Of a stretch of DNA of 64,000 bases, positions 1-64,000 are shown piece after piece (the stretch's first letter is position 1; each line of letters starts with the position of its first letter). Position numbers and translations under genes: made by a program. The notes under the pieces were generated by a model. That model saw nothing but the letters and a program-made list of their open reading frames with translations. It did not search any database and was not told the origin of the DNA. The DNA is taken from NCBI RefSeq assembly GCF_032854445.1, contig NC_088301.1, positions 23,408,226-23,472,225 of the forward strand, written 5' to 3'. Origin of the DNA: Liolophura sinensis. Taxonomy: Eukaryota; Mollusca; Polyplacophora; Chitonida; Chitonidae.

Positions 1-56
1 ATGCGCACGTAAGTTTTGTATATGCAAGCACACATGCACACTTATACGCATTATAG

Positions 57-327
57 GGTTCCTCCGTGGCTCAGTCGGTTAGCGCGCTAGTGCAGCGTAA
101 CGACCCAAGAGCCTCTCATCAATGCATTGCAGTGTGAGTTCAAAGTCCAGCTCATGCTGACTTCCTCTCCGGACGTACGTGGGAAGGTCTTCCAGCAACC
201 TGCACATGGTCGTGGGTTTCCCCCGGGCTCTGTCCGGTTTCCACCCACCATAATGCTGGCCGCCGTCGTATAAGTGAAATATTCTTGAGTACGGCGTAAA
301 CACCAATCAAATAAATAAATAAATATA
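57..327 (+). mobile_element. tRNA-derived SINE, near full length
   Basis: The head carries a pol III A-box-like TGGCTCAGTCGG (67-78) and a degenerate B box near 132-145. A conserved core follows (GGGAAGGTC...CAACCTGC, then CCACCATAATGCTGGCCGCC), and the element ends in a tail running CACCAATCAAATAAATAAAT. The same core and tail recur many times in the window on both strands, which shows it is a dispersed family. The tRNA-like head is not a working tRNA gene: no acceptor stem closes it and it runs straight into the SINE body. The superfamily (Meta- or V-type core) is not settled here. Confidence 0.85.
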
Positions 328-559
328 CGTATTATAGGCCTACATGTCCACGTGTCGGTGAAGGCATATAACATGTACATAGCAAATATACAGGTACGCG
401 TGCAGAATGCGCACGGGTGTGGTAATCTTTGTGAACACTCAATCTCCTCGTAGCAGAGAAATATACGAAAACACGCCCGCCAATGATACATCACTTTTAG
501 TGCTCTCTGTCAGGTCCGCGCTCCGCTTTTCCCTCCAACTTTACAAGCCGGGCTCGTCT

Positions 560-566
560 TATAAAA
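560..566 (+). promoter_or_regulatory. TATA box of histone H2B
   Basis: TATAAAA followed by GGCC lies 67 bases upstream of the H2B ATG. It predicts a start site near 590 and a leader of about 40 nt, normal for replication-dependent histone genes. The 80 bases upstream are GC-richer than the surroundings; I see no clear CCAAT pair there. Confidence 0.75.
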
Positions 567-632
567 GGCCGATCGCCTCCGTGGCACGTCACTCTACAGG
601 GCTATCTCTGACTGAGCAGCAGCCGTACCGCC

Positions 633-1007
633 ATGGCACCCAAAACACCAACCGGCTCCAAAGGAGCAAAGAAGGCTATTAAGAAGTCTGCCCCAAAGTC
701 CGGGGATAAGAAGAAGCGTAGGAGGAGGAAGGAAAGCTACGGCATCTACATCTACAAAGTCATGAAGCAGGTCCACCCTGACACCGGCATCTCGTCCAAG
801 GCCATGTCCATCATGAACAGCTTTGTCAATGACATCTTCGAGCGGATCGCCGCCGAGGCCTCTCGTCTGGCTCACTACAACAAACGCTCCACCATCACGA
901 GCCGGGAAATCCAGACCGCTGTCCGTCTTCTCCTGCCCGGTGAGCTGGCCAAGCACGCCGTCAGCGAAGGTACCAAGGCTGTCACTAAGTACACCAGCAG
1001 CAAGTAA
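633..1007 (+). CDS. H2B: Histone H2B, replication-dependent
   Basis: A core nucleosomal histone of 124 residues that pairs with H2A in the octamer. The N-terminal tail (about 1-33) is rich in Lys, Arg and Ser and ends in a KKRRRRK cluster. The fold follows with the nearly invariant [56 protein letters not shown] and the C-terminal helix [17 protein letters not shown], whose TKY lysine is the conserved ubiquitination site. The ATG sits in a good context (CCGCCATGG) and there is no intron. Codons are GC-rich compared with the flanking DNA. A TATA box upstream and a histone stem-loop 28 bases after the stop mark it as a canonical S-phase gene. It looks intact. The antisense ORF over it is a shadow. 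Confidence 0.98.
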
Positions 1008-1034
1008 ACTCCTCGCCGCTTGAAAACTCCCAAC

Positions 1035-1050
1035 GGCCCTTTTCAGGGCC
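1035..1050 (+). terminator. Histone mRNA 3' stem-loop (H2B)
   Basis: GGCCCTTTTCAGGGCC is the consensus 6-bp stem with a 4-nt TTTC loop, bound by SLBP, and marks cleaved, non-polyadenylated histone mRNA. It starts 28 bases after the stop codon. A purine-rich GGAAGAGTA at 1065-1073 is a likely U7 snRNA-binding downstream element. The H2A copy is identical. Confidence 0.95.
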
Positions 1051-1177
1051 AACCAACCCTTCCCGGAAGAGTACTTTCTGTTTCTGAGCACTAGTTCTTG
1101 AGCGTTCAACGTGTACAGTTACCCTGTACCGTGTGATATCATAGTAATTCGGGTGTATGCAAGTCGTTTAGTTCCCC

Positions 1178-1180
<3 letters not shown>

Positions 1181-1234
<54 letters not shown>
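1181..1234. repeat. (AT)n(GT)n microsatellite
   Basis: A pure AT tract to 1214 runs directly into GT repeats to 1234, in the spacer between the H2B 3' end and the H2A promoter. The rest of this spacer (about 1240-1870) holds a C13 run at 1750-1762 and nothing else I can identify. Confidence 0.95.
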
Positions 1235-1876
1235 ACAGCACAGATAGTATAGAGAGCGAAGCTTGATCAATATATAAACAACCCCCACTCGCCTCCCTCA
1301 ACGGCGATGACCCCAGACATCTGATGCGAATATGCCTTTATTTATAATACTGCATGCGACATGTCTACACTATGTGGTTTGTACCGGCACTGTATATATT
1401 TGGCCTGTCGTGTATTGATGGCTTTACAAACGGAACCACCTCTCTTAACCCGCACTCTCGCCAGCGCAAACCAGCTAAAACGACACATTTCCACACCTCT
1501 CGCGCTCTGTCTACATGTATGTAGATATATATTTACTGCATGTTTCATCATGTCAGTTCAAGGCAGGTTACCCGAGCATTTCCCTCGACAAGAAAACTAT
1601 AGCCAGACTGTAAACACATCGCTTATGCTGCACAAACAAACGGTTGCATAAATAGTTTGTCATATATTACACAACCCTTATCATTTAACTCGATAAAGAA
1701 GTCATGTCCACAGCTGTCTTTTTCTATCTATCCATCATCCCCTCTTCCTCCCCCCCCCCCCCAACAAAACCCAACCCCGACAGCCTGTATCCACAAGGCT
1801 TTGTTCCTGAACAGTTTTGCGCCTAAAAGCGCGGACCTTTCAGAGAGCCATGCTCATCGCCTAACACGGCTCGGGG

Positions 1877-1934
1877 ATTGGTCGCCCGCCAAAACCTGCC
1901 TAAAAATAGCAGAATCCTCCTCGGCAGTATAAAA
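1877..1934 (+). promoter_or_regulatory. Orphaned histone H2A core promoter (CCAAT and TATA)
   Basis: An inverted CCAAT box (ATTGG, 1877-1881) and a TATA box (TATAAAA, 1928-1934) lie 46 bases apart, the usual histone layout. The expected start, 25-31 bases after the TATA box, is about 1953-1962. The only gene in the right direction is H2A, but its ATG is now at 7886, because a LINE lies between. Removing the LINE and one copy of the 11-base duplication would leave about 83 bases from TATA to ATG, close to the 73 bases seen for H2B. I infer that this was the H2A promoter. Confidence 0.85.
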
Positions 1935-1949
1935 GCGCTGACTAAACTC

Positions 1950-1960
1950 GGAAGCCAGTT
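1950..1960. repeat. Target-site duplication, left copy
   Basis: GGAAGCCAGTT directly abuts the 5' end of the LINE and is repeated exactly at 7829-7839 after its poly(A) tail. Eleven identical bases are typical of target-primed reverse transcription. They define the element ends and suggest a recent insertion. Confidence 0.93.
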
Positions 1961-2089
1961 TACATAAACTCCAATATTGCACATGACTTTCTAAATTGGA
2001 AATTCACCCCAAAAGAAATAATTGAATGGGGAATGACCCAAAATTTACTCAGAAGGCATCTACTCCAACCAAAATATCAGAACGACTAA
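1961..2089 (+). pseudogene. LINE ORF1 C-terminal remnant
   Basis: From the first base of the element a frame is open for 42 codons and stops at TAA 2087-2089. It contains FLNWKFTPKEIIEWGMTQNL and ends in QPKYQND. It has no start codon and begins exactly at the truncation point, so it reads as the tail of a gag-like ORF1. I see no zinc knuckle in what remains. The assignment rests on position and the open frame, not on recognised similarity. Confidence 0.5.
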
Positions 2090-2121
2090 ATACGTCAATA
2101 TAATTACAGCCCCAACAATGA

Positions 2122-5100
2122 TCAACCGTATGGCTCCAAATTTCGATCAATAAATTCAATCAAAATCACATCAAAATCCTACAATGGAATGCCCGCGGCA
2201 TTCAAACAAACGGAGACAACCTTAAAGTACTTACCTCTGAAACTAACCCCGAGGTTATTTGTATTCAGGAAACCTTCCTCAAACCAGGAAACAACCCCAA
2301 CAACAAATTCAATATCCCCGGCTATAAAGCATACCGATGTGATAGGTTGCAAGACCGTCTGGGTGGAAATCTTATCCTTGTCAAGGAAAACATCATACAC
2401 CTGTATATGGGCTCGAATAACGTAAATGACTTACTTGAATGGCAAGCTATTCAAATTTACCACGAAAATAAACCAATCCACATTATAAACATATACTCTC
2501 CCGGAAGTATGAGGAAAATATCCAAAACAGAACTGGACAATATTATTTCCATGTTCAGCCCAAGTGCTATTATCTGCGGCGATTTCAATAGCCATAACCC
2601 TTTATGGGATGCAAAGTGTAAACACAGTGACGATCGTGGCAACACAGTACAAGCATGGTTAGAAGAACACAACCTAGTCTTCCTAAACGACGGTGAGGGA
2701 ACAAGAATAGACTTCGTCACAGGCAACACTTCAGCAATAGATCTCACTATTACCACACCCGATCTCGCACCTAAATCAAGCTGGAATGTTATACCAGATA
2801 CACTCGGGAGTGACCATTTCGCTATCATGACAGAACTTGGTATGTCACCTCAATCTGAAGTAAATCTCAACAACCCCAAATTTCTGTTCCACAAAGCAAA
2901 CTGGGAAAATTTTAAGAAAGATTGCCAAAATATATTCATTGATGATGACTGCCTCTCCGATATAGACCTATTCAACCAAAAACTTACTGATAATATACTC
3001 AGGATAGCAGAACAACACATCCCTATTTCCTCCCAGCATAAAAGGGCTGCAAATCCTGTTCCCTGGTGGAACAGTGAATGTGCTGCAAATATAAGAAACA
3101 AAAAAGAGCACTGCGTAAATTCAAAAGAACCAGATTACATACAGACCACGAAAAATACAAAAACCTAAAAATTGAAGCCGAAAAATCAGTCTCCCGTGCC
3201 AAAGCCAAATACTGGGAGAACTACTGTGGAACACTTGATACAAAAACAAATTCAAAGCAGGTATGGAACAAACTCAAACATATACAAGGCAAAACCATCA
3301 ATCCAATCCCAACTTTGGATCACAAACACAAAATCAATGAGGAAAAAGCAGAATGCCTCGCAAAAACCTTCGCAGAAAATAGCAGCGATCGAAACCTCAA
3401 TCCAACGTTCAAAATAATCAAAGATAACACATTTCTACAACTAGAGCCCGACGATCACGTTGAACATGACCTTAACAAAGATTTCTCCCTACAGGAATAT
3501 CACAAAGCCATTCACTATAAAAAAGAAACCTCACCAGGCGAAGACAAATTAGGCTACAAAATCCTGAAACACTTACCGCTAAAAAACACAAAATATAATA
3601 CTAAAACTCATAAATACAAGTTGGAGGAAAAAACAGCTGCCACAAAGTTGGAAATCGTCCATTGTCATTCCCATCCAAAAGACTGGAAAAAACCCATCAG
3701 ATAGTTCCTCCTACCGCCCAATATCACTCACGTCATGCCTATGTAAACTAATGGAAACTATGGTCAAAAACAGACTAGAATTTCATCTTGCTAAAAATAA
3801 AGTACTAAATGAAACACAAAGTGGATTTAGAAAAGGACGAAGTACATACGACCATCTAACAAAATTACAACATCAAATCCGAAAGGGGATAAGTAGGCGC
3901 GAATTCACTCTGGCTGTTTTTCTAGATATTGAAAAAGCCTTCGACCTCGTTTGGCAGGATGGAGTTATACTCCAATTCGATCAACTTGGGATAAAAGGAA
4001 GAATCCAACATTGGATATATGATTTCCTAAGAAATCGGAACTTTAAAGTCAGACTTGGACAAACTTCATCTAAAAGGCACACTCAACAAAATGGTACACC
4101 TCAAGGGAGCGTACTAAGCCCGACGTTATTTAACATTCTGATAAACGGTTTAGCAAATACAATAGACAGTAACCATCCAAAAATAGAGCAGTCACTATTT
4201 GCTGACGATGCGGCAATATGGAAAACAGGCAAATCTATTAAGAAAATAAAAGATGCTATACAGAAAACATTAAACACCATCTCGAACTGGGCCGACCACT
4301 GGGGATTTAAATTCTCAGCCACTAAAACGACAGGTATTGTTTTTACAAACAGAAGAAAAGTGAATATTGAACTTTTCATAGGTAAAAAGAAAATTGAAAT
4401 CAAAGAAAAAGTGAAATACCTAGGTATGATTCTTGATAGTAGATTAACATGGAAAGACCATATTAATGACCTCACAATTAGATGCCAACGCGATCTCAAT
4501 CTTATGAGATGCATTTCAGGCACTAAATGGGGAGCCAACAAAACCACACTCATAAAAATGTACCAGTGTCTAATTCGCTCCAAAATAGACTATGGTGCAA
4601 TAGTCTATCAATCCGCGTGCAAAACTCTACTACAGCGAATTGATAGTATTCAATATTCTGCCTTAAAAGTAGCAACAGGAGCCTTCAAAGGCACTTCGCT
4701 TTGCAGTCTCCAAGTAGAAACACTTGAAAAACCCCTTCACCTTAGAAGAGAACAACTAACCCTCAAATATGCAGGAAAAATAAGCGCTTACGGTAATACA
4801 CATCCATGTTACAATTTAATCCTCCCATATTCTGAATATGAATATCTGGAAAAAAAATGGACAAAACACTCAGCTCCAATAGGATATGAAATCAACAGAC
4901 TACTTTGCAAATATGACATTGCCTTGCCAAAGCAACAAGAAAATGTATATCAACAACCCCCGTGGCTATTGCAAACTCCCCAAATAGACATTGCACTCCA
5001 CGACCAAATTTCAAAACTGGAAAACCCAGTATATATCAAAGCTCAAGCCTTAGAACACTTCCACGAACACTACAACGGTCATCTAAAAATATATACTGAC

Positions 5101-5955
5101 GGATCTAAAAATGTGCAGGGTCACACTGGATCATCATTTGCAATACCAGATCTAAACATAGTTAAAAACTATAAACTACCCAACCACCTCTCCGTCTATA
5201 CTAGTGAATTAGTTGCAATTACAATGGCACTACAATGGATTCTTGAGAACAAACCAAACCGAGTAGCCATACTAAGCGACTCCCTCAGCGGAATAATTTC
5301 CATCCAAAACTCCAAATCTGAGAGTAGACCAGACCTCCTACAAGAAATAATCTCGCTAACTGACAAAATACAGAAACAAAAAACCGACCTGACTCTAGCA
5401 TGGGTTCCAGCACACGTTAATATTCGAGGAAATGAAATTGCAGATCAGGCAGCAAAATCGAGCCTACGAAAATATGAACAAGATATAGACGTCCCCCTGA
5501 GCCAAAATGAAATATATACATTGATCAATACCCAAATTAACAATCAGTGGAAAGAGGAATGGGATAAAGAATCCCGCGGACGGTGGCACTATAAAATATT
5601 AAACGGAACGATTACAAAATTAAATTCGTTCCAATTATTGAATAACCAAGATGACAAAAACATATCACGCCTGAGACTAGGGAAAACAGGGCTCAAAGCA
5701 CATCTAGCAACTATAATCCAAAATTCTTCACCAACTTGCCCAGCCTGTCAAGAGCATGATGAAACCATAGAGCACTATTTGCTACAATGTATTAAACACA
5801 GTAAAGAACGAAGGCGATTGGCAGAATGCCTGCAAATCTACAAATGTGAACTTGACCTTCAGACTATCCTTAACCCCAAACCACACCTGAGAGCACAAAT
5901 ATTCTCCTTACTAAAAGAATACATCAAATCGACGAGTTACGAAAGCCGAATCTGA
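2122..5955 (+). pseudogene. LINE ORF2: endonuclease, reverse transcriptase, RNase H, zinc knuckle
   Basis: It encodes the enzyme that nicks target DNA and copies the element RNA into it. The APE-type endonuclease begins with ILQWNARGIQ (2176) and PEVICIQETFLKP, and continues with GDFNSHNPLW (from 2578) and SDHF (near 2809). RT motifs follow: SYRPISL, FLDIEKAFD (catalytic Asp near 3925), NGTPQGSVLSP and FADD (4198-4209). RNase H has IYTDGS, SEL, LSDS and WVPAHV...NEIAD, so its D-E-D-H-D set is complete. A CX2CX8HX4C knuckle (CPAC...H...C) lies near the C-terminus. The frame shifts twice, by -1 in an A6 run near 3100-3105 and by +1 in an A6 run near 3581-3586; the net frame is restored and the stretch between keeps its ORF2 character. 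No ATG is seen before the endonuclease; the frame opens at 2122, after the ORF1 stop. As read, the enzyme cannot be made whole. Confidence 0.93.
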
Positions 5956-5974
5956 TAAAACACAATTGACCAAC

Positions 5975-6190
5975 AACGGCGATACCTTGATTCTGAGGGC
6001 CGTTTCTGCTCTAGTCAACAATACGTCACCTTCTCTGATTAAAAACGGTGCATTCTCCGTAATTACCAAACACATATACTAACAACGGCGATACCTTGAT
6101 TTTGAGGGCCGTTTATTCCACAGATACATAATTCCTCCCTACAACTTTATCCCCAACTATATCGGCGATACCTTGATCTTGAGGGCCGAT
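5975..6190 (+). repeat. Three spaced copies of a 30-nt hairpin after ORF2
   Basis: Copies lie at 5975-6004, 6084-6113 and 6161-6190. Each has a 6-bp outer stem, the invariant GATACCTTGAT, and AGGG before the closing strand; CCT and AGG can form an inner helix. Copies 1 and 2 close AACGGC with GCCGTT, whereas copy 3 closes ATCGGC with GCCGAT. The second base pair has therefore swapped A-T for T-A, a covariation that argues for a selected structure. They begin 20 bases after the ORF2 stop. A separate GAGGG/CCCTC hairpin with a 4-nt loop lies at 6378-6391. The rest of 6191-6563 is AT-rich with nothing recognised. Confidence 0.8.
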
Positions 6191-6563
6191 AAAACGTCCA
6201 TGAAACCAATCTGCAAAAACATAGCACACGAAAACAATGTAACCACAAAAGTTGATAACTGTAGTAATTAATAATATTTCTCCATTAACTAATCTGCCCT
6301 CTTACTTGTTGTTATTTATCTATTCTTATTAGTTGATATTTATTATCTATTTATTTACAAATGTGTATATATCATACGAGGGCAGACCCTCTATCAATTT
6401 CTGATTGGTAGGTATACCACTAATTTGCTCCTAAATATCTGTTTTATCAAATATCTTCTTGCTTAAGATATACATTATCTCATAAACAAAACACCTTCGC
6501 AAATCAAAAATACAACTATCTTGTATATTTGTTTTCTCTATTTGTTTTCACAGGGAAAAAAGG

Positions 6564-7130
6564 ATGAAAATCTTTATTATCGGCAGCAGTTACGTTCATA
6601 GACTGGAGAATAGTATCCTTCGAAATTCGATCCCAAACTCTAGAATCGACTTTGGAACAGGCCAAGACATTCGGTTTTTTGGCATTGGGGGAGCTAGAGT
6701 TGGGACACTTAGATGCTCTGGAAGATTGGAAAGTCTCCTTCAGGAGACAAAACCTGACCTAGTTATCCTTCACATTGGGGGAAACGATGCGGACTCTCAC
6801 AAATCAGCAGCAGCAATTTGCGCTGATATTTTAGACTATGTTGGTGCACTTAAAACGAAATTCCAAATTCCAAGGATCTACATCAGCCAGCTTCTTTACC
6901 GTCAGGTAACTCGGCGAATTTCGGTCCACATTTATAATACAAAAATCCATGAAATTAACAAGAAGCTGACAAACAACCAATTGGCCACCTTCTGGAGACA
7001 CCGGGGACTGATCCGACCACAAAAACAAATTCTAACCAAAGACGGAGTGCACCTAAACACTCTAGGCCAGGAACTGTTCTACCGGTCTATGAAACGTGCT
7101 GTCTGCGCCGCCATGGGAGGCAGAAAATAA
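6564..7130 (+). CDS. SGNH/GDSL hydrolase-like protein, third ORF of the LINE
   Basis: An intact 188-residue frame starting MKIFIIGSSYVHRL, with the marks of the SGNH-hydrolase fold. Block I is IIGSSY with Ser9 as probable nucleophile (the usual GDS Asp is Ser here). Block II is FGIGGARV (Gly42/43), block III is LHIGGNDA with Asn74, and block V is DGVHLN with Asp160 and His163. Ser, Gly, Asn and the Asp-His pair are all present. The length suits a bare catalytic domain, with no signal peptide or membrane segment. It lies 608 bases after ORF2, inside the same target duplications, with A-rich codons like ORF2. SGNH-type domains are known in ORF1 of some CR1 LINEs and in a downstream ORF of some Ngaro-type tyrosine-recombinase elements. 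Here it is a separate ORF after ORF2. Substrate and role are unknown. How it would be translated from a downstream position is also unclear. Confidence 0.85.
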   Translation: MKIFIIGSSYVHRLENSILRNSIPNSRIDFGTGQDIRFFGIGGARVGTLRCSGRLESLLQETKPDLVILHIGGNDADSHKSAAAICADILDYVGALKTKFQIPRIYISQLLYRQVTRRISVHIYNTKIHEINKKLTNNQLATFWRHRGLIRPQKQILTKDGVHLNTLGQELFYRSMKRAVCAAMGGRK

Positions 7131-7384
7131 AAATTGGAAATAGAGAAGGAAATCAATTAAAGAAGAAGACAGGGAAAACAATAAGAAGACCCATGGAACC
7201 AAAGAAACTTAACAACCAGGAAACGAAGACCAGAAACATGAAAGACATCATGACAATAGGACTATCTCTTGCTTCAACTAAGTGGATGAGGCCTGACATC
7301 CTTGCTCCTCATTTATACTTGTCGCACCTGTTACAGGCACAGGTTTCCAGTACGCTGGTTTTTCCTGGACGGCGTCCGGTATAA

Positions 7385-7413
7385 GTGGCGGGAGCTCCTT
7401 AACTCCACGCCAC
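7385..7413 (+). other. Hairpin in LINE 3' UTR
   Basis: GTGGCGGGAG can pair with CTCCACGCCAC across a short loop with one bulged A. It lies in the 670-base 3' UTR after the SGNH ORF. A role as an RT-recognition or export structure is inference. The rest of 7131-7750 shows no other coding signal. Confidence 0.55.
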
Positions 7414-7752
7414 AGAGGAGGAAGCAAGAGAACAAAACTGTTAACCAATAAATTGTTTTCTCTCTGTGTAAATTTCTGTATAGGCAACTCATTGTAATCT
7501 TTTAATGCAGATCTATGTATTTCTAATGTAAAGATAACGTTAATCCCTGTAAATAGCTTACTATTTATCCCCTTTCTGTTAAATGACCATGGCAGCATTT
7601 GAACCTATAGAATAAGCTGTAACATGCTACCACAAAGAGGTTAATCCCACTAATTGACTCATGTACATATGTAAATAGTATACAAACGCACTGCTGTTAT
7701 GTAATCAAAATATTCATGTGTTAAAAAAAAATAAATAAAACACTGATTTGAT

Positions 7753-7782
7753 GGGCCACGATATCCGCCAGGAAAGTGGCCC
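7753..7782 (+). other. Terminal 3' hairpin of the LINE
   Basis: GGGCCAC (7753-7759) and GTGGCCC (7776-7782) form a perfect 7-bp stem around a 16-nt loop, 18 bases before the poly(A). Many LINEs carry a 3' stem-loop that their RT recognises to begin target-primed synthesis. Position and perfection suggest the same role here. Confidence 0.7.
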
Positions 7783-7800
7783 TAAAACCAGTAAATAAAC

Positions 7801-7828
7801 AAAAAAAAAAAAAAAAAAAAAAAAAAAA
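7801..7828 (+). repeat. LINE poly(A) tail
   Basis: Twenty-eight uninterrupted A's lie directly before the right target-site duplication. This fixes the 3' end of the insertion and indicates an RNA intermediate. A long pure tail suggests little time for decay. Confidence 0.95.
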
Positions 7829-7839
7829 GGAAGCCAGTT
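7829..7839. repeat. Target-site duplication, right copy
   Basis: GGAAGCCAGTT is identical to 1950-1960. It is followed by the remaining 46 bases of the original H2A leader up to the ATG at 7886. Confidence 0.93.
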
Positions 7840-7885
7840 ATTACTGAGATCTGTTTCCGTACACTCGACTAGCACAGCAAGCATC

Positions 7886-8263
7886 ATGTCTGGACGTGGT
7901 AAAGGCGGTAAAGTCAAGGGAAAGAGCAAGACTCGCTCATCCCGCGCTGGACTCCAGTTCCCCGTCGGACGTATCCACCGTCTGTTGAGAAAGGGCAACT
8001 ACGCCGAGCGAGTGGGAGCCGGAGCTCCTGTCTATCTGGCTGCCGTGCTCGAATACCTGGCTGCCGAAGTTCTCGAGTTGGCAGGAAACGCCGCCCGTGA
8101 CAACAAGAAATCCAGAATTATTCCTCGACATCTTCAGCTGGCCGTCCGAAACGATGAGGAATTGAACAGGCTCCTGTCCGGCGTCACCATCGCCCAGGGA
8201 GGTGTCTTGCCCAACATCCAGGCTGTCCTCCTGCCCAAGAAGACCCAGAAGGCCGGCAAATAA
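7886..8263 (+). CDS. H2A: Histone H2A, replication-dependent
   Basis: A core histone of 125 residues that dimerises with H2B. It begins [20 protein letters not shown] and continues [59 protein letters not shown] and [18 protein letters not shown] (acidic-patch residues), ending [11 protein letters not shown] with the conserved C-terminal lysines. It has no SQ motif or other sign of H2A.X, and no H2A.Z signature. There is no intron, and its own stem-loop follows. The coding sequence is intact, but its TATA and CCAAT boxes lie 5.9 kb upstream beyond the LINE. Only about 57 bases of leader, counting the duplicated 11, remain attached. It may be silent, weakly transcribed, or served by a cryptic promoter in the LINE 3' end. 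Array relatives elsewhere could cover its function. Confidence 0.98.
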
Positions 8264-8307
8264 GCGCCCAGAACACCGACAGTCTGTCAGGACACTATCC
8301 ATCCAAC

Positions 8308-8323
8308 GGCCCTTTTCAGGGCC
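8308..8323 (+). terminator. Histone mRNA 3' stem-loop (H2A)
   Basis: GGCCCTTTTCAGGGCC is identical to the H2B stem-loop, and the flanks CAAC and AACCAA also match. A purine-rich CCCGAAAGAA at 8336-8345 is the likely U7-binding element. It starts 44 bases after the H2A stop. Confidence 0.95.
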
Positions 8324-8649
8324 AACCAATTCTTCCCGAAAGAACCTTTTCCATCTAAGCACTTGTAAAGCAATCCCATGCACTCACTTTTGCGTACATG
8401 TCTATACGTACATATGTGTGCATAAACGTGTGCATGTGTATATGTATGCAGGATCTCAACGTACGTTCCCACGTACACATTCCTGTATATCTTCGTGTAG
8501 GCGATTAACACCTTTCAACATTCTTTGAAAAAAATAATCCGTTAAATTTACCTAAGCCTCTTGTCTAAGTGATTCTAGAATACATTCTGCAATGAGATTA
8601 TTCCGTTTAACAAAACACACACATTCTTTTAACGTAAGAAATAGATTCT

Positions 8650-8776
8650 ATTACACTAAGAAGCGGGTTAACTATAATGTTGAATATGACAGCATAACGT
8701 TTTAACAAAGTATATTCTATTACATCACTCGGACAACAGACTTTCTGTTAAAATTAACAGATTAATTCTTAGTGTA
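8650..8776. repeat. Short inverted-repeat segment
   Basis: ACACTAAGAA near 8652 is matched in reverse complement by TTCTTAGTGT near 8766, and a palindrome TCTGTTAA/TTAACAGA lies just inside the right end. It could be a small non-autonomous DNA element. No target duplication is clear. Confidence 0.3.
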
Positions 8777-9224
8777 CATGTCCTATACATGAAATCTTAC
8801 TTGCATGTAAGTAAGAGGACAACCTCTCTCTCATATATAGTTGCCATGACGCGGCTGAAACTCGGCCGATGTGGCGTGAGAGTAAAATCAGTTTACCTCT
8901 CACTATATTTACATTATATATCCCCCATGCAAACATCCCATTTATAGCTCGCTCACTGACCGCTCTTCGCCTGCTCTCCCCATGCATGCAGCTGCATTGT
9001 GTGCATAGGTCTACAGGATGGGGTATACTAGGACACCATTAGGACATAAGATCTGTAGGCCTCATCCCTAGTAGTGAAGATCATGCCATGGAGAGCCATG
9101 CCATATACGGCCGAAAATATTCATTGATTTTTTGCGACGAACTTACTTTTGCACAAATCCTCTTCCTACCTCCACCCAATGCACCCCTGTTAATATTGCT
9201 GTTTTTTGGGGGGTTTTGTCCAGT

Positions 9225-9290
9225 AACGGTCTCCGTTATTGAGATTCGAACCCACGCACCATATGGCTCACTTTTCGACACAAGCAGCGG
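9225..9290 (-). mobile_element. tRNA-like SINE remnant, antisense
   Basis: On the minus strand GTGGGTTCGAATCTC reads as a pol III B box with T-arm-like flanks. No complete cloverleaf is present, and the 5' side runs into a C-rich low-complexity tract (9294-9318). It is best read as a decayed tRNA-derived SINE head of a different family from the main one. Confidence 0.4.
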
Positions 9291-9293
9291 CTA

Positions 9294-9318
9294 CCCCCCC
9301 CGCCCCCCCCCCCCCCCC
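9294..9318. repeat. Poly(C)-rich tract
   Basis: A near-pure run of about 25 C's with one G, followed by C-rich and A-rich low-complexity sequence. It could form G-quadruplex on the other strand. Confidence 0.85.
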
Positions 9319-10129
9319 ACTCCCACCCAAAAAATAAAAAAAACAGAAGTTTCACTCATAAGGGATGTATGGGTGAAATATATAAGGGGATGTACAGGGA
9401 AAACAGATGTGGCCCACAATAGGCACTGAATACATGTATTTTGGGTGTCGCTTCGAGGAAGACCTGGGAGGCGTTTAGAGCTATGGCTATAGGTATAGAA
9501 ATCGCGCGTGACACACACGCATCGCTCGTCAGGATACCCGACTCAGGTGTAATTGGGATGCCAATCACAGGTAGATTTGTTTACACCAGGACTGGAACAA
9601 AGCCGAGTCAATAAAAGTGAAGTCAGCACGGAGTACAGGAGTGGGATGGGATATAGAGAGTGTACGCAGCAAGTACAGTGTAACGGTGTGTACTGTACGA
9701 CAGGCCTTCATGGACAGGCTGAGTGGGTACATTTAATGTACGATGCGCAGAATATGTACAAGTGAATATACCTCGCAGTAATCAACATTCACCTGTACTG
9801 ACTGATTGAGTTCTTTCGACGGGTAAGTTTAAATTAAATTTAATTTTTATTAAAGAAATTTACTATAACTTAATGTATATATCCTGGAAAGATTACGAAG
9901 AGCACCATTGGTAGCATGAGTTTATGGAGGTTGTCATATTGCTGTGTAATTAATTTTATTTATTAGAAAAATTTATATAACGTACTCTCATGAGTATAGG
10001 CTGAAGCCCATGACGTCCCATTGCACATGGCTTTTTAACATGATTAAAGTATTTGATTGACATTCATTTAGCTAAATTGTTCGTCAGTAACTTGTTAATT
10101 AAAGGTTGGTATAGTTTATTTTGGGCACT

Positions 10130-10207
10130 CCGGTTCCCTACACCCATAAAACCGACCGCCGCCGTATATAGGTGAAACATCCATGATATATAATGATAAT
10201 AATAATA
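10130..10207 (+). mobile_element. Diverged SINE 3' fragment
   Basis: CCGGTTCCCTACACCCATAA and GCCGCCGTATATAGGTGAAA match the core and tail of the SINE at 57-327, with many changes and a short AT-rich tail. Confidence 0.55.
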
Positions 10208-11530
10208 AATCAATAGATTAATCTTATATGCCTATATTCTTGGTCTATACAGTGGTTTGCAGTTGCAGTAATGATCGTCGAGTCTATAGCAGAAATAGGA
10301 TATTAGGCGCACACGCTTCCGAAATGGGCCTCATGCTGAGGTGATGCACGGGGCTTTCACGTGTATACAATGAACGACTTGTGCACACATGGTACCAATG
10401 ACCAATAATTTAGACTTAAGTATTTAGAGAGTTATTTAAATGGAAAGTAAACTCATTTTATAAATTCATTGTTTGCTGACACCTATATATAATTCTTTGA
10501 AAAGAACAATCTTAAAGAAAACACACATTTTCCATACTATATAGCTTCCAAAAGTCTGTCAGATAATGACTAGTTATATTTTGAGGGCTTTTTTGATGAT
10601 AGCTCCTGCTTAGTGAAGTTTATGATTTTAAGAAAAAATTATATCCACTGTGTGTGCAAATCCGGTAAATATAGATACAAATTTTGTTTGATCATGTCTG
10701 AGGTGCTCAATTATGCTCCAAGTTTGCGTATTATAGACACGCTATAGAAGGCCATAAAAGGTCAGTCACATGGGTGAGTTATACGTCTGTATCAAACCCT
10801 GCATGTGCAAAATCAAACCCTGCACGTGCAATCTACCACGTATGTTTGTTATTTTAGTACAAGTGATGTGTGTAGAAACCTGGGACTAATATAACTCGTT
10901 ATGTTTTATTATATCAAGTAGAAACGAACCCAAGAGAACAGTGAAAAGTCAGATCACAACTGAACTGATATATATATGTATAACTGTTTGTGTTACACTC
11001 CACTGTTTTATTACACATGAAAATCGACCACGCTTTGGTTTACCTGCATGCAGCACAGGCTGAAATGCACGTGCATGCGATTTGCTCGAAAACTTACTGC
11101 CGGAAGCTTGAAAAGCAATTTACCGCATATACCTGGTCTCATTGGCATCATCCTGTTTGTTGGTCTGTTTACCTCTTTGTATACACTACAGGCCTACACA
11201 GGACCCTATTCATTTTCTTTAAACTTGGTTATTTTTTCAAGGTCATTGTGTCATTATATATTGCACTATATATCGCGACGTGTTTTACTAATTTTCATCA
11301 AATTGTAGCATGCGTGAACCTAATAATATAGAAGAATCGTAATTTTTTCCATTGACCTAGACTTTAGGCGTGTGCATCCATTAGCATGTAAACACACTGT
11401 CTCTTCAAAAAAAAACATGTACGTTCCTGATTTTCAGGAAGGTTTCAATATGCACAAATACTCTCCATGCTGTTTTCTGTTTATGTATTTATGCGTGGTA
11501 GAGAATAATTTAGTTTTTAATGTCTATAAA

Positions 11531-11612
11531 GGAAGGTCTGCCTGCAACCATCAAATATTCTTGAGCACGGCGTACGGCGCAAAACGCCAATCAAACAAAA
11601 TAAATCAATCAG
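11531..11612 (+). mobile_element. SINE copy with internal deletion
   Basis: GGAAGGTCTGCCTGCAACC from the SINE core jumps directly to TCAAATATTCTTGAGCACGG of the 3' domain. The middle of the core is missing. It ends in the AATCAAACAAAATAAAT tail. Confidence 0.75.
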
Positions 11613-12177
11613 CCCAGCGCCTCTTTTAGTACCAGTAAGCCTTTATAAATCGGTACTAATTTTTATCTAAATTATATTGCTGAAAGCTGTATGCCAAACC
11701 CTTAGTGAAGTGTGCCTAGATTTACATGTTTAAACACACATGTTAGTTATACAGGCTTACAGAACGTTGAGTTGCACTTTGTCTTAGGCTATAAAAGAAG
11801 CAAATGCAGGTCGAGTTTGTAAAAACAGTTTATAAATTACATCTTCATATACTAGCATACAGGCCAATCTCGCATCCACCTTTGAATGTAATACATGTAC
11901 AAACTTCATGATTGAATTTACTTATGTAGTAATAATTGTAAATCTAGGATCTTAAAGAATGTTATCACAGTTTTGTTTGACGTGTTTACAGCTTCATCGA
12001 TCCCGTGTGTAGAGCAAGTGTTGTCTGCATACGAGTTTGTGTTATGCCGGTGCCTTAACTCCATATCTCGCTAACGCTTATCGTTTTGTAATGTATACGG
12101 TCAAGTATTAACAAAAACACTATTAATCTTGTTCTTGTGCTTGGTGAGAAAAATATTAGCTGGGTATTATTTCATCC

Positions 12178-12232
12178 GTGTGTGGGAAGGTCTGTCAGCA
12201 ACCTGCGGATGGTCGTGGGTTTCCCCCGGTTG
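12178..12232 (+). mobile_element. SINE core fragment
   Basis: Only the GGGAAGGTCTGTCAGCAACC to GTGGGTTTCCCCCGG part of the family core remains. Head and tail are absent. Confidence 0.7.
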
Positions 12233-13639
12233 CAGGTTTTATATATTTAATATGTGAGTTTTATGAAGGTAGGCCTATATACATAAATGTTTTCCATCCA
12301 TAAAACCTACAAAGAATTATCCCACCCATTAGACCTATAGAATGTACCTGTACGTACATCACAATCTATCTACAGACATGGCTCACTGGCAGGGCTTTAC
12401 AAATGACGTTCCCAACCCTCTCAATGTTGGGGAGCGGCCAAGGTTATAATGGAAACTGAACTTTGTCCTTAGTTTAGCACCATTTAAGTAAATATAGTGT
12501 GAGGGAAGGTTACAGAAATAGGTAACAGACAAGATGTATATAGTATCGACACTGTGTGGGGCTGCTATTGCACCGTCAAAGCTACACAGACGGACGGACG
12601 TACATGCATGTAGTCCTACGTCCATATACAGAGGCCAAGTCGCATACACATGGCACATGCGCTGTACACATATTACCGAGTGACCGGGCTGGGTTAGAAA
12701 TGGCAAAGGGTGAAGACCCAATGCCACTAACACCGTGCGTGGACAGAATTTAAACTATTCCCCACCAGACCGTGAGGTGGACTTAGTTTACCATGTATGC
12801 ACGTGTATGCGGGGGACAGTGTGTGAAACTAGCAGGCCAGTGGTATATGAATTAAGGAGATGTATCACTAGCTACCTGACCCCGGATAACCAGGTAAGTC
12901 CCACAGTCGTGTGTAGATATATAGATCTATATCCAATCGCAACATGTATAGATTTATCCCTTGTGAGAAATATTTAATGTCCCGACCCATTTATAGGAAA
13001 TTTGAAGATCCCCAAATAATTTGCACATATGTAAATTACTATTTGAAGATGGGTTTATAGATACGTAAACTTGTGACCTATTTGGGGATCTACATATGTA
13101 ATATATATGGATGTACGCTATAATATAGATTGCCCCGTTTATTTTTTTTTCAATGTTGAGTCAGCTTTTAAAAAGTGTTGTTCCGTGACTTGTTATGGGC
13201 TTGTAAATGAAATCACTATCCCCATAGTGATGCGAGATTTAGACCTATTATTGCTTTTGTATATATTACACACAGGATCCCCATACACGTCATGCTTTAT
13301 GACATAACATATGTACATGTTACGTGTATGGTTGACCATGGTGCACGGTATTCGTGATTTCGAACTTTCAGGGGAAAGCACCGTTCGTCCCTCCATCCAT
13401 ATGTCTGCCACTCAGTCATGCACGTTGGTTTCCATGCAATATAACTTTTCCTAATGTTGTCCTCATTTGGATAAAGCTTTGTGTGCAGGTTCAGTTTGTG
13501 TGATCTCAGATCTCGATTAAAGGTCTTACCAATCTGGTATAAATTTTACATATTTAATTTATTCAGTGATTCGCACTGGTAGTTGATTTCCCCACTAAAA
13601 CTACTCATAATATACTTCAGCCTGCATATGCTGAAAGTA

Positions 13640-13850
13640 CTGGATGTTCGAGCGCGCTGGACTGCCTCAGCTCGTAGTACTGTATATTACCCATTGACAT
13701 TGAGGTCACGAGTTCGAATCCAGCTCTAGGTAATTTTACTGCGATCGTTCATGATAAGTTTTATCAGGCTCAGGTGCATGACGAAGTGGGGTGATTTCCT
13801 TCAGGCACTCCTCAGGTTCGTCCAAACATAGCCAGTAGGATATTATTAAA
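13640..13850 (+). mobile_element. Possible second SINE family, tRNA-like head
   Basis: GGTCACGAGTTCGAATCCAG (from about 13705) is a good B box. It is preceded by a degenerate A-box-like stretch and followed by a non-repetitive body without the main family core. No target duplication is seen. A decayed tRNA pseudogene is the alternative. Confidence 0.4.
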
Positions 13851-13874
13851 TACGCAAAATAACAATCGTGCATG

Positions 13875-13876
<2 letters not shown>

Positions 13877-13911
<35 letters not shown>
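13877..13911. repeat. (AT)n microsatellite
   Basis: A simple AT dinucleotide tract in gene-poor DNA. Confidence 0.9.
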
Positions 13912-13913
<2 letters not shown>

Positions 13914-16331
13914 GGTACATCAAATTTTACACATTGAACAAAACCACTCCCACGGCTTCAGTTTACAAAAAAAAAAAAAAAACGGATATGGGGTTTCTGT
14001 AGACGGTCATATAGGTACATGCACTGTTACTGTATTTGACGCATAACCGTTCGTGTAAAATTAGCCTGTGTTGTGGAGAGTCTGGGTCCGTGAAAAAGTG
14101 TATAGAGGACTTTTCTTGTGATGTTTTATACAGATCTGCAGATTGGCTGACCTCGAGCATTCACAGGAAATAGGATGTATTTATCTATATGTATTTGGGG
14201 GTATAACGATGGATAAACAGGGACTATATAATATACATAGTTAATGTTTCCTAAGGCTATACCAACGCCCATACCAGCAATATATGCCTAATTTTCAGTT
14301 TATCATCCGGCACAATCTATATAACACTACTGAGATCAACAGTTTAGTTGTTGCTGTTTTTTTTTTTTCTGCCTCTCTTTTTTATATATATGCAGCTACA
14401 TCCGAATAAATAAAGCTGTGGTTAAGCCCTATGACCTTTTTGGCGCTGGCTAAATTTGATATGTCGTGACACGTGATCTTCTTTAAAAGAAAAGAAAACA
14501 AATAATATAACCTAAGATATTTCCGAGGAGGGTGGAAAAATACCTAAATGGACAAAGTCATTTTGTTCTGACGTTCTTGGTAACTGTGTAAACCAACGTT
14601 TAATCTGAAATTCTTGCGAGGCCATGGGATACGCCAAGTTTGAGAAACCGAAAACACAATCTTGCGTCACTCGTACCCAATCGTGCAGGTTCATATGGCT
14701 AAAAGGAAAACTGTGTCCGCGTGACGTCAACGGAAGCAGTGCGTTCTCGGGTTATAGAAATAATTCACATCTGACAAGTTGAAATTGATACATGGTCGCG
14801 CATTCGATTTTCTCATTGTGCACGATTTTGCTTTTTCTACGGTACGATCTCGATTATGCAACATCACAAAAACGAAAAGGGGTATGCCTTTTAAACTTAT
14901 GTGATAATTTATCAATGCATGTGTATACTTTTGGTTCACAGTGTTATCTTTTATTTTAACGATTATACGCAAATGGTATATAATAAAACTTGTACGGTAC
15001 TAAACATTTATTGCTCACTGTGTAAGGCATTTTAATGTACATAAATTGTGCGTTGAAAATGTATTAGATAAGATCAATGTTAGGCTATATAGTCTGAAAT
15101 CAGTCTATAACTGATTTCAATTGTATAGTTATACGTTATTTCGCGTCATTAAAGATCCATTAAAGGTATATGCATATGTAGTAGAGGTTGGAGCAATTCC
15201 GTCCTCTCGCACGCTACATATAGGCCTATTTGGTATTTGGTATATTAGCTTATACAATTTATATCAATTATATATATCTGAATATCAATTCAGATAATGA
15301 TATATTTTGTGTCACAAACCGCATGTACTTGAAATATATACAGTGCACCTATTCACGCCCACGTGCGAGGTTCATGCATTACGCGAAAATACAAACGTTC
15401 ATGTGCAAGTGAACTGCCTGCACCTTTATACAGTACTAACTCTTGTCACATAACAATCTATAAGGAGCAGCTGTTGAGTGTGTTGTCTCCGCGTCTCCTG
15501 TGATAACCAGTGTACACAGAAACACGGTAAGATATATATACTGCTTAGCCTATACTTTGTATACACAAATTCTTAATCAGGCCCATAATACATAGTCGGT
15601 ATACATTTTAATTACCTTGTTTGTACTGGATTGTCACAAACCTCTCGTTCGAGGCTTTCAGTGTTGTCCATATAACGGAGAACATTCGAGAAGTCTATAT
15701 ATATATATATATAGCTCTGATTCTTATTCCACAATCTCATTTCACGCCCTTTGTGACATAGACCTTTACTGAGAAGTTAAAAACTTTGAATGCATGAGTC
15801 AGAGATAAACACTGACATAACCTATATATAACGATATTCTTCTATAGGTTTCACATATGGGTATCGGTACGTATATACATTATTATCCGAATTACTCCTC
15901 TGTATTATTGGCTTTGGCACAAAAAGCATGACATATAATACTTATAGGTCTAGCTTGGGTGGGGAGAGTTTCTTTCGATCAAAGTTCAGCTGGGTTGTAT
16001 AATAGACAATAGTATATGGAGATAAACAGGGTAATTGGATTCCATGGGATCACACATATAGCGCATTGCCGAAGGCCTGTTGTGTTTGCGTGCATATATA
16101 AGGTTAACCATATTGGGTGAAAGTAATGTATTCGTATAACATTAGAAATATTGAAAAATTTAAATCTATACAGCATTTAAATTCACTTATGTTATATAAA
16201 AGGTATACTGGACACCTTAATACATGTATGCATGAGTGTGTTTGTGGGGACAAGATTGGCGTATATATAGACTCTATATGTATATATACACACACAAATA
16301 CAACTGATAAATCTTATGACGTATGACAAAT

Positions 16332-16333
<2 letters not shown>

Positions 16334-16424
<91 letters not shown>
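16334..16424. repeat. Long (AT)n microsatellite
   Basis: About 90 bases of pure AT. It creates spurious Tyr-Ile repeat ORFs on the minus strand. Confidence 0.95.
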
Positions 16425-16428
<4 letters not shown>

Positions 16429-16834
16429 AATGTTTGCAGAATGCTTTGGTTTTTGCTGTTCTCTCTTTGAGATATTCATTTAGTTGGGCTTTGTCAACTC
16501 CCATGCAAGGAGAAACCATAATATCGCATGCTGAGTTTTAGCTTTGCACGTTTTATGCTGTTAATTTGTGCAGTACATATTTACTTCATAATTCTAATCG
16601 GCACTTCATAGAAACATAATATATGTGTATCTATATATAGACGGACAGGATGCTTTCCATGCACAATGTTTAGAGGTATACGGTGTATAATATAGGCAAC
16701 CATAGCAATTTACAAAAAGATACAGGTACATAGATGGGTTAAGGTGTCTATATATGAGGGGAAACGCGAGGGGCATCAAATTAAACACATGCAAGATGCG
16801 TTCAAGTTTCTCACGGTGTCATTCCTAATACAGA

Positions 16835-17074
16835 GAACTGAAATTCATGCAGTTATACCTGCACAGCATCTGTAAGAATGGAAAGAACTGAAACTGAAAG
16901 TACTGAAACTGAAAGAACTGAAAACCATACAGCTATACTTGTATAGCATCAGTAAGAATGGGAAGAACTGAAACTGAAAAAACTGAAACTGAAGGAAATG
17001 AAAACCATGCAGTTATACCTGTACAGCATCAGTAAGAATGGAAAGAACTGAAACTGAAAGAAATGGAAACCATA
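16835..17074 (+). repeat. Nested minisatellite with ACTGAA subrepeats
   Basis: Three to four imperfect units of about 75-85 bases, each with CATGCAGTTATACCTG- and CAGCATCAGTAAGAATGG-like blocks. The blocks are separated by variable numbers of a 12-13 base AAAGAACTGAAACTG-type subunit. The subunit number differs between units, so it has expanded independently. Confidence 0.8.
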
Positions 17075-18439
17075 CACGATAATCAGAATTACAGAGAAGT
17101 GTCGTCTTTGGGATTGTTAGAGGATTTGCTTGTGACGTTAAGACGATATGTCGGTCATGATTAGCACAATAGATTGTCGGCCATATTGGAGCAATATTAT
17201 CCTTAGCCGGTAAATAACAGCATTGATCCAGTATGGCTGTCAAAATCGTTAAATCATATTGTCCATCCGCGCTATATAGTGGTATAAATCGTTACATAAA
17301 TCTCACGTCTAAGTGATATCTTGAAAAATATGAATCTTTAAAAAAAAGACTAGAATACATAGGTTAGAAAGGGGTCTCGTTATGTTGTATTGAAATTGCA
17401 GGATTATGTTAGCCGCACCAATGACGTACAGAGCAGTTCTGAGCCACATTCAATAGTGGTATTAAACGGTAGGTCGAATTAATCCGTGACTATATCGGTT
17501 GCACTGGGTTTTAAACAATGCCAGTGTTAGATTTTTGGGACCTACATTCATGGTGTGAAGATGAAAGTGCCGTAACGCAGTGGATGAAATGAATTTTCTT
17601 CTGAGTCCGACGAGAGCAAACCTGTAATGATGAACCTAATCTTGGCAATGTTTGTCTCCCGAAGAAAAGAAATTCTCACATTTCCCGAAAAAAAAAAAAA
17701 CACTTGTGTCGGCCCGAATTTAGCGACTCGGTCACGTTACCCGCAACAAACATTTTTTTTTAAATCATGGCCTGGTTGAATCACTGGAAATGCGAGCATT
17801 TTGTACCAGGCATGCAGCTAACAACACATGCGAACTGACAACACTAATATTTTATTGTAAAAAAACATAATTTCACCTGTATTTTATGAACAAGATTGTG
17901 CTTCACAATAACGATGCTCCTTATGGGGAGATGCTAGAACACACCGCGGCAATACACGATAAAACTGGAATTACTCGAGTAAGTCGGTGACGATTTTCAC
18001 CCTGCACCTCAGAAATATTCACCTGCATTTAAACACTGGTTTACATTGTGTAATTTTACACATCCGCTTCTGGGAGTGACTTTTGTATATTCTTAGTACA
18101 TATATAGCCTAGCCTATCAGCTGACAGTGTGTGCATGTTGAAAGTCAGATAGGACAACCAGCTTTTCAGGTTTTGACTCCACATTCGATATTCACACGCA
18201 TCCGTCCCACAAGCTAAAATTTAAATCTGACTCTGAAAAAATGCTCTGGCAAAGTTTTAAAACAGACCGATCAAGCTGTCTTTTTGTATTTTTAAACAAA
18301 ATCTCCTTTTAGCTTGTTTGTACTTTGAGGTGAAGTTACCGTTAAGATATATGGACATATAAAAATAGTTGAATGGGTGATACATGGAAAATCCATGCAG
18401 ACGATGGGGTCTCTGTATGTAAGTATAGGAATTGTACTG

Positions 18440-18530
18440 CAAGAGGTGGGCATTGGGTTAAAAATTCAGCGTCTTATTCGGTAGACATGAGTTTGATCCC
18501 GAGTCTGGTTACGCATGCGTGCTTGACACT
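18440..18530 (+). mobile_element. tRNA-like SINE remnant
   Basis: ATGAGTTTGATCCCGAGTC resembles a degenerate B box with T-arm flanks. The surroundings do not fold into a full tRNA. Weak evidence. Confidence 0.3.
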
Positions 18531-18722
18531 GTAAAATTGTCAGTTTTATTCATTCTTCGATGGCTTAACGCTCACTGCAATTAACGGTATATTGATTGTC
18601 CCGGTGTGGGTGTAATGCGACTGCATGTATATACATACGGGTAGTGCATCATGTCTGGTGTCACCTGCACGGAAACAGCATAATTGAGAACAATAAGTTT
18701 CATATGAGGCACCCAATGTGAT

Positions 18723-18922
18723 ATGACCAAAATAGTGTTTAAAGCGACGTTGTATATAGACTATGACCAAAATAGTGTTTAAAGCCACTTTGTATATAGA
18801 CTATGACCAAAATAGTGTTCAGAGCCACTTTGTATATAGACTATGACCAAAATAGTGTTTAAAGCCACTTTGTATATAGACTATGACCAAAATAGTGTTT
18901 AAACGGACGTTGTATATAGACT
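18723..18922 (+). repeat. 40-bp minisatellite, five copies
   Basis: Exactly five 40-base units, each starting ATGACCAAAATAGTGTTTAA and ending TTGTATATAGACT. Units differ at only a few positions (for example GCGACG, GCCACT or CGGACG in the middle). Confidence 0.97.
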
Positions 18923-20794
18923 ACTTTAAACAAACAAACAGAAGTGAAACACGAATGATTGTTTTCTTATATAAACTTAATGTGTTGCCTGAAAATCTTA
19001 ACGGTATATTTTATTACAAGGCGAGTTATGACCAGTCGTCTGTGTGTCAGAAATGGTCGATATTTTTACGGTATTAAGAAGAAATGTATTACATGTACAT
19101 GTATATATTTTCAAGCTGCCATCTTTGCGATTTTCAAAGATGGCTACATAAAGAACAATGTGAATGTCCATTAATGTGTTTAATTTTCTTCACAATAGCC
19201 CATTGTTTAATAACATTTGTGTAACTCTTGCAGTAAGTTTAAATAATTCTGCAATTGTTCTCTTATTTTTGCGTAAATCTGCGTGACATCATGTTATTTA
19301 TCACAGTTTTAATTTTTGTTTACCCTGATTAAAGTATACAGTGAAGATTATAAACTGTGTAATTGTTACGGCTGCTGAGTTCATGTTCCGTGTAGAGTTA
19401 ATTCCCTTTAGCCGTAGGAGATGGGACTAATCTTCACACGATGGTCACATCAGAGCATGAAACAATTATGCACTTGTCTGTTAACTTATATCCTTAATAT
19501 TAAATTAATAATAATAAATTCTTAATTAATCCTTAATAAACCATTTTTGTGCCCCAAGGAGAAGTTTGAGAAGCTTTTTTTTCTAATTTTAAAAACATCC
19601 GTGTTAGTTCCAAATACTTATATTTAGACACGAGTCGCAATATATGCTGTGGCGTTACCCACCTGTCCGTCCATCTGTCTGTACACATTTTTATGTTACC
19701 ACTCTATCCACACAAACTCTTCACTTATAGAGTTTGAAAATTTTAGGGAATCCATGACAGCTTTTATCTATTATTCTTATACCTCTGTATAAGGAATGGG
19801 AAAGGGGCGAGCTTTGAGAGAGGGAGCGGGGCTGGTGCATAGAGATCTTGTCCCAATGACCCGGCTATTTATGCATGTCTGGTGCCGTGACAATTCATGG
19901 ACAGCTGGGGAACACTGGTGATGAGTTCGATTAAGGCGTGGACATCCTCTCATCGATTTCCATGTATTCTTCAAGAAAATGGCCATGTTGAAGAGGTGTT
20001 TCACGGACGAATGAATTCTGCGCACAATTCTATTTATATGGTCTTTATAGAATGGTCAACGGCTAAATCTTAAACTCCGCCGTTATAGTCCACTGAATAC
20101 AGGAGAAATGAAGTGGTCACTTTCTATTGTGCCCAACACAATGGTCTTGGGACAAAGGTTCAAGCTTACGCAATCTGGTCAGTCATGTGGCTCCGCCCGC
20201 TTTAGAGAGAAAAGATCGCATGTGCAGTATGTCAAACTATAACACGGGGCAAAGTGCAACGCATCCTTCTCGCGTACAAGACGGAATGTTTGTACGATTA
20301 TAACTGTCGCTGTGTGTGAAACTGTTGCGGTGTTTGAAATTTACTGGTTGGACATTCGTTAATTGTAATACGCATAACAGTTGTGAACGTACGGAACTAT
20401 ATTACGGACTCCTTCTTTCTCCGTACTTTGTTTTACGTTCGAAATTATATATACAGAGGTAAAGTATTTATTTATTTATTTGTCATTTTATTTCTACACC
20501 TGAATATTCGAGCATTTTTCTCTTAGGCCTATGTATCAGGTTTATAGGTGGAAAGAATCGGAATGCCCGAAATCAGTGAACTTTGATACATATATACAGT
20601 CTCTAAACACAAAGAGTATATATTTGGTTAACTGAGAATTATAACAAAATCAAAACATACAGCGGAGAAAGTTATGTACCGATAACATGTATACACCTGA
20701 GTTCAAGACTGATGCGTTTTGATGATCAATCTGTTTTGCTACCCGGTAGCCTAATTACTTCAGCACAGTAACTTATACAACTTACAAATAGCCC

Positions 20795-20796
20795 AT

Positions 20797-20856
<60 letters not shown>
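20795..20856. repeat. (AT)n microsatellite
   Basis: About 60 bases of AT repeats lying just before a minus-strand SINE. Confidence 0.95.
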
Positions 20857-20858
<2 letters not shown>

Positions 20859-20880
20859 CCCATATACATATATTTTTTTC

Positions 20881-21137
20881 ATTTATTTGATTGGTGTTTT
20901 ATGCCATACTCAACAATATTTCACTTATACGACGGCAGCCAGCATTATGGTGGGTGGAAACCGGGCAGAGCCCGGGGGAGACCCACGACCATCCGCAGGT
21001 TGGTGACAGACCTTCCCACGTACGACCGCAGAGAAAACCAGTATGAGCTGGATTTGAACTCACAGTGACCACTTTGGTGAGAGACTCCTGGGTCATTACG
21101 CTGCACTAGTGCTAACCAAATGAGCCACGGATGCCCC
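20881..21137 (-). mobile_element. tRNA-derived SINE, near full length
   Basis: A reverse-complement copy of the 57-327 family. The tail (TTTATTTGATTGGTG) is at the left. The core (CAGCATTATGGTGGGTGG, ACCCACGACCATCCGCAGG) follows, and the tRNA-like head ends near GAGCCACGGATGCC at the right. Confidence 0.88.
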
Positions 21138-22599
21138 TGATATACATATATATCAATCAGTGGATATTATATAGGCCTACCTACCTGAAAGTCACAGGTC
21201 TATAATGTGAATTTTTTTTATTGGTATGGTGACATTACCGTGATTTCATGGAAAGAGTAGTTCGGGTAGCATGGCTGTATATACACGGATGTACACAAGG
21301 CAACCCTACAGTGTTTGCATGTACGCCGTGTGTATTAAAGAGGTGATTCATAGTCGGCTGCCGGACAGTTTGAACAAGGTATTGATTAATCGTAATCAAG
21401 GGAGAACGGTTAGCCTCAGGGGGGATACAGCCACGTCTTTTGTACCCAGAATATAGGACGTGACCCGTTTATGCCGGTGGACCGTCTTTGACACACGGAC
21501 ATCCCCCGGTCTGCAATCGTTGACCAAATACTTGACAGACTAACAAGATGATGCCGGATTTAGACGCGGGTGTTCACAGCTTTCATTATCCTATCGCATC
21601 TGTCTGTCGCATTATCAACCCACAGCCCCTTAATTTAGTTTTTCTTTAGACAGGCTACCCATACTTTAGACTGAATAGATACAAACGTCTGAGTCATACT
21701 CTCTGATAGCCCAACATACCGGCACATTTATTATATAGGCCCTACCGGTTTATGTGTATTTTGCTCCACATTGCAGTATATGTTTTGATTATGATATTCT
21801 AAAAATTCGGATGCTCATACAATCATTTTAAATTATGATGATGTAGGCCTACCGATAGGTAAGTTAATCAGTGCGATGGATTTTGATTAACATAAATGAC
21901 GGTATGCAGAAATATGTACAGTTAGACAGCTATGCCTGTAGTGTCAGTATGCGTCACCCGTGCAACGTACGTGCACATTCGTAATTTGTAGCCTACGTTG
22001 GTCTAGATGGTTTTAAGTACGATAGCTATGTTTCAGAGTGTCAGTGTTAATTCGTGCTGTTTGGTCAGTGTGTCTAGGCTTCAGCAGAAACATTAAAGTT
22101 TGTGTGTGTTTTCCTTTTTGCAGTATATATCATCTACGAACTAACTACTTTCACTTTTATCGTTTGGGATGCTGTGCCTTGATATCTCTAACGTGGCCAA
22201 GTAAATGACATCATCTGATCTATCAATAGTAGGGTGCCCTTAAAAGAACCAATCAAACAACGTGTTACAAATTTCGCGGGACGCCCCTAAGGCTGTTGAG
22301 AAACTGAGCGTACTCCTCATAATAAAATCATGGCTCCCTTATCGTTTTTGTTATGTTCTCTCATTATATGTCGGTAATTACTAAAATAAGCACGTTTGAA
22401 TATGGACAGAGGCTAATCAGGATTTATTCTTCATTTGAACATAACAAGGCCTTTGCCTGGTGCATAAACAGAGCAACAGCGGGGGTTATGGGAAGAGCGG
22501 TCGAATGAGGTTCAATGTACTCGTGTGTAGACTGACTACACGAGCTCGTACTCGAGGAAGCGGCCATGTTCCCTGAATATTAATTATTTCTGGCGTGAT

Positions 22600-22856
22600 T
22601 GTTCTTGGACGGAGTGGAATTTCTCGGCTCAAATGGGTAGAAATGCTGCAAAATGACAACCCTTTCTGGTGACCAAATTTCGTTGTCAGTAAAACAAGCA
22701 GATCGGAGCCTGTCGTGTCTGTATCGGGTCACTGTCGAGCTGTCATTCTAATTTTCGCCTCTCCTCTTCGCAGATTAAATGACTGTCGCCGTCTGACGAT
22801 ATGCTGCCTTACCGGCTGGATAGAAATTCACAGTAACCAGCAGATTGCCAGAAAAC
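22600..22856 (+). promoter_or_regulatory. 5' UTR / promoter-proximal region of spectraplakin exon 1A
   Basis: This stretch is less AT-rich than its surroundings and leads into the first coding exon. A pyrimidine tract ending in TTCGCAG at 22767-22773 could be a splice acceptor, in which case the coding exon would begin at 22774 and an upstream non-coding exon would exist. No TATA box is evident. The start site cannot be fixed. Confidence 0.35.
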
Positions 22857-22965
22857 ATGGCACATTTTCCATCTTGGGCCGAGTTCAAGGAATACAAGGA
22901 CTTCCCGGTTTCCCTCAGCATTCTACAGCTTGATCCAGCGGACCGGGCCGTATTACGAATCGCAG
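22857..22965 (+). CDS. MACF1: Spectraplakin, alternative first coding exon A
   Basis: It encodes MAHFPSWAEFKEYKDFPVSL followed by SILQLDPADRAVLRIA, then a GTAAGC donor after one base of the next codon (phase 1). LDPADRAVLRIA joined to [14 protein letters not shown] of exon 2 closely matches the LDPAERAVVRVADERD junction of vertebrate MACF1/dystonin, the strongest evidence for the family. An in-frame TAG lies at 22821-22823 with no other ATG before 22857, so this Met is the start. Spectraplakins are giant cytolinkers that tie F-actin to microtubules. The head encoded here sits just before the actin-binding domain. The intron to exon 2 is 9.9 kb. The symbol follows the vertebrate orthologue; protostomes usually have one such gene, called shot in Drosophila. 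Confidence 0.9.
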
Positions 22966-25470
22966 GTAAGCAGATCAAAGGCGCCGACTGTCCGGAAGCT
23001 TGTCGGATTTCCTATTTTGATTTTGACGTGATTGAAAATTGAGAGGTGTGAAATGTTTGAATTAATCTGTCTAATACTGACAGACTTTGGCATGGCTTTA
23101 CCCTCTGGGTAAAAAATACGTACATGCATTTTAAACACCGTAGGTGAAACGATAAATTGTTGTTTTATTCTGTTATAGTATTTGAATGTACCTACCAGTA
23201 AGATTATAATATAAATGGAAATCATGACATGGCATTTTACATAGTTTGTTTGAGCATATGACTACTACACAATAATTTGGTTTAAAATGTGGTACATGCA
23301 CAAGGGCAAGTTATGAAACTAGTTTTATTGATACGGCTAAAATAAGGACCAATGGAAACATCATTTGAGGAAAGAAATCTTGGTACAGTCAGAGTTTTAA
23401 TAGAGGGACGGGTTATACTAGCGATATATGGTGTGTTCCATTTGACGATCTGACGGCGACTGTCGGCAGATACAGTGGACACCGGAGGATACAGTGGGAC
23501 GTCCCAGTGTTCCGACTCAAATTTGTGTCGAGTTCTGTAAGCATAGACACACGCCATCAACTTCACTGAGATCGGATTCCGTGGAGGCAGTGGTGCCACT
23601 GGTCTCTATCTGAGTGGTATCGCTCAGGGCATTTCTGCAGTTTCCTCATATATTTTGTGTATTGTTTCTTAAATAAGCCATGTGTGAAGCCCCAATTAAT
23701 TCATGCCAAGGTCAGTGCCAACCATGCATCTCAAATTGAGTTGTCAAATATTTTGAGGCATTACTGAGTGAGACAGCCAGATGTCATAAATATTGTTCTG
23801 ATATAAACGTGGGTATGCCGTATGACTGATGAGAAGTGGGGTGGAAACAAGTATAAAAGCGTCACTCTGTTAGTCTGTTAATACAACCCATGTCATGTGG
23901 TTTCTCATAACCGGTGCGTTGAATAAACTAGCCTGCACAGCAAAGTCCAATACACATCTACATGTATGGATGCTCAAGCTCAGACCTCCATCACAATGCA
24001 TATAGAGAGTTACTGCATTTAAGAAAAGAAAAAGTCTGCATGCTGTTTTTACTCAACGCCCCCAAATACACTTTGAGCTAAACTGCTGAATTTTGAGGCA
24101 GCTTGTATAAGTCAAAAGTGCAAGTTCAAGAGATAGATATAATTATTGTAACCCTGTGGCTCATGCTGGAGATTGGGGCTGGACATCCTGTGTATGCTAC
24201 AGGCTAATTATTATGCAAGGGGTCACAGATGGTTGCTGTGTCAGATGGAAGAACTTAGTGCAGTGACTTCAGTGGACTGGGCTTAAAGCTACTACGGACT
24301 TTACAGTTTATAGTAGTGGACATATTTGAAGGGGTGTATATTTGTGCATGTGACCGTTTTTAATATTGCTCTAAATAAAGGCATCATATACGACTACGTG
24401 TCAGAAACATTTGTTTTCTTTATATGCCCTAAAATTTGCCTGAATTATAAAAGGGTACATTTTTAGAGCCATTTAAAGGTCATATTAACCTAGACGCTGA
24501 AACTTCCGAAAATACCCCCCAAAATAAAGCAAAAAAAACAAAAACAAACAAACAAAACAAAACAAACAAACTCAGTGCATCTAAAGATGATTAGTTCTAA
24601 CTGAATCAAGTAACATAAGTGGCTTAGTCATAGATGGAATTTTGGGTCAAGTATATCTACCAAAAATCCAGGGTTTTGAGAGAGTGCGCTGTAGACATAT
24701 GCCGTAAACACATATATATATATATATATATATACACATTTTGTATGTATAAACTGTATACATATAGATTACTCAGTGTTACCATCCTTCATTTTTTTGA
24801 TCAGCAGAAAAATATGATGAAAACCTGATAATATGATTAATATGATAATTTGTCATGATCTTTTAAATATTTTGTGGTGTAATGTACACATGTAAAGTTT
24901 TTTGACCCTGTGTAAGGGTAAACTTGAAGTTCATCCCAATTTCTTCCTTGTAATAGGACAAACGGTAAAAAATAACTGAAGTGATATACCATAAATAGTA
25001 TATTATATAAGTATGAATTTATAGAACATCTATGTTACAATTACAGATATTGTGTGCATTATTGCCATTCAGAGCGCTTTAAATCAGTTCAGTGAGTTTC
25101 CTCAAGGCTGCATAAATGAAGATAAATTGTATGTACCTGTCGTTTTACACTATTCTGTGGATTAATAGTGGTGAAACTGGCTGTGTTAAGCTGACCCTCG
25201 ACGTGGCAATAGGTCTGGATAAGACAGCTGCAGACTTACAAACCAGATGTTCTGATGTTAACCACACAAATGTACTCCATAAAAAAACGTATATTGTGGG
25301 ATAATGCAGGGGGGTCACAGACTCTGAGGTGTAAACATAGCCCTGCTGGGGTGGGCAGTCCTTGATGGCTTGAACATGTCCTTAATATCTCTCCCTCTGC
25401 CTCACTATATAACCAAAGATAAGAAAAAAACACTACGACCCTTTAGTACTTGTGCATGAGTCAGTCAAAT

Positions 25471-25850
25471 AGAGTGAGTGAGTGAGTGCTTGGGGTTTAA
25501 CGTCGTACTCAACAATTTTTCAGTCATATGACGACGAAGGAATCATTAGGGTGCATGTACGTGTAATGAAATGAGGGAGTTGTCTGTCAGTAGTGGATTA
25601 CAAGTACGGATGTACATGTAGTACAAAATTCATTAAAATGTGCGACACCAAGATGCATGTAGATATATACAATGTATAAGTTTGTATAATATACGTGTTG
25701 CAAGTTTTCCATATGTGTCTCTGACTTAAGAATTTTTCACTTATGAAGTCAGTTTTATTGATGGCGAAACAAAACTCGAATGCCAGGTGTAAACCTCCAA
25801 CCTTTGGCAAGTTACTGATCAACTTTCCCAAGTGTGATGCACTGATGTGC
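25471..25850 (+). mobile_element. Second dispersed repeat family (GAGTGAGTGAGT... type)
   Basis: It begins with GAGTGAGTGAGTGCTTGGGG, then TTTAACGTCGTACTCAACAA and CAGTCATATGACGACG. A second block near 25775-25845 (AATGCCAGGTGTAAACCTCC, AAGTTACTGATCAACTTTCC) matches the rear part of the copy at 57005-57237. The intervening bases are unrelated, so it may be interrupted. This type of repeat is widespread in molluscs. Confidence 0.65.
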
Positions 25851-26155
25851 ATATCATATTGGTGGAAGACAAGTGGCCTTTAAGAACTACAGATGTTAGA
25901 CTGCAGAAATAGTTTTTTAAGTGTTGTTGACAGCTTATTGCCACCAAATAGTGAATATTGGAAGCATTATAGTGGATGTGTTAGAAGAAATTAATGACAG
26001 GGTTTGTGATAATGTTTTGTATGATGGCATTCACTTGTACACATGGGGATAGTCAAGTGGTCACATAAGTTGTGGACTTGGGTAGTGTCTTTATGCTGCC
26101 CTGTGACATGGGGTAGATCACTGCATCACGGAAGTACATGTGCCCACCAGTCTCT

Positions 26156-26305
26156 GGGGGCTGTTTCTTACAGGGGTCGTAACGTTATGGTGGCCTAATA
26201 ACGTTACACCGGCCTAATCACCATGGTGTCGCATACTGATGGCATACCTCTGCCTTGGCATTAGCGACTGGTGTAAGGTTATGACCCCTTTGAGAAACAG
26301 CCCCC
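26156..26305. mobile_element. MITE-like inverted-repeat element, GGGGGCTGTTTCT ends
   Basis: A 150-base element with about 34-base terminal inverted repeats. The left end reads GGGGGCTGTTTCTTACAGGG and the reverse complement of the right end reads GGGGGCTGTTTCTCAAAGGG; both continue GTCRTAAC. It is non-coding, so a non-autonomous DNA transposon. No target duplication is clear. The superfamily is not certain; hAT is one possibility. Confidence 0.8.
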
Positions 26306-26905
26306 TGATTCGTAAGTGTAGACCAACTGTAGTATCTGCAATAAATAAAAGAAGACCATAAATGTATAAATTATCACGTATTTTGTCCATCGCTTAATTG
26401 TGAATTCTGTTGGTTTGATCAACTTATGACCTACATGATTGTATAGCATAATCAGTACATCAGTTGCTGTGTCATGATATATTTATAAGCATTATGTTTT
26501 TCCACAATTATAAACCGGACCAAAATGAATATACCTTACTCTTCTCAAAATTTATAAATGTATAAATTATATTATTACATAGTGTGTATGTACATGCAAT
26601 TCTGACAGACAGTACTAGAAGATACATGTATGTACTTGTACAGTCCACAAGTAGATTAGTTACATTCCGCAGAAAGGCTCCATATCTGACGATGTGTTAT
26701 TGCACAATTTTCTGACTTTTGAGCGTCGTTATATTTCAATTGTGTCTGAATCCAGGGTCGAAGAACATAGATACCTATGTGTTCTGCCTGCTTATGTTTC
26801 ATATTGACCTTCAGTTCCGCTGTCTGTTGGAAACACCTGCTGACCTCTACCTCTGAGGTCAAGGTGAAGGTCACTCAGCTCATTTAGCTTTCAGGTGAGG
26901 CTACC

Positions 26906-26927
26906 GGGGGGGGGGGGGGGGGGGGGG
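26906..26927. repeat. G22 homopolymer
   Basis: Twenty-two consecutive G's inside a spectraplakin intron, capable of G-quadruplex formation and prone to length error in assembly. Confidence 0.95.
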
Positions 26928-28908
26928 CTGATATATTCCTGCCATCTTGTAGTGAGATGACAAGGGGGAATAAGTGTGCTAGACTGTACAAAGGCAGCAC
27001 TGACAGAGACATGATGGAGTAGAAAGGGATGTGTTCAATGATGCGTGCCAGTGATTGTGGCAGCTCTCTCTTCAGAACCCTCCAGCGCTGCCATGTAGCA
27101 GGCGCAGAGAAATTTGTGTCACATTTTACAACATAAAATTTCCTTTGAACTATACATTCGTACATGATCAAAATTAAAAGGAAGGTCATGTACATGAATT
27201 TAATTCAAACTGAATGTTTTATACTTGTAGTTGTTGCACATTTTGCCAATGTTAAGTACAGTTCTTCTCAAGAACTAAATGATAAATTGAATGGTGATTT
27301 TGATTTCGAAAGGATAATTTTTTTTTTTTCAAAATAAAGTATGAGTAGTTTTTTTTTGTATCTATACTCTAGATTATTAAATAATTGGAGCTAGTTTAAA
27401 AGATGCACATGTACATTTTTGTCCCAATATTGGTGAGAAAAACTGAGATATTTACATGTACCAGTGATTTCCAATTGGACATTTGATATTCATTTTTTGA
27501 AAACACAGTTTTAAGAAGTCATAAAAAAGAAGACTTCCAATTACATCCTAGCAACTTTCAGTGAAGAAGTTTGGTTGGCGTTGAGTGAGGTGCAGTTGTT
27601 TGACCCTGTATAACATGTATAACTTTTTGCTCCACTCTAAAAAGTTATTGTTAAAAATTGAAGTAACATTCCATACATTGTAAAACACCATTTAAATGAA
27701 ATAATAAACGTATGAGGCCTTATTTTGATCCCCTGTTAATATGCCAGTTTGTTGCATTGCCAGGAAATATCTTGGCAGATGGTAAGTGTTAGAAGGATGT
27801 AACTAGGGATTGATGATCAGATCTTGTTTGTCATTAATCAATAGAGAGATGTTCCTTGTTGCTCGAGACAACATGACTGACATGTAAGAAGGAAGCGTGA
27901 GAAATGTTCTAAAGTCTCCGCCGTGTTTCCATGGCTTTGGAATGTCCATGTTTCTCCTAGCTCTCTAAGTTGATCTGCATGTAATCCTTGAGTCTTGGTT
28001 GTGCCAATATTACCCCTATTAAAACGCCTTCCTCTAGACTGGCAGGTTTCAGGCCTTCAGACAGCAATATCTCACTGTCAACATAATATGCCCCATATAC
28101 CTTTATATCTGCCAGCTGTTGAATATTCATGAGGCCTGCCCTTCCCCCCCTTGTTACTCAGCCAGGAGAGAGGCTATTTCTGTACACCATTGATACACCA
28201 TTTGGGACCTCACTTATTCCTGGGGGTGGTCTGGTAGTGCTGCACCAGTACCAACAACTTGGTGGAGTTGTATTTAGACTGGTCCACTTTTGCCTGAAGG
28301 CCTGTGACTAGTTTGTAAAGGTTGTTGTGAGCCTTTGGCAGGCTGTAAGTTTTTAGTTTTTCGGGACCAGGCTGCCTTAGCCGGGAATATCTGACAGCTA
28401 GCCAGCCAGCCAGCCAGCATGCCTGCCTGCCTAGACTGGTACATGAGAACCCTGTAGACTGGAATCTACCTGTGTTGTAGATATCAATTCATACCTGTAC
28501 TGGGTTCCAGGGGGAGGGGTATGCCCGCTAGTACTAGTCTACGTGTTTATATTGTGACAAGGTGTGACGATTGTATACATACCTGACATACACTGGAGAA
28601 GGGCAATTGTTTGATGGCAGCGCCACCAGTATATACCCAGTAACAATAGGACAATGTTGTAACAATTGTTGTCAGCTGTGACAAATGCACCATTACTGAG
28701 AATGGTGTGAACAGTGGAGAAAAGGTACATTAATTCAGACCTAAGCAAGAAGTACGGAAAAATTGTTACCTGGTCGCTGATTGACGTGTGCGGCCCGGGG
28801 CCTGTGGTCAGCATGACTGTGTTATAATATACTGCGTAGTGACCAGACCTCCTGACTCCTACCCTGCGTTATTTCCACCTCAGGTAACTAGGTTATATGA
28901 CTGGGGGC

Positions 28909-28915
28909 TATATAG
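28909..28915 (+). promoter_or_regulatory. Possible TATA element for exon B
   Basis: TATATAG in a locally GC-richer stretch, about 440 bases before the exon B ATG. It would imply a start near 28940 and a roughly 400-base leader. Motif and position only. Confidence 0.25.
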
Positions 28916-29349
28916 GAGCCTGTATGAAATACCGGTCGGGTAGGAATCTCTTACCTGGCTACAAGAATAATCAAGGGGTCTCCCCTTCTGACCAACCAGA
29001 ACCTTGCCTTACCACCTTGAGATATCCTCACAGCTCGACTGACAACTGCCATTCAGTGTGACGACAAGACACCACTGACAATACAGGGCCACATTCTTTC
29101 TGGATCGCCCGAAATCAAAACTGGTCTCTCCAGAAAGCGGCTTGGTGACAAGCTTTTTGATATGCTGGGTGGTGCTCCGAGGGACTGAGGAGGCTTAACC
29201 TAGCTGACGGCACAACTGGGTAGCGAAATCTCACCTGTTATCTTAGGAGGGACAAGAGGTGGTCTTAAGGCCAAGCCATGACCTGAGGATGACCACATTT
29301 ACAGACTCACAGTGAAGACAGAGAGTTTCTGATCAAGACACCACCAATC

Positions 29350-29788
29350 ATGGAGCAGGATTTCACATTTTACGAAAACAAATACAGCACCATAAGCAGC
29401 AGTAGTAGCCGCACCAGCAAGGCTGGGAGTTTCAACGCCTACAGCACCTTGCCTTCTGGTTTCTCCAGCACCGGCACTGGCACCGTCCAGTCAGGTTTCA
29501 CCAACTACAGCACACTGCCTGCTGGTGCCACCTTCAACTCACATCAGCCTAAGAAATACAACAATTACGACCTGAACACTCAAGGAGCAGTGGTAACTGG
29601 TTTCAACAGTTTCGGAGCCGAAAATGCAGTTGTTTACAACAACTATGCCCCGGTGGATGGTGCTTCTTATAACCACAGCGATGCCCAGGACGTTAAGGTC
29701 TTCAGCGAGACCATGTCACCTTTCGACCCCACCCTCAAAATGCCTGATCCAATGCGAAAGTATGAGATTGCCAGAGCTAAGGAAACAG
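29350..29788 (+). CDS. MACF1: Spectraplakin, alternative first coding exon B
   Basis: It encodes 146 residues plus one base: MEQDFTFYENKYSTISSSSS at the start and MRKYEIARAKET at the end. A GTATAG donor follows in phase 1, so it joins exon 2 as ...[14 protein letters not shown]. The head is rich in Ser, Thr, Gly, Asn and Tyr, probably disordered, with three YST(I/L) motifs (residues 12, 31, 53), the last two as YSTLPSG and YSTLPAG. An in-frame TGA at 29290-29292 supports this ATG. Vertebrate plectin, MACF1 and dystonin, and fly shot, all use several promoters with different heads spliced to the same actin-binding domain, so an alternative first exon is the best reading. If unspliced, the frame stops eight codons later (29814) and could be a small separate gene, which I think less likely. 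I recognise no homologue for the head itself. Confidence 0.8.
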
Positions 29789-31427
29789 GTATAGATGCAG
29801 CTACATTTAAATGAGGTGTAAAAGATATATGTATTCTGTATGTACAAGTGTACAAAACAGAATGGTCATGGATTCACTTAGAAGTTGTAAGATCTAAAAA
29901 CTAAGAAAACATTTGAACAAATTAAGAGTCGTGCAGAAAGTGAGTAGTGGAAATCACTTGTTAGAGTATTTATGAATTTAGCAAGACAAGTCTGCATGAT
30001 CATAATGATTCATTATGTATCTACTTGTATATGTGTGACCCAGAATTTTAAATGTGATGACTCATCACAATTGATCTCGTGCCAGCTAACCAACTATACA
30101 TGTATTGAATGAATTCGTTGACTGTTGAATGTGTGTTTTTACATAAAATAATTTGACACTTTGAATAAGCTGACTTATTCGTTTAGGTGAATTTTAAACA
30201 GCCTGAACATTTTACATGCTTGAAAGGCCTATCTGATTGAGATCGTAACTCTGGTTAATAGAGAGTTACAAGTTTCTGGATTTGGAACGACGATATTCTT
30301 TTTTTTTTTTTTTTTTTTTTGGGTTTTGTTATCTTGGAATGATGCGATGGTCATTTAGTAATGCTTACTAGTGGCTTTGATATAATCAAGATGGCATCTA
30401 ATCCAGTCTGTCAGATATATACAGATCACGTATGTGTTCAGAAATCAGGGTTAAGTCTACCATATGGTCTACATATGGTCTACAACACATACACATGTAT
30501 ATATTCAGGTCTGTAAACATGTTGTTATCACGCCACCACTGGAATTCTCCTCTATGCCCTTCAGAGTAAAAGCATTGGTATTAACATGGAAGTCTGTAAC
30601 AGTTGTTTTATGTAATAATATGAACTTTTTCACCTCCGTGATTGGCTTGTTCCCATATTCTCATAGACTCAGTGCGATTAGGATTTAGCCTTTATGTTAA
30701 GCAACATAACAGTTTGCTTGACTTTTACACCACATTAGAAAGAGTTTGGCATATGCCAATCTGCACTGTTATAACATAGTGCAAGGCTTATGTGTACTGT
30801 GGTCTTTATACTAGATGTAATATAACTGTATATATGTACATGTATTGTACAGTTGCATGTATAGACAAGATTTCATGAAGTCTACCACATTTACTCTTTT
30901 CATTATGGGCCTACATTATTAACCAATTGCCCTCTTGCATGGAGACGCAAAATGCCACCGACGATATTTTCTCGATAAATAATGTAAGGGCCTAACCTCA
31001 TTCAGAAAGGCTGGTTACATGAAAGGGTTTGTTTATCTTTTACAGACAAATGTGGCACTTCTGGGAGTGCACATGTACATGTATGCAGCTATAGCATTAC
31101 ATAAATTTGCACTAAAGACTCATAACCACTGGCTATACATGTATATATTTGTATCTAAATGATGTGTTCCTATATATATGTCACATGGTGAATCCCATTT
31201 CCTGTGGCTGGTACAAAAGGCTTGTGCACACATATTTAAGAGCAGGGGTTAGGCCCACCACTCACATGTGTTAGTACTTACATCATTTGTGGGTGTGAAA
31301 TCTGGCATGAATTTCTACCTGGTGGGCAGGCCACTGTGGAAATGCAGAGGAAATTGAAGTTCATCACAAATTTGTATTGATTGGTGTTAGCTTACATGGA
31401 AGATACACCTCTCTAGGGATAAAGTAT

Positions 31428-31606
31428 ATTTATGTATTTATTTGATTGGTGTTCTACGCCGTACTCAAGAATATTTCACTTATACCACGGCGGCCAGCAT
31501 TATGGTAGGAAACAGGGCACAGCCCGGGGGGAAACCCACGACCATCCGCAGGTTGCTGGAAGACATTCCTACTAATGGCCGGGGAAGAAGCCAGCATGAG
31601 CTGGAT
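31428..31606 (-). mobile_element. SINE copy, head missing
   Basis: The tail TTATTTGATTGGTGTTCTAC lies at the left, then GCGGCCAGCATTATGG and ACCCACGACCATCCGCAGG, then the GCCAGCATGAGCTGGA part of the mid-region. The tRNA-like head is absent. Confidence 0.85.
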
Positions 31607-32126
31607 AAAGTATAGATGTTATTGTGTATTAACTTCCACTGACTTAAGTAAACATTGCCTAGCTGAGCAATATGGTCTAAAATTTCCTCGAGATTAAGCA
31701 GTTATCAGGTTGGATCACAAATATGATAATGTGTACATGCATGGCATGTACATGCATATATGTACATCCAGTTAAGAATTCAATGGTTGCAAAATTGTGA
31801 CCACTTGCAGGCCATACTTTTTCTTATTGCCTTTTCACACCCTGTTATGCATGATTGGGGTTAATCTGCTTTCCTGTTTCACTGATATCACAATATTTGT
31901 TACCTTAGATTGTAGTCTGTGGAAAACTCACACTTACAGACGTCATTAATCTTGACACATTAGCGCAGATTTTTGTTTTGTTTGAAATCGCAAGGTTTAC
32001 ATGTATAGCGTCCAGTACATGCCTTTGAATAACATCTATAAAGATATTTATGGTTGCTTTACTCTTGAGGGTGGACATGATTAAAACACATTTGTGAAAA
32101 ATTCCTGGTTTCATTAAAAAGTACAA

Positions 32127-32512
32127 CATAAATATATTACATGAGCTGATGTAGTATTCGTGACAGATGTGTAGGCTCTGCAGTTGTGAGTTAAATGATC
32201 AGAATTTTCAGGTTCTTGTTTTACCATGATATGATGTTAAAAACAATCATAAAACATCATAAATATATTACATGAGCTGATGCAGTATCCGTGACAGATG
32301 TGTAGGCTCTGCAGTTGTGAGTTAAATGATCAGAATTTTCAGGTTCTTGTTTTACCATGATATGATGTTAAAAACAATCATAAAACATCATAAATATATT
32401 ACATGAGCTGATGTAGTATTCGTGACAGATGTGTAGGCTCTGCAGTTGTGAGTTAAATGATCAGAATTTTCAAGTTCTTGTTTTACCATGTTATGATGTT
32501 AAAAGCAATTGC
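32127..32512 (+). repeat. 131-bp tandem repeat, about three copies
   Basis: Units start at 32127, 32258 and 32389 with CATAAATATATTACATGAGC, and each contains GTGTAGGCTCTGCAGTTGTG. They differ at only a few bases. The third breaks off after about 120 bases. It lies 360 bases before exon 2. Confidence 0.95.
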
Positions 32513-32872
32513 CTGCATAAAATGTTTTGGCACATGAATGAAACAATATCTTTATAGTGAGCTTTTTTTGCACTGACTTTGGAGGAAGTTATTATTGCTT
32601 CTGTTCAAATGTTTTTTGAAAAGTTCTTGTACATAAGCCTATTATGAGAGACGACTCGAGGATAAGTGCTCTGGGCACGAACATTTGGGTAACAGTTGTT
32701 TTGAAATGGCGTGTCTGTTTCTAGTAATTCTCTTGTAGTTATATTTTATTCATGCAGTTTACCCGTATATACATTATAAGCTCTTTGTCTGTTACATACC
32801 CATGTCGTTCAGTTTCACTGTTTACCTGCTTATACATTATATTTTCTCACCTGCTCTTTTATGTCTTTGCAG

Positions 32873-32934
32873 ATGAAAGAGATGCGGTCCAAAAGAAAAC
32901 ATTTACGAAATGGGTGAACAAACATCTGCTAAAG
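32873..32934 (+). CDS. MACF1: Spectraplakin exon 2, start of CH1 actin-binding domain
   Basis: It encodes (D)[20 protein letters not shown], the first helix of the first calponin-homology domain, including the [10 protein letters not shown] actin-binding segment. It is preceded by TGTCTTTGCAG and followed by GTAGGA. Length is 62 bases: two to complete a phase-1 codon and twenty full codons, the same exon structure I expect for the vertebrate genes. Both upstream first exons supply the G that makes the first codon GAT. Confidence 0.96.
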
Positions 32935-35900
32935 GTAGGAGTGTAGTGTCAAGATCGTGAGGGGTCATGTGACAATACTAGAGAGGTCCTCTAGGGCCAC
33001 ATACGTCAAGACGTCATGAACAAAAGCTTTTCAAACATTGGGGGTTAGGGATGGGGGGGATTGGACACTCCAACACAACACCCTAGCAAACATTGGTAAT
33101 ACATGTGCAGACTAAACACATCATTATTAGGTAGAGGAAGGGACATGACTTAGCGATAGCTGTAACTTAACAGGGTGGACCTGAGTGGACATTTCACCTC
33201 ATGTGTGACTTTTAATGTGATGGTAATGTTTGACTAAAGCTCTGGAAATGTTGAATTTTCTTCTGCTAATACCTCTGCCTGGCAAAAACATTTGATTCAG
33301 GTTGACCATATATTAAGTGTGTTGTTGTGTACCTGAGGTTTAGAAGATATGATTGCTGGCCTGTTAACAGGCACTTGGTGTCATTCCATGAGAAGAGTCA
33401 TTTTGGCTTTGAACTGCACTGTGGTTTTGAAGAAGTAGAAAACCTTTAATGCAAGTTCAGGTCCAATATGTGCAGTCTTCTGTGCTTTCTGTCAATAGTT
33501 AGAATTTCTGCTGGCTGTGTTTGTAAGTTAATAGTTTCAAAATTACATGGATATTACCTTTGTCAATATTTGTCACTGGTTTGCCTGAACTGGAATTGTG
33601 TCCCTATGGAGCAAAACTGAATTTAGAATCATTTTTCAGTTGCTGAATAAACTTATTTTTTTAATGCATTTTTGTGCTGGAAGAACTTAAAACATGGTAT
33701 TTGTGTGCTGAAGCACATTGTATCAAACACACTCCTTTGAGTTCATTGCCCTTAAAAAGTGGTTTGAAAGAAAAAAGCTTTCAAGATTCTTGTTCTTATA
33801 TTTAAAACTATTGCCCTAAATATACTTTTTTTCCATTCTCTGATTTCATACAAATTCTGCTTTTGTCAGTTCAGACATATATACAAGTGTACAAACTGGT
33901 TTCATTGTATTCTACATGGCTGTCACTATTAAACTGTAGTGGACTTCCTGTACATACCCATGAAGGACAGAGCAGTTATAAACAGGGTTCGGCTTTTACT
34001 CCCAATACCTGTGCAAATATAAGACAGTCAGTGGAGGATTAAGGTGAAGTGTGTGGGAGCAGTGTGGAATGTAGACTCTTTGCTCCAAGTAATTACTGCA
34101 CAATATCTGTAGATGTGTTAGGGGTGTTTGTATAAAACAGAAGGTTAAAATTAAGGAGTGGGAGGGCACTGGTTGCTGGAAGCTTGTTTTTTTTTTTTTT
34201 TAGGTGCTTTTAATTGACCAGAGTATACTGTGTTAAGATGGAATTACTAATGACACATGTACATGCAGCTCAGTAGCTTTTATATTGTACAAACGCCAGG
34301 TCTGTTGTTTGTTGTTCTGTGTTTAAATTCCCTTTTTTCCTGCGTTCAGTGCATGAGACTCCATCTTGAGTAACTCATACTTATATTGGTCAGGTAAATT
34401 CACCTGAAAATTGCATTTTTAGAGGCCAAGAAATACCTTAAAGTTCCACGTTTTTCTGCAGAAAGTTTCATTTTTTCCAAAAGATGACTAGAACATTTCA
34501 CAATATGTGTGACTTAGTCATGGAGAAAATTTTGTGCCAAATACACAAAGTTGTGGCCAGACCATTTCTTATCTACTGTCTTTCGGACTACACGTATGAC
34601 AAGTACTATGCTACAGTACATGTAACAGCCCATGTACAGATGAACATCACAGACCGGTAAACTCGCTGAGTGTTCACGAGGGTTATAACTGAGGGTGACA
34701 GTCTCAAAGCTGCAGGGCAGGAATAACCTGTTGTTACAACTTGTACAAACTCAACCTAATAAGGATAGGGGCCACATGTACACATCACTGCTAATGAGTG
34801 AGGGTAAACAAACAACCTCTGAAAAAGAGTAGAGATTAAAAAAAAATTTGAAATTTCTCTAACAGGACCCAGGTCAGTTTGCTTTGCAACATGTTTGCGA
34901 AGGGTTTTTTTTTTGGTGTTTACCTGTACATGTAGTATGATCTCTCCGAAGGCTAAGTATTATCTTGTTCCAGATGTACTGCGACATCTTGATTTCTCAG
35001 TAATTTGTGATTAATAAATTATTACTTAGTATGAAGGATCTCTATTTAGTGCATACACATATGCTTTTCTGTAACATTCATCTTGAGTAAGTTGTAAAAA
35101 TGCAAATTTGCATCTATATTAACAAAGTAACTTGGCCAAAATATAAATCATAATGTGTGAAGAGATTTTTCAGTCAAAAGAGTAACAGCAGAGGGGTGTA
35201 AATTATTTTATAGTGTTTGGACTATTAAAATGTTACACAGAAAGAAAGGAGAGAATATGCAGTCAGAGCCTTAACAAAAGATACCTGTACCTGTTCATGA
35301 AAAGGTGAAATATTGTGTGAATGTTTGCTCCAGGAATGCTATACGACATGGACAGTGAGCACTTAATTCCGATGGACAAATATGGATTAAGAAATTATAC
35401 AACCAATGAGCTTGTATGTCTGACAGGCATGTATGGATTGTAGACATTTGCCTGAACATCTGATCGCTATCATTCTGGCTGCAGGCATATGTACATGTGC
35501 CGAGACGTACAGCACTGAAGATAAGAACCGATGAGGTATTTATAGTGCCTTCATCAAGCCATGGAGCTTATGACTTTAATACTGTAAATATATTTGTACA
35601 TGTAATAGAACAGCCTACATGTAATATATAATCTCTGAGATTCATGCGCAAAGCAAACCGTGTTATCTGATATTCGGACATTCTTCTCAGTTACAACACA
35701 AATTTAGCTGTACAGTGCATATTGGTACATTTGTGCATGTAAAGACCCACGGTTGCTCATACTCAAACAAGCACAAAAACAACTACCCAAAAAGAACTAC
35801 CTCCCTCTAAAACTCCCTCCAGGAATTTGGTCTTAAGCTTTCGGACGTTCCAGAAATGCAAATATATGTGTACATGATAACTATTCATTTTATTCATTCC

Positions 35901-37982
35901 TTTTTTAATATTTCATAAATGACATTATCAGTTAGATATTGCAAAGATTAATGTTAAAAAAGCTGTTAAAACAGAAAACTGGAGTTCGTGTACATGTATT
36001 CTTGCATGTAACTCCTGTACATGGGTTTCAATGTTAGACATTGTAGATGTGGCAGTTAGGTAATAGGGCATCTAGCTGTGTATGCTATTAAGAGAATTAT
36101 TATGTCTTTTGTCTCAGTAAAAGTAGGTTTATTTGCTGTTCTGTGATATCGTGTTGAACTATCGTGGTACAGTACAGGTAATCAGTTGTAAATGACGTAA
36201 CAAGTTTATGATAGATCAGAGTTTTTGATAGAGTAATGACAATGGCTAGGAGCCAAGAGCTAAAACAATTACTGTGTGTTTGACAATGAAGGTACAAAAG
36301 CGTGCTAACCTGCTAATGGTGTGCTGAGTGAAGTGTAATAGACAGGTGTGTATAAGTGTGTACACTAGTTACTCGTCAGTTGTTTCTGGGGTAACATTCC
36401 AGCGGGGAAGTCATTGGAGAAACATGGCGGTGTACAAGGAGTGTTCCAATTTACACAGATTCCCACAGATAACATCAAAGTTTTAATGTGGCCACCAATT
36501 TAGACAAACAACATGTAGCTTAACAGAGTTGTACACGTATTGGAGGTTAGTGAAGAAAAAGTCCTCCAGTGAATTCAGCTGGCTCAGCTATTTTTACTGT
36601 AGTACAATCCGGTCAGGCTGGTTTGAAATCCTGTTCAGAAAAGCCAAACATAAAAACAGATTTGCATAATAAAAAAAACAGTCAAGCCTTAATTTATGCT
36701 TCGTATTGTTGTATATAGACAACCTTGACAGGGATTTGTAAAATTTAAGGCGAACTTGTTTGTCATGATTCCTGTAGGTAAATGACATGTTTTGATGAAC
36801 CAGTACAAATTTGGCTAAACCTTTTAAATGAATTGTGGGACCTGTCAATCATTAATGCTTGTGTAGCTTTGATATGGAAATAAAATGCGGTGAAGTTTTT
36901 GCTATGATTGGGTTGGGTGGGGGGGGGCACCTTGGGAAGGGTTGAAACAATTAAGATTGAAATATTTGCAATAACAAATCTATTTTGGGGCAGATATTGT
37001 CATAACAGTTGGTGGTAATGGTTTGTTCCTGGATGTTAAACATCATTGTGCCTGGCTTCCTCATACAAAAATATTTTAAAATGAGAAAGAAAAAAAATTC
37101 CCTAAGCAAAGTCATTGGGCGCAAAGATTTGTTTACAGTACAGGTGCAGATAGTGCTCTTTTAAATCATCACTAGTAAATAATGAAGCAGTTACTTGTAG
37201 AAGTGTTATTGGTCACTTTAAGAAATAGATGTGGGCAAATTGTTTCTCTCTGCTGAACACTTTTTGAGTTGAAATATAATATCTTCCTTAGTCTCCTTGT
37301 ACATACATTAGGGAAGGTTTGTAAGTCAGAAAAGTATGCATTGAAGCCTATGATATGCCTTTGAAAAAGCAAGATGATTCACTGTCGTTTCTTATTGATA
37401 ATGGTGTGGTTCTTAACACTGAGAGAAGCCAGAACGTGTTGAAATTCAGCGTACTGATGTTACCTCAGTGATTTATGGACCCTGGATCCATCTCTCTTTG
37501 TCACACATGATTGACTTCTAACACTGGGCCAGCATTTTTATGACACCAGCTGTTTTGTCACAAGGAAATGTAAATTTGACCTCAAACTCCCACTGGATTT
37601 TAATACTTTGTAAAAGGCTATGTAATCTGAGGAAATGGAGGTTGACTGTTTTTTTGAAGTCCATAAAGTTATTGATGCATGGATTAGTTGCTGGGGAAGT
37701 ACTTATAGCCAGTTATTCCATATGAGTTGTGAATGTTAGTCTGTACCAACGTTGGAACATAAATGTACTGTTATTCATTAACAAGTAGCTGCTTAAGAAC
37801 TGTTCCCAGATGGAGATGAAAAAAACATATATAAGTCAAAATCAGCGCAAAAAAATTTTGAATCAGCGTGAAAAAGATAGGCTCAATTCATTTTCGAGTA
37901 ATCACTCTTGATTCATATCATTTCATTTTTGTAACCAAATTGCTTATTTATTCAGAACAGATATCCTAAAACTAAATAATAT

Positions 37983-38046
37983 GAAAGAATGAATGAATGA
38001 TTATGGCTTAACGCCACACCCACAGTATTTCAGCCATATCGTGGTG
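37983..38046 (+). mobile_element. Short fragment of the second dispersed repeat family
   Basis: GAATGAATGAATGATTATGG, then CTTAACGCCACACCCACAGT and ATTTCAGCCATATCGTGG, resemble the front block of the 25471 repeat. The rear block is absent. Confidence 0.6.
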
Positions 38047-38451
38047 AGAACATATTTAAATCAAGAAGCCATGAGATTTTAAAGAACATCAGTTTGTAAG
38101 CTTACAGGTGAAGTTGGATCTATGACAGGAACAGAAATATCACATTGTGGTGTTACATTTTATGCATACATATACCAATCACAGCTCTTTATGAGTGGAA
38201 ATTTTGACAGTGGCATGTAGGACTAAGCAAATAGTGCAAGAATAGCTTTAGAAAAGTAATGCTTGTATGAAATATAATGTACATGTGTCAAAACTTTCCA
38301 GATGCCTTTCTGACAACTGAGCGAACCATTTTGGACTGCTTTAGAAATTGAGATTCACACATGCCCTCTTTTTCAAACGCAACGTGCCATTTACAGTAAG
38401 TCTACCAAAGTGTGTACGTGTGTTACGTGCATAGTAATATCATACATGTAT

Positions 38452-38554
38452 GTAACGTCACAATGACCCAGGAGCTCCCACCATAATGCTAGCCACTGTG
38501 GTAAAAGTGAAATATTGTTGAGTACAGCGTAAAACACCAATCAAATAAATAAAT
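38452..38554 (+). mobile_element. SINE copy with internal deletion
   Basis: A piece of the tRNA-like head (GTAACGTCACAATGACCCAG) is joined directly to CCACCATAATGCTAGCC of the core. The 3' domain and AATCAAATAAATAAAT tail are complete. Confidence 0.75.
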
Positions 38555-40801
38555 GTTGCATGTATACTTGTTATGATTCATATATTATCTCTAGCTTCCA
38601 CAACATCTTAAAATTTTACCAATACCTAAGATTTTGTATGTGTGTGAAATAGTGTGGCTGGCATGTGTCAAGTTGGCATTGATAAGGCACAGTGTTTGGT
38701 AAATATTTGAGTTTTTGTAGAGTATTTTGACAATGATAAGATATTGTATAGTGTGAAAGATTTGACATTGACAAACTCACATCTACAGTTTATTTTGACT
38801 TTGATACAATTCACATGCGGGATGTTTTGGACTTGATAAAGCACAAATTCTTGGATAATGTTTTGTGTTGATAACATCAGTTCTACATGCATGCTGGTGG
38901 ATGTATGTAGGTCTTGTTTTTCTATAAATTGTTGGTTATCATGCATTGCCTTGTCATTGAAGTATATTTGAGTTATTTTATTTTTACTGTTAATAGCCTG
39001 TGCATATTGACATTGCCATTTCTGTGTGAGTTTCAAATCAGTATAATTGATACTCTGTCAAATTAGGACAACTTGAGCCAAAGCTGTACCATTCATTACC
39101 TGTTGATAATCATGGTTGTACAAGATATCCTATGGCTGTCATCTTTGTGAAAGGGCTTAGAATCTCCAGAGAAACAAGATTAAGCAGTTAGATCTTTAAC
39201 ATATCAAAACCGAAACCTGTCATTTTCTGTAACATGACAATGCGCATACCTGGTCCATGCTTGCGAATTGTTAAGGTTTCAAAAACTTGATACCTACATG
39301 TACAATGAGGCATACATGCTCCAATTTCAATGGAGGAAATTACTTACCCATACAAATACTTGAGCCAGAGTATGTTCAGAAGTTTCTAGAAGACCATACA
39401 AAAGGTGCTCACCTACATGTAGCTGGCTGCTAAAGTGCTCATACGTTATTCTGGATTTCTATCGACTTTGTGACGTGTTTTGGAAATCATTCTTTTCATT
39501 TTTTTTTTAAAGTCCATATAACATTTGTATGATAAAGGCATCTTGAGGAATGTTGCAAATAGTGTTGTGTGTGCCCATTATTGCAAAACGTATAAACTTA
39601 ATTAGCAAAGATAAATTGCTTTTAGGCAGGAGTGGATGACAGAGTTAACAGCACATGAACAAAGTTGTCTAGCACATTACAAAACAAGAAATCAGAACAT
39701 TTGGAAATTTGTATGTAAATAAATGAATCCAAATGAGATTTTTTTTTTTGCATTCGAATTTGTCATGGACATTGGTTTAAAGTTTATCTGGTACATGCCA
39801 TGTTTCCGTGAGAACTCTCCACTCCATTTTGAAAAAAAAAAAATCATATGGCTGGATACTTTCCGGTATTAGTTAAATTGCCTGTTTCTTCTACATGTAA
39901 TAAAATGGCCTGGCTCTAAAAACATTTTTATTTTTTCTCCTTTCCATTTGTTACTGTGCCAAGTGTTGTGACCTCAGACAAATCTGATTGTATTGGCGAC
40001 TGACCAGGACAGTGATTCCAGCAGCTTGGGCAATGATCCAGCATTGTAATCATTTATTGATTTCTCTGAGCTCCTTGTAATCCCCTGCAATATTCAGTCT
40101 TTAGTAAGACTACTGTTTTTATGATGTAGTGGAAAATCAGGGTGTTAAATATGGGTTGAAAAGGTGAAGTGGTAAAAGACAGCCTTCTGTTGGGGAAAAC
40201 CTGAACCGTGCATTCATAGTTCAACTGTTCAGCCAATAAAATACATGGATTTCATTATAAATCTTACAAACGAAAAAAAAAAAACAATATTTTAGAAACC
40301 TGTGAAAAAATTTCACGGTTACCAGTGGGTTTAATGAGATACACTGTAGAATACATGTGTACATACAGTGTACATTAACCTTGTAACGGTGCATTGTTTG
40401 ACTGACTTTAGCATGGAGGTTGTTTGATCATTGCCTGAATTGCCTGAATAATGTCTGGAATAAAAAGCTTTTTGCATACTGGTATTCTACATTTTTACGA
40501 TTCTCTTGGGTAGCTGATGTCCTGACAAGTGTGTGTATAAGCTGCTGTACATGTCCACATCTGTCTGACTAATACATTCATGTACAATAGAGCCTCAGTT
40601 GAATTATTGATTAAACTCACTGATGTGTACGTATATTTGACTGTGTGAAATGTACACCACTATGACCTAACCTAGATACATGGCCATCATCGGCAGTTTA
40701 ATACTGCAGACTTATGGTAAAATTTCGCCCAAAATAACGCATTTTTCAAGACAAATAAATGTCAGTCTTCCAGACATACCTCAAACACCTACCCTAATTA
40801 G

Positions 40802-40980
40802 TCAACCATTTCAGCCCCCTCTGCAACCAATATTGTAAAACATTCTGAGAGAATCATGGGGAGTAGAGAAATAATGTGCTCAGTTTTGTGAAACCTTTAT
40901 TTTTAATGACACAAGCAAATAATTTTTAGCCTCATTTTCATTATAATTGAAAAAAGTGCTTTAGTGGTTGAAAACGTTGA
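40802..40980. mobile_element. MITE-like element, TCAACC...GGTTGA family, copy 1
   Basis: Ends TCAACCATTTCA and TGAAAACGTTGA are inverted repeats. The interior shares CTGAGAGAATCATGGGGAG and AAAAAAGTGCTTTAGTGGTT with the copy at 60868-61054. It is non-coding. Confidence 0.72.
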
Positions 40981-43900
40981 ATGTATAAAGTATGTAAGAT
41001 CAATAGAATTCTTTGAATCAGGCACAATGTTCTTGTGGGAAATTTTAGGTGATTTACCGTATGTCTAACCCCTGCCACCCCATGTACATGTAACCCAAGG
41101 CTTTGTACTCTTTGTATATGAATGTAATGTTTGAGAATATATCCATAAATACAATGTGTTTGCTCTTGTTTTCTTACCTGTCCTGGGGTATTTTACCTGT
41201 ACATGTAACTGACATTTTGACATCTTGCTATTAATACTGCCTAATTAGTCTGTCAAGGAAGACTGATGTATTTTCATTTTTATGGGATTAGAATCAAATT
41301 ATGAATGTTATAGACTAAATTTTTCAATCTCCTGTCGGGATTAAAAGTGCCTCTGCTATGAGCGTCAGTGGGAGGGGACTTTCACATTACTGTTTTGTCA
41401 GTCTGCATTGAAGAAATGAACAAACAGGGCTGATGTATAGATAAGGTTATAAATTTGTTTGTGACCCAGTCAACAGCAGTATGCGGAATTGTGTGTTTTT
41501 GCACTGTAAGCTAAGGGTTTGCCTGTCTAGTATATGCCAGATGAAATAGTAAAAGGCTGGAAAGAAATGGGAGTTTCGAATTTAAGAATGCTATTGTCAC
41601 GCTACTGTTGTCTAATAACGTGACCTTCTTAACTGTACATGAAGTACATACATATCTACATGCATTTCATTATAAGCATGATTGTTTTTCCCTGGTTACA
41701 GTAAATGCTCCGTGTCTTGTGTAATTATTATATACAAAACTATGTATATTAGAAAGCTAAATTTAAATTGCATGTACATGTATACATGTATGCTTTTAGT
41801 ATAGACAGGTGTGCTTCCATTACCTTGAAGGGGTTTTTGTGTCCTGTGAATATAGGTGTGGTGAAATGTGAAGGCTATGGCATGTTTGTTATGTGTTGAA
41901 ATGTGAGTAAGATACCATACCTGCTTGTTTACCTGTACATGACGTGAAGTAGATTTACCTGTGGCCTTAATGATGCAGCGCTGTCCATGTATAGGCCCAC
42001 TAGAACCAGGTGATGCTAGATATCTGCCTCAGGGATATGAGACTAGTCATTGAATTTTAATGTGACACCTGCTTTTATTATAGGTTGTTCATTAATTTTT
42101 TTTAGAGTGATAAAAAGATACTTTTTAGAGGGATGACTAGATGACCCAAAAATCTCAATAATTTTGCTGTGAATGAAGTATTTTTTTCATTCTTGACTAT
42201 AAATTATTTATAAATTATGTGAAATGCAAGACATGACATGCAAGTGCAGGTGTACTACAAATGAACTTATGTCATACATGGATTTGATTACATCACATAT
42301 GAATGTAAATGATTATATCCAGGTACATGCAGTTTATTCTGCTTAATAATAACACTTTATTCAATAGATTTAAAGTAACTACATGTATACAGCATTTATG
42401 ATCGAATGTTTTCACATGTTTTAATTCTAATACATTATGGGTTCAAATTGCATGTAATAACTGACAGGCTTCATCCATTAGTCTTATTCATAAGCTTTTA
42501 GTGCCATTGGTCTCTGGACTAGAACAGTTTAGTTATTAAAGAGCTATGCACGCTGAAGGATGAGGGTTTAGGCTATAAGTGTAGAAGTGTAAAAAGGCTA
42601 TGTACAGGAAATACATGTAGTTGATATAAAGATCTGTTGAACATTTGTTCTGGCATTCTCAAAAGTGACTGTCATCAGTTGTCAAAATATTGATTCTCGT
42701 TGTGATGAGGACAAAAATATTCCTAAACCATAAACGTGTATATACACATATTTGTGTTAAGTAGCACATTGTTGTGGGAAAGATAATAAGATGGGTTGAT
42801 GATGAGATCTGCAGACCAAAATGAACTACAAGTTTTGGACTGGGCGCCACATACTGGGTGTGTAGAGTTCAAACGTTGGACAGTCTGGTTATTGTTCATA
42901 TCTGCCTGTACATATTTTATCAAAAAGTTACCATGAAGTTAAACGTAGACTCACTCGTAAAAGCAGGTTGTTTTTTGTCAGAACTGAAACCAACTTCTCT
43001 TAGGAGTTAAAGTTAAAGTTCGGTTTAAGGAGAGTTCAGAGCAAATTCACTTTTGACACTGGAGAAACTACTCGTGAGCTGACTTTGTTCAAGCATTATT
43101 GCTTCCAATCCATGTATGCCTTTTTGAAAACAATATTTGATCCATTGTTTTATTTTTATTGTATTGGTGAAGGGATTGTCTTATGTTTCTCCAATTAACT
43201 TGTTGACTTTCTACATACATGTACTGGGGTATGTTCAGTACATGCATATACAGTGAGGTTCTCTCCAGAAAACCACAGCTTCCTAGTACAGGGTACATTT
43301 ATCATTCCTAGAATTATATTGAAATTTGAGTGTCTGTAACCAGATGATGTGTGTGGTTTGCCCTTTATCATAATTTCCCTTTGATCAGCTGTATCTGGTA
43401 ATACTGCCTCGGACTAATCCCTCTGTTATAGCTGAGCTGCTGGCCTAGAACACAGCTGAGGATCTTAAAACTGTCTGATCTCCCTAACCCAGTTCAAATT
43501 CCACAGGCTATTTAAATCCTCTTTAACTCCCCAACCCCCACCCCCTAGAGTTCAGGCTGGTCAGCAATTCACTCTCAGTTATCTCATGACCCTAAATATA
43601 GCTGGGAATTTTACCCCACCCATCACCACCTCTACAGCCACAACAGAGAAAATCAGGTCTCCTTTACTAAGGCTATCAGCTTGAAAAGTGTGGGTACCGG
43701 TAGGGAACCTCACTAAAGAAACATGATGCTGTGGTGGAGTACTTGGTCTTCTCTCTGGTCAGGTCACACTGGTTTGCCACACATTGATATCAGGTTAAAA
43801 GTTACTGGCATCTTGAGAAGGATTATCTGACTGAGACAGTGGAAATTCATGTACATGTAATTCAAGAGGCATTTGATTGCTGTAATTTGTGTTAACGAAA

Positions 43901-44619
43901 GGGTGGGAGATGTTTAGGCTGTTGAAGAACTAAAGTGACATGTATTTGTATAAGTACAAATATATATATATAGAAAGAAAAAAATCTTTGCACTCTTGGA
44001 AGAATTCTCCTTTTTTTGAATCAGGTTCAACATGGTCCTCAAATGACATTTCTGCTGTAGCGCCTTATGAGCAAAGAATTAAAATCAAAAGTCATCTTTG
44101 AGGCCCCCCCCCCATACCCCCCATGTGGAGCCTCATTGAAACAGGCCAGTCTGAGGTCATGATTACCCCATTGACCAGGGTTAATTAGTTGATAGTATCA
44201 TGTGTACTTGGGGAGCCTATTAGTTAGGCTACTGCTTCCACCAGGTCAGTGTTTGTTTGTACAGAATTCCGAACTAGATTTCGCCTTTCTACAGGTATTT
44301 CTTTTCATCGTTAGTAATATGTTAGCGTACTTTAAAAAGTTAATAGATTTATTGAGTAACACTATACAGTGAAGTTCATTATAAATCATTACAACAAGGG
44401 ATAATTTCCAAAACTTGTCACAGAAATCGGTTGTTTTATATCAGAATAGTTATATAACATGATACATTTTATACTTTCTAAGCATACAGAGAAATACATA
44501 CTTGTAGATCTTTTGATCATTAAGATCTAAATTTTCAACATCTTTCCATTAACGCATAATTTTGCTTTGTATGAAAATATCAAACTTGGAATACTGGAAT
44601 AACTTTCTCCATCTCTGAA

Positions 44620-44826
44620 GATTTTTTCATTTTTCCTGTTCATGAAATTACTACATCATGAAAACATGAAAGAAACAAAAACCAAGGTTAAAATTTGTGC
44701 TGATCCAGCCTTCCTATGGAAAGGTTTTCAGTTTTCCTATTCATAAAATCATTACATCATCAAAAACTTAAAAGAAGCAAAACAGAGGGATAAAATTTTT
44801 GCTGCCCCAACGTTCCTATGATATAT
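44620..44826 (+). repeat. Diverged tandem duplication of about 105 bp
   Basis: Two adjacent units share TTTTCCT(G/A)TTCATAAAAT-like starts, the block ATTACATCATC/GAAAA, an A-rich stretch and AAAATTT(G/T)TGCTG before a TTCCTATG end. They differ by many substitutions, so this duplication is old. Confidence 0.7.
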
Positions 44827-46086
44827 TTTGACACTCCTTATCATTGCAGACCACCATGTACATGTATTTGTAGACATCAGTTCATAAAGCAGCTGTTAGG
44901 GACAGGATTTGTGGTGAGGGGCAGGAGGACTGTGTTTGCCCTCAGATATCAGGCCAGCTAGGATTAGTCCAGCCTTCCTAGATCCCATCAGTCCAGCCTA
45001 GTTTATTTTCTTGTCATGACTAAGAATGTGACTGGTCTGCATCCCTCCCATCTTGCTTGTGGTAAAGGGCACCCCATGATGATGGACAGATGTTACTATA
45101 GACCTGGCCAGTCTGACTCCACAGGCTGCTGGTCAACTAAACTTTTCCTGGCCTCAAAGGCCTGTTATCTGGTCTTTATGGCTTTGTTTGATTGACTGGG
45201 GATAATATTTTGTGGAAGTAAGAAAAAATAGATCCTATGTTGGAAAGCTTATTATATTAACATACACACCCACATGTAGACTTCATTCCACAGAGCATTT
45301 GTACAGGTACATGCACTAGGTTAATTGAGGTTACCTAGGCAACAAAAGTTAAAGAGATTCGTTGCCATGGTAGTTATAATTAAATAACCCTGTGATGGCT
45401 ATTTCCATTATCTTCGTGATGGTTAAAAAATTACCTTAAATCCTCAACAAATTGACTTCACAGCTAGTGCATGTTTAGGCATCTTAGATAATTGTCCTTT
45501 GAACTGGACAGGGTCTTTTATTATTATTGGGATGTTCTTATGTGCCCCAGTGGAGCAGTACTTTTTGGTCTTCAGAATCCTCTGATTTATGTTCGTAAAT
45601 TTGATCGTAAGTTACGCTTTATTGGTCGAATTTATTGGTGATTTAGGATACATGTGTGTTTACCAAAAATGATAAATAAGCAACACATACAAATCTTAAA
45701 CAACATGTAAATTCATGAAATGTAAACAACTGTAACACTTTCAGAGTGAATACATTGAATCTGTTGTGTACTTGTGGTACATTAATGTGTATGTAATTTG
45801 TGTTGTCATGTTAGGTTAGGATTTATAAGTTTTTAAAAAAATTTTTTGTGTAGTCATTTTTTGGTGTTGACAGTACTGACTGTGGTCTACTTTTCCATAC
45901 ATGTGTGCTTTCCTCCTTGAAGTCTGTAATTAGCATACCTAAATCTGCTAGACTAAGAGTCGACAGTTAGAAATAAACTTTTCCCATAGTGTTCCAAAGT
46001 GTAGAAAGACCTTTAATGTATTGTACTTGCATAAATAGACATGTCATAATTTACGGTGTTTTATGCTAATTGTCATACTCAAAATG

Positions 46087-46210
46087 TGGAGGTCTGCCAG
46101 CAACATGCGGATGGTTGTGGGTTTCCTCCCACCATAATGGTGGCTGCCGTCGTATAAGTCAAATATTCTTGAGTGCGGCGTAAAACACCAATCAAATCAA
46201 ATAAATAAAT
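46087..46210 (+). mobile_element. SINE copy, 3' part
   Basis: GGAGGTCTGCCAGCAACATG, GCGGATGGTTGTGGGTTTCC, CCACCATAATGGTGGCTGCC and the AATCAAATAAATAAAT tail match the family. The head is missing. Confidence 0.85.
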
Positions 46211-47416
46211 CGAAATGTGGATACTGCACTCTTTAGGAGTTGCCAAAATCAGGACCCAGTTTTCTTACACTATATGATGATGGATGGTAAATTAACTTTA
46301 GTTATGACTATAAAAATACCTCAGTTACGTTTAGACTGGTGTTAATAATACATGTAAATCTTAGTTAACTTCTGATTACACTTTTGAACAAGCTGGATTT
46401 TACACAGGCTCAGCGCAAAAAAAGACACATCGGTTTACATACATGTACTGTGAACAAAAAAACATCAACTGGCAAATGAACTGGTAGGTTGGTGAAGGTT
46501 CTAGTAAAATACATGAATGGTTGAGGCAGAATGCTGTGAGTATCTGGGTCAGCTTGTACATGTATGTATGGGTGCTTACATTGTCCAGGGCCCCACCTTC
46601 TGTCTCCAGGCCTATTGTGGCTGTGCTCATAAGGAGGTCCTTCAAATGTTAAGTAGGCTGTGTAGAAGAGAACAGGTTTGGCCAGTCCTTACCCCTCTGA
46701 CAGGCTTACCAGTCTTCTGACAGATAGAGGGGGTCTCTTAGGGAGTTTAAGGCAGTATGTTTGTAAGCTCAAAAAACAAACTTGTGGTGGTTTAACTAGT
46801 CATGATGATGCCTTTAACCTTTACCTTAATTTGTAGAGATTGGCTAAAATGCACCTCGTAATTACTGTATTTACTCTAAAAAATTGCATAGATAAAAGGC
46901 AGATAAAAGTCGTAATATATTACCTTTGGTGCTGAAACTCACACTTTTACCCATAGGATATCATCTAATAATACTTTCCAAAGAAGCTCAAAACATTTTT
47001 CAAAGTGAATGCAAAATGTCTGAATCAGATGAAATGATTATGAGTTAGTCTTGTTCAAAATTTACAGTAATGCTAATTTCGATATTGTGAATAATCTGAG
47101 TTTACTCTACATACATGTAAATTTATATATAGTCAAAGAGAGGTTAAATTAACATTTTTAATTAGCCATTTAGGCACTTTTGGTAATTTAATTCAATTTC
47201 AATATTTTTTTTGCATTTCTGCCAGTGGCATAGAGGTGATGTATGAATTGACCAGCTGTGACAGCTCAGTTAATAAACGCATTACAATAAAGTTCAGATG
47301 TGCAGCATAGAATTTTAAGAGTATAACTCCTGTTTAGGGATCTTGTGATCAGAACTACTTTATAAAGTGACTTTATTAAAACTTGAATAATTGTGAGGGC
47401 ACCAAACAGTGTTCAC

Positions 47417-47724
47417 TTAAAGAGGCTATTCCAGAGATTTTTGGCCAAAACTTCACATTGGCTAATCAAATAAGATTTTCTCTATTTAGCAAGAAGAGCT
47501 AAAACTATTGTTTTTCAGAAAACATCAGACTCGTACTAATTTAAGAATTAATGTGATTCTAAATTGTTAAAACGACTCATTTTATAAATTTTGTCACTGG
47601 TGTTATAAATTTCTCCAACAATGTTACTGATGTTGAATGGTATCAAATCCACAGAAAAGGCTGACATTCTAATATAATAGGAAAAATTGAACTGACTTTT
47701 TTTTTTGGCCTAAAATTTCTTTAA
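47417..47724. mobile_element. TTAA-bounded inverted-repeat element, degenerate
   Basis: The left end is TTAAAGAGGCTATTCCAG, with TTTTTGGCCAAAA inside; the right end is TTTTTGGCCTAAAATTTCTT then TAA. Both ends read TTAA-AG/CT-TTAA and share GGCCAAAA-type inverted motifs. This suggests a decayed non-autonomous element that targets TTAA, as piggyBac-like elements do. Confidence 0.45.
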
Positions 47725-48664
47725 CATGCATTTATATACAGTCTGCAGTAGTAAGGAACATTTGACAACTGCGTGTACACGTATACCTGAACATGATGAG
47801 CATGTGTTACTGTCATGCAGTCATATTGACATGTAAGATCACCCTGCCCATGACTTTAGCCTATGTCCAGGTAGGTTGAGGTGTAAGCCTGTATCTTGTG
47901 TAGTGTTTATTATGGAGAAAGTTGTTGATAACTGACAAGCTGCTGCCTGCATGGTGACAGACGGTATGCAAACTGAACCCCTGGACAACCTAGCTCAAAC
48001 ATAGATCAAAACAACATAGCTGCCGGTATTACCTGCAGCTCAGGTATTCCAACTTCACTTAACGATGATGTATATGTACCTGTGTTAACGGAACAGCTCA
48101 GGGATGGGTTATGACTGGGGAGTTGTTGGGATGGGGATGGGGGTGGGGTTGGGGGTGGATGATCAACATTTTCTGGTTTTGAAATAAATGTAGTCTCCCA
48201 ACCTGTAGGATCCCATTTTCGTATTCACGAAGGATCTGTGAAAATTGAATCTTACCTGTCATGTGGGGGGAAAAAAAATGTCAGCTTGTCAGAAAGGTGG
48301 TACGTGAAACTATAAAGGCCTGCTCTGATTTTTTTTCTCCACTTGGCTGTCTCATTGAAAGCCTGAAATCCAGATAGCGCGAAGTAATGGATGTATGTGG
48401 ACACAGAATCAATAATTATACACCGTGATTTGGAACATTCGCTCACATGCATTATATTATAGTGCAAGACAGCAGAATGCAATACACTGGTATGACTTGA
48501 TATATCCTTATGAAAGAAGCTGGATTTTACAGAATGTGTGCAAATTTAGAAGCTATACACGTACATGAAGGTTGTTATGGATTTACTGTTATACATGAGT
48601 GCAGTATATATTTACATGTGTACACAGATATTATCTGCATGATGTAATATGTCAATGTATGATC

Positions 48665-48869
48665 ACTCAGTCTCATTGCATGAGTCTCAGCTCATGCTGG
48701 CTTCGTCTCCAGCCGTACCTGGGAAGGTCTACCAGCAACCCGCGGACGGCCGTGGGTTTTCCCAGGGATCTGTCTGGTTTCCTACCACCCTAATGCTGGC
48801 CGTCGTCATATAAGTAAAATATTCTTGAGTGCGGTGTAAAACACCAATCAATCAAATAAATAAATAAAT
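48665..48869 (+). mobile_element. SINE copy, most of body and tail
   Basis: It starts in the B-box region, then AGCTCATGCTGGCTTCGTCT, GGGAAGGTCTACCAGCAACC, GTCTGGTTTCCTACCACCCT and a full AATCAATCAAATAAATAAAT tail. Only the 5' end of the head is lost. Confidence 0.88.
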
Positions 48870-51800
48870 CTAAGTGCATCACTTTATCTGACTGGCAAGT
48901 ATAATGTACAAAACACAAAAGTGAAAAGTGGATAGATACAGTGTACTTGCGTTTCCTTAAGGTGGTGTTTAGTTTTAAGAGTACATATACACTTGCACAG
49001 GTATTTGTAGTGTGATGATGTGGAGTGCCTTTTTGATAGGTGGAGATGTGGATGTGATGGAGGATGTATGCTACAAATGTCAGCTATTACAATTCAGTCA
49101 TTAATTCATGGTGTACATTTTGTATTAACAGGACCAGCCCTTTATGTTTTTATTATAAACTGCCAAACCAATAGTATACTCTGCCTTTAACTGACATCTT
49201 TACATACATGTACATCTGTTATATTGAGGTACATGGTTTACCTGTGTCACCTGGGGAATGCAAGTTAAAGCAATCAGTAATCTTCGGACCTAAGATATGG
49301 GTATAGAATATTGATTAGCTCTGATTTTTTATAATAATTACTCAGAGTGCATGTCATCTTGGAAGTCTGCAGATGAACATTAGGAGGTGTGTAGAAGGTA
49401 TAGAGAGGAACTAAGCATTTCTGATGCAACTTAGAGTATATTGATTCAGAGATAGAAAGCTGGAGATTACGACCCTCAACTATACAATCTCCATAAGTAA
49501 TTGACCCGGACAATGTGACGTGAGAAATCAGAGAGAGCTTAAGGAAGGGCGAGGACTGCCTTAATTATGTTGCAGTAGCTTTGCTCTTGAGTTTTCCTCC
49601 CTTGCACTGGCCTTCAATTTAGAAAATGTTAAGAGCTATAAAATGAGTTTTTTGTTTTTCTCTTGAAAAACAGTCAGGGAGAGTGGCTTGTCAAGTTAGG
49701 AGAATAATCAAATCTTTGTCAGTTTTAATTTCAATAAATGAAGAACTTTTTTAACTCCCTGGAGAACTTTTTTTTCATTGTGCTTGGGCATTCACACCAA
49801 AACGTATGTATATAATGAACATTTGGTGCTAAACGTAGGTTGGAGTTATTAGTAGTATTAACTGTGACCTAGAAAAATATAGCAGAAACATTTCTCTCAT
49901 TCCACCATTCCAGAAAGGTTGAGTTCTGCTCAAAGGTGCCAATGTGCTCCCTGTGTAGGTAATATAAAATCAACTCAGTAAGCTGAGTTGCGTCACAGCT
50001 GTAACCAAGACACTGGTAATACAGAGCCAGCTGTTGTGGACCAATCACAAACTCTGTTACAAAATCACGGGCGTTACAGCTTCCAGTGCTGTTAGAGAGT
50101 TATATAATGTACATAAGTGCTTTTTCCTGGAGTAATCTAAACAGACCAGCACATCCTATGCTTACTGACAAGAGATGCAACTCTGGAGCTTCTCTGATAA
50201 GAAAAGCAGAAAGATATTTAGGATATGTAATGGTTAGAAATGCTTTTTTGTGTACATGCAGTTGAGCTGCGTTTTGACAGGCGCATGCATGTGGGTGTTT
50301 ATACTATAACTGTCAGTGCATATCAGCTGAGTAAATAAGGGATAAGCTGTGAGGGGACAGGCAGTGTCTTGGATAGCTGGTTTTCTCATTGCCAGGTGAC
50401 AGTTCATTGACATCACTTAATTTTTGGTACAATCATATTATTTTGAAGTGAAAGAGCTTCTGTATCAATTTGTAAGGACATGTCTTGTGATGTCTGGTAA
50501 ATATATATACATGTGTGAATATAGGAATATCATATATCATATACAAGCTAGTACATACAAAAGCAAGGAGATGTGTTTTTTTTTTGAGGGGGGCGACTGA
50601 TAGTTTACGTACATGTACATTTCATTTAATATCATTAAATACAAGTTTCGATTTGTATCTTATGTTTGATGAGAAGTTGTGTCCAAGAAATAAACATAAA
50701 TATGTCAAAGCATACATGCAGACGTTTTGTGTGTTTAGGTTAAGTATATGCAAGTGAGGCTAAATTATATTATGAGATGTGCATGTAGGTTTTTACATTG
50801 GTGAATTGCGTCAAATGTTATTGCGTGCTTTTAATTGTTAATTGGACGTGAATCTAATTTGGGTATGACGAATACTTACTTGTTGATTATGATTGACTTG
50901 TATTAGTTACTCTTTGTGCATGGGGGATTTTCCAGTTCCTGAAGTATGGTGAAGGTGTCATTAGTTCTGTTCTAGTAACAAAGACAGTCGTGTAAGCGTA
51001 CAGTGTACACATGTACTGGTATTTATTATACAGAAAAGGATACCGGAGATTACGTGTCATTCATCTGGTCGATGTAATGACTACACATTCCTGATGGTAG
51101 CAGATGTTTTCTTTTGGTCTTCCATTGAATTGGCCTCCTGCTGTACACTGGATACACTGACTTGATTGGAATGACAGTGTAACAGTGAGCAATGGCTCAC
51201 ATTCTTTCCCTGCCTGTCTTACAGATGTAAAACCTCCTGTCCTATCATGTCACTGGTTAAGTCTGAAACATGGTAGCAGGGCAGTTTTTAAATGTCAGCT
51301 GATAGAACCAGCTGTGGGATAGATGAACTGGTCACAAATCTCCAGTGACAGCAGAAGTATGTCTTCTATCTCCACCCTCATGTTTTACCCAATGATGTGC
51401 TGATAGAAAAAAAAAAGCCCCTCTGGAGTGCAAACTCCTGCCATACCAGCTGCATTCACTCTCAGATGTAAAACAATTGTTAGAAATCTGAGAATGACTC
51501 CTGTAGAGAGATGATCAAGTTACACAAAGCTTTCAGTCTTTTAGATCACTAAATGGGCAGTAGAGGTGGATCAAGTGCCAGGAGCGGCAAGGGAAACAAC
51601 TCTGCATCTTATCTCATTGCATCTAAGTTTCCCTGTCAGACTGCTGGCATTCCAGTAAATGTAAATCCGCTGAGTCATATGTTTGGCACAGAATAAAAGA
51701 AATATCCACAGCATGGAAGGAAAGGGTGGAGATTCTTCTAAGGCAGGGTGCAGCAGCCATATGTTTGTTAGTACATGTACAGAAGTTCCTTTCACTTTTA

Positions 51801-52017
51801 CTTACATATACAGTATCCGGTAGGGCTAGGTAATAAGTTACATATATGCAGTAATAATCATAATGAATAATTTTATGTCTTCCCCTAGAAACCGCTATTT
51901 TTCTTAATAGTATTTCTGGACAGGTTACTGACCATACATGTATATGTATGTGTAGCTATTTACATGAATATCTGCAACTTCTTATCTTTCATGTGCATAC
52001 ATTACTACTGCTGGGAA

Positions 52018-52064
52018 AAAATTCTTGAGCATGACATTTACATGTAACACCAATCAAATGAATG
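52018..52064 (+). mobile_element. SINE tail fragment
   Basis: AAAATTCTTGAGCATGACA and TAACACCAATCAAATGAATG match the last 45 bases of the family. The rest is missing. Confidence 0.5.
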
Positions 52065-54966
52065 CAACAGCTTTAAAAGGTTGTTCAGCATACAGCCGAT
52101 ATGAAACTTAATGGAGTTTATATGTACATGTAAGTTTTCTTTTGTATGTTCAGGTGTATGTACTTTATTATATTATTTGGGTAGTAAAGTGAACAGTGGC
52201 TTTCTATATATGTATCATGGAGAACTAGGAAGTACATGTAGACTGTGAATTAATCTGTTTGGAACGCATCCAGATGTAATGGTCTAAAGGTAGGGCCTTT
52301 ACCTGTGTGAGAGTGATCAGTCAGATAATATTGGTTTGTTTGTCACCTGTGACCCTGCACTGAAAGGTCAACTAAACCAACCTTCATAAAATACACAGCG
52401 GTTACCCAGTGCAAACAACTGTGTGTACACATGCACACATTTAACAACTTAATTTGTTTGAAGTTGTTTTAAATTAAAAGTGTCAAGTGTTTTATTCCTA
52501 CCTGTACAGGGCCAAGGTACAAGTATAATGCATATTAATGATTTGTCTACCTTTGAAGAATCTCATGTAAAGCAGAAAAAACAAACTTCGAGCTGTTAAG
52601 ATCTTAGAAGTTAATGCTTAGGTCCATAAGGTAAAGTGTAGGATAACTCTATATATAGACTGTATATTTTCTATTGAACTTAAAAATTTGTTTCACATGG
52701 TGTTAAAGATTCATTAATATGTTATTTAAAAAAGTAAGTAATGTATCATAAAAGTCAAGAGGATCATGTGAAGAAATTGACATTGTGATTAGTGAAATTT
52801 TGTAGTGAAAGGAAAGAAATCAGTTTCTACTTTTGAAATATAACATGGCATTTTCTTACTTTTGAGCTGTTATAAGTTGCAGATTGAATGATTTTATATG
52901 ATAAAATTGACAAGTTGTTCGAAGTGTTTGAAGAATTGTTCTAGATTTAGAGGTAAATATTATATTTTCGCTTTTCGATTCTATTTCATGTGGCTGAAAT
53001 GTTAAACCAATTTATTTGGAAAGATTTTGAATGATTGGCCCTTAGTTTTCTAATGTAAACAGTGTTGTTCTGCTGTTATCAATGGGTAGATTACCCTGTG
53101 TAATGTTGAACTTCATCAATAGGGATCCAAGGACTATGAAGGAAAGGGAACCAGGGAGAGTTCCGTGAGTTTGTGAATGCATGGGTATGTTGATTCACCC
53201 AGGCTGGGTTAGTCAGACCTCAAACAGATCTCCAGTAGCATTCAACTCATTCCAGCCAATCAAACTGTGAAGGTTTGTTCGGATGTAATCTCAAAGATAG
53301 AACAAGGAAAGCAAACATTGCCGAGTCTGTTCGCTACGGGTGGTCTACGGGGTGTAGAGAAAGTAAGGTGGTATTTGACATGTGTGAATGAGAATGTACC
53401 GATCAGTGTATTGCACATATACATGTATATCATAAACATGTGATATTACTTTTTATTCTTTATGTGTATGAATTTTTCCAGTATATTTGTATTTTTGGAT
53501 TACTGAAGAATCAGTGCTACAGATAATTTTTTTTGTCAGAGGGAGTACGTTACTTCTGACTAGGCACCGCAGAAACACATAAATCTTCGAGGGTATACAA
53601 TACGCTGTGTTAATTTAGAAGCGTATTATCAAATGTTTTAAGGGTATTTACGCCTGTAGCACTGGAAGAATAACAGTGTTTACATTTAGGAAACAAAACT
53701 GAATGAATGAGTTAAGATTGCTTTAGATACCTCTAAGGACAATAATTTCATGAGCCTTAGTGAATATTTTAAGTTCTCAAATCTGGTACATGAAATGGAT
53801 TGAATTTCTGTCACGTTTTACCATTTTATGTTCATTGTTTTTGTATTTACAAATTTGAGCGCCGTTAAAAATAATTAGAAAAAGATTGTGAAAAAAAAAA
53901 AAAAACAACCTACCTGAATTATTGAAAGGAAATTGTCACTTAAATGGCACTGAAGGAAACTGTTGCACAGCCATAAATTTACACTTACTTTTTATGCTGT
54001 TTGGGGATTTCTAGATCTTCCTAAATTAGATCAAGATGATTTAGTGCTCATCAGAAGTCATGGTTTATGGATTGCTGACGATGTGTGTAATTCAGTTGTG
54101 ATGGTGTTTTTTTTTCCTCTCCATTTTCTAACGACCTCGTTCCGCGACTATTGCCGAAACCATTAATATAAGGCTGTTATAGGACTGGCATGCTTCAGGC
54201 CGCTGGGTGTGCATATGTAACAAGCTATGCGATTAATGGTTGCAGCACTTGGGTTTTGCTTGCGCAATTCGGAGATAGCAGCAGGTTTGCCCTGCAGTAG
54301 TGCAGCTGCAGTCAGTTGATGCAGTAAAAATAAACACAAATCTGACCCAGGTGTAACCGACACACAGTAGGTTATTACCCTAGTATTTTACTTGTCATTT
54401 GGCTTATTGAGGGTACAAGCTACATAGGGCTGCATATGATACCATTCCACATGGCTTGGAGACGTGCCAAGGACTTTGTCATGCTGACATTTGGGTAGAA
54501 CCTCGTAGACCTGCCGTCATGTACTGCCTGTATGTCTAGTGTTTGAGGAAATGAAGGCATATGTACCAGCTTTAATCCCTGTATAAGGTTTCCACTTTCC
54601 GGCCTGAGACTTGGATGTTTTTCATCACCGCATGCACTTAACATGCACCATTGGTTGTAATTGTTATTTACATGTATTTCTGATTTAGTTTGTACAGTAA
54701 GATATACTAGGAGTAAGATTGCATCCTGTGCGCTCACTTCATCATCAAGGGTATACATTCCATCAATTTTATTAACTTCCATCATTTACATGTATAATTA
54801 TACTTGTAGGTGGGTAGACTAATCTAACGTATCAAAATTTCATTGACAATCTAATCTTCTAATCTGATTTTTTTTTCTTATGAAAAAAACAAAAGAAAAC
54901 ATTTGAGCACAATGATTATTCAAGCTGATAGTGTGCCATTTAGAGTGTTACGTTGACCTGAGACAC

Positions 54967-55102
54967 GGGGGCCACTTTCACAAAACTTTGTAATCATTTT
55001 TTCGAAACTTTCCTCAGAAATGATGTTGCCTTAGGTCACTATAACACTATAACACATCGTCATTTACATGTGAAATGTGACATGCAAAGTTTTGTGTCCC
55101 AG
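54967..55102. mobile_element. MITE-like element, GGGGGCCACTTTCACAAAAC ends
   Basis: CACAAAACTTTG on the left and CAAAGTTTTGTG on the right are perfect 12-base inverted repeats about 100 bases apart, inside GGGGGCC and CCCAGG ends. It is non-coding. The end design (GGGGGC then TTTC) resembles the 26156 element, so they may be related families. Confidence 0.65.
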
Positions 55103-56774
55103 GAATACAAGATTGTAAAGGCCAGTGTATTAATTGTAAATCTCACCTGATATTTTTCTCGGGTGTTGTTTGTCTACTGATAATATTGCCTTGGAGAAGG
55201 ATGTTAATGTCTTGTCATGTTAATAATATAGCTAAGTAGAGGCCGAACATCCTTGGAAATGTTGATTGATGGATAAAAAGGCTCTTTAAAACGTAATGTA
55301 ACATTTGGAGTGTATGGGACTTTAAAGTGTAATGAACAGTGGTCCGACCCCCCGCACAGGGCCTGAGTAATAGCTAATATTTCAACATAGAGAAGATGAA
55401 ATTTTATTCTCTACCTTTATTAGTAAGATCCCATTTTACTGAATTATTCCGTATGTTGCTCAGACCAGATAGATTTTCCACTTCTGTGAATTGTAATGCT
55501 TGTCCTCACCACACAGTTACACTGTAAGAGAAACACCTGGGCAGACAGGCTATATAGTCTCAGGGACTCTGTTTGAGTCTGATTAGAGTCAGCTGCAGGG
55601 AGTCGTAATCATAAAGTACAAATGAGTCAGACAGCCAGTCATTGTGAACAGTGATATACATGTACAGAGGTGTGAGAATGTAACCTCTCTCTCTGCTGAT
55701 ATCTACATCTGATCACACTGGCGGTATCCCGCCCTGGGTCCTGAACCTGGCATACAGTGTATTTGACATGATCCTCCTCCCCTCTACTCCCCCTCCATCC
55801 TGGCTCAGGTTTATTCAGGGCCGCCTAGCTTCTGTACATCAGGCCGTGCATTTGAGTGTGAGACACGGTATCACACAGGAGAGATGGCATCAACCGGCTG
55901 TTGCTAAGCAAATCAAACTGCCTTGGGAATTGGTAGCATTTTTGTGTGGCATAACTAAATAGTTAGCCTGATAATTGGTATTTATGTGCCCCTGGTGTAT
56001 GCACGTATATGTTTGCACGTATCTACATGTAGAGTGTGTAGGTGGTTACTTGGCATTTGATCATATTTTATACATATATATTGGGGCAAGTTCAAATCAA
56101 AACAAACTCTATTTACTTTCGGTGTTCCAAAACATTAAAACCAGAGAAGTGTAATTGCACCAGGTGATGTAACTATACACCGTAAATGTTGAAGTGTGAT
56201 ATTCCTGTTGGAGTATTTTTACCTGTACATTTGTCTACTTGAGGCTCAGCCAGTTCAGAGCTTAATGAATTAAAAGAGCAGGTTTTGCATGTAAATTTGT
56301 ATATTTGCACAACACGCCTGTATGGTCTTAGTGTTACATCCTAATGTACAAACAGATTTAATAACTCATTGTCGAAGAGAGGCATCGTGCACTGTGACAT
56401 GTATGGTAATGTACAAGTAGATCTGCCCCGTATCTTACCTAATCCCAGCCTGTTCCCCTTATCTGTGGACTCCGAGCCCAGATGTTGCGTGACGGCCACA
56501 TATTTCTAGTGATTAACTCCGGCCACAAATCTGCTGCTGTGGGATTCACTTACCTGTCTCTCGCATGCTATTTTCCTGACAGCTTTTGTCAGCAGACAAA
56601 ACAAATGACCCCATAAATCTGGGTACTGAATCTGCATATGCCTGAGGTAATAGGGTCATGACTGACGGGCGATCATTCGATATATACACGCACAGTACAC
56701 AGGACCCAAACAGCTTTATGCCCCCAGCAAAATAGAGCCTTAAATGCACATGTTTCCAAAGGCACGGCCCAGTC

Positions 56775-56858
56775 TCCTCCCACCATAATGCTGGCTGTCA
56801 TCTTATAAGAAAAATGTTGTTGGCATAAAACCCCTATCAAATATATAAATAAATAAAC
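56775..56858 (+). mobile_element. SINE 3' fragment, diverged
   Basis: CTCCCACCATAATGCTGGCT, a changed 3' domain, and a TATCAAATATATAAATAAAT tail. Confidence 0.7.
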
Positions 56859-57004
56859 GTACATTTTATGTTACTGAACATGTAATGTACACACAATGTA
56901 ATATTTAGGATCTAATAGCTGATTTACTTGTTGATATTACATGTACATGTGCCATTTTTCCTCCAGTAACCTTGGGACTTCCTGGGTTTATGTGTACACA
57001 AGGA

Positions 57005-57237
57005 TATAGACTGATTGATTGATTGATTGATGGGTTTTAAAGTGTTCAATACCCTGCTCAAGAATTTAAAATCTAACTTACATACATGTACATGTACAAG
57101 CATATGATGGCGGTCAGGCTTATGGATTGAGGAAATCAGGAGTGTTTGAGGCGTAAATCACCGATCTTCACCAAATACCTGCCACACTTCATTACTTTAA
57201 GCTGCAGCCAAACCACGGGGAAATTGAACTGAAGCAA
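57005..57237 (+). mobile_element. Second dispersed repeat family, longer copy
   Basis: It starts with GATTGATTGATTGATTGATG, then GGTTTTAAAGTGTTCAATAC, CATATGATGGCGGTCAGGCT and AGGCGTAAATCACCGATCTT. Both blocks found separately at 25471-25850 are present here in the same order. Confidence 0.65.
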
Positions 57238-57568
57238 CATAAATGACCAGAATTTTCGCCCATGGCTACCTTGCCCATTTGTCCTGATTCTGAGAGCTGT
57301 GTTAAGTTTAGAAAGGTGTTTTGAGGTTTGCTTTGAGCATGGGATGATATTCTACTGGAAAATTGTAAGAGTCAGCACCAAAATTAACATTTGCACTCTC
57401 ATGGGAGAAATTTTAAGTCATTTAAGGTACATGCAAACATTTTGACCACAGTGTTCCCGCTAGTTGGGTCTTTGAAATCCTTGAATGTATTTGAATGTTG
57501 TTTAAAGGTTTTCAAAACCTTGAAAGTCCTTGAGAAAAAAAAAATACAAAGGTTCTGTGAATGTTTTC

Positions 57569-58131
57569 TTAAAGGAGAAGAAAACTTAAAACAACGACAC
57601 TATAGGCTGAAAAGAGCAAATTTTTTTCTATCTGATGGGGCTTGTCGCGTAATTTTGCGATTTTTCCTTTCATACACGTAAAGCCTGAAAACGGCAAAGC
57701 TGGCATAAATCGCTATGTCCATGGCATCCTCCATCATTAACACCCTGTAGTTTATGCTGGGGGTGTGTTGCCTCTCAGCCAATGAGAGTCGTTAAAACTG
57801 CCGGCTTGTTTGTGTAAACTCGGAACCTACGTCCAACATTCCGGTTTCCCGATCGTCAAGCAGAAAACGAACTGTGCTGTTCGCTACCTTTTGGGAAGAA
57901 GGGTTCTACAGGAAATGTGGATGGCAATTCTCCTCCTAACACAGAAGACTTCAAGACTAGTTCTTAGGCAAAATGGAGTTGCCCACAGCAGATTTTGGCG
58001 CTGATGACTTTCATTTATGATTTATCAACTTGAGGTACATATTAGAATTGTGTTTATGGTATGCACCTGCAAGGAAATGCATACACTATTCAATGGTATT
58101 TGTTTGATATTTAAAGTTTCTTCTCCTTTAA
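57569..58131. mobile_element. TTAA-bounded inverted-repeat element, 563 bp
   Basis: The ends TTAAAGGAGAAGAAAACTTA and TAAAGTTTCTTCTCCTTTAA are near-perfect 20-base inverted repeats, and the outermost TTAA on each side would be the target duplication. No transposase frame is inside; the 64- and 96-codon ORFs overlapping it have no known motif. It is probably a non-autonomous DNA element of a TTAA-targeting superfamily. Confidence 0.78.
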
Positions 58132-60710
58132 CGCATATACATGTAGTACCAGGATATTATCTGTAAAGGACCTGCCTTGTATGTGGTGTGAAGCTAGTCG
58201 AGTAGATATTGATAAGTTTACTGTGACACATTACATTTGGCCAAACCCCAATCATCAGCTTTGCTGATTTTTTGGAAATACTAATAAAATATCCGCACAG
58301 ATTGATAATAACAAGTTTTTTGTACGCTCAGAGCTGTGAATAATAGTAAACGATCAAGTACCTGACAGGTATTCTGTGACCGGTGAAAAAATTAGCATAG
58401 AAAAGCCATTAGGGATCTAAGAGGTGGAGTTAAGACTCCAGTATATCCAGCGGTGGGCTATTGTAAATGCATCTCTGTTAAGCATGCTTGGCCAGGTAAA
58501 TCCAATAGAGAACGTTTAATGTCCAGTCACCTGTAAAGGCGAGCCAATATATCCTTGTCCTTCAGGTGTCAAGTTTTACTGTCAAGATCCTTTGACAGGA
58601 GAACACAGTGTAAGCATAGTCGGGGGGAGGGGGGGGGGTGTTGAAAAGGTCACATTTGCGACACATGTTTATACACAAGTGGATTCAATAGGGACAATAT
58701 TTAGAGAGTGAAATGTGCATTATGCACATCTCTGTGTTTGATAAGTGCTACATGAACTTGATCATAAATACACAGAGTTACAGTTTCAAATCTCTACTTT
58801 GCACAAGATACAAAAAACCAAAAGGAGACAAAATCTCAAGAATTGTATTATTACAGTATATTTTTCTGTTGTCGTCATTGTTGGTGAACATATGGGTATT
58901 TTTTGCCTTATTTGAACAGCTGTATTGTTTAAGCACATGTACATTTACATGTCAGTGAAGTTTCATCAGGGATGGCCTTTGTGTATAACATATGGCATTG
59001 AGAGTTATGTCCCCTGTTTTCCCCCTATTGACACACATGGTTTTCTTATGTTTGACAGTAATTGTTATACGTATATGATTGTAATTGGTAGAAACAAAAT
59101 TGCACTTGAACACTATGACTATCCGAATAATGTATACATGTATGTGCACACTGTATAAATTGTATGTGTTTATCGGGATATCACAGCCCTTAAAACGGCT
59201 CTCTTCTACCTCTATACTTACCTCTGAACTTGTATTCAATCTACCAGTGGTATCCTCTCCCTGTTGACTACATGCAGCACTGGAGGTTTAATAAGGTTTG
59301 TCTGTGTGTCCGCGTGTGTGTTCACATATGGTATAATGTGACTGGTTTTATGTAGAGAATAGTGAAGTGATTCAAACCAACCCCTCATGCATGAATTTAT
59401 TTGTAAACTATTCAAGCACGCTTAAGTCACCTGTGTTATTGCATTTAGTAGTGGTTGTTTAGTTACTCTTTTGATTTTGTTTGAATTACATAAATTTTAT
59501 ACATCAAAGCTTACGAAAAGCGGATAAGTATATTCCTTTGGTTTAGGAGTGTTTAGGTGTAATAAATATCTATCTAACAGCATGAACTTACTGTTTTTTT
59601 TTATGTCAAAGTATAACTCATAAATGGACAGAACTTCAAGTTCTATTAACATATTTTGTCCTTCCTTGAAACATAAATTAATATTTGTAGAAGCTGTTGT
59701 AAAATATACCTAAATTTTTAACATTTGACTGCATTCATGTGTGAAGGTAATGTTTTGTATTGAATATACGTTGACCCTGTCTAATGTCTATGTAAGGATA
59801 ATTATGGGTCAATAATTTTATTAGTGTACATATAATTATGTACATTCTTGCATTTTTGACAACTATACTACAAGTTTTTCGAAACGCTTGCTGTTTTTTC
59901 TAAAGGGCTGTATTCCCTGGGATCAGATTAATTTTTTTTTACCCTTCCTTTACAATTTGATTTTCCTAAGTGACTTTATGATGAATTTCACATGTAGTGG
60001 GAACTTGCAAAGATTCAGAGAAGATGTTTTATTTGAGTTTTTAAAAGCTATTTTATGTGTGTTGCTTTTGGATAGTTCAAGAATTTTACTCTTTATTTTA
60101 TGTGTTCCTCTTTGGACTGTTGTAATAGGCTAGCTGTAACATGGGTACATGTTTGTGACAGTTGAATGATGGACAACTCATTGTCATTGAATGGAGTTAT
60201 TTCCCTTGTGTTCAGTGCTTTTATGTCGTTGCTCTTATTAGAAGCGTTTATGGTTTATGTAAATAAAATGTAAATCATACCTTTGGCTTGTTACAACTTC
60301 AAGGAACTGAATTATTAATTATTAATTATTGCTGCAGCAAAAATGGATTTCTTTACAAGGAATTTTAGTTTAATTGCAAAATATTTTTTCACATCTTCTG
60401 TGATTACCAGATTACAAATCACGCATAGTTGAACTATTTTGAGTCATTTATTATTTGCAAACTTCATAACTATTTAAAATCTTCTGAAAACTTCAGATAT
60501 TTTTGTTTCATGAAGGCTAACTGTAAACAATACCATACAGTATACATATACGTGTAAGTAATATACACATCTAAGACTCAATATGTCCCATTAATGTGTG
60601 TATCTATGAACTGAGAAGTATTACCATCATTGGGAAATACTTTGTAATAATCAAGACTTTCGTCTACTTCTCCTGTATTTATGACTACACGGCTGTTGTT
60701 GTGGTTTCAG

Positions 60711-60800
60711 GCTGGTCGACGGATTCTGGACTTGTACGATGACCTCCGTGACGGCCACAACCTCCTCTCTCTCCTGGAAGTCCTCTCCCACGAAACTTTG
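60711..60800 (+). CDS. MACF1: Spectraplakin exon 3, CH1 domain
   Basis: Ninety bases in phase 0 encode AGRRILDLYDDLRDGHNLLS and LLEVLSHETL. DLYDDLRDGHNLLSLLEVLS is the CH1 core signature shared by MACF1, dystonin and plectin. The acceptor is GTGGTTTCAG and the donor GTCAGT, a slightly weak donor. Confidence 0.97.
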
Positions 60801-60867
60801 GTCAGTTCCACACAGTCATGCACGATTGTTTTAATTATATAGGTTGATAATTGATTGCCTTAATTCC

Positions 60868-61054
60868 TCAACCCTTTCAACTTCCTCTGCAGCCGATTTT
60901 CTGAGAGAATAATGGGGCGTGGAGAAAAAATTGACACAGGTTTATGAATCTTGCATCTTTAGTGACGCAACCAAATTATGTGTAGCATCATTTTCAAACT
61001 AATTGTTTGGGTAAATTCAAGTGAAAAAAGTGCTTTAGTGGTTGAAAAGGTTGA
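60868..61054. mobile_element. MITE-like element, TCAACC...GGTTGA family, copy 2
   Basis: Ends TCAACCCTTTCAAC and GTTGAAAAGGTTGA are inverted repeats. It shares CTGAGAGAATAATGGGG and AAAAAAGTGCTTTAGTGGTT with 40802-40980. It fills much of the 601-base intron between exons 3 and 4, starting 68 bases after exon 3. Confidence 0.78.
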
Positions 61055-61401
61055 AGATTTACCTTTGTAAAGATTCTACATGTATAGGTGACTATATGTC
61101 ATGCTTTCGTACTATGGGAATGGTTAGTTCTAACATATAAGTATGTAATTGGAAGATAATGGATGTATGGTGAAAACTTGAGCTGTATTTCTAACAGGAA
61201 TCTTTTTGCCCGAGTTATCTTGTGGACTTACATGTAGCCCAAGTATATATGATATAGGGTATAGTTTTTGCAGAAATCTGATGCAATTAAATATGACCTG
61301 CTGCATTCCATGGCCTGTTCCACAAAGCATTCGTAGTTATTTGTTATTAGTGCACCCATTTTTGTTTTATAATGGTTGGTTATGTGTTTTTGTTTTTACA
61401 G

Positions 61402-61479
61402 CCACGAGAGAGGGGCCACATGAGATTCCATAAGCTACAGAATGTACAGATTTCACTAGATTTCCTGAGGTATCGAGGG
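61402..61479 (+). CDS. MACF1: Spectraplakin exon 4, CH1 domain
   Basis: Seventy-eight bases in phase 0 encode [20 protein letters not shown] and FLRYRG. The PRE(R/K)GxMRFHxLQNVQIxLDFL block is diagnostic of the spectraplakin/plectin actin-binding domain. Acceptor TTTTTACAG, donor GTGAGT. Exon length and phase match the pattern I know for this gene family. Confidence 0.97.
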
Positions 61480-62061
61480 GTGAGTAGTTTGTTGTTAGAT
61501 CTCTGACATCTCTGCTAAAGGATTATGGTAAATGACCTGTTTTTTTGTGTTGAAACTTACATTTTTCCAGGAGAAAGTCATTGTTTTTAAAGTCAATAGA
61601 GCTGTCCGAGTCAGTTAAAAATTAAGGGCACTTTATGGTTAGCATTATTATTGCCACAGCTGATGGTCCGTGACCATTGAACCTAGGGTCCAGCTCTATT
61701 TCGTTCAGCAACGGCTTTCAGGAGCTCTAATAAATGAACAATTTTTGAATACCAGTACACATTAAACACAAGATTATGAAATCAAAGAATTTTTGACATT
61801 AGCCTGTTTGTTAGCCTTCTAGAAGTTACAGAAACTGGTTGGCAGATTTTTTTTGGTAAAGAAGTAGGAATTCTTTGCAAATGTACTTGGCGATTTCTGT
61901 TACCTAACACATATTCAAAAATGATTTTTGTTACAGATTTATGTGAAACAACGTTGCCTGATCATGAATATCAAACTCCTTATCATTGATTACTGCCTGA
62001 TCATTAATATCAAACTCCTTATCACTGAAGTCGTAATCAATCAGTATCTTTATTTTTTCAG

Positions 62062-62154
62062 ATCAAGCTTGTAAATATTCGTGCCGATGAAATTGTGGAC
62101 GGTAATCCAAAACTGACACTGGGGTTGATATGGACCATAATATTGCATTTCCAG
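62062..62154 (+). CDS. MACF1: Spectraplakin exon 5, end of CH1
   Basis: Ninety-three bases in phase 0 encode [20 protein letters not shown] and [11 protein letters not shown], the last helices of CH1 including the main actin-binding surface. Acceptor TTTTTTCAG, donor GTAAGT. CH2 should follow, but no exon for it is seen before the window ends, so the gene is partial here. The spectrin repeats, EF hands and GAS2 domain of the full protein lie beyond the right edge. Confidence 0.97.
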
Positions 62155-63267
62155 GTAAGTCTGTTTGTTGTACACAATTTTCAGTTTTTACAGCTCACAT
62201 TCACAGCATGTCCTTTGTCCTTCAGGTTGTAATGATGTGGATCAGATAGAGCAGCAAATCATGTGTAGACCTTAATGAGGTCAGGTTTTCAGTGTTTATT
62301 CAGTTGAGTTTTTCTTTTGTTAGCTTTGTAGTCGTCTTGGAACTGAGTTAAAAAGGAAATTGTGATCCAGACTTTTGGGACACACCCAAAGTGTTTTATA
62401 TTTTAATGTGACCATTTTGCTCTTGTAAAAAGGGACACCATGTTTTGTTCATTGGTGATTGTTCAGTGGAGTGGGAAGGGTGGCTTTTATGCTATTAATA
62501 GCTGAGTTAGAATCTAGTTGAACTGTGTACACAAGTATCACGTTATTTACAACGCATTTGGAACAATATGGACCAAAGACAAGGAAAAAATAAAAAGGAA
62601 AGGAGATTACTTCTACAAAATCTCATAGAACAATAAAATGGTACAGTAATTGAGCCGATTGCCAAATAAAATCTTAATTTAGCTGGCATTATGCATTATG
62701 GTGGCAGCTGACAGACAGTTGTACAGTGGTACTCACAGGTGTACTGAAGTAAAGTTTGACGGACAGGTGAAAACTTGTGAATCTCAGCTGGACCACTTCC
62801 GCATGTCTACCAGGTGAAGTGTTTCTCCTGATGTTCCTACTTCAGGATGCCCAGGTTAATTTGTGAGGTTATCATAACAAACAATGATTAATGGTCTCCA
62901 AGGTCTATAATTGTACCAGTTTTGACAGCTTTACTGGGAACATGTTACTGTACAAGATGCTATCTGAGGAGTACACTGTAATTATCCCCTCCCCTGTGGG
63001 AGGACTTTGACAGCTGGTCAGATGTGGTTGTGATATACATGTAGGTGTTGGACTCTCGTACCACAGAGACTATCGGCTTTAATCTAAGCGGCTTTTGGAT
63101 AAATTAGCACCTGTGAAGAAGTGAAAGTTGCTACATAAAATGTGTGGTCTTTGACACCTGGAATCAAAACCCAGGAAAGTTAGAGCAATTAAATGCTGCA
63201 AGTTAATTCAACTTCTTCTATATATCAGCTAAAGCAGCGGTTAACTTGTATATTTGTAGCTGTTAAA

Positions 63268-63880
63268 GCAGCATTCAGTTAGTGCCTTACAGTCAGTGGA
63301 GCTTCTGTTAGCGCATGCTTTATTATCAGTTAAAGTGGCATTGAATCTGTTCAAAGTGACAGTGAAAGCAGCATTCAGTTAGTGCCTTACAGTCAGTGGA
63401 GCTTCTGTTAGCGCATGCTTTATTATCAGTTAAAGTGGCATTGAATCTGTTCAAAGTGACAGTGAAAGCAGCATTCAGTTAGTGCCTTACAGTCAGTGGA
63501 GCTTCTGTTAGCGCATGCTTTATTATCAGTTAAAGTGGCATTGAATCTGTTCAAAGTGACAGTGAAAGCAGCATTCAGTTAGTGACTTACAGTCAGTGGA
63601 ACTTCTGTTGGCACATGCTTTATTATCAGTTAAAGTGGCATTGAATCTGTTCAAAGTGACAGTGAAAGCAGCATTCAGTTAGTGACTTACAGTCAGTGGA
63701 GCTTCTGTTGGCACATGCTTTATTATCAGTTAAAGTGGCATTGAGTCTGTTCAAAAGTGGCAGTGAAAGCAGCAATCAGTTAGTGCCTTACAGTCAGTGA
63801 AGCTTCTGTTGGCACACGCTTGATTATCAGTTAAAGTAGCATTGAATGTCTACTTAGGCGGCAATTATAGCAGCGATCAG
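63268..63880 (+). repeat. 100-bp minisatellite, six copies
   Basis: Units start at 63268, 63368, 63468, 63568, 63668 and about 63769 with GCAGCATTCAGTTAGTG. The first three are essentially identical; later ones drift, and the last has a one-base insertion. It lies in the intron after exon 5. The rest of 62155-64000 shows no exon. Confidence 0.97.
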
Positions 63881-64000
63881 TCACTACATTAACATGTGAC
63901 ATATCCTATTATATCGGTGAAAGCTGCATTACACTTAGACAAGCAAAAATATATCTCTTTGTATTGAAAATAACTTTTAATAAAATGAATCAAAATGCAT

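Follow-up and report, generated by a model that had tools for sequence, protein, structure and literature searches.

Does the chiton Liolophura sinensis contain a LINE that encodes an SGNH hydrolase as a separate third protein, and if so, where did the additional reading frame come from and what has kept it open? The question is raised by one element in the window, i.e., the whole stretch of 64,000 nucleotides analysed here. An earlier note, made from the letters alone, had claimed for this element a 188-residue frame with all SGNH blocks, placed between ORF2 and the poly(A) within one pair of exact target duplications, and an ORF2 that is shifted. The analysis bears out these points: ORF3 lies between ORF2, whose frame ends at 5955, and the poly(A), inside a single exact 11-bp duplication pair, and the ORF2 frame of this copy breaks between the endonuclease and the reverse transcriptase (RT). 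The 5′ end of the copy falls within the end of ORF1, and the inserted LINE separates the TATA box of a histone H2A gene from the H2A ATG. The features are the following, in window coordinates.

1928–1934, plus strand: TATAAAA, the H2A TATA box, assigned from sequence
1950–1960, plus strand: target duplication, left copy, 11 bp, exact, GGAAGCCAGTT
1961–7828, plus strand: LINE copy, 5′-truncated, with poly(A) end
1961–2089, plus strand: ORF1 remnant (its end)
2122–3165, plus strand: endonuclease region of ORF2 (Exo_endo_phos_2); the frame breaks close to the end of this region
3583–5955, plus strand: ORF2 reverse transcriptase and RNase H
5974–6004, plus strand: hairpin 1, AACGGC...GCCGTT
6083–6113, plus strand: hairpin 2
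6160–6191, plus strand: hairpin 3, outer stem altered on both sides, ATCGGC...GCCGAT
6525–6553, plus strand: pyrimidine tract and 3′-splice-site-like TTTTCACAG/G, 10 nt 5′ of the ORF3 ATG
6564–7130, plus strand: ORF3, SGNH hydrolase, 188 aa (188 codons)
7753–7782, plus strand: 3′-terminal hairpin GGGCCAC...GTGGCCC (shuffle z −5.6 for 7741–7800)
7801–7828, plus strand: poly(A) tail
7829–7839, plus strand: target duplication, right copy, 11 bp, exact, GGAAGCCAGTT
7886–8263, plus strand: histone H2A gene

By its ORF2 domains, 5′ truncation, A-rich tail and target duplications, the element fits an APE-type LINE of the RNase-H-bearing I group, RNase H being given for I-group clades in the available text of PMC4640811 (this and the other papers cited by PMC number are drawn on in part). 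Pfam matches ORF2 to Exo_endo_phos_2 (2e-23), RVT_1 (3e-33) and RNase_H (2e-14). The protein collection also contains an ORF2 frame of 1182 aa, with an identity of 100% (rounded) to this one across 734 compared residues. Pfam scanning of four frames detected endonuclease, RT, RNase H and GDSL domains and no tyrosine recombinase. At gathering thresholds, Rfam returns for the window the histone stem-loop alone, and the LINE hairpins match no family. The window also holds a SINE-like repeat, at 61–330 and in seven further places on both strands; its head is presumably tRNA-like, and ARAGORN finds no tRNA in it.

The assignment of ORF3 draws on several lines of evidence that agree with each other. 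Ser9, Gly42/43, Asn74, Asp160 and His163 are present at the positions given in the earlier note, Pfam matches the frame to Lipase_GDSL_2 (E 9e-12), and the AlphaFold2 model has a mean pLDDT of 95.5 and a pTM of 0.90. In a Foldseek search with this model, the top PDB matches are SGNH acetylesterases (sialate, xylan) and PAF acetylhydrolases. The four sequence blocks, together with the predicted fold, place ORF3 in the SGNH/GDSL hydrolase superfamily. The frame is not a product of chance, since in 1000 shuffles of 5956–7830 that preserved dinucleotides, the longest ATG frame never exceeded 143 codons (mean 59), as against 188. ORF3 matches 4c1b, the ORF1 esterase of solved structure, weakly (E 0.003). 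Two residues, H191 and S228, are reported as conserved only in transposon esterases in the accessible part of PMC3905857, and His70 and Ser108 of ORF3 align with them; because the same residues are aligned at these positions in the two host frames described below, they do not distinguish element from host.

If the third frame belongs to the LINE, it should be met at the same place in other copies. This had been proposed in the earlier note as a check, and it was carried out in the Liolophura genome. When the 3′ end of ORF2 was used as the query, 98 candidates came up and 40 were scored; 38 of the 40 have ORF3 sequence in the same place. Of these, 20 are also matched by the ORF3 search, and among the other 20 scored copies, 18 have ORF3 in place, several of them decayed or partly deleted. 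The DNA search with ORF3 itself gave 134 candidates; the 40 that were scored, among them the window copy, align over all or nearly all of the ORF at 97–100%. At all 20 of the ORF3-bearing 10-kb loci compared besides the window, the LINE is colinear with the window copy around ORF3, with differing start points. Two of these copies (L026 and L027) are full-length, about 7.2 kb, and carry a 385-codon ORF1 frame that has no Pfam match and contains what we take to be three CCHC-like knuckles. In two other copies (L041 and L048), the LINE homology stops before ORF3, at positions corresponding to window 6079 and 6042, respectively.

The copies are not of one age. One is identical to the window copy over ORF3 and several are 99.8% identical, and ORF3-bearing copies reach down to about 86% DNA identity, so ORF3 has outlived several subfamilies. 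The earlier suggestion that the open frame hints at selection or recency is upheld, in that selection is indicated (see below) and recency applies to the window copy; the arrangement itself is older, since copies at 86–90% have ORF3. Such a frame could also have come with another mobile element inserted inside the LINE, since SGNH ORFs are known from Ngaro, Penelope-like and LTR elements in the portions of the literature available (PMC9210276, PMC3905857, PMC5408684). The probability of this is practically nil, and an independent SGNH transposon was ruled out as a candidate: the LINE runs colinear across ORF3 in the window and at the 20 loci compared, and a target duplication of ORF3's own, the case named in the earlier note as contrary to its reading, is seen in none of them.

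For related LINEs with 37–39% RT identity, an SGNH match within 5 kb downstream is present in none of the 20 copies listed, a count that holds among the matches listed (best 61 of 3969 and 144 of 179 candidates) and that diverged cases could escape. Close to one such copy (C6:20180854), the ORF3 of a neighbouring window-family copy lies upstream. Three loci in GTDB genomes are related, two of them mollusc-symbiont records with distant LINEs (L001 and L002), and an SGNH profile has no match on these three; viral contigs gave no relatives. Among the matches listed, four LINE 5′ leaders (C4:7272508, C7:42936612, C3:17883505 and C3:18232063) are without a nearby ORF3 match and are possibly 3′-deleted or half-LINE copies.

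The closest relatives of ORF3 that were found are host frames, namely a gene on C13 (57% identical) and a frame on C11 (37%). The former is RefSeq LOC135480280 (protein P0003), with two matched exons and an intron between them, and P0003 matches the genome at 99% over residues 44–267. The latter is an open 214-codon frame with an acceptor-like site before the SGNH part. In both cases the SGNH-coding stretch follows an AG acceptor, begins with CTG and has about 22 codons before the first strand, the exon border being given by P0003 for C13 and inferred for C11. Just before the SGNH domain of LOC135480280 (L052, C13:29521600–29523600) stands an NPGP, which we assume to be 2A-like. Because the closest relatives are host frames with the SGNH part behind an acceptor, one of them in a RefSeq gene with an intron, ORF3 is likely a captured host exon, and capture of a host terminal exon would be the shortest reading. 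Between ORF3 and the C13 gene, pN is 0.27 and pS 0.89. Homology between the LINE spacer and the C13 intron does not rise above shuffles (109 of 300 reach the same score), and capture of intron sequence is for this reason unproven.

Gene flow in the opposite direction is possible, such that the C13 and C11 frames would be domesticated ORF3s of this LINE lineage; we regard this as unlikely. It would agree with the fact that the C13 protein has no close relative but ORF3 in the protein collection, with the catalytic Asp that is retained in ORF3 and replaced by Glu in the C13 protein, and with the transposon-esterase residues that are present in ORF3 and aligned in both host frames. However, in the tree ORF3 groups with C13 (support 88/74) and C11 falls outside this pair (98/96), so domestication needs extra events, and it has to contend with the intron in C13 and the acceptor-like site before the SGNH part in C11. 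Furthermore, within 2.0 and 2.2 kb around the C13 and C11 frames, the SGNH part alone matches the LINE, one 25-residue piece (L053) apart.

As for the capture of a host exon, which is the reading we prefer, ORF3 would most likely have been gained as an SGNH terminal exon together with its splice acceptor, by 3′ transduction or by a template jump. The spacer upstream of ORF3 contains an acceptor-like TTTGTTTTCTCTATTTGTTTTCACAG/G; under a simple hand-made score, only two of the 7166 AG sites on the two strands do better. In 11 old copies the tract and acceptor show 4.3% mismatch vs 8.4% for the rest of the spacer. The 5′ leaders of L026 and L027 have no strong splice donor. Of 65 candidate 5′-leader matches, 40 were scored; each of these is more than 2 kb away from any ORF3 match, so no spliced retrocopy is evident among them. 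The sequence is compatible with an ORF3 protein made either from a spliced RNA or by re-initiation. Strong GT sites occur inside ORF2, at window positions 2693 and 3261. The three near-identical spacer hairpins (GGCGATACCTTGATNNTGAGGGCC) have a mismatch of 4.7% in old copies; one of them is deleted in some copies, and they vaguely resemble the histone mRNA stem-loop, with no Rfam match. A poly(A)-like run just 5′ of the ORF3 ATG was considered as an old LINE 3′ end and rejected, being long in some young copies only; several older copies read GGAACAAAAAACAAGG before the ORF3 ATG.

What has kept the frame open was addressed in a 3′ alignment of 41 rows, in which 39 have ORF3, uninterrupted in 19 and interrupted in 20. 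The approach works without ancestral sequences and compares variants common to at least two copies, which mostly arose in the active lineage, with private variants, which mostly arose after insertion. Thirty-four rows entered the test, after exclusion of L041 and L048 (no ORF3), L012 (ORF3 identical to the window) and the local duplicates L039, L040, L046 and L049. Shared variants in ORF3 comprise 25 replacement (N, 2 of them stops) and 18 silent (S) changes, and private variants 146 N (11 stops) and 37 S (Fisher P 0.0037). Retaining the local duplicates, which brings the rows to 38, gives a P of 0.0005. The contrast is absent in frames +1 and +2 of ORF3 (P 0.70 and 0.98), and a 303-bp segment at the end of ORF2, where there is little power, gives 13:6 shared vs 74:23 private (P 0.32). 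Relative to a neutral N:S expectation of 2.72, taken from spacer and 3′UTR changes, shared variants have an N/S of 0.51 (P 0.024). Private variants show an N excess, at 1.45 of neutral, which is perhaps alignment noise at frameshifts, and the shared/private contrast is on that account somewhat inflated. The five replacement variants in catalytic codons are each private to a single copy. These comparisons indicate that ORF3 has been maintained by selection.

The pattern bears on whether ORF3 could be a functionless passenger, i.e., a host SGNH exon transduced once at the 3′ end of one source element and copied ever since. Transduced sequence is indeed copied for as long as its source stays active, the closest relatives found are host frames, and the 20 alignment rows with an interrupted ORF3 would suit such a history. 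Nevertheless we hold it quite improbable, given that ORF3 copies spanning about 86% to 100% identity have survived several subfamilies, that the depletion of replacements among shared variants is seen in the true frame only, and that catalytic-codon replacements are confined to single copies. The observation on ORF3 with which this work began is confirmed, and is stronger than first stated.

A second property of the family concerns where it inserts. The target duplication of the window copy begins 22 nt 3′ of the first T of the H2A TATA box (1928–1934), and the corresponding distance was examined at other insertion sites. Exact target duplications of at least 8 nt were required, and 18 of the 30 sites tried had one and 12 did not; C1:235 was dropped because it has one base upstream only, which gives 17 evaluable sites. 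L016 (masked 5′ flank) was left untried, and L054, L057, L059, L061, L062, L068, L070 and L071 were left out for want of a usable 3′ flank. At L020 the flanks examined are those of a minus-strand LINE copy, the plus-strand copy starting at site B (see below). At 10 of the 17 sites, six or more of the seven TATAWAW positions are matched 20–22 nt upstream of the duplication, and at 6 of these the match is a full 7/7, compared with a background in a wider window of 19–26 nt, over 46,905 positions, of 8.4% (at least 6/7) and 0.94% (7/7). In 5000 shuffles, 0.49 sites fit on average and 4 at most. When the 17 sites are collapsed into 13 target families (our own grouping), each represented by its worst member, a TATA match of 6/7 or better is retained in 7 (P 3e-5), and a perfect 7/7 in 4 (P 5e-6); there is thus no single target sequence. 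The test is partly post hoc, as the rule was suggested by the first loci.

By the automatic rule, seven sites do not fit, namely L015, L031, C13:73, C10:237, L017, C26 and L018. The automatic duplication is misplaced in L017 and C26, both at site B. L018 fits by the position of a U4 gene though not by the TATA rule, in that its duplication ends on the very nucleotide (L018:9169) with which the Rfam U4 match begins; the locus is a U4 snRNA tandem array with 15 Rfam matches in 10 kb. Insertions about 20–22 nt behind TATA boxes (for L018, at the U4 first base) were noted in the window and in L013, L018, L021, L024, L025, L027, L029, L030, L056 and L063. The duplications at fitting sites are 9–14 nt long and would cover roughly −9 to +2, or slightly beyond, of the expected start site, which is itself predicted. 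At the fitting sites, insertion lies at a fixed distance from a core promoter, and it looks as if the LINE targets Pol II start sites, as predicted from sequence.

Several targets are used repeatedly: three sites account for 12 of the 20 fetched loci (A, 4; B, 6; G, 2), and of these sites A and B are opposite strands of one repeat. Adjoining this repeat in L016 is a frame with the RNase H domain of reverse transcriptases, which we take to be Gypsy-like. Such a concentration is what would be expected if the TATA placement reflected survivorship or shared repeats, the copies in repeat promoters having merely been duplicated or tolerated, and the offset window was picked after the first sites had been viewed, with the rule unmet at 7 of 17 evaluable sites. 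We give this reading only a small probability. Copies at one site differ in their LINE start points (that of L016 being at a masked stretch) and are therefore separate insertions, and the family-collapsed test retains 7 and 4 of 13 families at the two thresholds. Among sites fetched after the rule had been formulated, two fit with 7/7 at 22 nt, namely C9:123, which is a new target, and C2:143, which is again site A; C13:73 and C10:237 do not fit, and C26, at site B, goes down as a miss through its misplaced duplication. Placement at start sites is the more surprising of the two results, and as presently seen it rests on 17 evaluable sites and predicted starts.

The placement seems to be older than ORF3, since a copy of a related LINE that lacks ORF3 and has a C-run end (L024:9140–9957, L080:550–600) ends at the same site-B nucleotides as the window family, a single case; the endonuclease of that LINE is 36–39% identical to that of the window family. 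In the full-length copies L054–L071, the 5′ leaders are mosaics that differ between copies; they contain repeats of CACTGAGCTTTACGTG-like units and stretches that look like the promoters in which the copies sit, and many are alike only from GAGCTTCCTACCAGGCAACC onward. Insertion under host promoters could be the cause of these mosaic, copy-specific leaders.

Comparison with known systems reveals partial counterparts for each property. In CR1/L2/RTEX LINEs, the SGNH esterase is an ORF1 domain upstream of pol in the text available of PMC3905857 and PMC4120745. The chiton element is like these (type IV ORF1; ZfL2-1) in being a LINE that encodes an SGNH hydrolase with equivalents of H191 and S228, and unlike them in that its ORF1 is another protein, the SGNH hydrolase has an ORF of its own downstream of ORF2, and the LINE is one with RNase H. 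Ngaro tyrosine-recombinase retrotransposons carry an extra SGNH ORF after the recombinase, on the 3′ side of the coding block, according to the part of PMC9210276 at hand. The downstream SGNH ORF is thus a shared trait, but the chiton element has an APE endonuclease, target duplications and poly(A), and no tyrosine recombinase was found by Pfam in the frames scanned. The two cases named in the earlier note, an esterase in ORF1 of CR1-type elements and a downstream ORF in Ngaro, are those described in these sources. In bdelloid rotifers, a GDSL ORF3 follows pol in Vesta LTR and Athena Penelope-like elements, and according to the authors, an ORF3 in an LTR element is typically expressed from a spliced message (PMC5408684, in part). 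The chiton element shares with them the GDSL/SGNH enzyme as ORF3, and differs from them in being a LINE.

With respect to placement, the APE LINE TRE5-A of Dictyostelium integrates upstream of tRNA genes and has an ORF1p that interacts with TBP, Brf1 and Bdp1, and TRE5-A and Ty3 target Pol III genes through TFIIIB (PMC5911963, accessible portion). In contrast, the chiton LINE sits at Pol II promoters of the TATA type, those of a histone gene and of repeats, and at a U4 snRNA gene. Insertion at fixed nucleotides of multicopy genes, in a sequence-specific manner, is described for the R1 and Tx1 clades and for Utopia (U2 snRNA) in the available text of PMC4640811, whereas the sequences hit by the chiton family are many and unrelated, and the majority have a TATA box 20–22 nt upstream. 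The P element and Mu are strongly enriched near transcription start sites, with a peak shift under 50 bp, and the portion of PMC7337890 available states no fixed TATA distance for these DNA transposons, unlike that seen for the chiton LINE. Within the open-access literature (subscription papers and Repbase notes being outside this scope), we found no LINE with a separate SGNH ORF3, which accords with the earlier note's remark that the arrangement was unfamiliar in an RNase-H LINE, and none that targets Pol II start sites.

Based on these results, we consider it quite probable that the family is a three-ORF chiton LINE whose ORF3 derives from a host SGNH terminal exon, is under selection and encodes a probable esterase, and which tends to insert at TATA-type Pol II starts. 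Its three proteins would be a zinc-knuckle-like ORF1 protein, an ORF2 protein with APE endonuclease, RT and RNase H, and a separate SGNH esterase, the last retained under selection over many rounds of copying after its capture. ORF3p would probably be a working esterase that aids the element, and by analogy may have the role proposed for the SGNH domain of CR1/L2/RTEX ORF1p, i.e., lipid or membrane contact of the RNP; here it would have become a protein in its own right, translated either from a subgenomic RNA produced by splicing or by re-initiation. We also lean toward a more specific mechanism, in which the LINE would find TATA-type Pol II promoters via the initiation machinery and carry out target-primed reverse transcription where the DNA opens, on a chassis apparently shared with the related LINE (one case), and in which one lineage added the captured and selected host esterase as ORF3. 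Insertion tends toward predicted TATA-type Pol II start sites, and because a new copy would be placed where the host promoter would transcribe it, each full-length copy would come to lie under a host promoter.

For the biology of such elements, a three-protein LINE makes the role of the SGNH esterase in retroelements testable apart from an RNA-binding ORF1. In addition, the family appears to be a LINE that reads the position of a Pol II promoter rather than one sequence. If confirmed, this would constitute a natural system for start-site-directed target-primed reverse transcription, and a route by which a LINE may gain transcription without a promoter of its own.
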